Source: an uncultured Poribacteria bacterium (GTDB lineage: Bacteria > Poribacteria > WGA-4E > WGA-3G). From it: 64,000 nucleotides of DNA. A model generated the notes under the pieces. It was not told the DNA's origin and searched no databases. It saw only the letters and a list, made by a program, of their open reading frames with translations. Below, one piece after another: positions 1 to 64,000 of the stretch (the stretch's first letter is position 1; each line of letters opens with the position of its first letter). The stretch is taken from assembly GCA_951828385.1 (NCBI GenBank), contig OX639973.1, positions 2,905,200 through 2,969,199 of the forward strand. Reading direction: 5' to 3'. Both the position numbers and the translations under genes were made by a program.

Positions 1-2
1 GG

Positions 3-818
3 CCCCACATGTCCGTCGCCGAAAACATTGAATACGGACTCACACTTCGCAAACTCGGCAAATCAGAACGAGACGAAAAGATCACGCGCGCCTTAGAGAT
101 GGTACAGATGGTAGACTATCGCGACCGCGCAGTCAACACACTTTCCGGTGGACAACAGCAGCGCATCGCACTCGCCCGTGCCCTTGTCATTGAACCGAGC
201 GTTCTCCTTCTTGACGAACCAATTAGCAACCTTGATGCCGCTCTCCGACAACAGATGCGCGACGAAATCAAACAGATCCATGACCGAACAAATATTACAA
301 TGTTCTACGTCACACACGATCAAGTAGATGCCCTGTCTATGGCGGATCGGATGGCAATCATGCAGGACGGTGTCATTATTCAGGTCGGCACCCCGCGCGA
401 GGTATATCAGTTCCCAAAGAACGCCTTTGTGGCAAGTTTCGTCGGGGAAACCAACTTTATCTCCGGTAAAGTCCAGCACACATCAAACGGAAGTGCTACA
501 ATCGAGACCCCCGTCGGAACACTCCACTCCGAAACTGTTTATCGCGACTTAAGCGACGGAACACCCGTGCAGTGCTCAATTCGACCTGAGGCACTCATCG
601 TCAACAACAACCAGAACGATGGTAACCACGCCGAAAACACAATAACGGCAAAGATTACCGCAGTCAACTACTTGGGCAGGATAGAAGAATACCAGTTGGT
701 AGCCGCAGACGTACCGCTCAAAGCCGTGCATTACAATCCCGGTATCGAAACGAAAAAGCCCGGAGACACCGTGCAACTTGTAATAGCAGCAGCGGCAATT
801 ATTCCACTACCCGATTAG
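3..818 (+). CDS. ABC transporter ATP-binding protein, MalK/UgpC type (5' partial)
   Basis: This is the C-terminal part of a sugar- or glycerol-phosphate-type importer ATPase; the Walker A motif and true start lie before the window. The visible reading frame opens in the Q-loop region (PHMSVAENIEYGL). It then shows the ABC signature LSGGQQQRIALARAL, Walker B VLLLDEP, the D-loop SNLDA and the switch histidine in YVTHDQ. The last ~100 residues form the OB-fold/TOBE-like extension typical of MalK and UgpC. It would energise uptake on the cytoplasmic face together with permeases and a binding protein that must lie upstream. The substrate cannot be read from this part. Confidence 0.9.
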   Translation, partial: PHMSVAENIEYGLTLRKLGKSERDEKITRALEMVQMVDYRDRAVNTLSGGQQQRIALARALVIEPSVLLLDEPISNLDAALRQQMRDEIKQIHDRTNITMFYVTHDQVDALSMADRMAIMQDGVIIQVGTPREVYQFPKNAFVASFVGETNFISGKVQHTSNGSATIETPVGTLHSETVYRDLSDGTPVQCSIRPEALIVNNNQNDGNHAENTITAKITAVNYLGRIEEYQLVAADVPLKAVHYNPGIETKKPGDTVQLVIAAAAIIPLPD

Positions 819-877
819 ATATTGTTCTATTATCGCAGGTGCGCTTTGCAAGCGCGCCGGACAAGGAAATAGACAAA

Positions 878-3800
878 ATGCGATTGACCCGGAGTCAACA
901 AGAAGCCCTTAATATAGAAAAACACGTCTGCGTAACCGCCGGTGCCGGATCCGGAAAAACCACCGTGTTGGTTGAACGGTACCTCAAAATTTTGCGTGAA
1001 GGCAACGCCACGCCGCGGGAAATTGTTGCTATTACCTTCACAAATAAAGCTGCCGCTGAAATGAAGGATCGCGTCATCAAACAGTTGTCCCCTCAACAAG
1101 GAGCGCAAGACCTAAAACAGGGCAATTCCTTTCAACGCTTTCGCAACGAGATGAATTCGGCACACATCTCAACTATCCACAGTTTCTGCGCAAGTATCCT
1201 GAGGGAATTCCCCTTTCAAGCGGGTGTACCAGCCAACTTCAGCATTATACAAGGCATCGACCAGAAACTCCTACTACAGAAAACCCTTAAGGAAACCCTC
1301 AGAGACATCGCGACAAATCCTGACCATCCGCGCCGCGCAGAACTCACCCGCCTACTACAACGCTACGGTGGACAGCAAAAACTGGCGGATTTCTTCTCCG
1401 ATATGATAAATCAACGTGATGTAATTGAACATCTCATGCAAGAAATTTATAGCAATTCAAACGACAAGGGAATACATGAAGCCCTACAGCAGCGGATTCT
1501 CGAACAATTGATGTCAACAATTGACATCCCCGAATTTATCCGATGTCTAAATGCTGTTATGCAAGTCGCGACCGGCAAAAGTGTAAAGGTCGTTAGAGAT
1601 TTGACCCAAGAATTAGAAACTGTATATTCGGAAAATCCAAATTCCCCTGAAGCACCGGAACTACTCAAACATATTGCTGTCCCAATTACAATCAAAAACG
1701 GTAACATTGCAAAATCCGCTTTTATCGGTACAAAAACTGATACAACGGACATTAACACCGAAATCAATTTTTTGGTATCGGCCGCGAAAAAAATTAAAAT
1801 CCTCCCAGAAACAGGTGACAATGAAACAGACGATGTTGAAACCGATGATGATTTTCTGCTCAGCACGACCTGTGACCTATTTACACTATACACCCGAATC
1901 CTCAACGACTATGACACCGCCAAACTCTCCCAAGGCACACTCGATAATGATGACCTGCAGCTGAAAACCCGCAATCTACTACGCAACAACGAGCAAATCC
2001 GACAAAAATTGGTCGAGCGTTACCAGTACTTTATGGTAGACGAATATCAAGACACAAACGAATTGCAATATGAATTGGTAATGCTGTTGACAAACAATCT
2101 CAACAGCGCAAATCTTTTTATCGTTGGCGACCCAAAACAGAGCATTTATGGGTTCCGCGGTGCTGATGTCCGTGTGTTTGACAGAATAGAGAAAAAAATC
2201 ACTAATATGGGTGGTGAGAAAATTTCCCTCAGAGAGAATTTTCGGTCCTTACGCGATCCCATCAGATTCGCCAATTACTTTTTCGATCGCTTGATGGGGG
2301 ACGGGAGCGAAAATGAATTTGAGGTGCAGTATGAACCCCTCACGCAAGCGCGACAGGCGCATGCAAACGGTGAGATCAAAATTCTCCTTGGAACACAGGG
2401 AAACGAGGCGGCAGACGAGTACAAACTTATCGCTCAGCATATCAAAAATATGAAAGCAAGCGTAGAAACCGTGTGGGTACGCAGCCAAAATGGAGAGGCG
2501 TTGGAGCGTCCAATTCAGTATGACGACATTGCCATCCTCATCCGGAGTAGAAGACACCTCCCTGATATCGAGAACGCTCTACTTGCGGCAGGTATCCCTT
2601 ATCTCACTACAAGTGGCGTTGGTTTCTATCAACGACAGGAAATTTACGATATCTGGAACTACCTCAATTTCCTTAGCGCACCCTCAAAAAACGACGCACC
2701 CCTTGCAGCAGTCCTTCGCGGTCCTGCCTTTGGCATCTCTGATGCCGAACTCTATGAAATTTCACTACAGAAAGACGGAAATTTCTGGGAAAAAACACAG
2801 AATTACCAAGCAAAATCCAATAACCTCAAGCGCGCGATACACACTTTAAATAAGCACGATCAGTTTGCGCACCGCATGCCTGTCAACCAACTCATCGTTA
2901 CCATCGTTAATGAAACCGGATTGATTGGAACACTGAAAACCGGCATATATGGACAACAACGCTTGGCGAACTATCAAAAACTCTTGGAACTCGCAAGAAA
3001 TTTCGACGGAGATGAAAACACACAAATTCTGCCAGATTTTATCGAATTTCTGGACATATTAATCACCGAAGAGCCTCGCGAGGGACAAGCACCCGTTGAA
3101 GCCAGCAGCGGAGCAGTGCAAATTATGACAATTCACACCGCCAAAGGGAAGGAATTCCCAATCGTTATACTCCCCTGCCTTAACCGGAAGGGACGAACAG
3201 ACACTGAACCTTTCATTGATGAAACATTCGGTATCGGTTTTAGTCCGCTTAAGCCAGATGACGGATATAGGAAAACTGAACCCTCAATCATTGCCCACAT
3301 GAAAAACCGATCGCGCGAAAAAGAGGTCGCCGAAAAGAAACGGTTGTTTTATGTCGGTACAACACGCGCCGAAGACCGGCTTATTTTATCAGGAACACTC
3401 TCAGACAAAGGCGAAGCACAGGAAATGCTTAAGTGGCTCGACACACACCTCGGTATCTGTGGTGGAGAAGACGATTTATCCAGTCTGCCTTTCAAACTCA
3501 ACGTGTTACGACGACTCGAAAGCAGTACCTCCACGGATGAGACTTTGGATGACAGAACACCCATCAAATTTCCAGAATGCCTACCATCAGCACTCGAACC
3601 AACCGGTATTTCCGCAACCTTCTCCGTCACTGAACTCGCCAACTACGCGCGGTGTCCACTGCGATACCAGCTGGAAAATGTGCTACGAATCCCGACGGAT
3701 GACCAAAGAGAAACAAGTTTGGATGAAACCGAGATGGATAACGCAATTCGCTCTACCTTCGCTCGAATCAGACAGCAATCAAACCCTGAAAACCTTGACA

Positions 3801-4327
3801 CTATCATCGACCAAGCCCTTGAGAATTATGCTGAAGCAACGACCGAATCGACAGCAGCACTTCGTACATACGTTAACAATTTTACCAACTCCGAACTCGG
3901 AAAAACAGCACTTTCCGCCGCCAAAACCTACACGAACCAGCAAGTTCACGCAGATATTGACGGACACATCGTTGAGGGTAGATTCGACAGACTCTTTCAA
4001 GACAAAGCAGGACACTGGCAAATCGTCATTTACAAAACCGGCGATCTCCAAGATTCAGAGGCATATCATCCAGAAATGGAACTTTATAGCCTGCTGGCAC
4101 ATCGACGCTATCCAGAACAACCGACAGTAACAATCAATATCTTCTTTATTGAACAGGATCATTACATACAGAAACACTTTAGCATAGTAGAATTACAAGA
4201 AGCTACACAACAGTGGCAGAAAAAAATCTCGGCACTGCAGCGGGGCAATTATAATAAAAATACGGATCATTGCTGTTCTTGTCCCTACGCAGATCCGAAT
4301 GGACAATGTATAATCACCGAATCATAA
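878..4327 (+). CDS. AddA-like UvrD/Rep helicase-nuclease
   Basis: This is a superfamily 1A helicase of the AddA (RecB-like) family, which works in double-strand-break end resection and repair. Motif I is at the N-terminus (VTAGAGSGKTTVLVER), followed by AITFTNKAAAEM, the Walker B-like DEYQDTNELQ, GDPKQSIYGFRGAD, LRENFRS, and VQIMTIHTAKGKEFPIV in domain 2A. The ATG at 878 after AAGGAAATAG is preferred to an in-frame GTG at 839 because the protein then begins MRLTRSQQEALN, as in the family. The C-terminal nuclease region has GRFDRLFQD, but the usual DYKT motif reads IYKT, so a catalytic acidic residue appears lost. CCSC near the end recalls the Fe-S cysteines of AddB-type nucleases. No addB is visible upstream. 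Confidence 0.85.
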   Translation: MRLTRSQQEALNIEKHVCVTAGAGSGKTTVLVERYLKILREGNATPREIVAITFTNKAAAEMKDRVIKQLSPQQGAQDLKQGNSFQRFRNEMNSAHISTIHSFCASILREFPFQAGVPANFSIIQGIDQKLLLQKTLKETLRDIATNPDHPRRAELTRLLQRYGGQQKLADFFSDMINQRDVIEHLMQEIYSNSNDKGIHEALQQRILEQLMSTIDIPEFIRCLNAVMQVATGKSVKVVRDLTQELETVYSENPNSPEAPELLKHIAVPITIKNGNIAKSAFIGTKTDTTDINTEINFLVSAAKKIKILPETGDNETDDVETDDDFLLSTTCDLFTLYTRILNDYDTAKLSQGTLDNDDLQLKTRNLLRNNEQIRQKLVERYQYFMVDEYQDTNELQYELVMLLTNNLNSANLFIVGDPKQSIYGFRGADVRVFDRIEKKITNMGGEKISLRENFRSLRDPIRFANYFFDRLMGDGSENEFEVQYEPLTQARQAHANGEIKILLGTQGNEAADEYKLIAQHIKNMKASVETVWVRSQNGEALERPIQYDDIAILIRSRRHLPDIENALLAAGIPYLTTSGVGFYQRQEIYDIWNYLNFLSAPSKNDAPLAAVLRGPAFGISDAELYEISLQKDGNFWEKTQNYQAKSNNLKRAIHTLNKHDQFAHRMPVNQLIVTIVNETGLIGTLKTGIYGQQRLANYQKLLELARNFDGDENTQILPDFIEFLDILITEEPREGQAPVEASSGAVQIMTIHTAKGKEFPIVILPCLNRKGRTDTEPFIDETFGIGFSPLKPDDGYRKTEPSIIAHMKNRSREKEVAEKKRLFYVGTTRAEDRLILSGTLSDKGEAQEMLKWLDTHLGICGGEDDLSSLPFKLNVLRRLESSTSTDETLDDRTPIKFPECLPSALEPTGISATFSVTELANYARCPLRYQLENVLRIPTDDQRETSLDETEMDNAIRSTFARIRQQSNPENLDTIIDQALENYAEATTESTAALRTYVNNFTNSELGKTALSAAKTYTNQQVHADIDGHIVEGRFDRLFQDKAGHWQIVIYKTGDLQDSEAYHPEMELYSLLAHRRYPEQPTVTINIFFIEQDHYIQKHFSIVELQEATQQWQKKISALQRGNYNKNTDHCCSCPYADPNGQCIITES

Positions 4328-4338
4328 GGAGAAAAGCA

Positions 4339-5040
4339 ATGAAAAAATTAGGACCAATCATCGCAGTTATCACGCTTGCCTGCCTTTCAATCTGCGCATG
4401 GCAACCCAGCCTTGCAGGTACATGGCGCGACGATTTTGAAGATAATGATACCCGCGAATGGAAAATCTTTAATATCGACCGGAAGGCCGAAAAATGGTGG
4501 ATAGACGATGGCGAAGCCGTCGGCGAAATCTTCTTACCCGGCTTCATGAGCCTCTGGCTCACAGGCGAACTCTCATGGAAACACTACTCCGTCTCCTGTC
4601 GCGCAAAGTTGGTGGAAGACAAAGATGAACCCCCAACCATCGGACTGACACTCCACGATAGAGGCGAAGAGGATAGCCGCTACCTCTTTTTTATAGATTA
4701 TATTTTTGGCACCGTCCGAATTGTAAAGGCAGTTCAAGACGATTGGAACATCATCACCTACCTATTTGATGCGGAAATCGATACGTGGTACGACCTGACC
4801 GCCACTATTTACGAGGATGGCACACTCGAATTCAAAATCGACGATGAAGTATTCACCGCTGTTGACGAAGACCTTTTAAAAGGGGGGCAAGCCGGTCTCG
4901 TTGTCGCAGACGGACGCGCACACTTTGATGATGTCGCAATCACTGGCGAAAATATCCCTAACGGCGGACCCGGAAAAGCGCGTCCCGTCGAGCCACGAAC
5001 CAAACTCACAACCACGTGGGGACATCTGAAAAACGATTGA
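4339..5040 (+). CDS. Exported DUF1080/LamG-like protein with W-G tail
   Basis: The ATG at 4339 follows a good ribosome-binding site (ATAAGGAG) and starts a signal peptide (MKKLGPIIAVITLACLSICAW...SLAG). The mature part resembles the concanavalin-like fold of DUF1080 (3-keto-disaccharide hydrolase) proteins: WRDDFEDNDTREWKIF, SVSCRAKLVED, ISLTLHDR-like strands and AGLVVADGRAHFDDVAITG. Catalysis is not demonstrable from this. The protein ends RTKLTTTWGHLKND, one of eight copies in the window of a short C-terminal tail with an invariant Trp. It lies between addA and an oxidoreductase with 11-16 bp gaps, so all could be co-transcribed. Confidence 0.75.
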   Translation: MKKLGPIIAVITLACLSICAWQPSLAGTWRDDFEDNDTREWKIFNIDRKAEKWWIDDGEAVGEIFLPGFMSLWLTGELSWKHYSVSCRAKLVEDKDEPPTIGLTLHDRGEEDSRYLFFIDYIFGTVRIVKAVQDDWNIITYLFDAEIDTWYDLTATIYEDGTLEFKIDDEVFTAVDEDLLKGGQAGLVVADGRAHFDDVAITGENIPNGGPGKARPVEPRTKLTTTWGHLKND

Positions 5041-5056
5041 CGAAGAGTAGACGAAA

Positions 5057-6226
5057 ATGGAAACCAAACGCACAATAGGCATTGGCATTATCGGGATGGG
5101 ATGGATGGGCATGACACACGCCCGCGCATATCGCCAGATTGCGGACCGATTCCACAACACTCCGCTCCATCCCAAGCTCATTATCTGTGCAGACGACGTT
5201 GGTGAACGTACAACCGAGGCAAAATCACGTTTCGGATTTGAACGCACAACTACCGATTTCCGAGATGTCATTGCAGACGAAAACGTACAGCTCGTCAACA
5301 TCGCCGCGCCAAACAACATGCACCTTGAGATCGTCAAGGCAGCCACCGCAGCCGGAAAACACATTTTCTGCGAGAAACCCGTCGGACGGAATCCCGCTGA
5401 AACGCAGGCAATATACACCGCCGCTCAGCAGGCAGGTGTCCTAACCTGCGTCGGTTATAATTACAGATGGGCACCCGTCGTCCAATACGCCCAACAACTG
5501 ATTTCAGACGGCAAACTCGGCAAACTCACCCATTATCGTGGCAGATTTTTCGCTGGCTACGCAAGCCATCCGCAAGCCGTCCTTTCGTGGCGGTTTCAGA
5601 AAGAGATCGCCGGATTGGGAACACTGGGGGACCTGCTCTCTCATGTGATTGACATGGCACACTTTATCGTTGGCGGCATTGATAGCGTCGTCGCACAACA
5701 AGAGACGTTCATCCCAGAACGTCCGGTAGCGACCGCAGGCACCGGCACACACTTTACACTCGGTGCGGATGGCGAAACGGAAGCCGTTACGAACGAAGAC
5801 TACGTCGGAGCACTCGTCCGGTTTGAAAACGGTGTCAGAGGCACACTGGAAGCGTGTCGGGTTATTAACGGTCCCAAATGCGAGATGGCGTTCGAGGTAA
5901 ACGGCACAGCCGGAGCCTTACGCTGGAACTTCGAGCAGATGAACGAACTTGAAGTGTACCTACCCGCTGAAGACGGCTTCCCGGACGGATACACACGTAT
6001 CTTGAGCGGTCCCAGCCACCCGTTCCACAGCGATTTCAACCCCGGTCCCGGTGTCGGATTGGGCTACGACGACCTGAAGACAATCGAGGCGCATCAATTT
6101 TTGCAAGCCATCCACACCGGAAAACAGGGCAACCCAAGTTTCCGAGAAGCCGCCGCAGTCGCCGATGTGCAAACTGCCATCCAAACCTCATGGGAGGAGG
6201 ACCGTTGGATTTCTATCTCACAATAA
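5057..6226 (+). CDS. Gfo/Idh/MocA family oxidoreductase
   Basis: This is a predicted NAD(P)-dependent dehydrogenase acting on a sugar, inositol or related polyol. It has an N-terminal Rossmann fold ([21 protein letters not shown]), the family motif CEKPVGRNP near residue 115, and a C-terminal alpha/beta domain that includes [14 protein letters not shown] and the His-containing [12 protein letters not shown]. Its length of 389 residues is normal. The start follows the previous gene by 16 bp. The stop overlaps the start of the ASPIC/UnbV gene by 37 bp, suggesting coupled translation. The substrate is unknown. It is one of four family members in this window, which are not close duplicates of one another. 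Confidence 0.88.
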
Positions 6227-7971
6227 AACAGGCACTATACTACGCTAAAAAGTTGGTAAGTGTACCAAAATTCGTAAAGTTAGAAAGTCGGTTTAATACC
6301 ATAGCAATTTTAGCATACTTGATAACTTTCCTGATCTTTTTCGCGCTAAACGCCGCTGCCCAAAACCTACCACAATTTACAGACATCACGCACGCAGCGG
6401 GCATCAACTTTATCCATAACTCTGGTGCCTTCGGACAGAAATATCTCCCAGAAACAATGGGGTCAGGCTGCGCCTTTATCGACTACGACACCGACGGATG
6501 GCAGGACATCCTCCTCGTCAACGGAAAGGACTGGGAAGGCAATCCGGGATCCCCACCGGTTACTCGGAAGGGGCACCAGAAACGACAAACGATGGCACTC
6601 TACCGCAACAACCGAGACGGCACCTTCACCGATGTCACTGAAGCCGCAGGTCTCGCTGTCCCACTCTACGGGATGGGCGCCGCTGTCGCTGATTACGACA
6701 ACGACGGCGATCCAGACATCTATATCAGCTGCCTTGAAACCGACCGACTTTTCAAAAACAACGGCGATGGTACCTTTGTTGATGCCACGGAAGCCGCTGG
6801 TATCCATAACCCCGGTTTCGGTACAAGCTGCGCATGGTTCGATTACAATAACGATGGGCACCTTGACCTCTACGTTGCAAACTACGTTGAATGGAGTATA
6901 GAGAACGATCTGTTCTGTACCCTCAACGGTATCAATAAATCCTACTGCACACCCGAATCTTACCAAGGACAGGCGAGCAAACTCTTCAGAAATCGGGGCA
7001 ATGGTACATTTGCTGATGTCTCCCGCAGTGCACGCATTGAGGACAAAACGAGCAAATCCCTCGGTGTTTGTATCTTCGATTACAACGCCGACGGCTTACC
7101 AGACATCTTTGAGGCGAACGATACACAACCCAATAAACTCTACCAAAACAACGGCGACGGCACCTTCATCGAAACCGCACTGCAAGTCGGCGTTTCTCAT
7201 GACGAAAAAGGGGTCGCGACCGGCGCAATGGGCGTTGATGCCGCCGATTATGATCGCACCGGTAAGGAGAGTCTTATCATCGGCAACTTCTCTAACGAGA
7301 TGCTCAATCTCTATCACAACGATGGCGGCTTCTTCATGGACGATGCCCCCGCCGCACAGATCGGAAACGCAACGCTATTGACACTTACCTTCGCATGTTT
7401 CTTCTTTGACTTCGATCTCGACGGAAACCTCGACATCTTCACCGCCAACGGACACGTGGAAAATGACATCAACGCCATTCAGACTCAGGTCACTTATGCC
7501 CAACCGCCGCACCTGTTTCATAATAACTCACACGGCAAATTCAGTGATGCGCTCAACACAGTCGGCATGGACTTGGCAAAACCGATGGTCGGCAGAGGCG
7601 CAGCCTACGGCGACATCGACAACGACGGCGATTGGGACCTGCTCGTTACGACCTCCAACGGACCGGCACACCTCTTCCGAAACGACGGTGGGAATCGTAA
7701 CGCCTGGATCAAAGTCCAACTTGTCGGGCAAACAAGCAACCGCGACGGCATCGGGGCTCAGATTCGCATAACCACTGCATCAGGAACACAAACACGAACG
7801 GTTAAGAGCGGTTCCAGTTACTGCTCACAAAGCGAACTCACCGCCATCTTCGGCATAAACGACGATGCCATCATTAAAACAATTGAAGTCCTCTGGCCCA
7901 GTGGTGTTGTGAGTAAACGCAAGAATATCAAACCGAATCAACGCATCCGCATTGAGGAGGGTACACCGTAG
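6190..7971 (+). CDS. Exported FG-GAP/VCBS and ASPIC-UnbV (CRTAC1-like) repeat protein
   Basis: The protein has a hydrophobic N-terminal export segment ([21 protein letters not shown]) preceded by basic residues. A beta-propeller of FG-GAP/VCBS repeats follows, with Ca-binding-like loops such as [69 protein letters not shown] and [13 protein letters not shown]. It ends with an ASPIC/UnbV domain ([10 protein letters not shown]... [15 protein letters not shown]). Such proteins are extracellular and common in this type of genome; the ligand is unknown. Residues ~118-128 are encoded by a copy of a dispersed intergenic repeat inserted in frame (separate entry). The chosen start is the earliest ATG and overlaps the oxidoreductase; the basic N-tail is longer than usual, so a later non-ATG start is possible. 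Confidence 0.85.
6541..6576 (+). repeat. Dispersed repeat inserted in frame in the FG-GAP gene
   Basis: The sequence GGATCCCCACCGGTTACTCG followed by GAAGGGGCACCAG is nearly the same as the intergenic repeat at about 14514-14551 and related to 30294-30327. Here it is read as protein ([12 protein letters not shown]). Related proteins, as I recall them, run from the Trp-Glu-Gly motif almost directly to the LYRNN motif, so about 11 residues look added without breaking the frame. Confidence 0.7.
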
Positions 7972-8048
7972 GTGTATTCCAATAGTTCAAGAATTTACCA
8001 TTTGATTCCTCAATATTACGGCTTAGATTAACTTTTTGTTTACATTAA

Positions 8049-8221
8049 CGTGAGTTTGAAAACAATTTCGCTTTTTCCGTAAAAGTATTGTATAATATTA
8101 GTTGGACATAGGCTTTATCTTAATAATTGCAATAATAATAATAAAAATTGACCAATTACGATCCAAGTTGCGGGTTGTAAGCCTAAGGGAAATCCAACAT
8201 CCCACTTTTATCAAACTCACG
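8049..8221. mobile_element. 173-bp MITE-like foldback element with 10-bp target duplication
   Basis: The terminal inverted repeats are CGTGAGTTTGA and TCAAACTCACG. The element is flanked on both sides by TTTACATTAA (8039-8048 and 8222-8231), a 10-bp target site duplication. A second inverted pair lies inside (TTGGACATAGGCTT and AAGCCTAAGGGAAATCCAA), so the whole element can fold back on itself. There is no open reading frame, so it must have been moved by a transposase acting in trans. It sits 78 bp downstream of the FG-GAP gene. Confidence 0.8.
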
Positions 8222-8274
8222 TTTACATTAACTTACTGTTTAAATAACCCATTTTAAATGGAGGATCCAACAGT

Positions 8275-8756
8275 CAGTGACCCCCAGCTAAAGCATGGGG
8301 GCTTGTTCAATACGGCAGCCAGGTTTCCTATCGGTTGAACGAGGGTAACTCATTGTCTACAGTAATATATCGCAGTATCTCGGTATGGCAGCCGAAACAA
8401 CGGTTATCAAACGATAGTCCAAACTGGTAGTAGGGCTATCTAAGGATGCTCCCAAAGTCTTAACCTCACTTGGATACTGTGATCTGGAAGGGGCAACATA
8501 TACCTGCGAAAGCAGAGAGCCGAAAGGTCATTACCTGTTTTTTCAAAGACACCGGGTCAGGTCGGATCGGAGATGGTGACAGCACTTCCGAAAAGAAGCA
8601 GCCCACTCGGAGAAAATCGCCCACGAGTCTGTGGCGAAAAAACAACTCGCACCCCACTTCGGGGAATCTAAAACTGAAACAAAGGAGCGGTGTTCCTCCC
8701 CTGCCTAAAGTGTTTTTGCTTGGGCGTTTCTTCTAGGGGTTTCCACACCGAAGAAT
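8275..8756 (+). mobile_element. Decayed IS200/IS605 (TnpB-type) element with both end hairpins
   Basis: The left hairpin is CCCCCAGC-TAAA-GCATGGGGG followed by CTTG (8281-8304). The right part holds a broken hairpin, CTCCCCTGCCTAAAG (8697-8711) and AGGGGTTTCC (8735-8744). The TAAA loop and trailing CTT match the hairpins that flank the intact IS605 element at 25.9-27.7 kb. Plus-strand translation of ~8560-8710 (GDGDSTSEKKQPTRRKSPTS...) resembles the ragged C-terminus of TnpB proteins, so most of tnpB is deleted. A 24-bp dispersed sequence (TTTGCTTGGGCGTTTCTTC core) interrupts the right hairpin. The tnpB-tail call is from memory of the family and is tentative. Confidence 0.5.
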
Positions 8757-8759
8757 TTG

Positions 8760-9335
8760 ATGAAAAATATCTTAACCACCTTTGGTATTAAAACCTCACT
8801 TCTCTTGCTGATTGGCATTTCTCTATCTTTCGTCAGCTGCGATAGAGTCCAACAGCACACAAGTGTTATGTCTACGCCAATGGCAAAACAAGCAATCGCC
8901 ACAATCGGTCCAGCAAGCGACAGTAGCGTGACCGGAATGGCGATTTTCACACAAAATGGCGATCAAATCACGCTCACGATTGAGATCCAAAACGCATCTC
9001 CGGGCATCCATGCCGTTCATATCCACGAAAGTGGCGACTGTAGTGCACCTGACGGTACATCGGCAGGTGGGCATTGGAATCCGACGGGTGTCGCACATGG
9101 GAAGTGGGGTGAAGGTGAATTCCATCTCGGAGACATCGGCAATATCACCGTTGGCGAGGACGGCACGGGCAGCATCGAATTGACGACGGACCTCTGGGAA
9201 ATCGGCACCGGTTCTGACGTAGATGTTGTCGGCAGAGGCATCATCGTCCATGCCGGTGCAGACGATTTTACCTCACAACCCTCAGGCGCTGCAGGCGCAC
9301 GCATCGGCTGCGGCGTAATTGCATTAGCAGAATAG
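8760..9335 (+). CDS. sodC: Cu/Zn superoxide dismutase (exported lipoprotein)
   Basis: It converts superoxide to hydrogen peroxide and oxygen outside the cytoplasm. The N-terminus is a lipoprotein signal with lipobox-like FVSC. The mature protein carries the copper and zinc ligands in order: HAVHIHESGDC, AGGHWNP, HGKWGEGEFHLGD, and GRGIIVHAGADDFTSQPSGAAGARIGCGVI. Both cysteines for the conserved disulphide are present. The ATG at 8760 is used; TTG at 8757 would add only one residue. An IS605-type relic ends directly before the start, leaving only GAAGAA as a weak ribosome-binding site, so the native promoter region may have been displaced. Confidence 0.93.
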   Translation: MKNILTTFGIKTSLLLLIGISLSFVSCDRVQQHTSVMSTPMAKQAIATIGPASDSSVTGMAIFTQNGDQITLTIEIQNASPGIHAVHIHESGDCSAPDGTSAGGHWNPTGVAHGKWGEGEFHLGDIGNITVGEDGTGSIELTTDLWEIGTGSDVDVVGRGIIVHAGADDFTSQPSGAAGARIGCGVIALAE

Positions 9336-9379
9336 CCGCCGTAATCCTATTTCCACTGGCGAGGTCCCCAACCTCGCCT

Positions 9380-10234
9380 TCATCGCTTAAGTCGCCCCCA
9401 TACCGTCGCAAGTTTTCCTTCTGCTTCAACTGCAAATGTGCCATCGGTCCGCGCGCCATTTTTGCCCATTAGATGGTAGGCGTTGCCTGATGTATCCGAG
9501 AACTCCCGTTTTCCCATCGGTTCATCAAAATGCCACAACGCAACCGTCTGTCCATCATTCTCGAATCTTTTCCGCGGCGTGAAACCGCGTTTGGCGGTAT
9601 TGTAACGCGCAACCGTTGAGATGCGGACCTCATCAATATAGCCCGAAAAATGACCCCAAAAATGACCAACGTGAAACTCAATTTTCTCTCCAAATCCGCC
9701 GATCATAAAATCCTGTGGATGCCCGACGTGTGAGATATCGGGGGCAAGAATTATTCTTTGACGCTCTAAGAGGCGCACGGAATCGTTAACGATGACTATT
9801 GGCTGTCCTTCTCTTGCTTGAAAGGCAATATGATTCCATTGATCCGAGGAAAATTTTATCCAACCGAACGCTATTAGAATGTGCACTGGCTCCAGAACAA
9901 CATGCGCGCCACTCATTAGTCTTAAATTTCCGTCGTGATCATGGTCCCAGACATGCATCCGTACCTGTTGGCTGAGAATTATTGCGTTTACATTCTTGGC
10001 AGGCAGTGTGGTTGGATATATCCACGCTTCAAAGGTGAATTCATCCGTGCCTTTTGGTAAGAGAAGCCCAAAAGTTTCAAAGTCCAAAACCGCATGGTCG
10101 TCCACCCCATCAAGGGCTAAATAGTTACCACCAGCAGGTGATGGTGGTGGCATCGCTTCAGCACGCATCGGAATGAAAACGATCAGAAAAAGGCAACCCA
10201 AAATTGGCAGCTTTCGTAGATTTTTTATCTTCAT
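9380..10234 (-). CDS. Exported LamG-domain protein with W-G tail
   Basis: The start at 10234 (not the upstream in-frame ATG at 10279) follows AAGGAGACCT and begins a signal peptide (MKIKNLRKLPILGCLFLIVFIPMRAEA). The mature protein is a concanavalin/LamG jelly roll: GNYLALDGVDDHAVLDFETFGLLLPKGTDEFTFEAWIYPT, then QWNHIAFQA, FMIGGFGEKIEF and FSGYIDEVRISTVARY, closing with TVALWHFDEP and SGNAYHL. These proteins usually bind surface glycans. It ends GKLATVWGRLKR, the window's recurrent tail. Gene order and strand match the kelch and LamG genes upstream, so they may form one transcription unit. Confidence 0.8.
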   Translation of the reverse strand: MKIKNLRKLPILGCLFLIVFIPMRAEAMPPPSPAGGNYLALDGVDDHAVLDFETFGLLLPKGTDEFTFEAWIYPTTLPAKNVNAIILSQQVRMHVWDHDHDGNLRLMSGAHVVLEPVHILIAFGWIKFSSDQWNHIAFQAREGQPIVIVNDSVRLLERQRIILAPDISHVGHPQDFMIGGFGEKIEFHVGHFWGHFSGYIDEVRISTVARYNTAKRGFTPRKRFENDGQTVALWHFDEPMGKREFSDTSGNAYHLMGKNGARTDGTFAVEAEGKLATVWGRLKR

Positions 10235-10350
10235 AGGTCTCCTTGATTTGACTGTAGTTTGGACAATTCTCCGTAGCATAGGAAACCGCTGGTTTCCTGT
10301 TCAAGAGGTTGCAAATCTCGCCCTCAAAAGGGTTTGCGTAAGTACCGAGG

Positions 10351-11427
10351 TTATCTCTGGCGTTCTGCTTTGAGTTCACCCCAGTGTGTCAAAAGTTTGC
10401 CCCGCGCTGTAACCGCACGGAACCCGGTATCAAACGCCTCAACAATTGGCGAAAACCCAAAATCACTTAATAGACCACCTAAGGTATAGATTGTGCCGTT
10501 AACGACAACCACCGTTGTCGCCTCTGTTGGAATCGTTGGAGGTTCTATTTCACGCCATTTGTCAACTGTCGGATTATAAACGTCTACAGCGTCAGGGCGT
10601 TGAAGCGCATTATTCATACCACTTATTGTATAAATCTCATTATCAACAGCAACGGTTGAGAACCCAAATTTGAACATTGGCATGTCCCGGAGTTGAAGCC
10701 ACTGGTCGGTTTTCGGATTATATTCTTCAATATGTGTGACATAATCGTCAACAAGGCCGCGGGCGAATCTTGCCTGACCGCCGAGCACATAAATTTTACT
10801 GTCTACAACGACAGCATCACCCGCACTTCGTGCTGTCGGCATGTCTGCCCGCTGCTCCCATCTATCGGTCAATGGATCGTAAACCTCAACCAGATCTGTA
10901 ATAGCCTTCCCACCAAATACCCCGTTTTTAACTTCAATACGTATGCCACCAATGAGGTATATCTTTCCATCAACAACCGCTGTGGCGAAAGGCATACGGA
11001 GGGTTAGCATATCCTGTTTCTTGACCCATGTATCGGTTTGTGTGTCATACATCTCAACAGTTGTGTGGTATCTTGTCGCACCCCACCGACCTTTTCGGTC
11101 ATAACCCCCAAACACGTAGATTTGGTTGGAAAAAACTGCGGTTTGCGGTCCAATCCGCGGGGTCGGTATCTCTGCAGCTGCGTGCCAGCTGTTCGTCCGT
11201 GTATCGTAGACATCTACCGTTGAGAGCGCGGGCCCACGTCCGCCTACATGTGTCTTGTGGTCAAAACCACCGATGAGATAAATTTTACCACCCACAGCAG
11301 CGGCAGCACCACCAATTCTCCATGTTGGTAGTTGAGTTACCGGTTTCCACCCCCCTGCAAAACTGCTGGAAGCGACAACAAATAGGAGGGTAAAAACCCA
11401 TTGCAAATACCTATATTTTCCGAGCAT
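10351..11427 (-). CDS. Exported kelch-repeat beta-propeller protein with W-G tail
   Basis: A signal peptide (MLGKYRYLQWVFTLLFVVASSSFAGG) precedes six kelch blades, each with the pattern VDGKIYLIGG followed by VEVYDPxTDxW. Examples are GGKIYLIGGFD, SNQIYVFGGYD, DGKIYLIGGIR, DSKIYVLGGQA, DNEIYTISGMN and NGTIYTLGGLL. A six-blade propeller outside the cell generally binds carbohydrates or proteins. The tail ARGKLLTHWGELKAERQR belongs to the recurrent C-terminal family. The start codon follows GGAGAAAGTT. The propeller resembles the sensor part of the sigma-kelch fusion encoded two genes upstream. Confidence 0.85.
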   Translation of the reverse strand: MLGKYRYLQWVFTLLFVVASSSFAGGWKPVTQLPTWRIGGAAAAVGGKIYLIGGFDHKTHVGGRGPALSTVDVYDTRTNSWHAAAEIPTPRIGPQTAVFSNQIYVFGGYDRKGRWGATRYHTTVEMYDTQTDTWVKKQDMLTLRMPFATAVVDGKIYLIGGIRIEVKNGVFGGKAITDLVEVYDPLTDRWEQRADMPTARSAGDAVVVDSKIYVLGGQARFARGLVDDYVTHIEEYNPKTDQWLQLRDMPMFKFGFSTVAVDNEIYTISGMNNALQRPDAVDVYNPTVDKWREIEPPTIPTEATTVVVVNGTIYTLGGLLSDFGFSPIVEAFDTGFRAVTARGKLLTHWGELKAERQR

Positions 11428-11436
11428 AACTTTCTC

Positions 11437-12312
11437 CTAACGATCCAACTTGACTTGACCCCATGTCGTGGTTATAGAGGTGGTCCTTAGATTGACAACA
11501 AGTGGGCCACTGGTAGTGACACCGTTCATGCCGATTAATGTATACCCACTCCCCGATTCATCTTCAAAGTGATCTGCACCTTCCTTATCATTAAAATCCC
11601 AGAGTGCCAACGTGTGTTTATCGTTTGAGAAACGGTGTGGCGGCTCAAAAGGTGAGGTCCCCACCTCGGCAGGTAAATCATACCGGGCGATATCGGAAAA
11701 CCTTATCGCATCAATTTCGCCATGAAAGTAAGGTATATGTTCGACTAATTCTTTTTTTGCAAAACCGCCTACACAGAAATGTTTAAACCATTCAGGGAAA
11801 TTCAGATCCTCAACTATTACGTTCAGAAAGTCCTGTTTCTGTCCCCGAAGGATTTGATCGTTGTATGCCAAATGTAACGTGCTATCCTTGAAGATGAGTG
11901 CCATATAGTTCCATTGATCCTTTTTGATGGGAGCATGACTACCTCTGGGACCGTGCGCTCCTGCGCCTTCAAGATATGCTGTACCGTATGAACACACTTC
12001 ATCTTTCCCACTGATCGGAACCCGCCTACACTTATTATCGGGCAGCAATCCGAAGCGAACTTGCTGACTGAAAATAATATTATACTTTCCTTGCTCCGGC
12101 GCAGCTTCAGCTTTCGGATAGAACCACACCTCAACCGTAAATTCATCGGTATTTCCCGGGAAAATATAACCGTGTTCGGCAAACGGAAGGATCGCATAGT
12201 CATCTTCACCATCCAGCATCAAAACGCCACCAGAGGGCGCGAAAGAAAATACTGGCAGAACTAAATTCAGCAAGAACACCACACTGAGTAGCAATTTACA
12301 GTTAATATACAT
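11437..12312 (-). CDS. Exported LamG-domain protein with W-G tail
   Basis: The signal peptide is MYINCKLLLSVVFLLNLVLPVFSFA. The LamG fold is visible as SGGVLMLDGEDDYAILPFAEHGYIFPGNTDEFTVEVWFYPK, QWNYMALIF, HFCVGGFAKKEL, FHGEIDAIRFSDIARYDLPAE and HTLALWDFNDKEGADHFEDESGSGYTLIG. It ends TSITTTWGQVKLDR. It is a clear paralogue of the gene at 14644-15519, sharing long identical stretches; the sigma-kelch gene lies between them. The stop is 9 bp upstream of the kelch gene start, consistent with co-transcription. Confidence 0.82.
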   Translation of the reverse strand: MYINCKLLLSVVFLLNLVLPVFSFAPSGGVLMLDGEDDYAILPFAEHGYIFPGNTDEFTVEVWFYPKAEAAPEQGKYNIIFSQQVRFGLLPDNKCRRVPISGKDEVCSYGTAYLEGAGAHGPRGSHAPIKKDQWNYMALIFKDSTLHLAYNDQILRGQKQDFLNVIVEDLNFPEWFKHFCVGGFAKKELVEHIPYFHGEIDAIRFSDIARYDLPAEVGTSPFEPPHRFSNDKHTLALWDFNDKEGADHFEDESGSGYTLIGMNGVTTSGPLVVNLRTTSITTTWGQVKLDR

Positions 12313-12400
12313 CAGAAATCCTCTTTCTTAGGTTAGACATTTTTCTCGCGTAAGTTCTAAAAATTTTTAGTGAAAGTGTAAAATAAAACACATTGAAGGT

Positions 12401-14350
12401 TCAATGATTGCTGTTTTTAATCGTTTTCCATGTTTGCACAAGTTTTTCCATTGGGTCAACGCTCTGAGAAACTTCGCCTGTGCCGTATACGTCAATCATT
12501 GTAAGCGGTCTAAAAGCAGCACTATTGCCCCCAAAGGTATAGATATTCTCGTTTATTACCTCAGCCCTATGTCCCCATCTGCCAATCGGCATGTCTGGTT
12601 CCTGTGTCCAACGGTTAGTTTCAGGATCGTAAACTTCAACAGTTGAGAGATACTTGAACTGATCATCGCCCCGAAAACCACCCCCTATTACATAAATTTT
12701 TCCGTCGATTACACTTGCCGTGTGAAATGCTTTTGGGGCAGGCATCTCAGTTATTTCTGTCCACCGATTGTTCTTTGGATCAAACACTTCAACACTGGAA
12801 AGAAAGGGGCCTGGATGATTTGGAATCTGGGACCATCCCACTCCACCCATCACATAAATCTTTCCATTCACAACACTCACTGACGCGCCCCCACGAGCAT
12901 GATTCATACTTTTCGCTGCTGTCCACGTATCAGTGGCTGGATCATAGATGTCCACGCTATTTAAGCGCCACTGTTTTCTGTTGGCTGCCACGCCACCAAT
13001 GATATAGATCTTTCCATCCACGATGCAGGTACTGTTACTACTCCTCGGCACAGGCATATCCGCTTTCTGGGTCCATGTGTCGGTAACTGGATCATACATT
13101 TCTATAGTTGGGAGAAGTGTACCACTGTGCCCCCAACCGGCACCAACCTGATATTTCTTGCTTTCTCCTCCACCAATGGCATAGATTTTCCCATCCACGA
13201 CCAAGGTAGACACGCCAGCCCGCGCTGTCGGCATATCTGTCTTTCTTTCCCATGTATCGGTTTTCGGGTCGTACATTTCTACCGTTGCAATGGATGTGTC
13301 ACCAAGCTTGTCAACTTCACCCCCTATTGCGAATACTTTTCCGTCCACAACACACGTCCCAAATTGAAATCGGGCTGTTGGCATGTCTGTTCTCGGCATC
13401 CACTGTTTGGCAGCATTTTCCGGCGCAACCGATACCGAGGTTACATTAGAAACTTGGGTGACGGCACGGCTGGTTTCATTCGGCCTCACATCCCGTCCGA
13501 CCCGATTGCGCACAGCCGGTTTCGCTGCTATATCAAGAATAATAGGCGCATCGACGATTTCAATCGTCGGTTCAGAGTGTGCTTCAAAACTATACGGCTT
13601 CTGGAAACGGGTGAGATACCGGTTGCTCGCCCCGAGAAGTAAAGCGATCAAAACCGCAACCGTACCTAAAGCCATCCATGGGAGGAACGGTTTAGCAGCC
13701 GGAGGCGGAGTGGGTTTCATGTCAGCAACTTGGCGCATGACATTCTCGCCCAAACTCGCCGGTATTCGCACGCCACCGAAAACCTCTTGGATCATCAGTT
13801 CCTCGTCCTCTTGCAAACGCTTTCGGCCCCGACGAAGCCTACTTTTAATTGTACCCACGGACACCCCTAAGAATTTCCCAATCTCTTTGGCAGTCATTTC
13901 CCCCAGATAATAGAGTGTCACCACTGTGCGTTCGCTCTCTGGAAGTTTGGCGAGCAGCTTTTTGACGAGTTCACGCCGATGCTCGGTGCGTTCTGTTTCT
14001 CGCGCTTCTGATACGTGATGCATATAAGAGGATTTTTCGATTTCTTCCACAGGTGTGTCCTCCAGCGATTCCGTTATGAGCCTTCTCTTCCGACTCCAAT
14101 CAATGCAAAGCCGATCTGCAATGACATACAGCCATCCGGCAAACTGATTGTGATTCTTCAGCGTTGAGAGTTTTTTGTAGGCTTGAAGGAAGGTGTCTTG
14201 CGTAATATCTTCAGCAATGTGAAAATCCCCGAGCTTCCGCCATACAAGCGCGTGCACGCTTTTCTGGTATCTTTGGAGCAAGATACCAAATGCCGCATCG
14301 TCTCCCGATAAGGTTCTCTGAATCAGTTGAACATCATCTTCTTTTTCCAC
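12401..14350 (-). CDS. ECF sigma factor fused by a membrane helix to an extracytoplasmic kelch propeller
   Basis: The N-terminal ~190 residues are sigma-70 region 2 (HALVWRKLGDFHIAEDITQDTFLQAYKKLSTL... FAGWLYVIADRLCIDW) and region 4 (LPESERTVVTLYYLGEMTAKEIGKFLGVSVGTIKSRLRRGRKRL). One transmembrane helix (PFLPWMALGTVAVLIALLLGAS, ~residue 220) follows, then a linker and six kelch blades (e.g. VDGKVFAIGGE, VDGKIYAIGGG, VNGKIYVMGGV, IDGKIYVIGGG). The layout implies a membrane-tethered sigma factor whose outer propeller senses something; release would need proteolysis or local DNA contact. The tail EKLVQTWKTIKNSNH is a degenerate copy of the W-G tail. I chose GTG 14350 after AGGGGG by analogy with the paralogue at 56200; ATG 14377 is an alternative. 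Confidence 0.85.
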   Translation of the reverse strand: MEKEDDVQLIQRTLSGDDAAFGILLQRYQKSVHALVWRKLGDFHIAEDITQDTFLQAYKKLSTLKNHNQFAGWLYVIADRLCIDWSRKRRLITESLEDTPVEEIEKSSYMHHVSEARETERTEHRRELVKKLLAKLPESERTVVTLYYLGEMTAKEIGKFLGVSVGTIKSRLRRGRKRLQEDEELMIQEVFGGVRIPASLGENVMRQVADMKPTPPPAAKPFLPWMALGTVAVLIALLLGASNRYLTRFQKPYSFEAHSEPTIEIVDAPIILDIAAKPAVRNRVGRDVRPNETSRAVTQVSNVTSVSVAPENAAKQWMPRTDMPTARFQFGTCVVDGKVFAIGGEVDKLGDTSIATVEMYDPKTDTWERKTDMPTARAGVSTLVVDGKIYAIGGGESKKYQVGAGWGHSGTLLPTIEMYDPVTDTWTQKADMPVPRSSNSTCIVDGKIYIIGGVAANRKQWRLNSVDIYDPATDTWTAAKSMNHARGGASVSVVNGKIYVMGGVGWSQIPNHPGPFLSSVEVFDPKNNRWTEITEMPAPKAFHTASVIDGKIYVIGGGFRGDDQFKYLSTVEVYDPETNRWTQEPDMPIGRWGHRAEVINENIYTFGGNSAAFRPLTMIDVYGTGEVSQSVDPMEKLVQTWKTIKNSNH

Positions 14351-14456
14351 GAGATCCCCCTGATGAAAAGATGGCATCGCGTTCTATGCACGCAAAGACT
14401 GAATCTGATGTGGAGTCTTGTAATACCATCTCTGAAATTTTATATTCCATATTATT

Positions 14457-14600
14457 TTTTTTATCTTCATCTAACCGCACTGATTCCCAGGCCCGGTAGG
14501 TACGGTTTGCAACCGGGGTCCCCACCCGTTACTGGGAAGGGGCACCAGACTTCGCCAATAAATTACCGAATCAATTTTTTATCTTCATCTAACCACACCG
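14457..14600. repeat. Direct repeats flanking a palindromic dispersed repeat
   Basis: TTTTTTATCTTCATCTAACC is present at 14457-14476 and again at 14573-14592, and both copies continue with similar CAC. Between them lie GGTACGGTTTGCAACCGGGG (a foldback also seen near 42945) and the dispersed element GGTCCCCACCCGTTACTGGG followed by AAGGGGCACCAG. The arrangement looks like an insertion with a duplicated flank, but 20-24 bp is long for a normal target duplication. The rest of 14351-14643 holds no gene. Confidence 0.65.
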
Positions 14601-14643
14601 GTCCCATTATGTCAAGTGTTTGCAGCCTATGAAAATTTCAAGT

Positions 14644-15519
14644 TCAAAACGATTCTGACTTGACTTGGCCCCATGTCGTCGCTAAAGAGGTATTGGGTCG
14701 AATCTCAAGTCCATCTTCAGGAGCACCCCCAAGATTAACACCCGCTCCACCAAGCGTAATGGCACCATTCATGCCGATGAGTGTCTTCCCATTCCCCGAT
14801 TCATCCTCAAAGCGATCTGCACCCACCTTGTCATTGAAATCCCAGAGTACCAACGTGTGCGCATCGCTTGAGAAACGGTGTGGCGGCTCAAACGGCGAGA
14901 TCCCCTCCTCGGCGGGTAAATCATACCGAGCAATATCTGAAAACCTTATCGCATCAATCGCACCATGAAAGTAAGACTTTCCAACATACCCACCCACAAA
15001 GAAATTTTTAAACTCGTCACGGACACGCAGCTCCGCAGCCACCACGTTCATAATGTCCCATTTCCCACCGTTAACAATCTGATCGTTGTGCGCCAAATAA
15101 AATATGCTGTCCGTGAAAATGACTGCCATATAGTTCCATTGATCCATCTTGATGACAGCATCAATGCCTGTGACACCTCTTGCTGCACCTTCAAGATATG
15201 CTGAGCCATAGGAACAAACTTGATCCTTCTTACCGACCCTACCTCTACAATCACTTGCCCTCAATCCGAACGCAACTTGCTGCCTCAGAATGATACCTTT
15301 CTCTCCGGGCTCCGGTCGAGATTTCGGATAGAACCACACCTCAGCCGTAAACGCATCGGTATTTCTCGGGAAAATATAGCCGTGTTCGGCAAGCGGAAGT
15401 ATTGCATAGTCATCCTCACCATCCAGCATCAAAACACCACCCGAAGGCTCAAAACAAAATACAGGCACAACCAAACTCAGCAAGAATACCACACTGAGTA
15501 GGAACTTACAGTTAATCAT
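14644..15519 (-). CDS. Exported LamG-domain protein with W-G tail (paralogue)
   Basis: It closely resembles the product of 11437-12312: signal peptide MINCKFLLSVVFLLSLVVPVFCFE, then GGVLMLDGEDDYAILPLAEHGYIFPRNTDAFTAEVWFYPK, QWNYMAVIF, FFVGGYVGKSYFHGAIDAIRFSDIARYDLPAEEG and HTLVLWDFNDKVGADRFEDESGNGKTLIG. The C-terminus is NTSLATTWGQVKSESF. The two genes are evidently duplicates bracketing the sigma-kelch gene, which suggests a functional set. The start follows AGGGAGGATTTCTG. Confidence 0.82.
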   Translation of the reverse strand: MINCKFLLSVVFLLSLVVPVFCFEPSGGVLMLDGEDDYAILPLAEHGYIFPRNTDAFTAEVWFYPKSRPEPGEKGIILRQQVAFGLRASDCRGRVGKKDQVCSYGSAYLEGAARGVTGIDAVIKMDQWNYMAVIFTDSIFYLAHNDQIVNGGKWDIMNVVAAELRVRDEFKNFFVGGYVGKSYFHGAIDAIRFSDIARYDLPAEEGISPFEPPHRFSSDAHTLVLWDFNDKVGADRFEDESGNGKTLIGMNGAITLGGAGVNLGGAPEDGLEIRPNTSLATTWGQVKSESF

Positions 15520-16010
15520 CAGAAATCCTCCCTAACTTCTTATGAATAGATGCGTTACTGAAAAGTAAATTGGTTCGTCGTCGCGCAATTCTGCGGCGTA
15601 CCCGCCTGCCTCTTGATAAGGGGCGATAAAGGGGGTTGCGACGTGCATTATTGCGCATTGCGTCCGTTTCAATTAAGCAACACGATACGCTTTACACCCT
15701 CTATTATTAAAGACGAATTTTGAGTCCGAAAAGATGCATCATAAAAAAAAAATCGAATACCAACGCCACAAACCCATATAACCAGTAGGATAGGAGCCTC
15801 TCAAACTCATAAAAAAAAACGCGAACAATCTCGCGCACACCTTTAGAAAAGACACCCACTACCAAACTATTTGAAAACTGTCTTTACATATAGTAAGGAC
15901 AGACGAAATTCCTGATGCCTGTACACATTTCCATGTAGAGTGTATCAAAATAGTAGACCTAATAAAAAGAGAAAATTGGATATTTGAATAGACAGAGAGC
16001 AATATCGCGT

Positions 16011-16039
16011 TTGACTTAAAACTGACAATCTGCTACACT
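16011..16039 (+). promoter_or_regulatory. Predicted sigma-70 promoter of the DUF499 gene
   Basis: TTGACT (16011-16016) and TACACT (16034-16039) are separated by 17 bp and lie 35 bp before the GTG start, with GGAGATGGAG as ribosome-binding site between. The remainder of 15520-16010 shows no gene and no clear repeat. Confidence 0.55.
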
Positions 16040-16074
16040 GCTGAAAAAAATTACGGAGATGGAGCCCCAAACAC

Positions 16075-19000
16075 GTGAATTCGCCCAAACGTCCAAACCA
16101 AGATGCACTCTACCAAGCACTCAATATCTACTGCGATACCATGCGACCGTTTATCCTCAGAAACCTGAAAACGGTGCAAAACCTATCACCAGAAGATCAT
16201 TTTCAAAACGAAGCGGATATAGACTTTCGTGACTTTCCACACCTCTTCAGAAAGTACTGGCACGACGTTTTTAAACATCGCTTTGATCCAGATCGGGATG
16301 TGCGTAGTGCTGTGGGCATAATAACTGAAGCGCGGAATAACACCTTTCACACTGAAACAGAAGACCTCGCTTTAGGATATGCTTTAGCTCGGCTTCACGA
16401 AATTGCCGACATGCTCGGACAAATTAATGCCCCAGAACAGAAAGGTGAAGTTGAAACCACCCGAGACAGGTTATTAGCCAATGTAACATCTACTGTAGAA
16501 TCGAAACCGAAACTACCCCGTAGAAAGGCGGCAGACCTCAAATCATGGCGTGATGTTATACGTCCCAATACCGATGTCATTCAAGGCACTTTCCGAAAAT
16601 CAGAATTCGCCGCGGACCTTCAAGAGGTATTTGAGGGTAGGGCTAAGACACCAGAATACGGCGAAACCGAAATCTTCTTCAATCAGACCTATATCACCCC
16701 CGGACTCCGTCAATTGTTAGTGAACACCTTGAAACGCCTCGGCGGTAAAGATGGCGATCCTGTTATCCAACTCAAAACCGGCTTCGGAGGTGGAAAAACC
16801 CATAGCCTCATCGCTCTCTATCACCTCGTTACTGGGATTAACATCCTAAGAGCACTTCCAGCAGAAAATAAATATAAGCGACTACGTACTGAAATTGAAG
16901 ACATCCTAAACGAAGCAGGATGCCATACCGACACACTCCTCAATGCTAACGTTTCTGTTCTTGTTGGCACCTATCTTTCAACGACCGATGCAGATGAAAC
17001 GCAACAAGGTGACCCGCTCAATACACTTTGGGGTATGATGGCAGATCAACTCGGCGGACAGGATGCTTATAATATTGTCCGGAAAGCCGCACTTGAAGGC
17101 ACCGCTCCGGGTGGAAACCAGTTGGATGCCCTATTTGAACACGTCGGACCCTCTATTATCCTAATGGATGAACTCGTTGCTTATGTCCGGAACGTACAAG
17201 GCGTTACACGAGAAAGCATTTATACCTTTTTTCAAGCGGTTACCGAGTCTGTAAAGAGAACTAAAAATGTTACGCTCGTTACAACGCTGCCAGAGGGACA
17301 AATCCAAGCAGGTGGCGAAGGTGGCATGACTGTTCTTGATACCCTTGAATCCATTCTTGAGAGGGTTGATGCTGTTTCTATCCCCTTGGAAGTTGATAAC
17401 GCATTTGAGGTCGTGCGCAGACGGTTGTTTAGTAATATGAGTGACGACGACAAGACAGAACGCGACTTGACTTGCGAGGCGTTCCGAAGGATGTATCAAA
17501 ACTCGCGCAGTGAATATCCAAATAACGTTAGCGATCAACACTACCTACAACGAATGAAAGACTGCTACCCGATCCATCCCGAAATATTCGACCGACTCTT
17601 TGAGGACTGGGCAGTCATGCCCGGATTTCAACGCACCCGCGGCGTACTACGCATCATGGCGACTTGCATTTCCCGCCTCTACCAAGAACAGGATCCGTCC
17701 CTGTTGATAATGCCCGCAAACCTTACGCTTGACGATCCCGCACTCGCCGATGAATTCACAAGACTGCTTGCAAGGTCTGGCGGAAATTGGGACCCCGTCA
17801 CAAAAGAAGTAGACAGCCACGGTTCCCGGACCGACCAGATTGATCAGAGTTCTCAAAGTTTCATTGAAGTGGGGAGCGCAGCGCGTCGAGTCGCCCGCAC
17901 CGTTTTCTTCGGTAGTGCAACCGGCCGTGCTGTCAAAGGCATATCTCAGCAGCAGATTCATCTCGGAGTCGTTGAACCCGGACAAGGCGTTGCAGTTTAC
18001 AATGATGCACTCAGCAGAATGGCTGGCAACCTCCATTTTCTCTATAATCTTGACGATAGATACTACTTCCATACACAAGAAAATTTGAATAAAGTCGCCA
18101 GAGATCGCGCAGCGGAATACACGGAAAAAGATATCCACGGTGAGATCGTCTCGCGATTGGAAAGAACAATCGGACGCGATCCGAGCGTGCAAATCTGCCC
18201 AACATCTCCAGACCTCGTAAAAGATTCGGAGACCGTCCAGTACGTCATTCTGCCACCACAATCCTCTCTGCCGAGCCGAGAAAAAGAGACCGATGTGGCT
18301 CGCGAGGCAGCACGCAAAATTCTCAGATACAGTACAGACGATGAAAGACAGCGTACCTTCAGAAACACCATCCTTTTCGTTGCAGCGCGGAGAGATGATA
18401 TCCGAGAACTCAGAAACCTTATAAAAAACTACCTCGCGTGGAACTCTATCATGAACGGAGACCTCCTACACGGGGCACTCGCCAACCTTGAAGGTGAAAG
18501 GTTAGACCAGACCAAGGAAAATCTCGAATCTGCCGAAGATGCGGTAACAAACGCCTTGTTCAAGGCATACCGATGGGCACTCACACCCTTCCAAACAGAC
18601 GAGCGGGAGGCCGCATACAACTTCTCTACGGCTGAGACAAGACCCGAAGATGGCAGAATTATGAAGCGTCTCCGAGACAAATTCATTGACGACGACGCAA
18701 TTGTTACAAAAATAGCTCCTGAAATCTTCGCCGGAAAATTGCAGCAATACGTCTGGAGTAGTGACACCTACCAAGACCACATTGAAATAGAACGTCTCTG
18801 GGAACTGATGGCGCAAAACGTCTATATGCCACGACTGAAAGATCGGAACGTTTTGGCAACGTGCATTAAAGACGGAGTCGAAGCAGGCATTTTTGGATAC
18901 GCCAAGGCGTATCAGGATGGCGACTACCACAACTTCCGTTTTGAAGAACAGATCGGTGGACTCCGAATAGATAAAGGCACCCCCGCTGTCCTCATAACCC

Positions 19001-19365
19001 CTGAGTTAGCAAAGTTACTCAAGGAGGAAAGAGACAAGCAGCAGAAACCGCCGGACACTCCCCAACCAGCACCAGGCACGGGAAAGAAAACGAACGGTGG
19101 GACGACCAGTCCTGGGGTCAAACCTTCACAAGCACAGGGACCTACACATATTGTTGTTACCAAGGCTCTGCAATTAGAACTATCGTTTAGCGACGAGCTT
19201 GACATCATCCAAGACGAAATTGCCCGTACCCTGCAAGCCGACGGTGGAAAGGTGAAAGTTGAAATCATCGTCACCGCCGACAAATCAGACAGTTTTTCGG
19301 AAAACACCACCCGCGCAGTGAAGCAAAATAGCGAACACCTCAACGCCGAATTCAAGAGCGACTAA
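16075..19365 (+). CDS. DUF499 P-loop ATPase with N-terminal Swt1/HEPN-like domain
   Basis: This is a large ATPase of the DUF499 family, known to me as a partner of DUF1156 DNA methylases in defence-type islands. Residues 1-130 form an all-helical region resembling Swt1-type HEPN domains (FRKYWHDVFKHRF, ITEARNNTFHTE). Walker A is LKTGFGGGKTHSLIALYHL near residue 240 and Walker B is SIILMDELVAYV near 365. A linker rich in P, K, T and G precedes a small C-terminal domain. GTG at 16075 is the start, behind a strong ribosome-binding site. A likely role is DNA loading, translocation or sensing with the methylase encoded 3 kb downstream; the biochemical activity is not known from sequence. Confidence 0.85.
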   Translation: MNSPKRPNQDALYQALNIYCDTMRPFILRNLKTVQNLSPEDHFQNEADIDFRDFPHLFRKYWHDVFKHRFDPDRDVRSAVGIITEARNNTFHTETEDLALGYALARLHEIADMLGQINAPEQKGEVETTRDRLLANVTSTVESKPKLPRRKAADLKSWRDVIRPNTDVIQGTFRKSEFAADLQEVFEGRAKTPEYGETEIFFNQTYITPGLRQLLVNTLKRLGGKDGDPVIQLKTGFGGGKTHSLIALYHLVTGINILRALPAENKYKRLRTEIEDILNEAGCHTDTLLNANVSVLVGTYLSTTDADETQQGDPLNTLWGMMADQLGGQDAYNIVRKAALEGTAPGGNQLDALFEHVGPSIILMDELVAYVRNVQGVTRESIYTFFQAVTESVKRTKNVTLVTTLPEGQIQAGGEGGMTVLDTLESILERVDAVSIPLEVDNAFEVVRRRLFSNMSDDDKTERDLTCEAFRRMYQNSRSEYPNNVSDQHYLQRMKDCYPIHPEIFDRLFEDWAVMPGFQRTRGVLRIMATCISRLYQEQDPSLLIMPANLTLDDPALADEFTRLLARSGGNWDPVTKEVDSHGSRTDQIDQSSQSFIEVGSAARRVARTVFFGSATGRAVKGISQQQIHLGVVEPGQGVAVYNDALSRMAGNLHFLYNLDDRYYFHTQENLNKVARDRAAEYTEKDIHGEIVSRLERTIGRDPSVQICPTSPDLVKDSETVQYVILPPQSSLPSREKETDVAREAARKILRYSTDDERQRTFRNTILFVAARRDDIRELRNLIKNYLAWNSIMNGDLLHGALANLEGERLDQTKENLESAEDAVTNALFKAYRWALTPFQTDEREAAYNFSTAETRPEDGRIMKRLRDKFIDDDAIVTKIAPEIFAGKLQQYVWSSDTYQDHIEIERLWELMAQNVYMPRLKDRNVLATCIKDGVEAGIFGYAKAYQDGDYHNFRFEEQIGGLRIDKGTPAVLITPELAKLLKEERDKQQKPPDTPQPAPGTGKKTNGGTTSPGVKPSQAQGPTHIVVTKALQLELSFSDELDIIQDEIARTLQADGGKVKVEIIVTADKSDSFSENTTRAVKQNSEHLNAEFKSD

Positions 19366-19518
19366 AAAATCTGTAGTTTGTGTAGCACGTATCCGTTTGT
19401 ACCATAGGCTGTTAGCCTGTGGTCTGTAGGATATGCTGTTAGTCGGTGCCATTTCAGGGTCATTCAATTGTAGGTTTTTAGTGTCATATTTTTCACAGGT
19501 GTTAATATTTTCGCAAAA

Positions 19519-19552
19519 GCAGAAGTCGCGTGACTTTTCACGCGACTTCTGC
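19519..19552 (+). repeat. Perfect 15-bp hairpin before the ISAs1 transposase
   Basis: GCAGAAGTCGCGTGA, a CTTT loop, and TCACGCGACTTCTGC form a perfect stem 43 bp before the transposase start. The second ISAs1 copy has a hairpin at the same place with the same loop but a different stem sequence, so pairing rather than sequence is conserved. Confidence 0.85.
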
Positions 19553-19595
19553 TATACTTCACCGTAAAAAATGACCATATTTTTTGAGGTGAATC

Positions 19596-20770
19596 ATGAC
19601 AAGAAATCACTCTTGCCACTTACTCATTATGTTAGCAGAAGTGTCAGATCCGCGCAATAAAAAAGGACAACGCCACCCCTTAGCCGCAATGCTCACACTC
19701 ACCGTCGTCGGACTCCTGTGTCGACAACGCAGCTATACAGCGATTGCCAAATGGGCACGCCTCCACCCGGAGCTGCGACAGGTTTTGGGGTTCACTGCGA
19801 AGCAGACCCCCGCAGCATCAACGTTTCATTATCTCTTTCGGCGACTTGACATCACCGGGTAGAGAAAGTCCTCACCGAGTGGACAACACAAACTTTAGCA
19901 CGTTTGGACATTTCCACGGATGACTTGAAGGGACTTGCGATAGATGGCAAGATCTTAGGCAACAGCCATACCGAAGATGCCCGTAGGACACATCTCCTCA
20001 CAGCCGTTCTTCATGAGTTAGGCATCCCTATCGCAGCATGTGCGGTCGGTGAAAAAACCAATGAAATCCCTGTCTCCATCGAACTCCTGAAGGCGTTTGA
20101 TGTCGCAGGGCTCGTCATCACCACGGACGCACTTTTGACCCAACGCAAGTTCTGTCAACAAATCCTTGACCGTCAAGCAGATTACTGCCTCCCCGTCAAA
20201 GCGAATCAGAAGCAGTTATTTGAAGATATTCAAGCCCTCTTTGAACCCCTTGATGAAACAGACCCACCCGAAGTCAACCAACGCCGCTTTGAAAATCTTC
20301 ACGCAGAAGCCGGTGCCCATCTTCAAACCTATACGGATACAGAAGACGCAAAAGGGAGGTTTACCACACGCACCCTCACCGCAAGCACTCTCTTGACGGA
20401 ACACACCCACTGGCCAGGACTCCAGCAAGTTTATCAATATACCACACAGCAAAAGTGTAAAAGCACCGGGCAGGTCAAACGCCACGTGCAGTATGGTATC
20501 ACAAGTCTGACACCCGAACGTGCCTCGGCAGCAGACTTGCTGAAACTCCGACGAGAGCATTCGACGATTGAGAATAAACTTCACTGGATCCGAGATACCG
20601 TCTTTCAAGAAGATGCATCATGCGTCCGAACCGGCGTTATCCCCCAAGTCATGGCAGCCATGCGAAACACAGCACTCTCTGTTTTACGATTCACTGGACA
20701 TACAAAAATCACCGACGCACTCCAACTTTTGGCTTCAGAACCTAAACTCGCAGTTAACCTCATAAAATGA
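19596..20770 (+). pseudogene. ISAs1 transposase, frameshifted
   Basis: The first part (19596-19862) reads MTRNHSCHLLIMLAEVSDPRNKKGQRHPLAAML... and stops at a TAG. The sequence then continues in the -1 frame from about 19859 (VEKVLTEWTTQTLARLDIS...) to 20770. The DDE residues are visible as GLAIDGKIL, VITTDALLTQ and IENKLHWIRDTVFQED. Compared with the intact copy at 28835-30016, a single -1 slip near ACCGGGT explains the break. A sequencing or assembly error in the G run is possible. Programmed frameshifting is not known for this family, so I call it inactive. Confidence 0.85.
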
Positions 20771-20814
20771 GGAATCGTACAATTGAATGACCCTGGGTGC
20801 CATTTCAAATCCAC

Positions 20815-20844
20815 TTGACATTTTCCACTGTTTTACGGTATAAT
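20815..20844 (+). promoter_or_regulatory. Consensus promoter giving a probably leaderless Rpn transcript
   Basis: Perfect TTGACA (20815-20820) and TATAAT (20839-20844) boxes are spaced by 18 bp. The ATG is at 20852, seven bases after the -10 box, so transcription would start at or next to the start codon. No ribosome-binding site is present. The same arrangement precedes the second Rpn copy. Confidence 0.7.
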
Positions 20845-20851
20845 ACAAATC

Positions 20852-21715
20852 ATGGCACAAGACTACGACAATATAGGGAAAAGTTTATGGACAGACCACG
20901 CCGTTGACCTTTCGAGATTCGTACTTGACGAGGCAGACGTTGAAGTCCTTGAAGACCTTGACACTGAGCAACAGACCATTATCGCCCGGCAAACCGACAT
21001 CACAAAACGCATCCGCGTCAACAATCAAGAGGGGATCCTACACGTCGAATTGCAACTCCGCGATAGCACCGATACACCGATGTGGGCCAGAAACGCGCAA
21101 TATCAGGGATACCTCGTCGGCAAATACCAGATGCCTGTCTATTCTAACGTCATCTATTTCCATCCGAGAGCCGGAAGGAATGATCCGGGGGGTTACACCT
21201 ACAAGTGGGACGACTACCAACACACCAATCGCTATAAGGTGATACGGTTGATTGAAATAGAAGGGCAAGCGATTCTGGATAGGCAGGCACCCGGTCTGCT
21301 TCCTTTTGCACCGCTGATGCAACCGCCTGCCGGGATGGACATTGAACGTTGGGTGCAAGCATGCGTTGACGTAACGCGGGCTGCCCCCGTCGATCAGAAA
21401 ACACAAGCGGATTTACTTTACGGAATCTCTGTCTTTGGTGGGATAGTCTATAATGCTGAATTGCTTGACCGACTCATACCGGAGGAACTTATGTTAGAAT
21501 CTAAAACTTACCAACGCCAAATGGAAAGAGCCGCCAGAGAGACTACCATCGAAAACACTCTGGCTTTGCTTAAAAGGCGGTTCCATACAGAGGAGGTAAG
21601 TGCCTTGACACCTGCCCTTCAGAACATTAATGATTTAGAACGCCTTCAACAGTTGCTAGTCGCAGTACCCGAGATGCAAAGCCTTGAAGCCTTCGCCCAA
21701 ATGCTGCACGAATAG
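20852..21715 (+). CDS. Rpn/PD-(D/E)XK nuclease-family transposase-like protein
   Basis: This 287-residue protein resembles Rpn (recombination-promoting nuclease)/PDDEXK-type putative transposases. The nuclease core appears as DITKRIRVNNQEGILHVELQLRDS, with the E-x-Q form of the E-x-K motif, then YQGYLVGKYQMPVYSNVIYFHPRAG. The C-terminal half contains LLYGISVFGGIVYNAELLDRLIPEELMLESKTYQRQ and helical repeats ending LEAFAQMLHE. Expression is likely leaderless (see promoter). It sits in the DUF499/DUF1156 island just after the ISAs1 insertion. A shortened copy lies at 27768-28409. The activity is inferred from the family only. Confidence 0.7.
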   Translation: MAQDYDNIGKSLWTDHAVDLSRFVLDEADVEVLEDLDTEQQTIIARQTDITKRIRVNNQEGILHVELQLRDSTDTPMWARNAQYQGYLVGKYQMPVYSNVIYFHPRAGRNDPGGYTYKWDDYQHTNRYKVIRLIEIEGQAILDRQAPGLLPFAPLMQPPAGMDIERWVQACVDVTRAAPVDQKTQADLLYGISVFGGIVYNAELLDRLIPEELMLESKTYQRQMERAARETTIENTLALLKRRFHTEEVSALTPALQNINDLERLQQLLVAVPEMQSLEAFAQMLHE

Positions 21716-21780
21716 TAGCTAGGATGCCGGTAAGAACAAGTACCGCGCCTATTAACACCCTAACGGTACAGGAGAACATC

Positions 21781-22467
21781 ATGTTTGAAGAAATGGAGAT
21801 ATTGAACAAAAACCTGCAAAAAGGAATGGAGCGATGGCTTGAACAAGACCTCCAACAACGTGGAAGAACGCAAGAAGAGATGCAAGAGATGACACTCAAC
21901 CGGCCATCAGAGAACGACCGCGGGTTTTTCATGGGCACGATTGATAGCTACTTCAATACTGCTTTTGACGAATTGCTTGAACGCACCTGTAAAGACCTCA
22001 TTCAAAAGTGGAATCACGAAGGTGGGAAAAGAGACTTTGCTATTGGTGTCATCCTTGAAATGCTCAAAGATCAAGGGCAACTTAAGGACGAACAAGCCCT
22101 AAAAACATATCTCCAAAATATTGACGACTGGAAAATCATTAAAAAATTGATGGGACTTGCTGCCTTCATGGAGGATTGGATTTTTGTCTCATACACCGCA
22201 CTCATTGAACGGGTCCTCAATAGTAAGGAGCATACCAGAGAAGGCGTTATCGGGGATATCCGAGCATTAATCTACCTACAACTGGGTAAGGACATAATAG
22301 AAGAGTTAACCCCGGCCATTCAAAGAATAGAGGATTTGCAAGAACTTAAACGGGTATTCATCGCCGCTGCCAGAGCACCCAACCTTGGAACGCTCAGGCA
22401 GGCACACCCGGAACTGCAAAACACTAAAAAAGTAGAAAGGTCTTCGCCCGCCCAGCAGCAAAAATAG
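21781..22467 (+). CDS. Helical protein related to the Rpn tail, function unknown
   Basis: The start at 21781 follows ACAGGAGAACATC, and I prefer it to the in-frame ATG at 21724. The 228-residue product is strongly helical and acidic (MFEEMEILNKNLQKGMERWLEQDLQQRGRTQEEMQEM). A middle segment (IGVILEMLKDQGQLKDEQALKTYLQNIDDWKIIKKLMGLAAFMEDWIFVS) is followed by a tail (LTPAIQRIEDLQELKRVFIAAARAPNLGTLRQ). The tail echoes the C-terminal repeat of the neighbouring Rpn-like protein (LTPALQNINDLERLQQLLVAV). The DUF1156 methylase gene starts 7 bp later, so it is likely translated with that gene. Confidence 0.65.
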   Translation: MFEEMEILNKNLQKGMERWLEQDLQQRGRTQEEMQEMTLNRPSENDRGFFMGTIDSYFNTAFDELLERTCKDLIQKWNHEGGKRDFAIGVILEMLKDQGQLKDEQALKTYLQNIDDWKIIKKLMGLAAFMEDWIFVSYTALIERVLNSKEHTREGVIGDIRALIYLQLGKDIIEELTPAIQRIEDLQELKRVFIAAARAPNLGTLRQAHPELQNTKKVERSSPAQQQK

Positions 22468-22474
22468 CAGAAAT

Positions 22475-25276
22475 ATGACCAATTACCGAAAAAAACTCAT
22501 TGAGGTGAATATACCCCTCCAAGCCATTAACGTAGAGTCCGCAAAGGACGCATCGCTCACACATGGACACCCTTCAACACTCCATCGCTACTGGGCACGC
22601 CGGCCCCTCGCCGCATGCCGCGCCATTATTTTCGCGAGTATGGTGGACGACCCCTCCGACTGTCAGGACGAATTCCCAACCGAACCCGAACAGAACGCCG
22701 AACGCAACCGACTCTACAATATCATTAAACGACTCGTAATTTGGAAAACTTGCAACGACGAAAACCTATTGGCGGAGGCACGCTATGAAATCGCATATTC
22801 CGCTGCCCGCAACAACGGTGAGAATCTATCTGTTTTCCGTGAAAAATTCAAAAGCGATCCAAAGGCTGTCCTAAAATACCTTCGCGACCACTGTCCCGCT
22901 GTCTATGATCCTTTTTGTGGCGGCGGTTCTATTCCACTTGAAGCACAGCGATTAGGATTACGCGCCCGCGCCTCCGATCTGAATCCGCTGCCCGTCCTAC
23001 TCAACAAAGCGATGATTGAATTACCGCCGAAATTTCATGACCAGAATCCTGTCAATCCGGATGCTGATCCGTTGGGTATGTTCACTGGCACAGGTAGAAG
23101 ACGAATGCGTTTGCCGTGGAAAGGCACCGCAGGTCTGGCAGCCGACATCCGCTACTACGGTGCCTGGATGCGTGAGGAAGCACACAAACGCATCGGTCAC
23201 CTCTATCCGAAAGCACAATTGCCAGACGGCACTTCTGCCACCGTCGTGGCGTGGTTGTGGGCACGCACCGTGCCGTGTATCAATCCCGCCTGTGGCCTCC
23301 AAATGCCTTTGGTGAAGACTTTTCAGTTGTCGAAAAAGAAAGGCAATGAGCATTGGATTAAACCGGTTATTGACCAACAAACAAACACAATTTCGTGGGT
23401 TGTGCAAACACATAATGAAGGAGTCCCGAAGACCGGTACCGTAAACAAAAATGGCACTTTCTGCATCGCTTGCGGCAGTGCAGCCAAATTGCCCTATGTT
23501 CGCGAACAAGCGAAAGCGGGCAAGATGGGAAAAATAATGACAGCAGTGGTCGCAGAGGGAGATCGCAGAAAACTGTTCTTGCCACCAACTGATGAAGATA
23601 TTCAAGTAGCCCAGTCTATCGAATCCACATGGCAACCAACGAGAGAACTGCCAGATCAAGCTCTGGGGTTCAGAGTCCAGAGTTATGGGATTACACAATG
23701 GCATCAACTTTTCAGCGAACGACAGTTAAATGCCCTGAGACTCTTTGGCGATGCTCTAGGTCAAACTCATAGTCAGATGATGCAGGACGGTGCCTCTCCG
23801 GACTACGCCTCTGCTATTTGCACTTATCTGTCTCTTGCTACCGGAAGGTTGGCTGAAAGTGGATGTTCCTTCGCTTGGTGGCAAGATACAGATGAAGTAG
23901 TTAGGACCATTTTTACCCGTCAAGTAATTAACATGAGTTGGAGTTTCGCCGAAACAAATCCATTCTCTACCACAACACAAAACTGGATGGCCCAAGTAGA
24001 GTGGGTTGCAAAGGTGATTGAACACTTGCCTACGTCTGCAAACCCGGGAGAGGCATATCAGGCAGATGCTGTTGCCACATCGCATGCTATCCATGGACCT
24101 ATTATTGTTACCGACCCGCCTTACTATGACAACATCGGCTACGCTGATTTGTCCGACTTCTTCTACGTTTGGCTGAGACCTGTACTACGAGATACTTATC
24201 CAGACCTATTTGGAGGCATGATGACTCCAAAGGACGAAGAAATAACAGCTAGTCCGCGGTTTGAAGATGCTACGCGACACTTTGAAAAATCGCTAAGCAA
24301 AGCACTGCTGCGGCTGCGCCAACACTGCTCTGTCAAGTTTCCTGCCTCCATCTTTTACGCTTATAAACAGCAGGAAGAGGAACAGTATGGAAAAACTTCC
24401 ACCGGATGGGAAACGATGCTTATAGCAATCATCAATGCTGGTTTTCAAGTAGTCAGCACTTGGCCAATGCGAACAGAACAGCCCAAAGCACTCAAGACGA
24501 ATAAAAATGCACTCGCATCTTCTATTGTCCTTGTCTGCCGACCGCGTTCTGAGGAAACTCCTACTATAACCCGTACCGAATTCCTACAAGAACTGAAACA
24601 GGAAATGCCACCCGCACTTGACCGGCTCACGCGCATCGCAAACATCAGACCTGTCGACTTGGCACAAGCCGCTATCGGCCCTGGAATGGAGGTCTACTCC
24701 CGCTATAGCAAAGTCATACGAGTCAGCGGTGAGGTTGTGCCGATACGCGAGGTGCTAATGCATATCAACAACGAAATTACTGCGTACCATGAAAAAGAAA
24801 CAGGCGAATTGGATCCGGAGAGTCAGTTCTGTTTGACATGGTTACAACAGCACGGCTACACAGAGGGTAATTTCGGGGATGCTGAGGGACTTTCAAAAGC
24901 GAAGGATATAGACCTCGCTGCTATGCACGACAAACTCCTGCTTTCGGCACGCGGAAAGGTTCGACTCCTGAAACCAGAAGAATACACCGAGCGCGACAAC
25001 AGCGAGAACATGACGGCATGGGAAGGATGTCTCCGCATGGTGTGGCACCTGTCCGGTGTAGAGAAAAGCGGCGGTATTTCTGGATGTACTACCGTTGCCC
25101 GTGCGATGCGCGATTACGAGTCCGCAAAGCGTTTGGCAGGAATATTGTATACCTACTATGAACGTCGCGGCGATGCAGAAAGCGCATCACGCTACAACAA
25201 CCTCGTAACCCAGTGGCAATATATCTCGCAATCAATGGGTTCCCCAGAACAGATGAAAATGGAAACTGCACTTTAA
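22475..25276 (+). CDS. DUF1156-type DNA adenine methylase
   Basis: This large methylase carries the N-terminal DUF1156 signature (LIEVNIPLQAINVESAKDASLTHGHPSTLHRYWARRPLAACRA). The SAM-binding motif is YDPFCGGGSIPLEAQRLG near residue 147, and the catalytic motif IV is IVTDPPYYDNIGYADLSDFFYVWLRP near residue 545. A zinc-ribbon-like cysteine set lies between (CINPACGLQMP and CIACGSAAKLP). The family methylates adenine or cytosine amino groups and is found beside DUF499 ATPases. At 933 residues it is full length. I infer self-marking for a defence system, with the DUF499 protein as restriction or translocation partner; no nuclease-helicase is found nearby. Confidence 0.87.
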   Translation: MTNYRKKLIEVNIPLQAINVESAKDASLTHGHPSTLHRYWARRPLAACRAIIFASMVDDPSDCQDEFPTEPEQNAERNRLYNIIKRLVIWKTCNDENLLAEARYEIAYSAARNNGENLSVFREKFKSDPKAVLKYLRDHCPAVYDPFCGGGSIPLEAQRLGLRARASDLNPLPVLLNKAMIELPPKFHDQNPVNPDADPLGMFTGTGRRRMRLPWKGTAGLAADIRYYGAWMREEAHKRIGHLYPKAQLPDGTSATVVAWLWARTVPCINPACGLQMPLVKTFQLSKKKGNEHWIKPVIDQQTNTISWVVQTHNEGVPKTGTVNKNGTFCIACGSAAKLPYVREQAKAGKMGKIMTAVVAEGDRRKLFLPPTDEDIQVAQSIESTWQPTRELPDQALGFRVQSYGITQWHQLFSERQLNALRLFGDALGQTHSQMMQDGASPDYASAICTYLSLATGRLAESGCSFAWWQDTDEVVRTIFTRQVINMSWSFAETNPFSTTTQNWMAQVEWVAKVIEHLPTSANPGEAYQADAVATSHAIHGPIIVTDPPYYDNIGYADLSDFFYVWLRPVLRDTYPDLFGGMMTPKDEEITASPRFEDATRHFEKSLSKALLRLRQHCSVKFPASIFYAYKQQEEEQYGKTSTGWETMLIAIINAGFQVVSTWPMRTEQPKALKTNKNALASSIVLVCRPRSEETPTITRTEFLQELKQEMPPALDRLTRIANIRPVDLAQAAIGPGMEVYSRYSKVIRVSGEVVPIREVLMHINNEITAYHEKETGELDPESQFCLTWLQQHGYTEGNFGDAEGLSKAKDIDLAAMHDKLLLSARGKVRLLKPEEYTERDNSENMTAWEGCLRMVWHLSGVEKSGGISGCTTVARAMRDYESAKRLAGILYTYYERRGDAESASRYNNLVTQWQYISQSMGSPEQMKMETAL

Positions 25277-25323
25277 AAGTAGTAGGCACACGCCGTGTGC
25301 CGTAAACCAATGGACGCTATCTT

Positions 25324-25701
25324 ATGCGTGACAGTGTTACCCCCTATGTCTTACAGTATCAACTCAAGCGAAACCTACGTCCTTTCACGCGCGAAGAAAT
25401 CCAGCAACTACCGACTGGACGGACTGGCGTATATGTGTTGTGGCGAAAAACCGGCACCGAAGGTCGAAACGACTGTCTTTATGTCGGAGAATCCACAACC
25501 TGTGTCCGGCGGCGGTTGCTTCAACACTACTCAAACGCACAAAACGACGGACTCCACTCACAACTCCGGATGTTTAGACCGATCATCCAATTTTCAATAG
25601 AATTCACAGAGGATGCAGAAGAAACAGTCCTATTGGAAGCCGAGCTCATCCGCGAGTGGAAACCGAAAACCAACCTGAAAATGAACCCCGACAAATCCTA
25701 A
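25324..25701 (+). CDS. Small GIY-YIG nuclease domain protein
   Basis: The 125-residue product has the GIY-YIG layout: GVYVLWRKTG...CLYVGES at the N-terminal strands, arginine in CVRRRLLQHY, and the metal-binding glutamate in LLEAELIREWKPKTNLKMN. The family cleaves DNA, alone or fused to other domains. The gene begins 47 bp after the methylase and may be its effector nuclease. It could also be an independent homing-type gene. The start used is the ATG giving MRDSVTPYVLQYQ. Confidence 0.75.
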   Translation: MRDSVTPYVLQYQLKRNLRPFTREEIQQLPTGRTGVYVLWRKTGTEGRNDCLYVGESTTCVRRRLLQHYSNAQNDGLHSQLRMFRPIIQFSIEFTEDAEETVLLEAELIREWKPKTNLKMNPDKS

Positions 25702-25884
25702 CACATCCCGTCACAAAAAATAGACGAAAAGGTGCGCCGCGCCGCTGCGGATGCCCGTGAAAACCTGCTCAAGATGGGTAGATTTGCTTTAACGGATCTG
25801 GACGATTGACGAGGACATACAAGGTATCGAACGCCGAAAATTGCTTAGTTTGTGCCAACTATCTTGCCTCTAAAAAATCGCCCT

Positions 25885-25995
25885 ACTCTGCATGTGATAC
25901 TCACAATGCCTAAAGGCGTGTGCTTCTTACCTTCTCTTGGAAGGCTTACTTGATTTGAGTCCCGAAAACGGTGACCACTTATCAAGTCTACATAG
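25885..25995 (-). ncRNA. Putative omega (reRNA) guide-RNA scaffold at the tnpB 3' end
   Basis: TnpB proteins use an RNA made from the 3' end of tnpB through the right element end, with the guide taken from the flank. The strand, the position just after tnpB and the terminal hairpin at 25902-25922 fit. The guide would be read leftward beyond about 25890. The exact 5' end and border are not defined by sequence alone. Confidence 0.35.
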
Positions 25996-27189
25996 GTTCG
26001 GATTATATCGGATACCTACGGGGGATACCACCGCCCCGACTACAGGGTTAAAAAGGAAACCCTGATACTTCGTCAGAATGTTACTCGCACCCACAACGTC
26101 TCTGTGTCCTTGCCACTCACATTCTCCGCAGCGGTAAGTCCTACGACTGGGTTTCTTTCTATGCCCGCAAGACGGACAGGTTTGAGACGTATAGGCTTCG
26201 TCCTCTATATCAATGCTGATACCTACGGCTTTCGCTTTATAGGTTATCATATTCTGAATTTTAGAGAACGCCCACTGGTGTAACTTCTGATTGGCTTTTT
26301 TACCATAGTTGATAGATTGTCTAATATGCTTTATGTCTCCAATGACAATCGTTTCTATCTTTCGCTCTCGGCAAGTAGAAACAAAACGTGACGTTATTTT
26401 ATGGCGCATATCACGCAACTGCGCGGCTAACTTCTGTAGATTTTTGTTTTTGACGCGTTTTAGTTTTTTCCAGCGTCTGCTATATCTAACGCAACGCGAT
26501 AAGGCTTTATTGATACTGGACTTAAATTTGTTTTGATACCTCACAACACTGCGGATTTCGCGTCCATTATAGATGTCGGCATTGATACCGTCAAAAGAAA
26601 CAATTGGGTGTATTTCGCCCATATCCACTGCAACTGCTGAACCTACTTTTGCTTTCGTTTTTTTCGGAGTTGTGTCATAGGTTGCATGAAACTCGTATTG
26701 TTGCGTTGTTCGGTTATAGACAAGCGAGACTTCGGCTGGCACGACCTTATGGAACTTTTTATCAATCTTAATCCAAAGCGGGTCTCGGTCTAATCCCATA
26801 GAAAGCCGTAGTTTGCCACGCTTATAGGAAATACCTGTTGCTCGCCACGTGAATGTGTGGAACTTTGGGGTCTTATTTGGCGGTTTCGCATTCGGATTCG
26901 TTTTTCGGTTCTTAAAGAAAGAACGTCTCGCACCGCAATAGTCGTCTATGACTGCTTGCACAGAATGAGCTTGGCACGGGTACTGCTTGAACTTCAGATA
27001 TGCCTTGAGTCCACCATCTGAAAGCCAAAAACCTTTCTGCTCATGCGTTTTGAACGCAAGCGAAACGGTTTTAGAATAGATACGTCCACCAAGCCGATTT
27101 AGCCCGTCAAGTTGTTCGGTAGGCTTCGCTGTCGCTAAAATATAGGTTCGGTAGGCTTTCTTGGATTTAGACACGCTTTTGATCCTCAA
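25927..27189 (-). CDS. tnpB: TnpB RNA-guided nuclease, RuvC glutamate displaced
   Basis: This 420-residue protein has the TnpB layout: N-terminal helices and an OB-like part, RuvC-I VAVDMGEIHPIVSF, RuvC-II region IETIVIGDIKHIRQS, a zinc finger TCPSCGHRKKPSRRTYRCGECEW, and RuvC-III GHRDVVGASNIL. In ordinary TnpB the RuvC-II motif contains ED; here it is GD. Glutamates occur 45 and 47 residues later (IDIEDEAYTSQ), fitting the described 'rearranged' active site of some TnpB and Fanzor proteins. The protein is therefore probably an active guided nuclease. It overlaps tnpA by 23 bp. Confidence 0.9.
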   Translation of the reverse strand: MRIKSVSKSKKAYRTYILATAKPTEQLDGLNRLGGRIYSKTVSLAFKTHEQKGFWLSDGGLKAYLKFKQYPCQAHSVQAVIDDYCGARRSFFKNRKTNPNAKPPNKTPKFHTFTWRATGISYKRGKLRLSMGLDRDPLWIKIDKKFHKVVPAEVSLVYNRTTQQYEFHATYDTTPKKTKAKVGSAVAVDMGEIHPIVSFDGINADIYNGREIRSVVRYQNKFKSSINKALSRCVRYSRRWKKLKRVKNKNLQKLAAQLRDMRHKITSRFVSTCRERKIETIVIGDIKHIRQSINYGKKANQKLHQWAFSKIQNMITYKAKAVGISIDIEDEAYTSQTCPSCGHRKKPSRRTYRCGECEWQGHRDVVGASNILTKYQGFLFNPVVGAVVSPVGIRYNPNLCRLDKWSPFSGLKSSKPSKRR

Positions 27190-27580
27190 TATATTCTTTG
27201 ACGACTCTTAGGGATACACAGCCCACAGACGATATGAACTTTGAACGCGTCCAAAGGGAAGGTAAGCGGGATTGAAGGTGTGGGAATTCTTCTCTGAGTA
27301 TCCGAGAAGTGTAACCTTTGATTAATCCCACAATCCGAGTAATAGGCACTTTTGGATTGTTCTCAAGTATCAGGTGAACGTGGTCTTCCATAATCTCACT
27401 GGCACGCACTTTGAAATCCAATTCTGTTTGTTTAGAGCAGATTAAATGGTGCAAACGCTCTTGGATAGACTCGTCTAAAACTTTGCGTCTGTATTTGGTA
27501 CACCAGATAACGTGATATTGACAACTATAAACCATGTTAGTATCTGAATACCAATCTTTTTTAGGATTCTTGATAAACAT
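27167..27580 (-). CDS. tnpA: TnpA, HUH Y1 transposase (IS200/IS605)
   Basis: The 137-residue enzyme transposes single-stranded element DNA. The HUH motif is DHVHLIL near residue 68 and the catalytic tyrosine is in VVKEYIEDQK near the C-terminus. The flanking YSCQYHVIWCTKYRRKVL is characteristic of the family. It appears complete, with normal length. The start ATG at 27580 lies next to an AT-rich region (TATAATATAGTATAAC, 27608-27623) that may hold its promoter. Confidence 0.93.
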   Translation of the reverse strand: MFIKNPKKDWYSDTNMVYSCQYHVIWCTKYRRKVLDESIQERLHHLICSKQTELDFKVRASEIMEDHVHLILENNPKVPITRIVGLIKGYTSRILREEFPHLQSRLPSLWTRSKFISSVGCVSLRVVKEYIEDQKRV

Positions 27581-27731
27581 TATACTATATCCTTTATGTT
27601 AGTTTCTATAATATAGTATAACATATTTTTTAGATAAGGTCAAATATATTTGATAAAAAAAGCAGAAGTTAGCAGGGTTGGACCCGAAGCCTAAAGGCTT
27701 GGGATTGTTAGAGAATTCCCTTCAAATCCGT

Positions 27732-27761
27732 TTGACATTTTCCATCACTTTACGGTATAAT
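27732..27761 (+). promoter_or_regulatory. Consensus promoter before the second Rpn copy (leaderless)
   Basis: TTGACA (27732-27737), an 18-bp spacer and TATAAT (27756-27761) precede the ATG at 27768 by six bases. It matches the arrangement at 20815-20852 and shares the upstream sequence TTCAAATCC. Confidence 0.7.
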
Positions 27762-27767
27762 ACAACC

Positions 27768-28409
27768 ATGGCACAAGACTACGACAATATAGGGAAAAGT
27801 CTATGGACAGACCATGCCGCCGACCTTTCGAGATTTGTGCTTGACGAGGAAGACGTTGAAGTCCTTGAAGACCTTGACACCAAACAACAGACCATTATCG
27901 CTCGGCAGACCGACATTACAAAGCACGTCCGCGTCAACAATCAAGAGGCGATCCTACACGTCGAATTGCAACTCCGAGATAGTGCCGCTACACCCATGTG
28001 GGCACGGAACGCGCAATATCAGGGATACCTCGTCGGCAAATACCAAATGCCTGTCTACTCCAACGTTATCTATTTCCATCCGAGAGCCGGAAGGAATGAT
28101 CCCGGGGGTTACACCTACAAATTGCTTGACCGACTCATACCGGAGGAACTTATGTTAGAATCTAAAACTTACCAACGCCAAATGGAAAAAGCTGCCAGAG
28201 AGACAACCCTCAAGAACACCTTAACGGTGCTCAATAGAAAATTTCCGGCAGAAGCAGTGAACGCCTTAACTCCTGAGATGCAAAACATAGATGATTTGCA
28301 GCGATTGGAACAGTTGCTAATCGCAGCAGCTGAAGCGCGAAATCTTGACACCTTCACACAAATGCTGCACGAATCGGAACCCGTGGGAAGACAACAGACA
28401 GCGAACTGA
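27768..28409 (+). CDS. Rpn-like nuclease paralogue with an 85-codon internal deletion
   Basis: It is closely similar to the product of 20852-21715 (MAQDYDNIGKSLWTDHA..., ILHVELQLRDS, YQGYLVGKYQMPVYSNVIYFHPRAG). The sequence jumps from GGYTYK directly to LLDRLIPEELMLESKTYQRQ. The matching 255 bp in the first copy (about 21205-21459) are missing; the join has a 2-bp AA homology and keeps the frame. The nuclease core remains but the middle domain is gone, so activity is doubtful. It extends 11 residues past the other copy at the C-terminus. The IS605 element inserted just upstream. Confidence 0.7.
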   Translation: MAQDYDNIGKSLWTDHAADLSRFVLDEEDVEVLEDLDTKQQTIIARQTDITKHVRVNNQEAILHVELQLRDSAATPMWARNAQYQGYLVGKYQMPVYSNVIYFHPRAGRNDPGGYTYKLLDRLIPEELMLESKTYQRQMEKAARETTLKNTLTVLNRKFPAEAVNALTPEMQNIDDLQRLEQLLIAAAEARNLDTFTQMLHESEPVGRQQTAN

Positions 28410-28468
28410 TGCAAGAATCTAAGAGAGTTTTCGGCTAAATAATGTTTCCACTAAATTTTTCAGGGGCG

Positions 28469-28497
28469 CGTAGGGGTTGGGTAACCCAACCCCTACG
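28469..28497. repeat. 13-bp palindrome CGTAGGGGTTGGG
   Basis: CGTAGGGGTTGGG, TAA, then CCCAACCCCTACG form a perfect hairpin. Related GTAGGGG palindromes occur at 40721-40747, about 42838-42862 and 49176-49198. It lies 60 bp after the second Rpn copy. A short frame at 28604-28642 (MPIYEKRNTPSK) nearby has a good ribosome-binding site but is only 12 codons. Confidence 0.8.
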
Positions 28498-28769
28498 ATT
28501 GGTCTAAGGACGCAATCACACGGTGGCATCATATCATTACCTAAACGAAAACCCTCAAAAATAGTATAATATCTTATCACATTTTTCAAAGAAGGAAAAC
28601 GCCATGCCAATCTACGAAAAACGCAATACGCCATCAAAATAATTGGTTGCCCATCCGCAGAATGTTACACTTTTCAACAAATTATTTTTTTTATCGCGGA
28701 AAATCTTACTCTAAAAAAGCCTATTACCCCTTACAGCGACTGGGTTTTCTGCCGACGACCTTTGTACAC

Positions 28770-28795
28770 AAAATGTTACACAGGTGTAACATTTT
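28770..28795. promoter_or_regulatory. 12-bp perfect palindrome, possible operator
   Basis: AAAATGTTACAC and GTGTAACATTTT are separated by AG. A half-site, AATGTTACACTTTT, lies 100 bp upstream (about 28661-28676). It is next to the ISAs1 insertion. It could bind a dimeric regulator; it lacks the T-run position expected of a terminator. Confidence 0.4.
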
Positions 28796-28809
28796 AAACG
28801 GGTAAACCC

Positions 28810-30156
28810 CAGGGCCATTTAGTTTTAAGATTTGTCATAAGATGAGGTTAACTGCGAGTTTAGGTTCTGAAGCGAAAAGTCTCAATGTTTCAGCGATTTT
28901 TGTATATCCGTTAAAGCGTAAGACCGACATGGCAGTGTTGCGTAAGGCTGCCATAACGTGAGGCATACTTCCCGTTCTTGCTTGTGAAGCATCTTCACAG
29001 AATGCTGTGTCTCGGACCCAATGGACTTTGTTCTCTATAGTCCAATGTCCACGCTGGAGTTTGATCAAATCTTTTGCGGAGGCGACTTCGGGTGAGAGAC
29101 TCGTTATACAATACTGTGTATGACGGCTGACTTCACCTGTTTTGGTATTTTCTCTATGAGTTTTGTAGCGATAAACCTGTGCGATCCCTGGCCAGTTGAT
29201 GTAATCTGTCAACACTGTGCTTGCTGTAACCGTGCGCGTTATGATACACCCGCGTGCTTTTTGAACATCGGTATGTGTATCAAGATGTGCGCCTTCTTCG
29301 GTGTGTAGGCTCTCAAAGCGTCGCTTTTCAACTTCGGGTGTGTCTGTCTCGGAGAGGGGTTCAAAGAGTTGACGAATATCCTCATACATCTGTTTGTGAT
29401 TCTCTTTGACGGGCAGTGCGTAATCTGCCTTATTTTCAAGCACTTCTTCACAAAAGGTTTTCTGTGTCAAAAGCGCATCAGTTGTCACAACTTTGCCAAT
29501 GACATCAAACGCTTTGAGGAGTTGCGTTGAGATCGGGATCTCATTCGTTTTTCCATCAACGGCACATTCTGCCAGCACAATACCTGTCTCATGAGACACA
29601 GCGGCGAGTAAATGTGTGCGGAACCCGGTCTCTGGGTCTTTAGAACCACATAACTCTTTACCATCAATGGCAATACCCTCTAAACCCTTGGTTTTCAAAA
29701 CTTGAAAGTCTTCAAGTTTTGAAAACACCCATTTCGTTAGGGAGGCTTCGAGACTCACGACATCAAGACGCTTCAAGAGATTATGGATCGTCGCGGCACA
29801 CGGGGGCTTCGCAGACCTGAAACCTAATGCTTTCGCCAACTCAGGTTGGTTTCGTGCCCAAGTCGCTATGGAAGTATACCCTTTATGATTCGCAAGTAGA
29901 CCGATGACGATCAAAGCAAGAATAGAGTTCAAAGGGTGACGTTTGCCTTTTTTATGGCGAGGATCCAGCACTTCTGCTAATATATCAAGTAAGTGGCAAG
30001 AGGAACTGCTTGTCATGATTCACCTCAAAAAATATGGTCATTTTTTACGGTGAAGTATAGCAGATGCAGCCTGAAAAGTCACGCTGCATCTGTTTACATC
30101 AAAATATTAACAGATGTGAAAAATACTGCCGAAAAACCGAAAACTAAATGGCCCTG
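28810..30156 (-). mobile_element. ISAs1-family insertion sequence, copy 2 (1347 bp)
   Basis: The ends CAGGGCCATTTAGTTTT and AAAACTAAATGGCCCTG are inverted repeats. The target duplication GGGTAAACCC is at 28800-28809 and 30157-30166. It carries an intact transposase gene and, at 30061-30092, a hairpin equivalent to that of copy 1. The inner ends and stems differ from copy 1, so the two are related but distinct insertion sequences. Confidence 0.95.
28835..30016 (-). CDS. ISAs1-family DDE transposase (intact)
   Basis: The 393-residue protein is full length: MTSSSSCHLLDILAEVLDPRHKKGKRHPLNSILALIVIGLLANHKGYTSIATWAR, then the catalytic acidic residues in GIAIDGKEL, VVTTDALLTQK and IENKVHWVRDTAFCED. 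It shares its start context (TTTTTTGAGGTGAATCATGAC) with copy 1. It should be able to move its own element. Whether it also recognises the slightly different ends of the frameshifted copy 1 is unknown. Confidence 0.93.
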   Translation of the reverse strand: MTSSSSCHLLDILAEVLDPRHKKGKRHPLNSILALIVIGLLANHKGYTSIATWARNQPELAKALGFRSAKPPCAATIHNLLKRLDVVSLEASLTKWVFSKLEDFQVLKTKGLEGIAIDGKELCGSKDPETGFRTHLLAAVSHETGIVLAECAVDGKTNEIPISTQLLKAFDVIGKVVTTDALLTQKTFCEEVLENKADYALPVKENHKQMYEDIRQLFEPLSETDTPEVEKRRFESLHTEEGAHLDTHTDVQKARGCIITRTVTASTVLTDYINWPGIAQVYRYKTHRENTKTGEVSRHTQYCITSLSPEVASAKDLIKLQRGHWTIENKVHWVRDTAFCEDASQARTGSMPHVMAALRNTAMSVLRFNGYTKIAETLRLFASEPKLAVNLIL

Positions 30157-30360
30157 GGGTAAACCCACAAAAAACTTGACTGCAAACCTTAAATAGGTTA
30201 ATATTATCAAATCGCTATTAGAGTCAGTGTGAGGCTAAAAGGAAACCTTAATTGTTACAAGGATGGCTGAAGCCCATCGGAAACCGGCTTTTGACAGGGG
30301 GTCCACCCGTTACTGGGAAGGGGCGGAAAAAGCCGAGCGAAAACCCAATTATTAAAAATA

Positions 30361-31517
30361 TGAAAAATTATCGCGTTGCTATATTAGGGTGTCGGAGCCG
30401 CGGCACCTCGGCAGCAAAGGCATACCACGCACACCCACGTACCGAAATCGTGGCACTCTGTGACCTCGTCCAAGAGCGGTTAGAGACCCTCGGCAACATC
30501 GTGAACGTCTCAGCACACTTCACCGATATAGACGAGATGATCCGCCAGACGACACCCGATATCGTCGCTATCCCGACAGCAACAGAGGCACACTATCCAC
30601 TCTGCATGCGTGTCCTCGAACACGGCGTGAATATCGAGGTAGAGAAACCCCTCTGCATTGATCTCGTTGAAGCGGATGAGGTGCTGGCGAAAGCGAAAGA
30701 GAAAAATGCTCGCGTCGCCGTACATCATCAACGGCGTACCAGTCCATCAATGCATGCAGTCGCGAAAGCCTTAGACGAAGGAAAAATCGGTGACATTCGC
30801 TACATTTATGCCAGTGGAAAAGGCTACTACGCCGGTTACGGGTTAATGAACATCGGAACGCATGTCGTCAACAACATGCTCCGTTTCGGCGGGAAGTGTC
30901 GAAGCGTTGTGGCGCAGGTAACATCCGGCGGGCGCGACCTCATACACGACGATGTGCTGCCCTCACCAGCAGGTATGGGCACCGTCGCAGGCGAATACGC
31001 CACCGCAACGCTCCAATTCGATGGAAATGTCACCGGCACCCTCATCCAGCATCGATTTCCAAAAGTAGATACCGATGCCTACGTCATGGAACTCTACGGC
31101 ACTGAAGGCAGACTCTTCTGGTCGGAATTGAAAGGTTCGTGGTGGCTACCAACACCGCATTTCGTCCCTGATGGCACACATGACCAGTGGCAGGCACTCC
31201 CATCTATCTACCCTGAGCATTTTGACCCAGATAAAGGCGCGGATGCCGACGATTACTGCTTCGTTGACGAATATGTGAATGCACTGGATGAAAACCGCGA
31301 ACATGAATCTAACGGCGAAGAAGGTCGCCACGTCATCGAAATTCTAATGGCAATCTTCGAGTCTGCTGTTCACGGCACACGCGTCGAGCTGCCCCAGAAA
31401 AACCGCGAGCATCCACTACTGAAGTGGCACGCTGAAGCCGGTTTGGGTGAAATAAGGGATATGCCTCGCGATTACGGCACATGGCTATCGTTAGAAGACG
31501 AACGCTTGTACAAGTAG
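30361..31517 (+). CDS. Gfo/Idh/MocA family oxidoreductase
   Basis: The start at 30361 (MKNYRVAILGCRSRGTSAAKAY) gives a normal Rossmann N-terminus; the frame extends upstream only through a dispersed repeat (GGTCCACCCGTTACTGGGAA, ~30300). The family motif is VEKPLCIDLVEAD near residue 97, followed by HHQRRTSPSMHAVAKALDEGKIGDIRYI. The C-terminal domain holds NIGTHVVNNMLRFGG. It is 385 residues. It probably oxidises a sugar-type substrate and neighbours a PhyH dioxygenase and an enolase-superfamily gene in the same direction. Confidence 0.88.
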
Positions 31518-31664
31518 TTACCAGTTATCGGTTATCAGGCACGCTTTTGTGGCAGTCGCTTTTCTGATAACCGCCACAAACCGACTCTTAACTGACAACT
31601 GACAGATTTTTTCGCAGAAAAAATCGCTCTGATACCTGACAACTATTCCTCCAAGGAAAAAACC
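31518..31664. repeat. Intergenic inverted repeats of the GTTATCAGTT family
   Basis: AGTTACCAGTTATCGGTTATCAG at the left is opposed by TTAACTGACAACTGACAG and CTGACAACT at the right, around a second hairpin (TTTTTTCGCAGAAAAAA). The unit resembles those at 39965-40080, 44475-44519, 50030-50155 and 51808-51905. No gene is present. Confidence 0.6.
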
Positions 31665-32471
31665 ATGCCCAATCCAACGACAAATGCCGACAATCTACCA
31701 CCGATCCCGCTCACGGAAGAACAACGGTATCGCTTTGATACACGCGGGTGGCTCCTATTCCCAGGCGTACTCAGCGAAACAGAGGTTAAGGAGATGCGCG
31801 AGTACTGCTATCAACTCAAGCAGGATCCCGAATCACTTCCCGAACACCACCGTTCTCCCATCGGCGGTCCGCTTGAGGGTCTAACCGACCATCCAGTTGT
31901 GCTCGGATTCATGGATGAATTTTTGACTTCGGGCTATGCAAACGAAAACTGCTATGGCTTCCGGTTTGAAGGCACATTCCTAACCATCCGCGCGAACGGA
32001 CACGACAACTTCCAACCGCACGGTGGGCGCGGGATGCTCAACTTCCCGGGCAACTCACACACATACCATCTACACCACGACAGTGCACATAGCGGTTTGA
32101 CTCGCGTTGTCTGGGAACTCAATCCAGTCAAGGAAGACGGCGGTGGCACGATGTTCCTCACCGGTAGCCATAAAGGGGCGTTTCCTGCTCCCAAGTCAAC
32201 AGCAGATCGCAATTCACCGCTGTGGGAGGATTACACCTGTCCTGCCGGTTCTATGTTGGTTTTCACAGAGGCAATCACACATACCGGTGCGAAATGGACA
32301 GATGAAGCAGTCGATCGGGTCGCAATTTTTAATTGCTACAATACCGTCGGAAACAAGTGGCATAAGTGGGAACCGCATCCAAAGCACGTTGAAGAGATGC
32401 CTTTCAAACGTCAAACCCTGTTCCGTCCTGTTTATTGTCAGGACAACACACCAACATTAGATGCCGTATAG
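31665..32471 (+). CDS. Phytanoyl-CoA dioxygenase (PhyH) family protein
   Basis: This is a predicted Fe(II)/2-oxoglutarate-dependent oxygenase. The metal triad fits HHD in TYHLHHDSAHSG and the histidine in AITHTGAKW; the arginine in DRVAIFNCY may bind 2-oxoglutarate. The N-terminus LTEEQRYRFDTRGWLLFPGVLSETEVKEMRE is typical. The start follows CCAAGGAAAAAACC. The substrate is unknown. It differs clearly from the tandem PhyH pair at 51.9-53.6 kb. Confidence 0.87.
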   Translation: MPNPTTNADNLPPIPLTEEQRYRFDTRGWLLFPGVLSETEVKEMREYCYQLKQDPESLPEHHRSPIGGPLEGLTDHPVVLGFMDEFLTSGYANENCYGFRFEGTFLTIRANGHDNFQPHGGRGMLNFPGNSHTYHLHHDSAHSGLTRVVWELNPVKEDGGGTMFLTGSHKGAFPAPKSTADRNSPLWEDYTCPAGSMLVFTEAITHTGAKWTDEAVDRVAIFNCYNTVGNKWHKWEPHPKHVEEMPFKRQTLFRPVYCQDNTPTLDAV

Positions 32472-32967
32472 TAACGTCAGTTTGATTAAAACATCTCGGA
32501 TGTGTTGCAGGTCTTATTTTCTTATCCGAAAACCATAAATTGTAGCACAAACTTTTAGTTTCCTTGTTTTTGTCCAAGCACATCGGGATCCAGTTGGTCA
32601 ATGAAAGGTTATCAATCCCAGTCCCTATCTGCTTTCAAGAGGGGTCAAAAGGTCTCAAATCATAACATCATACCTTTGAAACCCTTATCATAACTGGGCA
32701 CCAACTTTTTCAAGGCATCTTTCGTGCTGGGTAAGCGATAAAAATCGTGGTTTTGGTTTCCTTTTAGTCTCAAAGGTGTGTAGAAGTTCTTTGCCACCTT
32801 TTGAGGTGTTGTTTTCTCAATGCGTGTGTAGGTTTGTGCGTGATTAGAGACGGTATGGTTTCCTACACTTATTGGACAAAAACAAGGTAGTTTGTGGTGG
32901 ATGCGGCGCAAACGAACAGTTTAACCTACAACTGAACTCATCAGAAATCGCAAGTTGAGGATAGAAT
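32472..32967. other. Intergenic region, no supported gene
   Basis: I see no confident gene here. A minus-strand frame at 32660-32911 (MRRIHHKLPCFCPISVGNHTV...KVAKNFYTPLRLKGNQ) has no ribosome-binding site and no family that I recognise; it could be a transposase scrap. GTCAGTTTGATTAAAAC near 32477 only partly resembles the MITE end at 8049. Confidence 0.4.
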
Positions 32968-34101
32968 ATGAAGATTACTAAAGTCAAATCTTTTGCTTCA
33001 GCGGACGGCTATTTCTTTGTGAAGGTCGAAACCGATGCGGGTATCTACGGTGTAGGAGAGGGCGGGTTACGCCGCCGTGCGCTCGCTTTAGCCGAAGTTA
33101 TTCGCTCATTTGAGCCGTTCCTTATCGGCGCAGATCCGTTTCGGATTGAGCACCTGTGGCAAGTGATGTTCCGTGGCGGCTTCTTCCCCGGCGGTGTCGT
33201 CCAATCCGCCGCAGTGAGTGCCGTAGATATTGCACTCTGGGACATCAAAGGGAAAGCATTGAATGTTCCCGTCTACGAACTCTTGGGCGGACGCACCCGA
33301 GACAAAGTCGTCTGCTACCCGCATAACGGCGGTGGCTCGCTTGATGCAATCGTCGAGAACTGTCGGCAAACCTACGAAGCGGGTTGGAAGTTCGTCCGAT
33401 GGAGCGTGGTTGACAACTCTGACACGGGGACGTTTGAACCCAGACGCGCGATCCGAAACTGTATTAAGCAGGTGGAAGCCGTTCGTCACGCATTCGGCGA
33501 CGATCTTGAAATACTGATTGACGTGCATACCCGCCTCGATCCAGCGGATAGCCTTGATTTCTGTAACAAGGTCGCACAATACAATCCATTTTTCATTGAG
33601 GACCCACTTCGGGCAGAAAACCCAGCGAGTCTCAGACGGCTGCGGCAGCAGACCTCCGTGCCACTTGCTGTCGGCGAGCAATTCGATAGTAAATGGACGT
33701 TCCGCGAAGTTATTGAGGAAGACCTCATGGATTACTGTCGCGTCGATGTTTGCATCGCCGGTGGCTTAACCGAGGCACGTAAAATCGCAGGATGGTGTGA
33801 AACGCATTACATCTATATCGCGCCCCACAATCCGTTGGGACCCGTATCCGCAGCGGCGTGCCTGCATCTCTGTCTATCATCGGCACTCGTCGGTGTACAA
33901 GAACTTCCACGCGCCCCGATGTCTTCGTTGACCGATGTGTTCCCGGTGCAGGTGCCGTGGGAATCAGGGTATCTCTTACCGCCTGAACGTCCGGGACTCG
34001 GCATCGAGTTCAACGAAGATGCACTTACCGATGTCTCAACGCAAGAATACGGACCGCCTCACGGCTATCAACGCGACGACGGTGCCTATACGAATTGGTA
34101 A
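32968..34101 (+). CDS. Enolase-superfamily (MR/MLE) sugar-acid dehydratase-like protein
   Basis: This is a mandelate racemase/muconate lactonising-type enzyme close to galactonate or mannonate dehydratases. The N-terminal capping domain begins MKITKVKSFASADGYFFVKVETDAGIYGVGEG. Metal ligands lie in EILIDVHTRLD, FIEDPLRAEN and LAVGEQF, and the late histidine in IAPHNPLGPVSAAACLHL matches the dehydratase subgroup. At 377 residues it is complete. The gene fits the surrounding sugar-metabolism set of oxidoreductases. The exact sugar acid cannot be told from sequence. Confidence 0.87.
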   Translation: MKITKVKSFASADGYFFVKVETDAGIYGVGEGGLRRRALALAEVIRSFEPFLIGADPFRIEHLWQVMFRGGFFPGGVVQSAAVSAVDIALWDIKGKALNVPVYELLGGRTRDKVVCYPHNGGGSLDAIVENCRQTYEAGWKFVRWSVVDNSDTGTFEPRRAIRNCIKQVEAVRHAFGDDLEILIDVHTRLDPADSLDFCNKVAQYNPFFIEDPLRAENPASLRRLRQQTSVPLAVGEQFDSKWTFREVIEEDLMDYCRVDVCIAGGLTEARKIAGWCETHYIYIAPHNPLGPVSAAACLHLCLSSALVGVQELPRAPMSSLTDVFPVQVPWESGYLLPPERPGLGIEFNEDALTDVSTQEYGPPHGYQRDDGAYTNW

Positions 34102-34239
34102 TTTTAGAAGGGACAGAAACGCACAAGTCCCAGAAGAATCACGAATTAACAACCTGCTCGTAATGAAATTATGCCTTAAATGGCATAATTTGTCTTTGCT
34201 TTACATTTGGAGAGCAGAACAGGAGGCCATAGATAAAAA

Positions 34240-35430
34240 ATGACAACCGCTGAAATTAAAGCGATGGCAACAGAATATATCATTAATACTTACGGCGACA
34301 GAAGCCTTGCATTCGTTAAAGGCGAGGGACCCTATCTCTGGGATGCCGATGGTAAAAAATACCTCGACTTCCTGGGTGGACTCGCTGTCAACGGTTTAGG
34401 ACATTGTCACCCAAAAGTCGTCGAAGCCATCCGTGAGCAGGCTGGGAACCTGCTGCACACGTCCAACCTCTACTACATCCAACCGCAGGCAGAACTCGCA
34501 AAACTCCTTATCGATAACTCCGATATGGATCAGTGCTTCTTCTGCAATAGTGGTGCCGAAGCGAACGAAGCAGCGATTAAACTGGCGCGGAAATACGCCA
34601 AAGACAGCGGCAGCACAGATGCTTATGAAATCATCACGATGGACAACTCGTTCCATGGACGCACAATGGCAACCATCACCGCCACCGCACAGACGAAATA
34701 CCATGTCGGGTTTGAACCCATGCTTGAAGGTTTCAAATACGTGCCATTCGACGACCTAAAAGCAACAGAAGCCGCCATCAGCGAGAAGACTTGTGCTATT
34801 TTAGTCGAGCCGATTCAGTCCGAGGGCGGCGTTAATATGCCAAGCGAAGGCTACCTCCACGGATTACGTGAACTCTGTGATAAACATAATCTGCTACTGA
34901 TCTTTGACGAAGTACAGACAGCGATGGGAAGATTGGGGACATTTTTCGGTTACCAAAGCTACGGCGTTGTACCGAATGTGATTACGATGGCAAAAGCACT
35001 CGGTAGCGGTGTACCCATCGGTGCGATGTTAGCGAAACGACACATAGCAGAGAGCTTCGTACCGGGCACCCATGCAGCAACATTCGGTGGGAACCCGTTA
35101 GTCACTGCGGCAGCATCCGCAACCGTCAGAACAATCTTGGAAGAGAACCTCGCCGTGAACGCTGTTAAAATGGGGAACTACCTTGCAGGCGGACTCATGG
35201 AACTCAAGGATAAATATCCGGTTAAAGATATCCGTGGGAAAGGCTTACTCCGCGGTTTAGTCATGGAGGTCGATGCCAAACCGCTCGCAGCGCAATGTAT
35301 CGAGAACGGGCTTGTCACGATATGCACCAATGATTACGTCCTCCGATTCTTACCGCCGCTCAACATTAATGCAAGCCACGTTGAAGAAGCCGTTAACATC
35401 GTCGAAAAATCGATGTCGGAAGTGCTTTAA
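34240..35430 (+). CDS. argD: Acetylornithine/succinyldiaminopimelate-type aminotransferase
   Basis: This is a class III PLP-dependent aminotransferase. It reads GEGPYLWDADGKKYLDFLGGLAVNGLGHCHPKVVEAI, with CFFCNSGAEANEAAIKLARKY (PLP phosphate site), FHGRTMATITATAQ, LLIFDEVQTAMGRLG, and the lysine that binds PLP in VITMAKALGSGVPIGAM. TFGGNPLVTAAASATV completes the fold. Arginine or lysine biosynthesis is the usual role, but no other arg genes are nearby and related ornithine or GABA aminotransferases cannot be excluded. The gene symbol is therefore tentative. The start ATG at 34240 gives the expected length of 396. Confidence 0.82.
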   Translation: MTTAEIKAMATEYIINTYGDRSLAFVKGEGPYLWDADGKKYLDFLGGLAVNGLGHCHPKVVEAIREQAGNLLHTSNLYYIQPQAELAKLLIDNSDMDQCFFCNSGAEANEAAIKLARKYAKDSGSTDAYEIITMDNSFHGRTMATITATAQTKYHVGFEPMLEGFKYVPFDDLKATEAAISEKTCAILVEPIQSEGGVNMPSEGYLHGLRELCDKHNLLLIFDEVQTAMGRLGTFFGYQSYGVVPNVITMAKALGSGVPIGAMLAKRHIAESFVPGTHAATFGGNPLVTAAASATVRTILEENLAVNAVKMGNYLAGGLMELKDKYPVKDIRGKGLLRGLVMEVDAKPLAAQCIENGLVTICTNDYVLRFLPPLNINASHVEEAVNIVEKSMSEVL

Positions 35431-35431
35431 A

Positions 35432-36322
35432 ATGCTATATCTGTCACGCCTATCCACTAATAGGAACGATCACCAGACCGCGATTTTGTGGACAGTATAT
35501 GGCGTATGCCTCTCACTGTTTGCAGTCATTGTAGGATGTAGTCCCAGTACCTCCACGCTTCAATTGTCACCCGCCACCCAAGCGGAAGTGGACGGCATCC
35601 TCAATACACTGCAAGCGAGATACGATCTTACCGGCTCTTTAAAGATTAGTCAGATGGCAGTAACCATTGAGGAGGGCGAACAGCGCGAAGAAATCCGGGA
35701 ATCATTGTGGTATAAGAAATCGGACAACGGCGGCGAATTGCTCCTGATCCAAGCATTAGGCCCCATCAACGAACCACGTGCAGTCGCAATCGCTAATCAA
35801 GACAAGGATCAATTCGTACTTGCGCTTCTAAACGAAGAAAGAACCTACCACGGGCCACTATCCGATGGGGCTTTAAAAGAGATTTTTGGTGTAGACCTGC
35901 GCGTGTCAGATGTGCTAAGTGCGATCTTCGCCAACCCGTTCCTTGACGGACGCACTGATAATTTTATATCGGTTGAAAGTTCCGGTGCAAAATTTACCAT
36001 CACACGTCCGGGGATCAAAGCGGGACATGTAGAAATCGTCACCTTATTTGTCCGCGACGATGAACCGCGAGTGCCGGAGTGGCACATCTACGATGAAAAT
36101 GAGGTGCTTCAGCAACGCGCCACTTTTTCCGACTATCGCAGCGTGGGCGGCATTCTACGGCCACATAAGGTCGAAATCGAACGTCCGCTCGAACAAACGC
36201 GGGTCGCTGTGAAAATCGCTAAAATCGAATTGAACGTTGAGATTAAGGATAGCAAGTTTGACCCCGCACCGTTTCTATCCGAAGACTTTGAAACCATCCC
36301 CTTGTCAGAATTAGCGCAGTAG
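35432..36322 (+). CDS. Outer-membrane lipoprotein, LolB/DUF4292-like
   Basis: The ATG at 35432 lies one base after the previous stop. A hydrophobic segment ends in the lipobox FAVIVGC, so the mature protein begins with a lipidated cysteine. The rest is a LolA/LolB-type half-barrel: LQARYDLTGSLKISQMAVTIEEG... SLWYKKSDNGGELLLIQALGP, and GILRPHKVEIERPLEQTRVAVKIAKIELNVEI. A lipoprotein gene directly before ispE recalls the lolB-ispE order of proteobacteria, which supports a role in lipoprotein placement. The similarity is weak, so the function is inferred. Confidence 0.65.
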   Translation: MLYLSRLSTNRNDHQTAILWTVYGVCLSLFAVIVGCSPSTSTLQLSPATQAEVDGILNTLQARYDLTGSLKISQMAVTIEEGEQREEIRESLWYKKSDNGGELLLIQALGPINEPRAVAIANQDKDQFVLALLNEERTYHGPLSDGALKEIFGVDLRVSDVLSAIFANPFLDGRTDNFISVESSGAKFTITRPGIKAGHVEIVTLFVRDDEPRVPEWHIYDENEVLQQRATFSDYRSVGGILRPHKVEIERPLEQTRVAVKIAKIELNVEIKDSKFDPAPFLSEDFETIPLSELAQ

Positions 36323-37215
36323 TGGATCTAACCGTGCGAAATTTACGAGTCCGCGCCCACGCGAAAATCAACCTCTATCTAAATGTCGTAGGCAAACGCA
36401 AGGACGGCTATCACAACCTCGAAACGATCTTCCATTCCATCGGTTTGCACGACGATATTATCCTCCGCAAACAAGAGACGAAAAACATAACCGTTCACTG
36501 CGAACATCCAGGGGTTCCGTGCGATTCACGGAATCTGGCATATCAAGCGGCGCAGCTGCTCAGCAATGCCGTAGGTGGCATCGGTGGTATCGCAATTGAC
36601 ATCCACAAACGGATTCCGGTGGCAGCTGGACTTGCAGGTGGAAGTGCGAACGCTGCGGCTGTCCTTTACGGTGTGAACGAACTTTTTGGACTCGGTTTGA
36701 CACAAGAAATCCTGATGCACTTCGGGGCGCAGTTAGGCGCAGATGTCCCGTTTTGTCTGCACGGCGGTGCAGCATTAGGGCAAGGCATCGGCGACCAACT
36801 CACGCGTCTTCCCGCACTCCCTGATCTACCCCTTCTCCTTTTAAACCCGGGCATTGAAATCTCAACAGCGGCTATTTTTAAAAAGTTAAACTTTCCCTTG
36901 ACAACGCGTGAAAAAGACAGTATAATTATAAGGACTTACATAGAGAAGGGGGATCTCCTCAGCATCGGAAAAAACCTTTACAATCTTCTTGAGATACCCG
37001 TTTTTTCCAAGCACCCCGAAATCGCTGCGCTAAAAACCGAGCTATCTACGCAGTCCGGTTGTTGTGGCGCGTTGATGTCAGGGAGCGGTGCGACGCTGTT
37101 CGCCATAATGCATGACCCTGAAGCCGCACGCCAGAGCGAATCACACTTCAGAAACAAGGTCAACTTTTGCGAGACGACGGTAACCAGTCCTGTCGGTGTA
37201 TACATTGATGGTTAA
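36322..37215 (+). CDS. ispE: 4-diphosphocytidyl-2-C-methyl-D-erythritol kinase
   Basis: It phosphorylates CDP-methylerythritol in the non-mevalonate isoprenoid pathway. GHMP-kinase motifs are clear: AHAKINLYLNVVGKRKDGYHNLETIFHSI at the N-terminus, PVAAGLAGGSANAAAVL for ATP binding near residue 96, and CGALMSGSGATLFAI near the end. GTG at 36322 overlaps the previous stop by one base (TAGTG), indicating translational coupling. At 297 residues it is the normal length. It is followed at once by tRNA-Gln and rplY. Confidence 0.96.
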   Translation: MDLTVRNLRVRAHAKINLYLNVVGKRKDGYHNLETIFHSIGLHDDIILRKQETKNITVHCEHPGVPCDSRNLAYQAAQLLSNAVGGIGGIAIDIHKRIPVAAGLAGGSANAAAVLYGVNELFGLGLTQEILMHFGAQLGADVPFCLHGGAALGQGIGDQLTRLPALPDLPLLLLNPGIEISTAAIFKKLNFPLTTREKDSIIIRTYIEKGDLLSIGKNLYNLLEIPVFSKHPEIAALKTELSTQSGCCGALMSGSGATLFAIMHDPEAARQSESHFRNKVNFCETTVTSPVGVYIDG

Positions 37216-37219
37216 TTAA

Positions 37220-37291
37220 AGGGCGGTGGCCAAGCGGTAAGGCACAGGTCTTTGGCACCTGCATGCGTAGGTTCGAATCCTACCCGCCCTG
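37220..37291 (+). tRNA. tRNA-Gln (anticodon TTG)
   Basis: The acceptor stem is AGGGCGG with CCGCCCT, followed by discriminator G. The anticodon stem CAGGT/ACCTG encloses CTTTGGC, so the anticodon is TTG. The T-arm is GTAGG-TTCGAAT-CCTAC. CCA is not encoded. The sequence lies between ispE and rplY in the same direction. Confidence 0.95.
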
Positions 37292-37363
37292 TCTCCTTTT
37301 TAAAAAACGTACTCAGGAGTCTAAACGCACGAATTTTAACCGCAAGGAAAAGTAAAAAACAAA

Positions 37364-38062
37364 ATGCTACAAGCAAAATTAGAGGTTCAACAACGCGATA
37401 CTTTCGGGAAGCAGAGCGCACGTGACCTACGCCGTAAAGGTGAGCTCCCCGCTGTGTTGTATGGGCGCGCCCAAGACACCGTGTCAATTCAACTCAACGC
37501 GCGAGCCTTCTACCAATTTCTACGAACGTACGGCGAAAACGTCGTCATTAATATGGTAATTGATGAAGCGGAGAGTGAAACCGTTATTATCAAAGAAATT
37601 CAACGCCATCCGGTGGAAAAACATACGTTGGTCCATGCAGATTTCATCAGAATTTCTCTCGATGAACCTGTAACATCAATCGTGCCGGTGGTACTGGAAG
37701 GCAATCCGCCCGGCGTGCAGGAGGGCGGTGTTCTCGAATTTCCGCTCCGCCACGTGTCACTTCACTGTCTGCCTATGCAAACGCCGACCGATATTACGGT
37801 TAACGTCGGTGAATTGGACATCGGGGATTCTATCTATGTCAGTGATTTAAGCATTGATGAGGACATCGAAATCCTGGATGAACTCCAACGGATTATAGCG
37901 ACGGTCAGCCAGCCGCGCGTCCAACTTGAAGAAGAAACACCAGAACTTGAAGAAGGTGAAGAAGGTGAAGGTGAAGGTGAAGAAGGTGAAGAAGCCGCTG
38001 AACAGCCTTCGGAACCCGAGATTATCTCCCGTAGGCGCAGGGACGACGACGAGGACGAATAA
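37364..38062 (+). CDS. rplY: 50S ribosomal protein bL25 (CTC form)
   Basis: It binds 5S rRNA in the large ribosomal subunit. The N-terminal domain reads VQQRDTFGKQSARDLRRKGELPAVLYGRAQ, and the second (TL5/CTC) domain includes VHADFIRISLDEPVTSIVPVVLEGNPPGVQEGGVLEFPLRHVSLHCLP. The C-terminus is an unusually long, repeated acidic stretch (GEEGEGEGEEGEE) ending RRRRDDDEDE. It is encoded by a GAAGGT microsatellite that could change length by slippage. The position between tRNA-Gln and the pth region is common in bacteria. Confidence 0.93.
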   Translation: MLQAKLEVQQRDTFGKQSARDLRRKGELPAVLYGRAQDTVSIQLNARAFYQFLRTYGENVVINMVIDEAESETVIIKEIQRHPVEKHTLVHADFIRISLDEPVTSIVPVVLEGNPPGVQEGGVLEFPLRHVSLHCLPMQTPTDITVNVGELDIGDSIYVSDLSIDEDIEILDELQRIIATVSQPRVQLEEETPELEEGEEGEGEGEEGEEAAEQPSEPEIISRRRRDDDEDE

Positions 38063-38117
38063 CACGAAAGCACAAGGAAAGTACGTCAATAGGTACGCTG
38101 CCCCTCTTAAAGCTGGC

Positions 38118-39230
38118 GTGCTTTTCTTAGGCATGCTTATTTTTGCTGCTACGCTTAGCAGTATTGCACAACAACCCGCCGTCCGGTTCATTGACGCAGA
38201 TGGAAAAACCATTGCGGAAGTGCCTGCACAACGCCGAGAAGCGCAGGTCTACCTGCCCGTTGACGCGGTCAAGCGGGTCATTGATCCCGCGACGACCCAT
38301 CAATATAACCATCCCCGAAAACGACTCACCCTTAAAATCAAAGGCAGGCAAATTCGCCTGCAAATGGATAAACCGACAGTTAGTATTGAGCCGGGTGGAC
38401 AGACACTTACACTCTCTACACCGCCTATCATTATCGCCCAGCGCCCCATGCTGCCCATCGCCTTTTTTAAGCAACTCCTGCCAATTCTCAACGATGTTGA
38501 TGTCATCTACAATTCCAACTTGAATAGGTTACAGATAAGACCGAAAGGCACATGGACAGCCGTAGAGACAGACAACATCCAGAATTGGGCCATTATTGTT
38601 GATCCAGGACACGGCGGAGACGACCAAGGCTGCGAAGGCAGCACCGGGATCCTTGAGAAAAATATCGTCCTCGCACTCGCAAAACAACTTCAACGGATCA
38701 GTAAACAGCAGGGCATACAGGTTTATCTCACTCGCGAGACAGACACCAAAAGAACACAGTTTGAGCGGATTCAGGTCGCTAAGCAGAATCGAGGCCAACT
38801 TTTTCTTAGCTTACACTGTAACGCCTCTTTCTCACCCCATGAAAAAGGCATCAGGATCTACCTCAACAACCCCAAAGGACAAATCCGTTTCCCAAGCACC
38901 ACCAAGCCCGCACTCACAGGACAACAGTTAAAAGTTCTCACACAAGTCAATTTTTTAAAGCAGAGCCACGACTTTGCACGCGCACTCCAAACGGAACTGA
39001 ACTTTCTAACAGAAACCCCGGTGCAAATTATCGACCTCCCGCTCATCGCGTTATCTGAAGCCTATATGCCCGCTGTCGTTTTAGAACTCGGCTACCTTTC
39101 CAACGTCGAGGACTTAGAAAAACTTTCTAATGCTGAGTACACCGAAAGCGTTTCACAAGCAATGACTCGCGCACTCCAACGATACATATCTTCTGTCAAC
39201 CAGCAGACTTCCGCAACAGCAATAGAATAA
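38118..39230 (+). CDS. N-acetylmuramoyl-L-alanine amidase (Amidase_3)
   Basis: A secreted cell-wall amidase that cuts the link between muramic acid and the stem peptide. The C-terminal domain carries the zinc ligands and catalytic acid: VDPGHGGDDQGCEGSTGILEKN, LFLSLHCNASF and AVVLELGYLSN. An N-terminal copper-amine-oxidase-like/AMIN-type domain (VYLPVDAVKRVIDP, PRKRLTLKIKG) precedes it. GTG 38118 gives a signal peptide (VLFLGMLIFAATLSSIA). Alternatives are ATG 38133 or a TTG at 37926 inside rplY, which would add a lysine-rich N-terminus read from the rplY microsatellite; I consider that unlikely. Confidence 0.85.
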   Translation: MLFLGMLIFAATLSSIAQQPAVRFIDADGKTIAEVPAQRREAQVYLPVDAVKRVIDPATTHQYNHPRKRLTLKIKGRQIRLQMDKPTVSIEPGGQTLTLSTPPIIIAQRPMLPIAFFKQLLPILNDVDVIYNSNLNRLQIRPKGTWTAVETDNIQNWAIIVDPGHGGDDQGCEGSTGILEKNIVLALAKQLQRISKQQGIQVYLTRETDTKRTQFERIQVAKQNRGQLFLSLHCNASFSPHEKGIRIYLNNPKGQIRFPSTTKPALTGQQLKVLTQVNFLKQSHDFARALQTELNFLTETPVQIIDLPLIALSEAYMPAVVLELGYLSNVEDLEKLSNAEYTESVSQAMTRALQRYISSVNQQTSATAIE

Positions 39231-39263
39231 TCGAATATCAAATGGTTTACGACAGGAAGAACT

Positions 39264-39950
39264 ATGATAAACAATCAGGCAGCAAAGAATACGTCTCAAA
39301 GCACAAAAATGGCGAAACATCTACTGAAGCACCCCATCCCAATCATTCGGGTCGGGCGACTTGAAAATAACAATGCTGGCTTTTCGAGACTCTTAGTCAT
39401 TTGGGGAATAACCCTTATTGCGGTTCTCTTATGTCTCGGTGTGACACTATTGCTAATCGAAAGGTCGAAGCAGGCGGTGATGCCAGTTGCTCCGCCACTG
39501 CTACCGACCGCCGCCAATCCTTCAGATACACCACCGGAACCACAAGAGGTCAACCTATTTCTGCTTGATACGACCACGCTCACACTCGTCCCAATTAAAA
39601 TCGAACGTAGACTCCACAGAGAACTTAGACCACGCTTGAGCCAGGTGGTTAGCGCACTCATTCAGGAAACACCACCGAACTTTAGAAACACGATCCCCCG
39701 TGGAACAGAACTCAATGAAGTCTACATCGACAGCCAACAGACGGCGTACTTGGACTTCTCAAGCCATCTCAGTGATGGACATATTGGCGGCACAACAGCA
39801 GAATTTCTGACGGTCACGGCAATTCTCAAAACCGTCTTCGACGCATTCCCTGATGATATTAAACAGGTTCAGATTCTAATCGATGGCGAGGAAGTGAAAA
39901 CGATCGCCGGACATCTCAACCTCTCGCAACCTTTACGTCTGCCGCAGTAA
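39264..39950 (+). CDS. Membrane-anchored GerMN-domain protein
   Basis: A cytoplasmic N-tail is followed by one membrane helix (LLVIWGITLIAVLLCLGVTLLLI) and, after a proline-rich linker, a GerMN domain (VNLFLLDTTTLTLVPIKIERRLH... FRNTIPRGTELNEVYIDSQQTAYLDFSSHL...). GerMN domains occur in spore germination proteins and in cell-envelope lipoproteins. Position 33 bp after the amidase suggests a cell-wall role. No sporulation genes are visible. Start ATG 39264; ATG 39309 is an alternative. Confidence 0.75.
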   Translation: MINNQAAKNTSQSTKMAKHLLKHPIPIIRVGRLENNNAGFSRLLVIWGITLIAVLLCLGVTLLLIERSKQAVMPVAPPLLPTAANPSDTPPEPQEVNLFLLDTTTLTLVPIKIERRLHRELRPRLSQVVSALIQETPPNFRNTIPRGTELNEVYIDSQQTAYLDFSSHLSDGHIGGTTAEFLTVTAILKTVFDAFPDDIKQVQILIDGEEVKTIAGHLNLSQPLRLPQ

Positions 39951-39959
39951 AACGACAAA

Positions 39960-40085
39960 GGAGTTATAAGTTAACAGTTAACAGTTAACAGTTAAGAGAA
40001 AGCCCCTCAACTTCACAGAAGAATGATATATTCTCAGAAACCTCTTAACTAACAACCAACAACCAACAACTAAAAACTATTTCCA
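39960..40085. repeat. Intergenic short repeats TTAACAGTTAACAG / AACAACCAAC
   Basis: AGTTAACAGTTAACAGTTAAC at the left and CTTAACTAACAACCAACAACC at the right bracket ~40 bp. The layout parallels other GTTATCAGTT-family units in the window. There is no gene between 39951 and 40122. Confidence 0.5.
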
Positions 40086-40122
40086 ACTTATAACACCAAA
40101 TAAGACACGAACCGGACTCAGC

Positions 40123-40713
40123 ATGGACAAAAAAGTAAAACTCATCGTCGGACTCGGCAACCCAGGGATGCGCTACGAGCACACAAAACATAACGTCGGT
40201 TTTCGCGTAATTGACGCACTCTACGAAGCATTCTGTCAACGAGACGCTCGGTTTCCGCGGCCGACCCACACATCAATTTGCAATTCGCTCGTTATACAGA
40301 CGATCTGGCACGATACTTCTATCATCCTCGCTAAACCGATGACATATATGAACAACAGCGGTGCCGCTGTCGCCGCGCTCGTCAGGCGATTTGAGATTCC
40401 ACTGTCTGAACTCTGCATCGTTTACGATGATGTTCACTTAGACATCGGGGTGCTGCGGATACGGCAGAAAGGCAGTGATGGCGGGCAAAAAGGGATGAAA
40501 TCTATTATCCATCATTTAGGCACTACGGCGTTTCCACGCTTACGCATCGGCATTGGTGAACCGATCGGGGCCTTAGTCGATTATGTCCTCACCGAATTTT
40601 CGGAAGATGAAGAAATCGAGATAGCACATACTGTCGATCGCGCCATTGATGCCCTTGAAACCCTCGTCAAAGACGACATCCTAACAGCAATGAATAAATT
40701 CAACAGTCGTTGA
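40123..40713 (+). CDS. pth: Peptidyl-tRNA hydrolase
   Basis: It frees tRNA from prematurely released peptidyl-tRNA. Family motifs: LIVGLGNPGMRYEHTKHNVGFRVID with the catalytic histidine, KPMTYMNNSGAAVAAL, VYDDVHLDIGVLRIRQKGSDGGQKGMKSI, and PRLRIGIGEP. Length 196 is normal. The bL25-pth neighbourhood is widely conserved; here two envelope genes separate them. Confidence 0.96.
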   Translation: MDKKVKLIVGLGNPGMRYEHTKHNVGFRVIDALYEAFCQRDARFPRPTHTSICNSLVIQTIWHDTSIILAKPMTYMNNSGAAVAALVRRFEIPLSELCIVYDDVHLDIGVLRIRQKGSDGGQKGMKSIIHHLGTTAFPRLRIGIGEPIGALVDYVLTEFSEDEEIEIAHTVDRAIDALETLVKDDILTAMNKFNSR

Positions 40714-40720
40714 AATAGTC

Positions 40721-40747
40721 GTAGGGGGTGGGTGACCCACCCCCTAC
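40721..40747. repeat. 13-bp palindrome GTAGGGGGTGGGT
   Basis: GTAGGGGGTGGGT, G, ACCCACCCCCTAC is a perfect hairpin 7 bp after pth and 18 bp before the next start. It belongs to the GTAGGGG palindrome family. It may act as a weak terminator or mRNA stabiliser but has no T-run. Confidence 0.8.
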
Positions 40748-40765
40748 AAACCAAACAGGAAACTA

Positions 40766-41821
40766 ATGTCAAATCAAAAATCTTCTTTGTTTTCGGCTGA
40801 AGGTCTCCGAAAGCCGAAAGCCAAAATACAAACAGCCGTTGATGCCGTTCTAAAAGCGATACAACTCTGCGAACAGGTACAAGCCGAGATGGTGTCAACA
40901 GATGCGATTCAAAAGGCAGACCGGAGCCCTGTAACCGTCGCTGACTTCGGGTCGCAGGCACTGATATGTCAAGCGATTGGCGATGCTTTCCCCGATACCA
41001 CTATCGTCGCGGAGGAAAACGCACAAGCACTCAAAGAAAACACGTCGCTCTTGGAACGCGTCACAGACTATGTGAACCGCTTCTGCGCGGAAGCACGCCA
41101 TCACGATGATCGGGATCGCGTGACTTCCGCCAAAGATACATCACCTACAGCAGAAACCGTCTGTGAATGGATCAATAGGGGGAGTGGTGAGGTCGGACCC
41201 AACTTCTGGACGCTTGACCCGATTGATGGCACGAAAGGCTTTCTTCGCCGTGATCAGTACGCGATTGCGTTAGCGCATATCGTTGATGGTGTCGTTCAAC
41301 TCGGTATCTTGGGATGCCCGAATCTGCCCTACCGCCTGGACGCTGTAGGAACTGAACGTGGGTGTCTCTTTGTCGCAATTCGCGGCGCAGGCACACACCT
41401 TTATACCAAAACGGGTGAACTTTTAGAACAAGTACACATATCAGAGACGGTACATCGTTTTGCAGAGAGTGTCGAATCGACGCATGGTGACAGCGATGCA
41501 CACGCCAACATTGCGAATGCACTCGGGATTACAGCATCGCCTGTCCAAATGGACAGCCAAGCGAAGTACGGTATCGTTTCGCGGGGCGAAGCGTCCCTTT
41601 ATATCCGTCTCCCGAATCCGGCATACCCGGATTATCGAGAATGTATCTGGGACCACGCCGCGGGAATGATCGTCGTTGAGGAAGCAGGCGGTACAGTTAC
41701 AGACGCGAACGGCGCGCCTCTTAATTTTTTGACAGGCAAACGGATGCATGAGAATCGCGGTATCGTCGCAACCAACGGAAAACTCCACCAACACGTTTTG
41801 AAGGCATTATCTAATCGATAA
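40766..41821 (+). CDS. 3'(2'),5'-bisphosphate nucleotidase / inositol monophosphatase family
   Basis: A Mg-dependent phosphatase of the FIG superfamily, nearer the HAL2/CysQ group that hydrolyses PAP. Metal-binding motifs: SPVTVADFGSQALI, TIVAEENAQ, LDPIDGTKGFLRRDQYAIALA and IWDHAAGMIVVEEAGGTVTDANG. The LDPIDGTKGFxR form is typical of HAL2. At 351 residues the length fits. Inositol phosphatase activity cannot be excluded. Confidence 0.85.
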   Translation: MSNQKSSLFSAEGLRKPKAKIQTAVDAVLKAIQLCEQVQAEMVSTDAIQKADRSPVTVADFGSQALICQAIGDAFPDTTIVAEENAQALKENTSLLERVTDYVNRFCAEARHHDDRDRVTSAKDTSPTAETVCEWINRGSGEVGPNFWTLDPIDGTKGFLRRDQYAIALAHIVDGVVQLGILGCPNLPYRLDAVGTERGCLFVAIRGAGTHLYTKTGELLEQVHISETVHRFAESVESTHGDSDAHANIANALGITASPVQMDSQAKYGIVSRGEASLYIRLPNPAYPDYRECIWDHAAGMIVVEEAGGTVTDANGAPLNFLTGKRMHENRGIVATNGKLHQHVLKALSNR

Positions 41822-41836
41822 GGAGTTAGAAAAAAT

Positions 41837-42802
41837 ATGAGAGCTGGGCAAATTGTTGCACCCCGTCAGATCGAAATTATTGATATAGAACCACCGAATC
41901 TCGCCGACCATCCAGACGGCACGGTGATGATAAAAACTGTTCACAGTGCTATCTGCGGAACTGATATGCCCTCGTTCGTCCTTGAACACCCAGCAGAAAG
42001 CTATCCACTGGGAGCGGGGCTTTCGATTCACGAGGCGATCGGTGTTGTCACCGACAGTAAATCAGATAGATTCAAGCCAGGAGACGAGGTGCTCGCCCTG
42101 CCACGCTACGTCGGTGGACTCTCAGAATATTTCCTCTCGGATGAGAGCGTCACGATGCCGTTAACGGATTTCCCACGAAAAGACTGTATCCTGATGTCCC
42201 AACCGCTTGGCACTGTGGTTTGGGCGTGTCGGAAGCTGCCGAACCTCCTCAATCTTGATACAGTCGTTATCGGACAGGGACCGATGGGTCTCCTGTTCAC
42301 ACACATGCTGAGCAACCTCGGCGCAAAAACGGTGATTACGACCGATCTGGTTGATTTCCGACTTGCAGTCTCCAAGAAGATGCGTGCGACACACACGATT
42401 AACGCCGCTAAAGAAGACCCGGTCGCCGCTGTCAAAGAGATTACAGAGGGCAGAATGGCAGATCTGGTCGTTGAGGTCGTCGGACACCAAACAGAGACGA
42501 TCAACCAATGCCTCGAACTTCTAAAACGTGAAGGGACGCTCCTCGCCTTCGGGGTACCTGACGACCACATCTACGATTTCCATTTCGCTGATTTCTTCAG
42601 GAAGAATCTCCGATTCATCGGTTCCGTCGGACCGGATGCACCGAACGATTTCCCGTTGGCGATGGATATGATTTCGCAAGGACGTTTCGATGTGTCCCCG
42701 ATTATTACGCATCATCTACCTTTCACAGAAGCACAACTCGGATTTGAAATGGCTCTAAACAAAAAAGACGAAGCAATCAAGATAGTCTTTGATTATGAGT
42801 GA
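41837..42802 (+). CDS. Zinc-dependent alcohol dehydrogenase family protein (short)
   Basis: A medium-chain dehydrogenase with the catalytic-zinc motif ICGTDMPSF, the HE in GLSIHEAIGVV, and a Rossmann segment (VVIGQGPMGLLFTHMLSNLGAKTVITTDL). The structural-zinc loop with four cysteines is missing, making it 321 residues instead of ~350. It starts 15 bp after the bisphosphatase with AAGGAGTTAG as ribosome-binding site, so the two are likely co-transcribed. The substrate is unknown; sugar-alcohol dehydrogenases are the closest in style. Confidence 0.85.
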   Translation: MRAGQIVAPRQIEIIDIEPPNLADHPDGTVMIKTVHSAICGTDMPSFVLEHPAESYPLGAGLSIHEAIGVVTDSKSDRFKPGDEVLALPRYVGGLSEYFLSDESVTMPLTDFPRKDCILMSQPLGTVVWACRKLPNLLNLDTVVIGQGPMGLLFTHMLSNLGAKTVITTDLVDFRLAVSKKMRATHTINAAKEDPVAAVKEITEGRMADLVVEVVGHQTETINQCLELLKREGTLLAFGVPDDHIYDFHFADFFRKNLRFIGSVGPDAPNDFPLAMDMISQGRFDVSPIITHHLPFTEAQLGFEMALNKKDEAIKIVFDYE

Positions 42803-43219
42803 AAGTTCTGAAGATTTGATGTTCACGTTGGGTATTCGTAGGGGCGAGGTCCCCTCGCCCGATTTGCGATTAACACGCATAGCGGAGTTAGGGGACCCAC
42901 TCCTATAGGTGTCAATTTTGGAAGAAATAACCCATCGGACCCCAGACCGGTAGGTTCGGTTTGTAACCGAACCAGATTCTAAGCGAAAACCTTGAATACT
43001 TCAGAAACCTCTTTAGTCCCGTAGGGTTTATTTGCTTGGGTGTTTCTTCATCATGTTTATAGAAGAGGTTAAATAAAAGAGTCAAGCCCTGTAAGGGCGG
43101 CATGTTATGTTTTCTACTGTTATCAATTTTGTTCGTCAAATTTTATCAGGAATGTGTTAAATACCTTCATCCGACTGATACCAATCGTTCCGAAGGCGAA
43201 AACCACAAAAGGAAGAAAA
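42803..43219. repeat. Intergenic cluster of palindromic repeats
   Basis: It contains GTAGGGGCGAGGT/CCCCTCGCCC (42838-42862), GGTTCGGTTT/GTAACCGAACC (42951-42972), GTCCCGTAGGG (43015-43025) followed by the dispersed core TTTGCTTGGGTGTTTCTTC (43029-43047), and CCCTGTAAGGGCGGCATGTTATG (43087-43109). The same kinds of unit recur near 8710, 14500 and 53630. There is no gene before 43220. Confidence 0.6.
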
Positions 43220-44236
43220 ATGAAAGTTGTATTCCAAGGGAACCATACTGCCGATGTATCGGCAATACAGTCGGTGTCTGTAGACCAGAGGTCTGGGCGG
43301 ATTGAAATATGTGTTAAGCATAAAAAGGAAAAGACCGGTAAACAAAAGGTTTCTTATCTTATTTATCCGGGTAGTAGGTACACACGCCGTCTTCTACCAA
43401 AATTGGCTGAAACAATTAAAGAAGAACTTGTATCTTTGTCCAGAGCACCAGATATGCCGATAGAGCAAGTAGTAGAATTAACTGCTTGGCGAAGGGGACA
43501 TCTACAAGTTAGAATGGACACTGACAGTCGTGCTTCTACTCAAGGGCTTGTCTATCTATGCTGGCATTGGTCCTTAGGTCGAAAGCCTAAAGATGAGGAG
43601 TTGGAACTTAGAACTGGACTTAGTGCTGATGAGATTGAAAAGATCGCTAGCCCGGATATCTATAAGCAGTCTATTAAGGATCTAATGCTTGAAAGTTATG
43701 ACACTCCTGATAAATTCAAGTGGTGGCTTAGGGACTGGGGACAAAATATGCCCGCAAGGCTCAGCAAACACATGCGAATTAGTGAGAACACTGCCGCTGA
43801 ACTCATCAATTCTGTCGCTGAGCAGTATAATATAGATTTAGGTGACCTGAAAAGCAGTTTGACATCTTTTGAGTCTGAAAGAACTATCGGCTCCGGTAGG
43901 AATTCAGTCTACCTTTACTATTATCAGTGGGATCGAGATAGCGCGGAATCCAAGGGTCAAAGTGTTTGGGAATGCAAAATCGGCAAAGCTGAACGTCCAC
44001 TACAGAAAAGACTTAGAGAGCAAGCTACAGATCCAGAAAATTTCAAGTTAGGTCTCCATATTCAAACCGATAACTCCGTGGAGATAGAGGGACGCATACA
44101 CGATGAGCTGAAGGAGCGGGAGAAACATCTATGCGAGTCCCTGAGGACAGAATGGTTTCTGACTTCTCCGAGTGAAGTCGAAGAAATTTACAAATTCATT
44201 GGAGAAAATTCTCATGAAAGTGCTTTAGATGGGTAA
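43220..44236 (+). CDS. GIY-YIG/T5orf172-like protein with unknown N-terminal region
   Basis: The start ATG 43220 follows AGGAAGAAAA; the upstream in-frame ATG at 43154 lacks one. The C-terminal ~110 residues read like a GIY-YIG (T5orf172-type) domain: SVYLYYYQWDRD... WECKIGKAERPLQKRLREQATDPENF, the acidic residue in SVEIEGRIHDEL, and RTEWFLTSPSEVEEIYKFI. The N-terminal 200 residues (LIYPGSRYTRRLLPKLAETIKEELVSL..., RISENTAAELINSVAEQYNIDLGDL) are not recognised. A mobile or defence-associated nuclease is plausible. It is flanked by repeat-rich DNA on both sides, as accessory genes here often are. Confidence 0.65.
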   Translation: MKVVFQGNHTADVSAIQSVSVDQRSGRIEICVKHKKEKTGKQKVSYLIYPGSRYTRRLLPKLAETIKEELVSLSRAPDMPIEQVVELTAWRRGHLQVRMDTDSRASTQGLVYLCWHWSLGRKPKDEELELRTGLSADEIEKIASPDIYKQSIKDLMLESYDTPDKFKWWLRDWGQNMPARLSKHMRISENTAAELINSVAEQYNIDLGDLKSSLTSFESERTIGSGRNSVYLYYYQWDRDSAESKGQSVWECKIGKAERPLQKRLREQATDPENFKLGLHIQTDNSVEIEGRIHDELKEREKHLCESLRTEWFLTSPSEVEEIYKFIGENSHESALDG

Positions 44237-44294
44237 ATGGGTGGATAGGGGTATCCACCTTGCCCACTAAAACCCTCGAGCTCAACAAAACCAG

Positions 44295-44461
44295 TTAGGA
44301 CTTACGCAGGGAAACCCTCTTTTGTAGCATAGGCTGTTAGCCTGTGCATCCCTGAGACGAATATTCACATAACGATGTCCGAGTGTGTAAGTAATTACGG
44401 GATCCCCTATAACCGCCTAAATCCCGTTTATCAGGGGACTTTAAGAAGAAATGCGTCAATC
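44295..44461. mobile_element. MITE-like relic related to the element at 56004
   Basis: It begins TTAGGACTTACGCA and ends with AAGAAATGCGTCAATCC. Read in reverse, the right end (GGATTGACGCATTTCTTCTT then AAAGTCCCCTGATAA) matches the left end of the 56004-56144 element. It contains a copy of CATAGGCTGTTAGCCTGTG (44329-44347), also present at 19406-19424. The right end is degenerate and I see no clear target duplication. Confidence 0.5.
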
Positions 44462-44474
44462 CCAATCAAAGTCT

Positions 44475-44519
44475 CTTAACTGATAACTGACAACTGACAA
44501 CTGATAACTGACAACTATT
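44475..44519. repeat. Tandem AACTGATAACTGACAACT repeats
   Basis: TTAACTGATAACTGACAACTG and a second AACTGATAACTGACAACT run up to the stop of the oxidoreductase encoded on the other strand. They match copies near 50117-50153, 31590, 51830 and 51880. Confidence 0.7.
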
Positions 44520-45567
44520 AAAGCGGCAATTCAACCGGACATCCCTCACGGCTGGACTGGTAGATGGCGAGGATAATCTCAACGGCTTTGCGCCCCTCGC
44601 GTCCATCAACGAGATGTGAGGCATCGCTTTCAAGTCCATTAATCAGGTTTTCCATCTGTCGCCGATGATTTGCATGGTTAATCGCACGCGGGTCGGATGC
44701 ACCACCGCCAGTGTCTGTTTTTTGGGCGAATTTCTCTCGAATTTCTGCATCTTCAGGAAGTTCGGGGTCAAATTCCCACGTTACGATGTCCTCTTCGGCT
44801 AAGACGACAGTCCCGTGTGTACCGGAGATTTCAGTTTTCTTAAGCATGCCGGGGTAAGCAGCGGTTGTGCCTTCAATGACACCGAGTGCACCGTTTTCAA
44901 ATCGGAGCGCGGCGACGGCGGCATCTTCAACCTCTATCCGTTCGTGTGCCAATGTATCGGTGAACGCTTGGACGGCTTTGACGGGACCCATAAAATATTG
45001 GAGCAGATCAATGGCGTGGATGGACTGGTTCATGAGCGCGCCGCCGCCGTCAAGATCCCACGTGCCGCGCCAGCCGCCGCTATCGTAATACTCTTGGGAA
45101 CGGTACCATTTGATGTAGGCATCGCCCAAGGTCAACTTGCCGAATCGACCGCTCTCAATCGTGGATTTAACGAGTTGTGTGCTTTCAGTGAAGCGGGAAT
45201 TGAAGATAGCACAGAGTCGGACACCCGCTGCATCACACGCTTCGATAATCTGATCGCACCGTTGTAAAGTGATTTCCAAGGGTTTTTCGACGATGACATG
45301 TTTACCGGCTTCCGCAGCGGCGACAGCGGGTTCCAAATGCACACCGCTCGGCGTACAGACGCAAACGATATCAAGGTCGTCTCGTTCGAGCATCTCCACA
45401 TAATCGGCGTAACTGTCAACATTGTATTGATCGGTGAGCCGTTTGGCGTTCTCAGCGTTTCGTGAACTGACTGCGACCAATTGCCCGTGTTCTAATTCAG
45501 AGATTGCAGCGGAATGGAAATCGGAAATCATTCCGCACCCAATAATACCAAATCCGTAAGTCTTCAT
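44518..45567 (-). CDS. Gfo/Idh/MocA family oxidoreductase
   Basis: A 349-residue dehydrogenase: YGFGIIGCGMISDFHSAAISE (NAD-binding), HVIVEKPLEITLQRCDQII (family motif), FNSRFTESTQLVKSTIESGRFGKLTLGDAYIKWYRSQEYYDSGGWRGTWDLDGGGALMNQSIHAIDLLQYFMG (substrate domain with the conserved histidine). The GGWRGTW motif is shared by inositol- and glucose-6-phosphate-type members, but the substrate is unknown. It is a single gene diverging from the TPR gene, with a 58-bp gap containing both starts. Confidence 0.9.
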   Translation of the reverse strand: MKTYGFGIIGCGMISDFHSAAISELEHGQLVAVSSRNAENAKRLTDQYNVDSYADYVEMLERDDLDIVCVCTPSGVHLEPAVAAAEAGKHVIVEKPLEITLQRCDQIIEACDAAGVRLCAIFNSRFTESTQLVKSTIESGRFGKLTLGDAYIKWYRSQEYYDSGGWRGTWDLDGGGALMNQSIHAIDLLQYFMGPVKAVQAFTDTLAHERIEVEDAAVAALRFENGALGVIEGTTAAYPGMLKKTEISGTHGTVVLAEEDIVTWEFDPELPEDAEIREKFAQKTDTGGGASDPRAINHANHRRQMENLINGLESDASHLVDGREGRKAVEIILAIYQSSREGCPVELPL

Positions 45568-45625
45568 ATTTCGTGTGTTCCTTTACTGAAAGCGAATATT
45601 TACCATAGCGAGTTTACAAAAAATT

Positions 45626-46264
45626 ATGACTTCTAATGAAAATCAAGTTCCTGAGCAGGTGCCTACAGAGGAGCAAGACGCTGAGCAGGCACCTACTAAT
45701 AAAGCCTTTAGAATCATCTGCATGACGTTTTGCCTTGCAGTGACAGTGCTGTTTATCTGGATCTGGCACCACCAAACCCAATTCAACGACCACTACCGGA
45801 AAGCAACTTTCCTGATGCGCAACGGCGACGCACAACAGGCAATCGAAGCGTATCAGAAGGCGATAAAAAATAAGAGACGCACACTTTTCTTCACGCAAGA
45901 ACCCTCGGCTTACAACAACCTTGGACAAGCCCATCTATATGCCGAGGAATACACTTCTGCTGTTGAGAACTTCAAAAAAGCGATTGAGATGGCACCCGAT
46001 ATCGCCGAAGGCCACGTCAATCTAACAACCACCTATCTTCGGCAGAACTTAGCAGCCGAAGCGCGCGAGGCATGCCTACGCGCCTTGCAAACATTTCCTC
46101 AGACTGCCCTACTCCACTACAACCTCGCGTGTGCTTACGCATTAGAGGATAAGTCACAAGAATCGATAAAGTCCCTCACGCAAGCCGTAAACCTCAACCC
46201 AGACCTCAAAACCCTTGCGCAGGAAGAGGGCGCGCTTAAAGGAATTGTGTCCCAACTCCCGTGA
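45626..46264 (+). CDS. Membrane-anchored TPR protein
   Basis: An N-terminal acidic, Gln-rich tail with a short internal repeat (PEQVPTEEQDAEQAPT) precedes one membrane helix (IICMTFCLAVTVLFIWIW). Three to four tetratricopeptide repeats follow: ATFLMRNGDAQQAIEAYQKAIK, AYNNLGQAHLYAEEYTSAVENFKKAIEMAP, GHVNLTTTYLRQNLAAEAREACLRAL, and LHYNLACAYALEDKSQESIKSLTQAVNLNP. TPR domains mediate protein contacts; the partner is not evident. The start lies 58 bp from the divergent oxidoreductase. Confidence 0.8.
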   Translation: MTSNENQVPEQVPTEEQDAEQAPTNKAFRIICMTFCLAVTVLFIWIWHHQTQFNDHYRKATFLMRNGDAQQAIEAYQKAIKNKRRTLFFTQEPSAYNNLGQAHLYAEEYTSAVENFKKAIEMAPDIAEGHVNLTTTYLRQNLAAEAREACLRALQTFPQTALLHYNLACAYALEDKSQESIKSLTQAVNLNPDLKTLAQEEGALKGIVSQLP

Positions 46265-46276
46265 ATTCCAAGCACT

Positions 46277-46789
46277 TTACAACACATCCGCTAACTTTCT
46301 ACCACAGCGCGCTGTCTGAATCTCAAATGATTTCCCACCGAAAGGCACTTGTGACTGGCGTTTTTTGAGTTGTCTAACTTCGGCTGTACTAATACTCCTG
46401 CAAAACAGGATTGGGCGGCAGATGCTTTTAATACCGCTCGGTGTGTAATCACTAGCAAAAGCAGCACCGCCTTTTAACTGTTCTACCGCTTCTGATGCGT
46501 CAACATTACGTCCACCTTTGAGTTCTATTGGTACTACAACAAAGTTTTCTGTATCATCGAAGTAGAAGATAACACACTCACATTGATTTTCCCCTTCTTG
46601 CCCACTCGGAAATACTTTGTCCAGATCCACCACAACTCGATCGTTTTCTGAGACACCAGTTAAGTCTGTGCTACATCGACCACGTCTAAACGAGTTTCCG
46701 CCAAAAAGATTTTCTTTACCTATCCGATCTCGGATACTTTCAAGAATTTCACTCCTGTTCAACCTCGGTGCCTCCCACTGTCTCCTCAA
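46277..46789 (-). CDS. Putative PD-(D/E)XK nuclease-like partner of the upstream ATPase
   Basis: The 170-residue product is not a family I can name. A restriction-nuclease-like core is visible: CECVIFYFDDTENFVVVPIELKGGRNVDASEAVEQLKGGA, where the aspartates and E-L-K fit D...E-x-K spacing. It starts inside the ATPase gene (41-bp overlap, different frame), a sign of strict co-translation. A two-gene ATPase-nuclease system, perhaps for defence, is the reading I favour. No HNH or TOPRIM signature is present, so it is neither a Septu PtuB nor a PARIS AriB type. Confidence 0.6.
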   Translation of the reverse strand: MRRQWEAPRLNRSEILESIRDRIGKENLFGGNSFRRGRCSTDLTGVSENDRVVVDLDKVFPSGQEGENQCECVIFYFDDTENFVVVPIELKGGRNVDASEAVEQLKGGAAFASDYTPSGIKSICRPILFCRSISTAEVRQLKKRQSQVPFGGKSFEIQTARCGRKLADVL

Positions 46790-48212
46790 GTTGGGTTCGG
46801 AGGTTCACCGAACGATTGTGGAGTTCTTCAGCTACCTCACCGTACTCTTCTGGTTCTATACCGGCGATGTGCTCAAATGGAATTTCCTTTACCGGTTTGT
46901 CTGTACGGAATAACCATGCGCCAACTTCCGCCTTCGTCAACCAAGTCGTCGGTTCCGTCTTATTTTTCCCGAGTTTCATCACTTCACCTTCGCGAACCAA
47001 GTTACCAATTTGCTCAAGAAGCCAGTCGCTATGCGTTGTAATAATTACACGTACACCGGCTCGAACCAAGCGGCCGAGGGTTAAAGCAACCTTAGTTTGG
47101 GCAGCCGGATGTAGATGTGCTTCGGGTTCTTCAATGATAAGTGTATCGCCCGGTCCAACAATCCCGCGCAGAAATAGAACTAAAGGGGCAAGTTCTGATA
47201 CCATTGATGAAGATTGACTCATACGCAGAGCCTGCTCTGATTTCTGAGGGCGGTAAAGAAATTCTGGATAGCCTGCGGGTTTCCTAACCTCTACTTCTCC
47301 ACGTAGCACTTCGTCTTCCAGAACTTTGGCGATGCCACTCATCTCATCTGAAGATACGCGACGCTCATCGTAACTTATAATTTGCTTTAGAAAGTCCGCT
47401 ATCATTCCCGAAAATGCAGGAATTTCAGAGAACTGTTCCAACCCGACACGGGTAGCGCGGTCTACAAGTGAACTGGCAATCATACTGTGGCTTTGCATGA
47501 TACCACTCCGGGCAGCAGGCAAGTAATAAGATTCTGCAGGTGCCCCCCACCTAAAAACGCGCACGGGCTCCCGCCGCCAATCTATAGTGTCAAGTGTCTC
47601 CCGTAACGCCGCTCTATCGTCGGGACGCAGGACCGTATCTTCATTTACAAATCCATCTGTAGTAACTTCGGTGCCAGAGTTATAGATGCCAAATGACCAG
47701 AGGATATGATTTTCCTCGCGAACTTCCAATGAGACCTTCATTGTATCATGCTGACTTTCAGTGAATCTTATTAGTTCCGAAGCGGACTCAAGATCGAAAC
47801 ATCGTCTAAGCTCGTCTTTAAACCTTTCAGAATCCACCAAGTCAGATTGCAACCGGTCCTGTAACCACTGAGGTGAATCAGAAAATTTGAATGGTTGTCC
47901 AGTTACATTTAATTTTTCAAGCATCTCTCGTGTTTCTTTTGACAATGCCTGGGTCGAGGATTCGGGGTGTCGCGAGTCGTAGATACGGTTCAATTGGAGA
48001 ATACGATGAGGCGACCAAGGGACTCGTGAGATTCCATCAAAAGTGCGCTGTAAAGCATAAATGAGTGCAGCAAGATACGTCTTGCCGGTGTTGCTCTCAC
48101 CGACAAACACAGTCAGCGGACGGAGATCTATTGCCGCCTTCTCTATAGGCCCAAAATTCGCCACTGCGATATGAATATTCGGTGATTGCTGTCCATCTTT
48201 GATTTTCTGCAT
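46749..48212 (-). CDS. OLD/RecF-like AAA ATPase (AAA_15/21 type)
   Basis: An SMC/RecF-type ATPase without a TOPRIM domain. It begins VANFGPIEKAAIDLRPLTVFVGESNTGKTYLAALIYALQ (Walker A). The C-terminal half has the signature region VSELAPLVLFLRGIVGPGDTLIIEEPEAHLHPAAQ (Walker B) and RVIITTHSDWLLEQIGNLV (H-loop). A conserved tail (EIPFEHIAGIEPEEYGEVAEELHNRS) follows. The ATG at 48212 follows GGGGTGAAG; an in-frame ATG at 48275 is less likely. The gene overlaps a nuclease-like gene, matching the general plan of ATPase-plus-effector defence pairs. Confidence 0.8.
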   Translation of the reverse strand: MQKIKDGQQSPNIHIAVANFGPIEKAAIDLRPLTVFVGESNTGKTYLAALIYALQRTFDGISRVPWSPHRILQLNRIYDSRHPESSTQALSKETREMLEKLNVTGQPFKFSDSPQWLQDRLQSDLVDSERFKDELRRCFDLESASELIRFTESQHDTMKVSLEVREENHILWSFGIYNSGTEVTTDGFVNEDTVLRPDDRAALRETLDTIDWRREPVRVFRWGAPAESYYLPAARSGIMQSHSMIASSLVDRATRVGLEQFSEIPAFSGMIADFLKQIISYDERRVSSDEMSGIAKVLEDEVLRGEVEVRKPAGYPEFLYRPQKSEQALRMSQSSSMVSELAPLVLFLRGIVGPGDTLIIEEPEAHLHPAAQTKVALTLGRLVRAGVRVIITTHSDWLLEQIGNLVREGEVMKLGKNKTEPTTWLTKAEVGAWLFRTDKPVKEIPFEHIAGIEPEEYGEVAEELHNRSVNLRTQLEETVGGTEVEQE

Positions 48213-48276
48213 TATCTTCACCCCTACCGACGACGGTTTTAAACCAATTATACGTCTATACCGGCTTATATGCAAC

Positions 48277-48306
48277 GAAAAATGGGCGAGAACGAATCCC
48301 GCCCAT
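48277..48306 (-). terminator. Rho-independent terminator after the LamG gene
   Basis: On the minus strand ATGGGCGGGA, TTCGT, TCTCGCCCAT forms a 10-bp stem followed by TTTTTCG. It separates the LamG gene upstream from the ATPase-nuclease pair, so the pair needs its own promoter. Confidence 0.75.
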
Positions 48307-48329
48307 CTCAGTTAAAACAGGCAGCAGTA

Positions 48330-49118
48330 CTACCTCTTCAAATTACCCCACATTGTCGCCAGTTTACCACGAGCGGAGACATCAAGCGTATCGTTGACGA
48401 TCTTCAGAAGTTCGGCTTCAGTTAGTGCATAGTTGGCTAACATCAGCTCATCAACCCGACCTTGAAAGAAACGGGGACAACATCCGTTGTTCTCACCGCC
48501 AAACCGCAAAGGTTTATCTGCCCTACTTAGACCGGGTCCCTTCTGTGCGATAGCGGTGCCATCAGATTCGCCATTGATATAGAAACCGGCTTCCTTCCCG
48601 TCCCACACAATGGCAACGTGGCTCCACTCTTTTGCCTTTATCTTGCCGTCAGAGATATGATAGCCAGGACTACTGGTCTCGTAGAAATAGTAAGCGAGTT
48701 TCCCCTCTCCGGGTTCAATTTGTAGATAGTACGTGTTCTTGTAGAAGATGGTGAATTTGTTCGCCTGATCACCCGCTGGAAGTTCGTCAGGATAAACCCA
48801 CGCCATCATTGTAATCGCTTCATCTATATCAATCTCATCGGAGTGTGCAACCTCTATGAAATCGGCTTTGCCGACCTCACCAGCCATTTGCACAGCTTTA
48901 CCGAGGATCCCTTCCTCCCATTTGATATTTCCTGTAAATTCACCGACTAAGCCGGCTGTCGCCTCCTCACTCTTTTTCCCGTTGCCCTCGTCGAAATGCC
49001 AGACATATAGTTGTTTACCGAGTTGTTTCACGTTGCCTTTTCCGCCTGCAGTGTACCCCGCAAAGCAGAACGATAGACTTAGAAAAACGCATAGCATCAT
49101 CAGCATCTGGGTTCTCAT
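48330..49118 (-). CDS. Exported LamG-domain protein with W-G tail
   Basis: Signal peptide MRTQMLMMLCVFLSLSFCFAGYTAGG, then a LamG/concanavalin fold: QLYVWHFDEGNGKKSEEATAGLVGEFTGNIKWEEGILGKAVQMAG, EAITMMAWVYPDELPAG, EWSHVAIVWDGKEAGFYINGES and FFQGRVDELMLANYALTEAELLKIVND. The C-terminus SARGKLATMWGNLKR is the recurrent tail. It probably binds a surface or matrix glycan. It is separated from the next LamG gene upstream by a perfect hairpin. Confidence 0.82.
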   Translation of the reverse strand: MRTQMLMMLCVFLSLSFCFAGYTAGGKGNVKQLGKQLYVWHFDEGNGKKSEEATAGLVGEFTGNIKWEEGILGKAVQMAGEVGKADFIEVAHSDEIDIDEAITMMAWVYPDELPAGDQANKFTIFYKNTYYLQIEPGEGKLAYYFYETSSPGYHISDGKIKAKEWSHVAIVWDGKEAGFYINGESDGTAIAQKGPGLSRADKPLRFGGENNGCCPRFFQGRVDELMLANYALTEAELLKIVNDTLDVSARGKLATMWGNLKR

Positions 49119-49146
49119 CGGTGGTTCCTCCTATTAGAATAAGCAG

Positions 49147-49172
49147 AAGGGCGGGTACAAGCACCCGCCCTT
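49147..49172. terminator. 10-bp perfect hairpin between two LamG genes
   Basis: AAGGGCGGGT, ACAAGC, ACCCGCCCTT. On the plus strand it is followed by TTGTAG, on the minus strand by CTGCTTATT, so it is a poor intrinsic terminator in either direction but a strong mRNA stem. A GTAGGGG palindrome follows at 49176-49198. Confidence 0.5.
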
Positions 49173-49244
49173 TTGTAGGGGCTGGGTAACCCAGTCCCAC
49201 TTGACAACGAGCAGGCATTCTGGCACTGCCGCTATATATCGACT

Positions 49245-50015
49245 TTACATCTTTAACTTACCCCATGTTGTGGCAAGTTTGTCCTTCGGAGACACAGCAA
49301 AGAAAACGCCGTTTTCCATATCTTGGTTAATTTCCTCAACAGTGAGGGCGCGGTTGTAGATCGCCACTTCATCAACTAAGCCCACCATACCGGCGAGTCC
49401 TGTTTGTGCCTTACCGATACGGAAAACGACTTCAATGCTATTAATCTTACCAGCAGGTGGTTTGAATTCAACATCCAGTTTGCCATCAATGTATTGGCGA
49501 ATCATATCGCCATCGTAGGTAGAAGAAACGTGGTGCCACTTCTCCAACGCCGGTTTAATGGTCTGTTTATTTCGAGAGCCTTGCCACCCACCGATGTTAA
49601 TCCACGTCTCAATTTGAGGAGCACCGGTAAACTGCGCGCTCCACTGAAGGCAATAGCCACCAACGTTTGCCGAGCTCCGGCGTCCCATCAAGTTAGAATC
49701 CCCTTGGGATTCCTCAGGGAAATACCAGGCTTGAATCGTCAGTTCATCGGTGATGTCAAGTTCAGGAACGGCATCCACCTCCACAAATTTTTCGGTGTCC
49801 TCAAGATGAACAGCACCACCGAATTTGCCATCCTTCGACCAGACAGCACCCTCAAGAGTACCTTCAATGTTATTCCCACTCACGTCCTTAACCTTGCCAC
49901 CATCATCTTGGTCAAAGGTAAAATACAACATGAGCGCATCGTCATCGTTTATTGCCCACGCGCTGACACTGAAACTCAGAGCGATGACGGTAAAAACTGT
50001 GATAATCGGTTTCAT
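49245..50015 (-). CDS. Exported LamG-domain protein with W-G tail
   Basis: Signal peptide MKPIITVFTVIALSFSVSAWA. LamG fold: ALMLYFTFDQDDGGKVKDVSGNNIEGTLEGAVWSKDGKFGGAVHLED, DITDELTIQAWYFPEES, WHHVSSTYDGDMIRQYIDGKLDVEF, and GLVDEVAIYNRALTVEEINQDMENG. It ends SPKDKLATTWGKLKM, the clearest copy of the tail. Probable glycan-binding or surface-layer role. The start follows AAGGAGTCCGTTGTT. Confidence 0.82.
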   Translation of the reverse strand: MKPIITVFTVIALSFSVSAWAINDDDALMLYFTFDQDDGGKVKDVSGNNIEGTLEGAVWSKDGKFGGAVHLEDTEKFVEVDAVPELDITDELTIQAWYFPEESQGDSNLMGRRSSANVGGYCLQWSAQFTGAPQIETWINIGGWQGSRNKQTIKPALEKWHHVSSTYDGDMIRQYIDGKLDVEFKPPAGKINSIEVVFRIGKAQTGLAGMVGLVDEVAIYNRALTVEEINQDMENGVFFAVSPKDKLATTWGKLKM

Positions 50016-50029
50016 AACAACGGACTCCT

Positions 50030-50154
50030 TTTTTGCTAGTTGTCAGTTATCGGTACAGTTTATCACACAACCTTTCAGCAGTCAGTAACAAAAGGTATTT
50101 GGAATTCCATCAACCCTCTTAACTGGCAACTGACAACTGATAACTGACAACTAT
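50030..50154. repeat. GTTATCAGTT-family intergenic unit
   Basis: TAGTTGTCAGTTATCGGTAC at the left and CTTAACTGGCAACTGACAAC with TGATAACTGACAACTA at the right are inverted relative to each other. The unit fills the space between the LamG and TPP-enzyme genes. Confidence 0.65.
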
Positions 50155-51789
50155 TTAGAAACTGGAAATCTGAATTTCCTTCGCAGTGATAAACTCAAGG
50201 AGGGCAGGTACGCCTTCCTGGGTTTTTTGGATACCGCGCTGAATAGCCGGAATAATCTGGTCAGGCGTCTCGACGCGTTCGCCGTAGCCACCGAACGCTT
50301 TTGCCATGTCAGCGTAGTGTCCTGAGATGTCTGTACTACGGAATTTTTCGGTAGACACGGGCATGATTGGAATCTCAATCGCCATAGAGAAATTGTTGAA
50401 AAGGACAGAAAGAATCGGTATCCGCTCACGCACAGCGGTCTCAAAGTCCATACCCGTGAAGCCGATGGCTGCATCACCCCAAACGTTAACACAAAGATGA
50501 TCCGGTCTCGCGAGTTTCGCACCCATGGCGAGTCCGAGACCGTAACCCAGCTGCGTCGTTTTGCCCCAACCGATGTAAGTCAGTGGGGCAACAGACTGCC
50601 AGAAAGGCGACATTTGGTCGCGTGGACTCCCCGCATCGTGCGTGATAATCGTGTTTTTGACATCAACAGTCCGCAGCAGATCCCAGATAACGCGATACGG
50701 AGTCATCGGTACTTCGTCAGAAGTAAGTTTAGCGTTCCATTCTCCAAGCCATTCTGCTTTAACCTCACCTATTTCTCCAGTGACAGCAGCCGTACGCTCC
50801 TCGGATGCGCCGTTGGAACGGTCGCGAACGGCTTCTACCAAGCCATCTAAAATTAAACCGGCATCGCCAACGAGGGCACTTTCAACAGGAACGTCCTTGT
50901 TGATGTCCGCTGGATCTAATGTCGCATGAATAACCCGTTTTCCCTCAGGAATCCTAACACCGAAAGCGGTTCGTGTGAAACTACACCCGATACCAAAAAT
51001 CAGGTCGGCTTTTTGGAGATAGTGATGCACCGATTTGGGAATGGCGCGTCCGCCAGAACCGAGCGCCAACGGATGATCTTCTGGAAAAGCACTTTTCCCG
51101 CCTAAACTCGTTGTTACGGGTGCTGCGAGGAGTTCTGCTAATTCTTTCAAAGAATCCCACGCTTGGGCATAATGCACGCCTTGTCCCGCATAGATAACAG
51201 GGCATTCGGCATCAAGTAAAGCCTCCGCAGCAGCTTCAATCGACGCACTGTCAGGGCCATAGCGCACGGTCGGGACGGGTGTCGGATCAAAAGAATCCGA
51301 AATCTCCTCATTAAACAGATCCGACGGGAATTCCACAAGCGCAGGACGGGGTCTACCGTTACGGACTTGCGTAAAGGCGCGCCGCATCGCTTCCGGGACA
51401 GCTTCAGGCAATGTAACCTGTTCAGACGATTTTGTTACGTGTCGGTAGTTCAGAGCAGAATTGAAATTCGGTTGGATTTGTGTTAAATTTCGGGAATAAC
51501 CACCCGGTAAAACCACAATCGGTGCGGAATCACCATACGCTTGCGCAACGCCTCCGAACGCGTTTTCGGAACCAGGACCGCTTTGCATACAGAACACACC
51601 GATCTTTTCCCCAGAGGTCATGCGGCTCATCGCATCCGCCATGTGAAGTCCAATACGCTCCTGTCTGACGATAATCGGACGGATGTCTAATTTCGCCGCC
51701 GCCTCAATTATATGATTAACGGGATACGCAAATAGGTATTCCACGCCTTCAGCTTTAAGGACTTTCGCTATTGCATCAACAACTTTCAT
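50155..51789 (-). CDS. Thiamine-pyrophosphate enzyme, acetolactate-synthase-like
   Basis: A 544-residue TPP enzyme with three domains: N-terminal pyrimidine-binding (EYLFAYPVNHIIEAAAKLDIRPIIVRQERIGLHMADAMSRMT... FCMQSGPGSENAFGGVAQAYGDSAPIVVLPGG), the central domain (CPVIYAGQGVHYAQAWDSLKELAELLAAPVTTSLGGKSAFPEDHP), and the C-terminal PP domain with the metal motif GDAAIGFTGMDFETAVRERIPILSVLFNN. The glutamate that activates TPP is in RQERIG. No ilvN or other branched-chain gene is near, so a different 2-keto acid ligase or decarboxylase role is likely. It lies between LamG and PhyH genes. Confidence 0.85.
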   Translation of the reverse strand: MKVVDAIAKVLKAEGVEYLFAYPVNHIIEAAAKLDIRPIIVRQERIGLHMADAMSRMTSGEKIGVFCMQSGPGSENAFGGVAQAYGDSAPIVVLPGGYSRNLTQIQPNFNSALNYRHVTKSSEQVTLPEAVPEAMRRAFTQVRNGRPRPALVEFPSDLFNEEISDSFDPTPVPTVRYGPDSASIEAAAEALLDAECPVIYAGQGVHYAQAWDSLKELAELLAAPVTTSLGGKSAFPEDHPLALGSGGRAIPKSVHHYLQKADLIFGIGCSFTRTAFGVRIPEGKRVIHATLDPADINKDVPVESALVGDAGLILDGLVEAVRDRSNGASEERTAAVTGEIGEVKAEWLGEWNAKLTSDEVPMTPYRVIWDLLRTVDVKNTIITHDAGSPRDQMSPFWQSVAPLTYIGWGKTTQLGYGLGLAMGAKLARPDHLCVNVWGDAAIGFTGMDFETAVRERIPILSVLFNNFSMAIEIPIMPVSTEKFRSTDISGHYADMAKAFGGYGERVETPDQIIPAIQRGIQKTQEGVPALLEFITAKEIQISSF

Positions 51790-51794
51790 TTTTT

Positions 51795-51910
51795 AACTTT
51801 CCTTTTTAGAGTCGTCAGTTACCAGTTATCAGTTATCAGTTAAAGAGGGATCTTCTTTAATCAAAGGAAACCGTCTTAACTGACGACTGTTAACTGTTAA
51901 AGAAAAAAGG
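51795..51910. repeat. GTTATCAGTT-family intergenic unit
   Basis: GTCAGTTACCAGTTATCAGT and further ATCAGTTAAAG at the left are opposed by CTTAACTGACGACTGTTAAC at the right, about 50 bp apart. Confidence 0.65.
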
Positions 51911-52723
51911 TTATGTATTAGGACTCGTCGGCTTCCCAGCCTCCATCACGAGTGGGAAACTATCGCCTTTCAATTTATCGCCATCCTTAACGGTAACAAA
52001 AGGCTTCATGACGTGACTGCCACTTTCATCGTAGAGGGTCTCACCGGTCATGTAATGCACCGCGATCGCACGGCGTGGATTCTCACTCATGTTGTCGTGT
52101 GAACCGTGCCATGTCAAGCAATGATGATAGTGGACATACCCTTTCGGCACAGGGCAAAACTCCTCTTCTAAGGCGTGATCTTCAAAGTGATCCGGCATTG
52201 AATGGATGTCCTTAATGGAATGCAGGAACGGAATCTGATTGCCCCAATGGTAAGAACCCGGAACCATGCGCATACATCCATTACTCTCATCAACATCATC
52301 CAGCGCAACCCAAGCACTGACCTGACTCGTCTTCGGTGTGAGAATGGGCCAATAGGGTGAATCCTGATGCCACATGTTGACACCACCAACTTTCGGCGGT
52401 TTGTATTGGATCTGGTCGTGCCAGACGCGCAACTCTGTCGCTGACATGAGCTGTCCAATCTCCTCCACAATAATCGGGTTGTAAACGAGCCGGTGGTAGG
52501 CAGAACTCGCTTCCCAAATATTCACGACTTGCCAGACCGGACTCTCCTCTCTGCCACCAAGATTGACGATGTGCACCGGCTGCGGGACATCGGTTTTTTC
52601 GTAGTCATCAATAACGCGCGCCAATTCCGCACGCAACTCATCAACCTGTTCATCAGTTAGAGCACGGCTTCCGAGAAGAAAACCTTTTTCTCGAAATGTG
52701 TCAACCTGTGTTTGGCTGAGCAT
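51911..52723 (-). CDS. Phytanoyl-CoA dioxygenase (PhyH), tandem copy 2
   Basis: The start at 52723 (MLSQTQVDTFREKGFLLGSRALTDEQVDELR) follows TTGGAGGTAAAT; the upstream in-frame ATG would lie inside the neighbouring gene. Fe(II) ligands fit HQD in NMWHQDSPYWP and histidine in HHCLTWHGSHDNMSE; the arginine in NPRRAIAVHYM may bind 2-oxoglutarate. It is about 80% identical to the next gene upstream, 22 bp away, so it arose by tandem duplication. Substrate unknown. Confidence 0.9.
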   Translation of the reverse strand: MLSQTQVDTFREKGFLLGSRALTDEQVDELRAELARVIDDYEKTDVPQPVHIVNLGGREESPVWQVVNIWEASSAYHRLVYNPIIVEEIGQLMSATELRVWHDQIQYKPPKVGGVNMWHQDSPYWPILTPKTSQVSAWVALDDVDESNGCMRMVPGSYHWGNQIPFLHSIKDIHSMPDHFEDHALEEEFCPVPKGYVHYHHCLTWHGSHDNMSENPRRAIAVHYMTGETLYDESGSHVMKPFVTVKDGDKLKGDSFPLVMEAGKPTSPNT

Positions 52724-52745
52724 ATTTACCTCCAATAGAAAAGAC

Positions 52746-53558
52746 TTATATATTCGGCTTTGTCGGCTGCCCGGCATCCATCACAAGCGGAAAATGGTGA
52801 CCGGCCAATTTATCACCACCATTGACGGTAACAAAACGTTTCATGATATGATTCCCGTCCGCATCATAGATCGTTTCGCTTGTCATGTAATGCACCGCAA
52901 TCGCGCGACGCGGACCTTCACTGGTATTGTCATGCGACCCGTGCCACGTTAAAGCATGATGGTAATGGACATGTCCCTTCGGCACAGGGCAGAACTCCAC
53001 CGCTAACGCGTTATCTTCAAAGTGATCCGGCATTGTATGGATGTCCGGGAGCTCGCGCAGAAATGGCATCTGGCTCCCCCAGTGATAGGAGCCACGCACC
53101 ATCCGCATACACCCGTTGCTCTCATCAACATCGTCCAACGCAACCCAGGCACTTACTTGACTCGTCTTCGGCATGAGAATCCCCCACAACGGCGAATCCT
53201 GATGCCAGCGATTAACACCACCGACTTTTGGCGGTTTGTATTGGATCTGATCGTGCCAGACCCGCAACTCTGTCGCCGACATGAGCTGCCCTATCTCTTC
53301 CACGATGACCGGATTGTGAACCAGTCGGTAGTAGGCGGAACTCGCTTCCCAAATATTAACGATCTGCCAGACCGGACTCTCCTCTTTACCGCCGAGGTTG
53401 GCGATACGCACCGGCTGCGGAACCTCAGGTTTCTCGTAATTATCAATGACGCGTGCCAATTCTGACCGCAATTCGTCAACCTGTTCATCGCTTAGCACCC
53501 GGTTTCCGAGGAGAAAGCCTTTTTCACGAAATGTGTCAACCTGCGTTTGGTTGAGCAT
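52746..53558 (-). CDS. Phytanoyl-CoA dioxygenase (PhyH), tandem copy 1
   Basis: First gene of the pair in transcription order. The start follows GGAGGCGATATAT. It keeps the metal site (NRWHQDSPLWG and HHALTWHGSHDNTSE) and the arginine GPRRAIAVHYM. Length is 270 residues, the same as copy 2. Differences cluster around the substrate pocket, e.g. YWPILTPKTS versus LWGILMPKTS, so the two may have slightly different substrates. Confidence 0.9.
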   Translation of the reverse strand: MLNQTQVDTFREKGFLLGNRVLSDEQVDELRSELARVIDNYEKPEVPQPVRIANLGGKEESPVWQIVNIWEASSAYYRLVHNPVIVEEIGQLMSATELRVWHDQIQYKPPKVGGVNRWHQDSPLWGILMPKTSQVSAWVALDDVDESNGCMRMVRGSYHWGSQMPFLRELPDIHTMPDHFEDNALAVEFCPVPKGHVHYHHALTWHGSHDNTSEGPRRAIAVHYMTSETIYDADGNHIMKRFVTVNGGDKLAGHHFPLVMDAGQPTKPNI

Positions 53559-53822
53559 ATATATCGCCTCCTATAACATCCATTTTTTTTTAGTACAGTA
53601 ACCCAAGTTGCTACTAAAGAACTTTGGTGTTTTTGCTTGGGTATTTCTGCGTATTTCAAAAGGGTTTTTCAGACACTTTTCCTACCCCAGAGGGGTGATA
53701 TGTCTATAGAAACGGGTATATCAACGTCCCGCACTCCAACGGAGTGCTATGTGAGTAAATAGGTAGCAACCTGCGTTAACTTGCGCTACAGTATTGTAGT
53801 TCTCTACATTGTCATGTCTATT
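53559..53822. repeat. Intergenic palindromes and the dispersed TTTGCTTGGG core
   Basis: TTTTTGCTTGGGTATTTCTG (53634-53653) matches cores near 8713 and 43027. CCCCAGAGGGGTGATATG (53692-53709) and GCACTCCAACGGAGTGCTAT (53731-53750) are short hairpins with trailing ATATG/TATGTG, like CCCTGTAAGGGCGGCATG near 43087. No gene is present. Confidence 0.6.
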
Positions 53823-54857
53823 TTAGGTATTGACAATCCTATTTTTCAGTTCCACCCACTCATCATCGCTAAGTTTAGGGGGCCAAGGGATCCGTTTGCC
53901 GATGAGTGCGGAGCGATACGCCGCCATAATCAGATCAAAACCGAGCAGCGCGAACTCTAATCTATTGCGATGCGGTCGGTTTTCGTCATCAAGCCATGTA
54001 GCAATCGCTTCCGTAAACGCGCGTTGTCCGAATTTGTCATCTTCGCCGAAGTGGGTTTTCTCAACGAAATGTTGTGCCATACCGTCAAACTGATAGCCCC
54101 ACGAACCGTTTTCTCGCCACCACATCCTGCCTTTTGTGCCCCAAAAATCGAGGTTGCATCGCGGATTGCTGCCGGGAAAATCAATCGTTCCAAATGCTGT
54201 TCGTGCGGATTCAAAAAAGACGCGCGCACCGTTCTCAAACGTATAAATCGCCATCAAGTCTTCAGGACACTGCCGATGCGGAACGTCATAGATCTCGGCA
54301 CCCTCAACAACACCCCAGACGTGTGTAATCGGGATGTCCTTAAGCGCAAATAACACGACATCCATCAAATGGGTATCCATATCGGTAATATCACCTTCGG
54401 TGCAGGCACGGATGAAGTGTATATCTCCAAGACTGTCGTCGCTGAAAAACGCCAGCAGCTTCTCGGCAAACGGTAGATACCGCCGTTGGTGATTAACAAT
54501 AATTTTAAGTCCTGTTTTCTCGTGTGTGGCGGCGAGTGCCTCTGCTTCGCTGGGTCTAAGTGCAAGCGGTTTTTCTATCACCAATGCTTTGACACCCGCT
54601 GCGGCAGCAGGCTCTACCCAAATATGTCGTGGGACTGTCGGCTCTGTTACGGCGTGGACGATATCGGGCTTCTCTGTCTCCAACATCTCAACATAGTCTG
54701 TATACCCCGGAATATTGAGTTCTTCCACTGCTGCTTTTAAACGTCCCTCATCAATCTCACAGATGGCAATTACCTTCATATTTTCAATGCCAGCATAGCA
54801 TCGGGCATGATGGACACCGCGCCTACCCCCGACAATAGCGGTCCGATACATCGCCAT
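53823..54857 (-). CDS. Gfo/Idh/MocA family oxidoreductase
   Basis: The ATG at 54857 follows GAGGAGGCACACT and gives MAMYRTAIVGGRRGVHHARCYAGIENMKVIAICE, the Rossmann fold. Motif ALVIEKPLALRPSEAEALA is near residue 100, and HQRRYLPFAEKLLAFFSDDSLGDIHFI follows. The substrate domain includes DMDTHLMDVVLFAL and GTKGRMWWRENGSWGYQ. Length ~344. The substrate is unknown. It is transcribed in line with the PhyH pair but separated by 260 bp of repeats, so it has its own promoter. Confidence 0.88.
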   Translation of the reverse strand: MAMYRTAIVGGRRGVHHARCYAGIENMKVIAICEIDEGRLKAAVEELNIPGYTDYVEMLETEKPDIVHAVTEPTVPRHIWVEPAAAAGVKALVIEKPLALRPSEAEALAATHEKTGLKIIVNHQRRYLPFAEKLLAFFSDDSLGDIHFIRACTEGDITDMDTHLMDVVLFALKDIPITHVWGVVEGAEIYDVPHRQCPEDLMAIYTFENGARVFFESARTAFGTIDFPGSNPRCNLDFWGTKGRMWWRENGSWGYQFDGMAQHFVEKTHFGEDDKFGQRAFTEAIATWLDDENRPHRNRLEFALLGFDLIMAAYRSALIGKRIPWPPKLSDDEWVELKNRIVNT

Positions 54858-55495
54858 AGTGTGCCTCCTCATTGAAGCGTGCAACTCACAGATTCCCGAA
54901 ACGTGCCATTATATTAGCACGCTCACGAATTTGTGTCAACCGTTTGATTTGGGAGTTATAGTAACAATACCTTCGCGAAAAACAAACGATTCTTCATAAA
55001 TCAACTAAACTCATAAACACTGCGATGGATCTGGCAATGCGCAGACGCATCCGCGCAGAGGGCTTCAGTTCTCTTGTAGCAGGGAAGAAACACCCGAGCA
55101 AAAACACTCCGATTCCCGAATCTCCCTCAATGCCTCTGGCATCAGCAGACTCACCTATACACAGATGCTGCTGATAACACTTACGTTGAGTGGCTGCGAC
55201 ATCAGGCACTCTGACATCCCTTGAAATCTTGACAGGATTTAAAAGACTTCCGCAAAAACCTGAACTTATTTTTACGGAATTAGTCGTTTTGGACTTGAGA
55301 AAAGTTGTTAAAAAGTGCCATAAACCCCTGTAAATAAAGGGTTTTCATGGTATAATATCAGTAAGAAAATAGAGGTTGGTAGCCCCTATTTGAACCCAAA
55401 AAAGCGGGTTGCTTTTTCATGGTTCACACGTATTTGATTATTGTATCAGAAACTATCAGAGAAATGCAACCCCTAAAATAGAGGAGCATTTTCTG
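54858..55495. other. Intergenic region, no supported gene
   Basis: The 640 bp up to the transposase relic contain no gene I can support. The stretch from about 55374 (GGTTGGTAGCCCCTATTTGA) looks like a terminal region of an IS1595-type element. GGTATAAT (55349-55356) could be its promoter. Confidence 0.4.
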
Positions 55496-55760
55496 ATGGA
55501 TTTGGTTAAGATCATGGAGACATTCCCGACGCAAGAGGATCGTATAGTGTATCGGGCGCGTCTGAGATGGCAAGGATCACCAGAAGTCCACATTGTGAGA
55601 GTACACAAATGAAACGATATAGGGCGTATAGGACGCTGGAATTGCCATAGGTGCCGAACAACGTTCAAGGTGAACATGGTAGACTTTTTTAAGGCACAAA
55701 GATCGCACTTCAGATGTAAATCATTGGTTGACAAAATATTTTTTTTTCACGCGATGTAAC
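55496..55760 (+). pseudogene. IS1595-family (ISXO2-like) transposase relic
   Basis: MDLVKIMETFPTQEDRIVYRARLRWQGSPEVH matches the usual N-terminus of these transposases. After a frameshift the zinc-ribbon part is seen in another frame (GRWNCHRCRTTFKVNMVDFF), followed by stop codons. Only the N-terminal sixth of the gene remains and the catalytic domain is missing. The 3' end of the relic merges with a 148-bp tandem repeat. Confidence 0.7.
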
Positions 55761-55998
55761 GTTTTGCCAAAAAAATGTGTCTTTAATAATATTGTGATAA
55801 CATAGTTGTGTGGACTGTATTGCACAAAGTCCGAAACTCAGTGCTTAATTAGATGTTTCAGTTGTAAATCATTGGTTGACAAAATATTTTTTTTTCACGC
55901 GATGTAACGTTTTGCCAAAAAAATGTGTCTTTAATAATATTGTGATAACATAGTTGTGTGGACTGTATTGCACAAAGTCCGAAACTCAGTGCTTAATT
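55709..55998. repeat. 148-bp tandem duplication
   Basis: 55709-55850 and 55857-55998 are the same apart from a single base (CAGAT versus CAGTT). Each unit includes ATTGGTTGACAAAATATTTT, TCACGCGATGTAACGTTTTG and GGACTGTATTGCACAAAGTC. The bases AGATGTTTCAG link the units and recur at 56146 beyond a MITE, so the second unit was itself interrupted. Confidence 0.95.
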
Positions 55999-56003
55999 TA
56001 GAT

Positions 56004-56144
56004 TAGGACTTACGCATTTCCTCTTAAAGTCCCCCTGATAAGTTAAAGTTCCCTGATAACGGGGATTTAGGGCGTTAAATACAATGAAATAACAACTTTT
56101 CAGCAAAATATACCTTTTCTCTGGTCAATTTGCGTAAGTCCTTA
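56004..56144. mobile_element. 141-bp MITE with 5-bp target duplication TAGAT
   Basis: Ends TAGGACTTACGCA and TGCGTAAGTCCTTA are inverted. TAGAT lies on both sides (55999-56003 and 56145-56149). The uninterrupted target is preserved in the first tandem unit (TTAATTAGATGTTTCAG), which confirms insertion. Non-coding. Confidence 0.9.
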
Positions 56145-56199
56145 TAGATGTTTCAGTGGATGTCAATGCAGCTAAATCTGTTCATGAGGAGGGAACTCC

Positions 56200-57582
56200 G
56201 TGAAGAGAGAAGACGATGTTCAATTGATTCATGCCATTTTATCAGGCGACGACTCAGCATTCGACATTTTAGTTGAAAAATACCAAAAAAGTGTTCACGC
56301 CCTCGCGTGGCGGAAAATCGGTGATTTCCACTATGCAGAAGAAATTACACAAGATACCTTCCTCCGCGCATATCAAAACCTTTCAACGCTCAGAAATCCG
56401 AGCCAGTTTCTTGGGTGGTTGTACGTCATTGCGAATCGGCTTTGTCTGAATTGGTTACGCAAACATAAGCCTGCGATTCAAGTGCAATCGTTGGAGGACA
56501 CACCTATGGAAGAAGTGGCGAAATCTACTTATGCGCGTTACATATTGGAACAGCGCGAGATGGAAGCAACTGAACATCGTTTTGAAATCGTCAAGAAACT
56601 TTTGGAAAAATTACCGGAGAGTGAACGTACGGTAATGACGCTCTATTATCTCGGCGAAATGACAACGAAGGAAATTGGCAAATTCTTGGGAGTGTCCGTG
56701 GAAACGATAAGGACTCGGCTGCATCGTGCCCGAAAACGGTTACAAGGAGAAGAGGAACTCTTGGTCCAAGAAATTCTTGGTGGCTTCCAGATACCATCGA
56801 GTATAAAGCAGAATATCATGCGAGAAGTTGTTGACATGAAACCGATACCTTCTCCGAAAATGGAACCGTTCTTGCCGTGGGTGGCTTTTGGAACTGCTTT
56901 GGTTGTAGCAACCCTATTGATTCTCAGTGTCAGCAACCAATACCTTGCACATTTTCAGAAACTTTACAGTATTTACTTTGCGGGCAATGATGAAGACACA
57001 AAAAATGAAAAGGGTTTCGTTGCTGATTTTACCATAACACTCGGAACCCATAGGAGTGGTGCTGATCTTTTAGATGCACTGACCGAAGAAAAATGCAGGG
57101 TCAGCCTATGGTCCACGCAAGCCCTTGAAAATCCGGATTTTCCGGTGGTGGCAGCGGAAATAACGGTTGATATCGTTATTGTTTCTATGCTGGAGATGGG
57201 GTTTGCTGAGGGTGAGCGCGCCACCCTTGATACGATTTATGATCGCGCAAAACAGATGGGACTTGAAACTTGCCCGCTTGAGACTGCCGCGCAGCTGCGT
57301 CTGCAATTTCTCAACCAACCAGACTGGACAACCGAGGAGCGGCGGGGGGTTTTTTTCGTGGGGAGTGAACCGTTTGTTCTGACGCGTGAGGGCCTCCCGA
57401 AGATTTTCAGTGTCCTGCGAGATGATAGATACCCGCACCTTGAAACCGGTATCGGTCTATGGCTGATTGCAAATGGTACCGTTGATGTCGGAAAAGGGGA
57501 ACCCCTTGGCAGACTGTTTGATGCATCTGATCTTGGGGGTCGGGACCACGGAGGTCGTTTTGCATTCGTTATTCCCAAATAA
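56200..57582 (+). CDS. Membrane-anchored ECF sigma factor with unknown extracytoplasmic domain
   Basis: GTG start after GAGGAGGGAACTCC. Residues 1-190 are sigma regions 2 (HALAWRKIGDFHYAEEITQDTFLRAYQNLSTLRNPSQFLGWLYVIANRLCLNW) and 4 (LPESERTVMTLYYLGEMTTKEIGKFLGVSVETIRTRLHRARKRL). A membrane helix (PFLPWVAFGTALVVATLLILSVS) is at ~223-246. The outer domain (~200 residues: DFTITLGTHRSGADLLDALTEEKCRVSLWSTQALENPDFPV...) is not a family I recognise. The cytoplasmic half is a clear paralogue of the sigma-kelch protein at 12401-14350, so one anchor module is combined with different sensor domains. It would control genes in response to an envelope or external signal. Confidence 0.85.
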   Translation: MKREDDVQLIHAILSGDDSAFDILVEKYQKSVHALAWRKIGDFHYAEEITQDTFLRAYQNLSTLRNPSQFLGWLYVIANRLCLNWLRKHKPAIQVQSLEDTPMEEVAKSTYARYILEQREMEATEHRFEIVKKLLEKLPESERTVMTLYYLGEMTTKEIGKFLGVSVETIRTRLHRARKRLQGEEELLVQEILGGFQIPSSIKQNIMREVVDMKPIPSPKMEPFLPWVAFGTALVVATLLILSVSNQYLAHFQKLYSIYFAGNDEDTKNEKGFVADFTITLGTHRSGADLLDALTEEKCRVSLWSTQALENPDFPVVAAEITVDIVIVSMLEMGFAEGERATLDTIYDRAKQMGLETCPLETAAQLRLQFLNQPDWTTEERRGVFFVGSEPFVLTREGLPKIFSVLRDDRYPHLETGIGLWLIANGTVDVGKGEPLGRLFDASDLGGRDHGGRFAFVIPK

Positions 57583-57635
57583 TAGTATCAAATGACCATA
57601 GGATAACTGGAACGCTGATGTTTATTAGCTTCCCA
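57583..57635 (+). repeat. Stop-codon-linked 3' repeat, copy 1
   Basis: TAGTATCAAATGACCATAGG then ATAACTGGAACGCTGATGTTTATT begins immediately after the sigma-factor stop. The same sequence starts at the stop codons of the genes ending at 60502 and 61302. The remainder of 57636-57825 contains a hairpin (TTCGCTGAGCGTTTCAGCGAA) and no gene. Confidence 0.9.
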
Positions 57636-57825
57636 GCGGTCGTTTCTCAGTGGGTTGTTGTCCGCCAGTTATATTGTCAATACGTTATTAAACCCTCCTA
57701 AATTTAGAGGCTTGAAGCAGATTGTCGTTTCGCTGAGCGTTTCAGCGAAGTCTGCTCTAACTGAACAGCGTGCAAGAGATTAGCGAGCCAGTCGCTGGCA
57801 CGCAAATTCAAAAAGGAGAAATAAA

Positions 57826-58287
57826 GTGAAAATACGTTCAACGTTCCATGTATCAGTTTTTTTGATGGCAGTGCTGATTTTCAGTATGCCTTTCGTTACG
57901 CTCGCGCAGCAGAATATAGAATCGGCTGAAGCCACAACGGATGCGGAAAGAGATGCAATGATTGCTAAAGCCACGGCCGACGCGGAAAGAGATTCCCAGG
58001 CTGACACGGATACAACTTTTTGGTTCATTATCGGTTGTTTCGGAAGTGTACTTGGATTTCTGTACGCTAATTATAATGTTCCCACAGTCCCCGCTGATCG
58101 CCTTATCGGAAAATCACCGGATTATGTTACCACTTACTCATCTGTCTACGTACGAGAATCTAAAGCAATTCGACAAAAACGAGTTGTCACGGGTTGTGTG
58201 ACAAGTGCAATAACTGGAGTAGTTCTATATGGTTGTTTGATAGCAACAACAACGACAGCAGCAGCAACAACGCCAATCTATTACTAA
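57826..58287 (+). CDS. Small exported membrane protein, function unknown
   Basis: GTG start after AAAGGAGAAATAAA. Signal peptide MKIRSTFHVSVFLMAVLIFSMPFVTLAQ; then an Ala/Asp/Glu-rich segment with a short repeat (ATTDAERDAMIAKATADAERDSQADTDTT). A membrane helix follows (FWFIIGCFGSVLGFLYANY), then a basic stretch (VRESKAIRQKRVVTGCV) and a second hydrophobic segment (TSAITGVVLYGCLIATTTT). I recognise no family. It lies directly downstream of the sigma factor and could belong to its regulon or membrane complex. Confidence 0.65.
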   Translation: MKIRSTFHVSVFLMAVLIFSMPFVTLAQQNIESAEATTDAERDAMIAKATADAERDSQADTDTTFWFIIGCFGSVLGFLYANYNVPTVPADRLIGKSPDYVTTYSSVYVRESKAIRQKRVVTGCVTSAITGVVLYGCLIATTTTAAATTPIYY

Positions 58288-58328
58288 AAACTCGGAATAC
58301 GTCCGTTTTTTTCGCCAGTAGATAAGGT

Positions 58329-58566
58329 GTAGGTTGGGTTGAACGAATCGTCGCCGAACTGCCTCAAGCACAAGAAAGTGCCGGCGGCTTCTTCATAATC
58401 TCCTGTCGACATCGAAATACCAAGTGAAGACCAACATTTGCGCGATTTGGCATCCAGTGAAGTTGGGCTTCACCGGTATCTTGAGGGACAATGCGTACGC
58501 CTCACGTTTCACGCCGCTTTGGGGTGTCCAAAAGGTATTGGGGTGCCTCCGTTCAACCCAACCTAC
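58329..58566. repeat. 238-bp foldback element with 17-bp inverted ends
   Basis: GTAGGTTGGGTTGAACG (58329-58345) is the exact complement of CGTTCAACCCAACCTAC (58550-58566). A smaller hairpin, GTGAAG-TTGGG-CTTCAC, lies inside. It has no coding capacity and sits between the signal-peptide protein and the WD40-cohesin gene. Flanks show no clear target duplication. Confidence 0.8.
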
Positions 58567-58726
58567 TGAAAGTTGTCCAAACTTTCAGTTCGCTGAATCC
58601 ATAAGGGGATATATGATGAAACGTCCAAAACATTCCAATTTCTCGGTCTTTCAGAAGAGAGGTGTGAAGCACTTCTCGCATCTAACGCAGATGCAAAACG
58701 CAATTCCTAAAAAGAAGAACATTACT

Positions 58727-60502
58727 ATGAAAACAACTGTAACGTTATGTATACTTCTCACTATATTTTCCCTGAACACGTCCGCTCAAGATGTTGCTTT
58801 TTCCACTCTCACAGGACATAACAATGATGTCAGGAGCGTGTCTTTTAGTCCTGATGGCACGCTGCTCGCATCGGGGAGTTTGGATGGGACCATCGGTTTG
58901 TGGAACGTAAAGACAGGCAAGCGTCTCCACACCCTCACAGGACATAGGAGTGGTGCCTCCAGTGTATCTTTTAGTCCTGATGGCAGTCTGCTCACATCCG
59001 GGAGTGGCAATACAATCGGTTTGTGGGACGTAAAGACAGGCAGCCTTCTCCGCACCCTCACAGGACATAAGGATGATGTCTACAGCGTGTCTTTTAGTCC
59101 TGATGGCACGCTGCTCGCATCGGGGAGTGATGACAATACAATCGGTTTGTGGGAGTTACCTGATACCCGTGTTAGGATCACACCTAATCCCGTGATTCCA
59201 CCGTCTATTGGCGAACAGTTTACTATCAATGTCAATGTCATTACCGAAAAAAATGTTGGCGGGTATCAGGTGAGTTTGTCGTTTGATACAGCAGTCCTTA
59301 GTTATGTTTCAAGTGCCAACGGTGACTATCTACCCACCGGCGCGTTTTTTGTGCCGCCGGTTGTAGCGGACAATAAAGTAACGCTGGGCGCAACCGCTTT
59401 TGCCGGGGAGAGCAACGGTGACGGCACGCTTGCCACTATAACCTTTGAAGTCGTTGATGTCAAAGAATCTTTCATCCATTTATTTCACACAATCCTTACG
59501 GACGGTGATGGTGAGCATTTATCCCACTTGCCTCACGGTGCAATACTTGAACCTTCTTTACTGACCTCTTCTGCGGTTGTCAGTCTTACGCCTTCCGCTG
59601 TCCTATCCCCAGCTGTCGGTGAACAACTCACTTTTAACGTTAATATTACCGGCGGTCGAAATGTAGCAGATTTTCAGTTAACTTTCAACTATGACCTATC
59701 GGCACTTGAATATATCTCAAGCAGTCGGGCGAACTACCTTGCTGAGAGTGATGGCATGCTGTCGACGGTAACGTTTGAAGTGCTTGATGTCAAACCCTCC
59801 ACGGTGAGTGTCTCTGGATACCTCATCGCGCCAAACGGACTTCGTTATACGCCTACTTTTGAAAGTGCTAAGGTGATCGTGCCACTTCTCGGAGATGTGA
59901 ATAGGGATAGGGTTGTGAACATCTTGGATCTGGTGTTGGTCGCTTCAAAGTTCGGTCAGAGTGTCAGTGGTGATCCGGCAGATGTCAATGAGGACGGTAT
60001 CGTCAATATCGTAGACCTTGTCAAAGTGGCAGGGGCATTAGGGGGTGAGGCAGCTGCGCCATCCGTGTGGAATCTTAACTTGAAAACCGCACCCACAAGG
60101 GCAGACGTGCAAAACTGGCTCTCCCAAGCACAGCAGCGCAATCTGACAGATGCCATCTCACAGCGCGGCCTCCGCTTCTTGGAACAACTCTTGGTAGCGT
60201 TGACTCCGAAAGCGACCTCTCTGTTGCCGAACTACCCGAACCCCTTCAACCCGGAGACATGGATACCGTATCAATTGGCGGAACCGGCAGATGTAAAAAT
60301 TGCCATCTATGCTGTGGATGGCAAATTGGTTCGGACATTGGCATTAGGGCATCAGGAGGTAGGTATCTACGAAAGTAAAAGCCACGCGGCGTATTGGGGT
60401 GGCAGAAATGCACAGGGTGAACCTGTTGCAAGCGGCGTGTATTTCTATACGCTCACAGCAGGCGATTTCACCGCGACCCGGAAGATGTTGATACGGAAAT
60501 AG
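58727..60502 (+). CDS. Exported WD40-cohesin-dockerin protein with FlgD/Por-type C-terminal domain
   Basis: Signal peptide MKTTVTLCILLTIFSLNTSAQ (start 58727, not the upstream in-frame ATGs). Three near-identical WD40 blades follow (VSFSPDGTLLASGS...TIGLW). Two cohesin-like domains come next (TRVRITPNPVIPPSIGEQFTINVNVITEKNVGGYQVSLSFDTAVLSYV..., VLSPAVGEQLTFNVNITGGRNVADFQLTFNYDLSALEYI). Then a dockerin with two Ca-binding loops (GDVNRDRVVNILDLVLVASKFGQ, ADVNEDGIVNIVDLVKVAG). It ends in a FlgD-like/type IX-style C-terminal domain (NYPNPFNPETWIPYQLAEPADVKIAIYAVDGKLVRTL... GVYFYTLTAGDFTATRKMLIRK). Cohesin and dockerin on one chain could self-assemble outside the cell. Three WD blades cannot close a propeller alone. 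Confidence 0.87.
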   Translation: MKTTVTLCILLTIFSLNTSAQDVAFSTLTGHNNDVRSVSFSPDGTLLASGSLDGTIGLWNVKTGKRLHTLTGHRSGASSVSFSPDGSLLTSGSGNTIGLWDVKTGSLLRTLTGHKDDVYSVSFSPDGTLLASGSDDNTIGLWELPDTRVRITPNPVIPPSIGEQFTINVNVITEKNVGGYQVSLSFDTAVLSYVSSANGDYLPTGAFFVPPVVADNKVTLGATAFAGESNGDGTLATITFEVVDVKESFIHLFHTILTDGDGEHLSHLPHGAILEPSLLTSSAVVSLTPSAVLSPAVGEQLTFNVNITGGRNVADFQLTFNYDLSALEYISSSRANYLAESDGMLSTVTFEVLDVKPSTVSVSGYLIAPNGLRYTPTFESAKVIVPLLGDVNRDRVVNILDLVLVASKFGQSVSGDPADVNEDGIVNIVDLVKVAGALGGEAAAPSVWNLNLKTAPTRADVQNWLSQAQQRNLTDAISQRGLRFLEQLLVALTPKATSLLPNYPNPFNPETWIPYQLAEPADVKIAIYAVDGKLVRTLALGHQEVGIYESKSHAAYWGGRNAQGEPVASGVYFYTLTAGDFTATRKMLIRK

Positions 60503-60533
60503 TATCAAATGACCATAGGATAGCTGGAACGCT
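60500..60533 (+). repeat. Stop-codon-linked 3' repeat, copy 2
   Basis: TAGTATCAAATGACCATAGG ATAGCTGGAACGCT begins with the stop codon of the WD40-cohesin gene. It is shorter than copies 1 and 3 and continues into TGCATAAG. Confidence 0.9.
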
Positions 60534-60678
60534 TGCATAAGTTCTAAGGCGAATTTGAATGAAAACTTTGGTTGTTTTACTGCTTTTTTTATTCTCACTC
60601 ATCTTGTTTTAGACAGTGGTCCAAATTCTCGATGGCAGTACAGTTTAGCAACGCTATGAAAATAAAAGGAGTCAACAC

Positions 60679-61302
60679 ATGAAATTGTTAAAATACGAGG
60701 TAATATTACTTACGGTGTTCCTTGCCGGGTGTGCTTACAATGTAAAAATGGATCCCAATATTGCTCCAACTGCTAACATCGCTGATTCAATAAATCTGAG
60801 AGTCGGTTTTTTTATACCTGAAGAAACCAAAGGTTTCACAGTGAGCGATAGTGTCAAGTTGAATAAATACACCTTTCAGGTTGGGGAAGCGATTGAATCA
60901 ATTATAATAAAATCAGCGAATCGTGTATTTTCGCATGTTGAGACATTAGACGCACATCCCACCCAACAAATGATTTCGCAAAGAAAGTTAGACTTGGCAA
61001 TTATTGCTAAAGTTACCTCCGGAAAGGTATCGCTGAATGTAGACGAAGGCTTTCTCCAGAACAGTGCTGAAGGGAGTACAACATTATCCGTTCAATTAGT
61101 TTTCTACGACGATGAAATGCTCCAATTTACCACCGTGATGGCATCTGGCATGGGAATTGGTTCGGAAGGACTGATGCTTAGTACAGGAGAAAAAGAATTC
61201 GCTGCATCCGTTGAGTCCGCACTTCGTAATCTTGGAGATGATATGGTCCATCAAATAAATGGAAACTATGATATTCGCAAAAAAGCAGAGGCCCTCAAGT
61301 AG
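60679..61302 (+). CDS. Lipoprotein, function unknown
   Basis: Start follows AAAAGGAGTCAACAC. Lipoprotein signal MKLLKYEVILLTVFLAGC, with cysteine as residue 18. The mature protein (SINLRVGFFIPEETKGFTVSDSVKLNKYTFQVGEAIESIIIKSANRVFSHVETL...) resembles the style of small outer-membrane-linked lipoproteins of the DUF4136/YajG kind, but I cannot assign a family. It ends NLGDDMVHQINGNYDIRKKAEALK. The gene is followed by the third copy of the stop-linked 3' repeat. Confidence 0.7.
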   Translation: MKLLKYEVILLTVFLAGCAYNVKMDPNIAPTANIADSINLRVGFFIPEETKGFTVSDSVKLNKYTFQVGEAIESIIIKSANRVFSHVETLDAHPTQQMISQRKLDLAIIAKVTSGKVSLNVDEGFLQNSAEGSTTLSVQLVFYDDEMLQFTTVMASGMGIGSEGLMLSTGEKEFAASVESALRNLGDDMVHQINGNYDIRKKAEALK

Positions 61303-61350
61303 TATCAAATGACCATAGGATAGCTGGAACGCTGATGTTTATTGGACTTC
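61300..61350 (+). repeat. Stop-codon-linked 3' repeat, copy 3
   Basis: TAGTATCAAATGACCATAGG then ATAGCTGGAACGCTGATGTTTATT, starting with the stop codon of the lipoprotein gene. Confidence 0.9.
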
Positions 61351-61595
61351 CCACTATTAGTTTCCTAAAGTTTGGACGATTCGTATCGCGTGTGTATTGA
61401 GTTTTCAAGGCATCCTCTATTTTTTTAGAAGTTTTGCACAGAGTAGTAACTCAGAAACAAAAGGATTTCAAGCAGAGAGAAGCGCAGCCCCAGCGGGGCG
61501 GCATTTGTAGAGCCAGTCTTATAAGAGGAGTCACATATTTCTATCGATCTCAATCTATCGCACGAGACACGAGAAATAAGAGGAGAAACTTGTTC

Positions 61596-63149
61596 ATGAA
61601 AACGAAGATGTTTTCGATTTTTTTCATCTTTCTTCTGTTTTCAACTGTCTATCTATTGGCAGGTTTCGCTCAAGAATACACACGATTCAGTTTACCTGAG
61701 GCGGCTGATTCAGACCTCAAGGAAGGCAGGATTACTGCTATACAATATTCCCGAGACGGTCGGCTGCTGGCAATTGCGAGTTCCATCGGTATTTGGTTAT
61801 ATGATACAGACAGGGGTGAAGAGGTACCTCAACTAACAAGGCATATAGGTGGTGTCAGCAGTGTCTCGCTCAGTCCAGATGGAAAAACACTGGCAGGTGG
61901 AAGCGGAAGAGAAATCCGCTTGTGGGATGTAAAAACGGGTGTGCACAAGCAGACGCTCAAAGGACATACGACTTTTGTCTGGAGTATCTCGTTCAGTCCG
62001 GATGGGAAAACACTCGCAAGTGGGAGTAGAGACAAAACCATCCGTTTGTGGGATGTAAAGACGGGTATGCACAAGCGAACAATCAGAGGTCATACGGATG
62101 AAATTTTGAGTGTCTCGTTCAGTCCGGATGCGGAGACGCTAGCAAGTGGTGGTTGGGATGCCACTATTCGTTTATGGGATGTGCAGACGGGTGCACTCAA
62201 GCGAATAATCAAGGGACATACAGCCACTGTCAATAGTGTCTCGTTCAGTCCGGATGGGAAAACACTCGCAAGTACAAGTGGGAAAGAAATTCACTTGTTG
62301 GATACGAAGACGGGTGCCTATAAGCGGAAACTCAAGGGACATACAGGCACTGTCAATAGCGTTTCATTTAGTCCGGATGGGGGGACGCTGGCAAGTGCGG
62401 GATGGGACAAAACCATCGGCTTATGGGATGCCAAGACAGGCGCGCTTAAACGGACCCTCAAAGGACACACCAGTAATATCAGTAGCGTCTCGTTCAGTCC
62501 GGATGGGAAGACGATGGCAAGTACAAGCGGGAGAGAAACCCTTTTGTGGGATCTCTCAACAATCGTGTATAGTGCCAGAGCAAGGATGTTCAGTACCAGA
62601 GCTGACCGTGAAGGTTTTATCTGGGGAATTGGTGTCGGCACTGGGATGGCGAGTTATACCCAATCTCTTGTCGAATATTGGGGGGACGCGTACGAAGGCC
62701 CCCGATTGGAGGCACGAGGCGCGGAATCGGCTTTTATAACTAATTTCAGAATCGGACACGGCTTGACAGATCAGGTTCTGTTTTACTATACAAGTCGAAT
62801 CGCATGGATACCCTTGCGCAACCTCTATCGGGATACGGTCATCGCCAATGGTACAGCAGGCTTGGGCGTGACGATCTATCCTTACTACAAATCAAATTTT
62901 TATCTTTCAGGTTCTGTCGGGTTATCAACCTTAGCAACTTGGTTTCCTCCGCTTGAATTGGAAAAGGCGCGAGCAACAGGACTCGCAGTTTCAGCAGGAA
63001 TCGGTTATGAGTTTTTTCCTCACAGTTCTGTTGACCTGACAGTGAGTTTTGGAAATGCATCCAGAACGGAAATTGATGAAAGGAATTACATCGAACTAAC
63101 AAATGAGGTTATAACTGTTTTACTGACTCTTAACGGGCTTGCTTATTAA
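61596..63149 (+). CDS. Exported seven-blade WD40 protein fused to an outer-membrane-barrel-like domain
   Basis: Start ATG 61596 after AAGAGGAGAAACTTG, with signal peptide MKTKMFSIFFIFLLFSTVYLLAGFAQ. Seven WD40 blades fill residues ~45-325; blades share nearly identical strings (VSFSPDGKTLASGS...IRLWDVKTG). The C-terminal ~190 residues (GFIWGIGVGTGMASYTQSLVEYWG... ITNFRIGHGLTDQVLFYYTSRIAW... TAGLGVTIYPYYKSNFYLSGSVGLSTLAT... VSAGIGYEFFPHSSVDLTVSFG) alternate polar and hydrophobic residues like an outer-membrane beta-barrel. A propeller held at the outer membrane would result. The barrel call is from pattern, not a named family. Confidence 0.8.
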   Translation: MKTKMFSIFFIFLLFSTVYLLAGFAQEYTRFSLPEAADSDLKEGRITAIQYSRDGRLLAIASSIGIWLYDTDRGEEVPQLTRHIGGVSSVSLSPDGKTLAGGSGREIRLWDVKTGVHKQTLKGHTTFVWSISFSPDGKTLASGSRDKTIRLWDVKTGMHKRTIRGHTDEILSVSFSPDAETLASGGWDATIRLWDVQTGALKRIIKGHTATVNSVSFSPDGKTLASTSGKEIHLLDTKTGAYKRKLKGHTGTVNSVSFSPDGGTLASAGWDKTIGLWDAKTGALKRTLKGHTSNISSVSFSPDGKTMASTSGRETLLWDLSTIVYSARARMFSTRADREGFIWGIGVGTGMASYTQSLVEYWGDAYEGPRLEARGAESAFITNFRIGHGLTDQVLFYYTSRIAWIPLRNLYRDTVIANGTAGLGVTIYPYYKSNFYLSGSVGLSTLATWFPPLELEKARATGLAVSAGIGYEFFPHSSVDLTVSFGNASRTEIDERNYIELTNEVITVLLTLNGLAY

Positions 63150-63171
63150 CCCATTTTGTTGAGGTAAAATC

Positions 63172-63879
63172 ATGAATAAGAAAGAAATATCCGTATTTTT
63201 TGTGAGGGCAGTGCCCGTGATAATCCTGTTGGCAACCGGCTTTGCAAGTTTGAATCTTATCAGTTGCGGGGCAGATGAAACAGAAACGGGTGGCGGAACA
63301 AAGCAACTGACAACAGAAGAACAAAAAGACCTTGCCCGATTTGTCGAATACGTCTTCTTTCCAACATCTCCTTACGTAGATAAATCGTGGATAGAGACAG
63401 GTGTGCCAGAGGCGGAATTGGCAAGCAATCCAATTGACTTTCCTACAGAAACAGCAGCGATCCAACGGATTTATACCGAAGTTTATAATGCGTGGGAGGC
63501 AAGGGATTTTGAAACTGTTGCGTCGTACTTTTATCCTTCTACTATCAGATTCGTCTTTCGATGCCGTTCCCCGGACCACCCCGATGATACTGCTGCTCGT
63601 AGGTTATTGAGCAAATATTCGCTAAGAAACCCGTATAATGTGTGTAATGGAGGTTTTTTAAAATTGAGTTCGACCCCTGAGTTGACAGAATTTTATATTC
63701 GCCGCGAGAATATCCAATATCCCCGGCCTGAAGCAAGCGCGAAAACGGCTGATAACGCCTATATCTACCTGACAAAACGGGGGGATAGATGGTTCATGAA
63801 TGAACTCGTCTCTGCTGATAATGATAAAAATGATACCCGGCTATACTTTGACGATCCGAAATACAAAGCCCCTGAGTAG
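63172..63879 (+). CDS. Lipoprotein with possible NTF2-like fold, function unknown
   Basis: It begins 22 bp after the WD40-barrel gene, with TTGAGGTAAAATC before the ATG. The signal is long (MNKKEISVFFVRAVPVIILLATGFASLNLISC) with a lipobox ending in cysteine 32. The mature protein (EEQKDLARFVEYVFFPTSPYVDKSW..., IYTEVYNAWEARDFETVASYFYPSTIRFVF, YLTKRGDRWFMNELVSAD) recalls NTF2/SnoaL-like folds with a cone-shaped pocket. That is a weak resemblance. It is likely co-transcribed with the preceding gene. Confidence 0.65.
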   Translation: MNKKEISVFFVRAVPVIILLATGFASLNLISCGADETETGGGTKQLTTEEQKDLARFVEYVFFPTSPYVDKSWIETGVPEAELASNPIDFPTETAAIQRIYTEVYNAWEARDFETVASYFYPSTIRFVFRCRSPDHPDDTAARRLLSKYSLRNPYNVCNGGFLKLSSTPELTEFYIRRENIQYPRPEASAKTADNAYIYLTKRGDRWFMNELVSADNDKNDTRLYFDDPKYKAPE

Positions 63880-64000
63880 CCATGAAATTCGAGACACCAA
63901 CAGACCGATTGTTCGATTATTTATAACCCGACTTGCCCTCTAACGAGTTATAGAGGACTAAGGAGTAGTGTCTTCCATCTTCGGATGGGGGTTTATGAGC
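63880..64000. other. Intergenic end of window, no gene
   Basis: Only short foldbacks are visible (CCATCTTCGGATGG; CTCTAACGAGTTATAGAG). Nothing codes for protein before the window ends. Confidence 0.4.

What the first reader, a model, noticed from the sequence alone, without database searches (positions are those of the whole stretch)
25927..27189. TnpB with glutamate missing from RuvC-II but present ~45 residues later
The usual ED of RuvC-II is GD (IETIVIGDIKHI), and candidate replacement glutamates sit at +45 and +47 (IDIEDEAYTSQ), just before the zinc finger. A displaced catalytic glutamate has been described for Fanzor and a subset of TnpB. This protein keeps the RuvC-I and RuvC-III aspartates, so it may be an active member of the group from which Fanzor is thought to descend.
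Basis: partly seen in the sequence, partly recalled or inferred. Interest (0 to 1): 0.65.

Follow-up and report, generated by a model that had tools for sequence, protein, structure and literature searches.

The report
TnpB nuclease with relocated catalytic glutamate
A jumping-gene-encoded, RNA-guided DNA cutter from a Poribacterium has moved one of its three catalytic acids to a new place in the protein; this is a known and widespread variant, and it is not the branch that gave rise to eukaryotic Fanzors, although two other genes in the same genome do carry that branch's signature.

Summary
Window 25927-27189(-) encodes an intact TnpB in an IS200/IS605 element of about 1.8 kb, with an overlapping Y1 TnpA. 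The canonical RuvC-II glutamate is a glycine (G284, numbered from the TTG start). The only plausible substitute is the second candidate, E331 (+47), exactly seven residues before the first zinc-finger cysteine. Across 80 relatives from several phyla, G284, E331 and the two aspartates never vary. The +45 glutamate occurs in only 9 of 80 and is not catalytic. AlphaFold2 places E331 in the loop after the strand before the zinc ribbon, the position reported for Fanzor. Selection on the protein is purifying, and the 3' end folds into a covarying guide-RNA-like scaffold.

This is the known 'Ealt + D-Phi-G' TnpB clade (Yoon et al. 2023), not the DPG/IS607 clade from which Fanzor descends. In my tree they are separate, well-supported clades. 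The "Fanzor ancestor" reading is therefore only partly right.

Elsewhere in the same genome, two degraded IS607 elements encode TnpBs with both Fanzor marks (DPG + Ealt). Their best solved match is mimivirus Fanzor2. Relatives occur in 16 of 35 same-genus genomes, although that signature was described as cyanobacterial only.

The parts
25927..27189 (-). tnpB, 420 codons from a TTG start: D189 (RuvC-I, DMG), G284 (canonical E position), E331 (alternative E), C338/C341/C354/C357 zinc ribbon, D364 (RuvC-III)
27167..27580 (-). tnpA, Y1 (HUH) IS200/IS605 transposase, 137 aa, overlapping the tnpB start; HVH motif and C-terminal tyrosine region (EYIEDQ) present
   Evidence: Pfam Y1_Tnp E 3.8e-38; NF033573 131.6 bits, cutoff 55; sequence
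25894..26040 (-). putative omegaRNA (reRNA) scaffold: 3' end of tnpB plus right end; the guide would be the flank directly beyond 25894
   Evidence: covariation in 16 relatives: 10 of 12 pairs with changes on both sides, 0/500 shuffles; single-strand fold z -2.6
25902..25922 (-). right-end subterminal hairpin (CACACGCC-TTTA-GGC..TGTG)
   Evidence: conserved with compensatory changes
25894..25897 (-). right-end terminus ...TATCAC (TCAC/TCAA in relatives), after which flanks diverge
   Evidence: comparison of right-end flanks in relatives
27683..27703 (-). left-end subterminal hairpin (AAGCC-TTTA-GGCTT)
   Evidence: sequence and relatives
27718..27724 (-). TGAAGGG next to the left end, shared by most close relatives although their flanks differ: candidate target site/TAM
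   Evidence: exact TAM border not resolved

Best explanation
It is the TnpB RNA-guided DNA endonuclease of an IS200/IS605 insertion sequence, of the 'Ealt, D-Phi-G' clade. The RuvC active site is D189-E331-D364. The third carboxylate comes from E331, in the loop between the last RuvC beta-strand and the zinc ribbon, while the old RuvC-II position is fixed as glycine (G284). TnpB is expected to bind an omegaRNA made from the 3' end of its own mRNA plus the right end, with the flanking chromosome as guide, and to cut the empty donor site after TnpA excises the element, so that repair restores the element. Shown here: sequence, conservation, clade, model topology, ends, covarying RNA-like structure, purifying selection. 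Inferred: metal binding by E331, cleavage, guide processing.
For: D189, E331 and D364 are invariant in 80/80 and the canonical E is absent in 80/80. The protein fits the published Ealt pattern D{P}Gx(120-160)ExxxxxxCxxCx(12-18)CxxCx(4-8)D, with 139, 6, 12 and 6 residues between (positions; pattern). In the AF2 model (mean pLDDT 83.3) strand 280-285 carries G284, and strand 325-330 is followed directly by E331; in Fanzor/TnpB/Cas12a structures the catalytic E is described on the loop between the fifth beta strand and the TNB domain (PMC11423790), and SpuFz1 E541 binds the metals with D383 and D606 (PMC10432273). The E aligns in one column with the Fanzor2 L79 glutamate. The model matches TnpB (8h1j Z 20.6, rmsd 5.1, 338 aligned) and mimivirus Fanzor2 (9b0l Z 17.8, rmsd 5.1, 365 aligned). 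dN/dS is 0.11-0.17 against five close relatives. Sister elements in the same genome moved recently: L019/L020 97.6% identical over 1879 bp and L024/L026 99.3% over 1484 bp, with different flanks.
Against: No model coordinates were available, so no distance from E331 to D189/D364 was measured. No RNA or cleavage data. This exact element is single-copy in its genome (nearest paralogues about 40% identical). The right-end hairpin may covary because TnpA reads it as single-stranded DNA, so it is not proof of an RNA on its own. Clade-wide conservation would also fit a role for E331 in structure or RNA binding.
Confidence: 0.87

Rival explanations
1. A nuclease-dead TnpB (like TldR or Cas12m-type binders) that lost RuvC-II and now only binds DNA; the later glutamate is incidental.
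For: The canonical RuvC-II glutamate is absent in all 80 relatives; RNA-guided regulators of the TnpB family are known (TldR, PMC13418256, listed).
Against: Both aspartates and E331 are invariant; a dead site should drift. The element keeps its Y1 TnpA and ends, and sister copies with the same site are mobile. E331 sits at the Fanzor catalytic position.
Confidence: 0.07
2. The missing carboxylate is supplied by another residue: E192 of the DMGE motif, or the +45 glutamate E329.
For: E192 is at least 90% conserved in the clade; E329 lies two residues before E331.
Against: E329 is E in only 9/80. E192 is absent in distant members that keep E331: Photobacterium L167 (DMGV) and Haloterrigena L168 (DLGI).
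Confidence: 0.04
3. A pro-Fanzor: a member of the bacterial lineage from which eukaryotic Fanzors descend.
For: Shares the relocated glutamate with Fanzor (PMC10711439).
Against: DMG not DPG (0/80 DPG in its clade); Y1 TnpA, and no IS607 TnpA found beside it; separate clade from DPG/Ealt + Fanzor2; single-sequence phmmer at E<=1 does not list L79 Fanzor2 for it but ranks L79 first for L058 (8e-23).
Confidence: 0.02

Closest known systems
Ealt / D-Phi-G TnpB clade (Yoon et al. 2023, NAR, PMC10711439)
   Same: D-Phi-G RuvC-I, no canonical RuvC-II E, E six residues before the CxxC zinc finger, spacing pattern fits
   Different: Nothing essential. Noted here: the fixed G at the old E position, the near-invariant DxGEIH motif, and a Y1 TnpA next to the gene in roughly 30 of the 80 loci
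Pro-Fanzor / Fanzor2 (DPG + Ealt, IS607)
   Same: Relocated glutamate; same overall fold (9b0l Z 17.8)
   Different: DMG instead of DPG, IS200/IS605 instead of IS607, separate clade
ISDra2-type TnpB (8h1j, 8bf8)
   Same: Fold, RuvC-I and RuvC-III aspartates, IS200/IS605 context, right-end RNA scaffold position
   Different: Canonical glutamate replaced by G; the catalytic E is at the alternative place

Membership tests
Ealt / D-Phi-G TnpB | D-hydrophobic-G at RuvC-I | tested here: met
   VDMGEIHP; I/L/M in 79 of 80 aligned sequences
Ealt / D-Phi-G TnpB | No glutamate at canonical RuvC-II | tested here: met
   G in 80/80
Ealt / D-Phi-G TnpB | ExxxxxxCxxC with published spacing to RuvC-I and to the RuvC-III D | tested here: met
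   E331, C338, C341, C354, C357, D364; 80/80 have the E
Ealt / D-Phi-G TnpB | Groups in one clade apart from Ecan TnpBs | tested here: met
   29 rows, one clade, 99/96, trait columns left out
Ealt / D-Phi-G TnpB | E at the metal site | tested here: inconclusive
   Topology fits; no distances could be measured
Pro-Fanzor / Fanzor | DPG at RuvC-I | tested here: not met
   DMG
Pro-Fanzor / Fanzor | Ealt at RuvC-II | tested here: met
   E331
Pro-Fanzor / Fanzor | IS607 serine TnpA (for pro-Fanzors) | tested here: not met
   Y1 TnpA
Pro-Fanzor / Fanzor | In the DPG/Ealt clade with Fanzor2 | tested here: not met
   (L79 is a long branch)
IS200/IS605 element | Y1 TnpA and subterminal hairpins at both ends | tested here: met
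IS200/IS605 element | Insertion without target duplication | tested here: inconclusive
   No exact empty site could be aligned
OMEGA (TnpB) system | omegaRNA at the right end with flank as guide | tested here: inconclusive
   Covarying structure and fixed end; no RNA data
TldR (RNA-guided repressor, dead TnpB) | Loss of RuvC catalytic residues | tested here: not met
   D, E and D all present and invariant

The most novel reading that the evidence does not exclude
Poribacteria are a second bacterial home of the Fanzor-ancestor lineage. The same genome carries two IS607-type TnpBs (L058, L059) with DPG + Ealt, and relatives with intact IS607 TnpA are spread through the genus. Many lack the CxxC zinc finger and so escape the published search pattern. 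Bacteria that live in animal hosts (sponges; my own knowledge) may then have taken part in the transfer that produced Fanzors.
Probability: 0.12. Interest if true: 0.75.

Novelty: new member of a known kind. Interest (0 to 1): 0.38.

Why it matters
The window gene is one more well-conserved example of a RuvC enzyme that relocated a catalytic acid, in a clade reaching from Poribacteria to an archaeon and with recently mobile copies in one genome. That makes a cleavage test of Ealt outside the Fanzor line straightforward. The larger point lies outside the window: DPG + Ealt IS607 elements in Poribacteria contradict the statement (PMC10711439) that such TnpBs occur exclusively in cyanobacteria.

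Tried and rejected
Empty donor site: one relative (L141) has the two flanking genes joined with about 70 unalignable bases between, so the target site could not be read to the base. Rfam: no credible family over the region. The +45 glutamate as catalytic: rejected by conservation. Glutamates in other paralogues that looked like displaced ones (IDEADRFFASSKTC) are not at the Ealt position; those proteins keep the canonical E as ETLN. Residue-level mapping to Fanzor2 through structure search was not possible because only ranges are given. An IMG/VR scan for DPG relatives found none. Papers on Poribacteria TnpB: none held. Two papers sought by DOI were not held.

Full report
WHAT IS THERE. The ORF at 25927-27189(-) is a TnpB by Pfam and NCBIfam. 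A 137-aa Y1 transposase overlaps its start (27167-27580(-)), with the HVH motif and a C-terminal EYIEDQ tyrosine segment visible in the sequence. The genome is a single 6.66-Mb contig with 54 TnpB hits over the Pfam cut-off. The closest relatives of the window protein are in records named Candidatus Poribacteria, so the host is inferred to be a Poribacterium.

THE CATALYTIC RESIDUES. Numbering is from the TTG at 27189. RuvC-I is VDMGEIHP (D189) and RuvC-III is HRD (D364). Solved Cas12f/TnpB proteins have MEDL at RuvC-II where this family has GDL. Of 54 TnpBs in this genome, seven share G at this place and E at the alternative place. In an alignment of 80 sequences, D189, G284, E331 and D364 are each 80/80, and the +45 residue E329 is E in 9/80.

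STRUCTURE. An AlphaFold2 model from 64 aligned sequences has mean pLDDT 83.3, pTM 0.64. Strand 280-285 holds G284. Strand 325-330 is followed at once by E331, then the zinc ribbon from C338. That is where the catalytic glutamate is described for Fanzor, TnpB and Cas12a: the loop between the fifth strand and the TNB domain (PMC11423790). In SpuFz1 the glutamate E541 binds the two metals with D383 and D606 (PMC10432273). The model matches TnpB, Cas12f and mimivirus Fanzor2 structures over nearly its whole length. Distances could not be measured because coordinates are not released.

THE ELEMENT. Among close relatives, similarity on the right stops at ...GAGTATCAC (window 25894); on the left a hairpin and TGAAGGG are shared by most while the outer flanks differ. 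In relative G018 the two flanking genes lie about 70 bases apart without the element. The 110 bases before the right end have two hairpins with strong covariation: 10 of 12 pairs change on both sides, 94.7% of cells paired against 73% in shuffles, 0/500 shuffles reach any measure, and slid versions fail. The upstream helix lies in the last codons of tnpB, as expected of an omegaRNA scaffold; the right-end hairpin is also the DNA hairpin that TnpA would read. dN/dS against five relatives is 0.11-0.17. Sister elements in the same genome with the same active site moved recently: L019/L020 are 97.6% and L024/L026 99.3% identical inside, with different flanks.

COMPARISON WITH THE KNOWN. Yoon et al. 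2023 (PMC10711439) define Ecan and Ealt, divide Ealt TnpBs into D-Phi-G and DPG clades, and tie Fanzors to DPG + Ealt + IS607. The window protein fits their D{P}G pattern exactly. In a tree of 65 sequences with the trait columns left out, all 29 D-Phi-G/Ealt rows form one clade (99/96), apart from a clade (99/96) of DPG/Ealt proteins with mimivirus Fanzor2 L79. The remaining rows are Ecan TnpBs, set apart by a weaker branch (89/74), so a single Ecan-to-Ealt change is allowed but not proved. L79 and some plasmid rows are long branches and their exact place is unsure.

NOTICED BESIDE IT. L058 and L059 in the same genome read VALDPGVRDF and VCEAYTSKT: the Fanzor fingerprint. L058's best solved relative is mimivirus Fanzor2 (8.1e-23; the next hit is 5.9e-4), with the DPG and the E aligned. 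Each overlaps a fragment of an IS607 TnpA that lacks its N-terminal part. By strong matches, 16 of 35 other same-genus genomes have the family, many beside an intact IS607 TnpA. Cyanobacterial genomes have relatives up to 52% identical over most of the protein. The Poribacterial and some cyanobacterial proteins have no CxxC, so the published pattern would miss them. Two of the genomes (G000, G009) are single contigs, which argues against mis-binned contigs. Direction of transfer is not known.

VERDICT. Real, correctly seen, very probably an active nuclease, and a member of a described clade. The link to Fanzor is by shared active-site arrangement, not by membership.

Noticed in passing
L058:2928-4370(-) (G000:C1:4452327-4453769) and L059:2959-4524(-) (G000:C1:864803 region): TnpBs with DPG at RuvC-I and the alternative glutamate, overlapping truncated IS607 TnpA; no CxxC zinc finger; best solved relative of L058 is mimivirus Fanzor2.
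   Followed up: yes
L173-L185 and L200-L203: DPG/Ealt IS607 elements, many with intact TnpA, in many Poribacteria genomes and related ones in cyanobacteria, lacking the zinc-finger cysteines required by the published search pattern.
   Followed up: partly
L194 (Vibrio phage F100), 1657-2970: A TnpB with DVG (not DPG) at RuvC-I that groups inside the DPG/Ealt clade and lacks the CxxC finger; matches in 20 Vibrio phage records.
   Followed up: partly
window 16075-19362 and 22475-25273: HmaC-like ATPase and HmaB-like methylase (PADLOC Hma defence system) with a DDE transposase gene and two other ORFs between; no HmaA helicase identified among the genes tested.
   Followed up: partly
window TnpB residues E192 and H194 (about 26608-26616): The motif DxGEIH is nearly invariant in this clade (H194 invariant in 64 sequences, E192 at least 90%); its role is unknown.
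   Followed up: partly
window 27768-28406: A protein family without a Pfam hit that flanks the element and occurs several times per genome in the genus.
   Followed up: no
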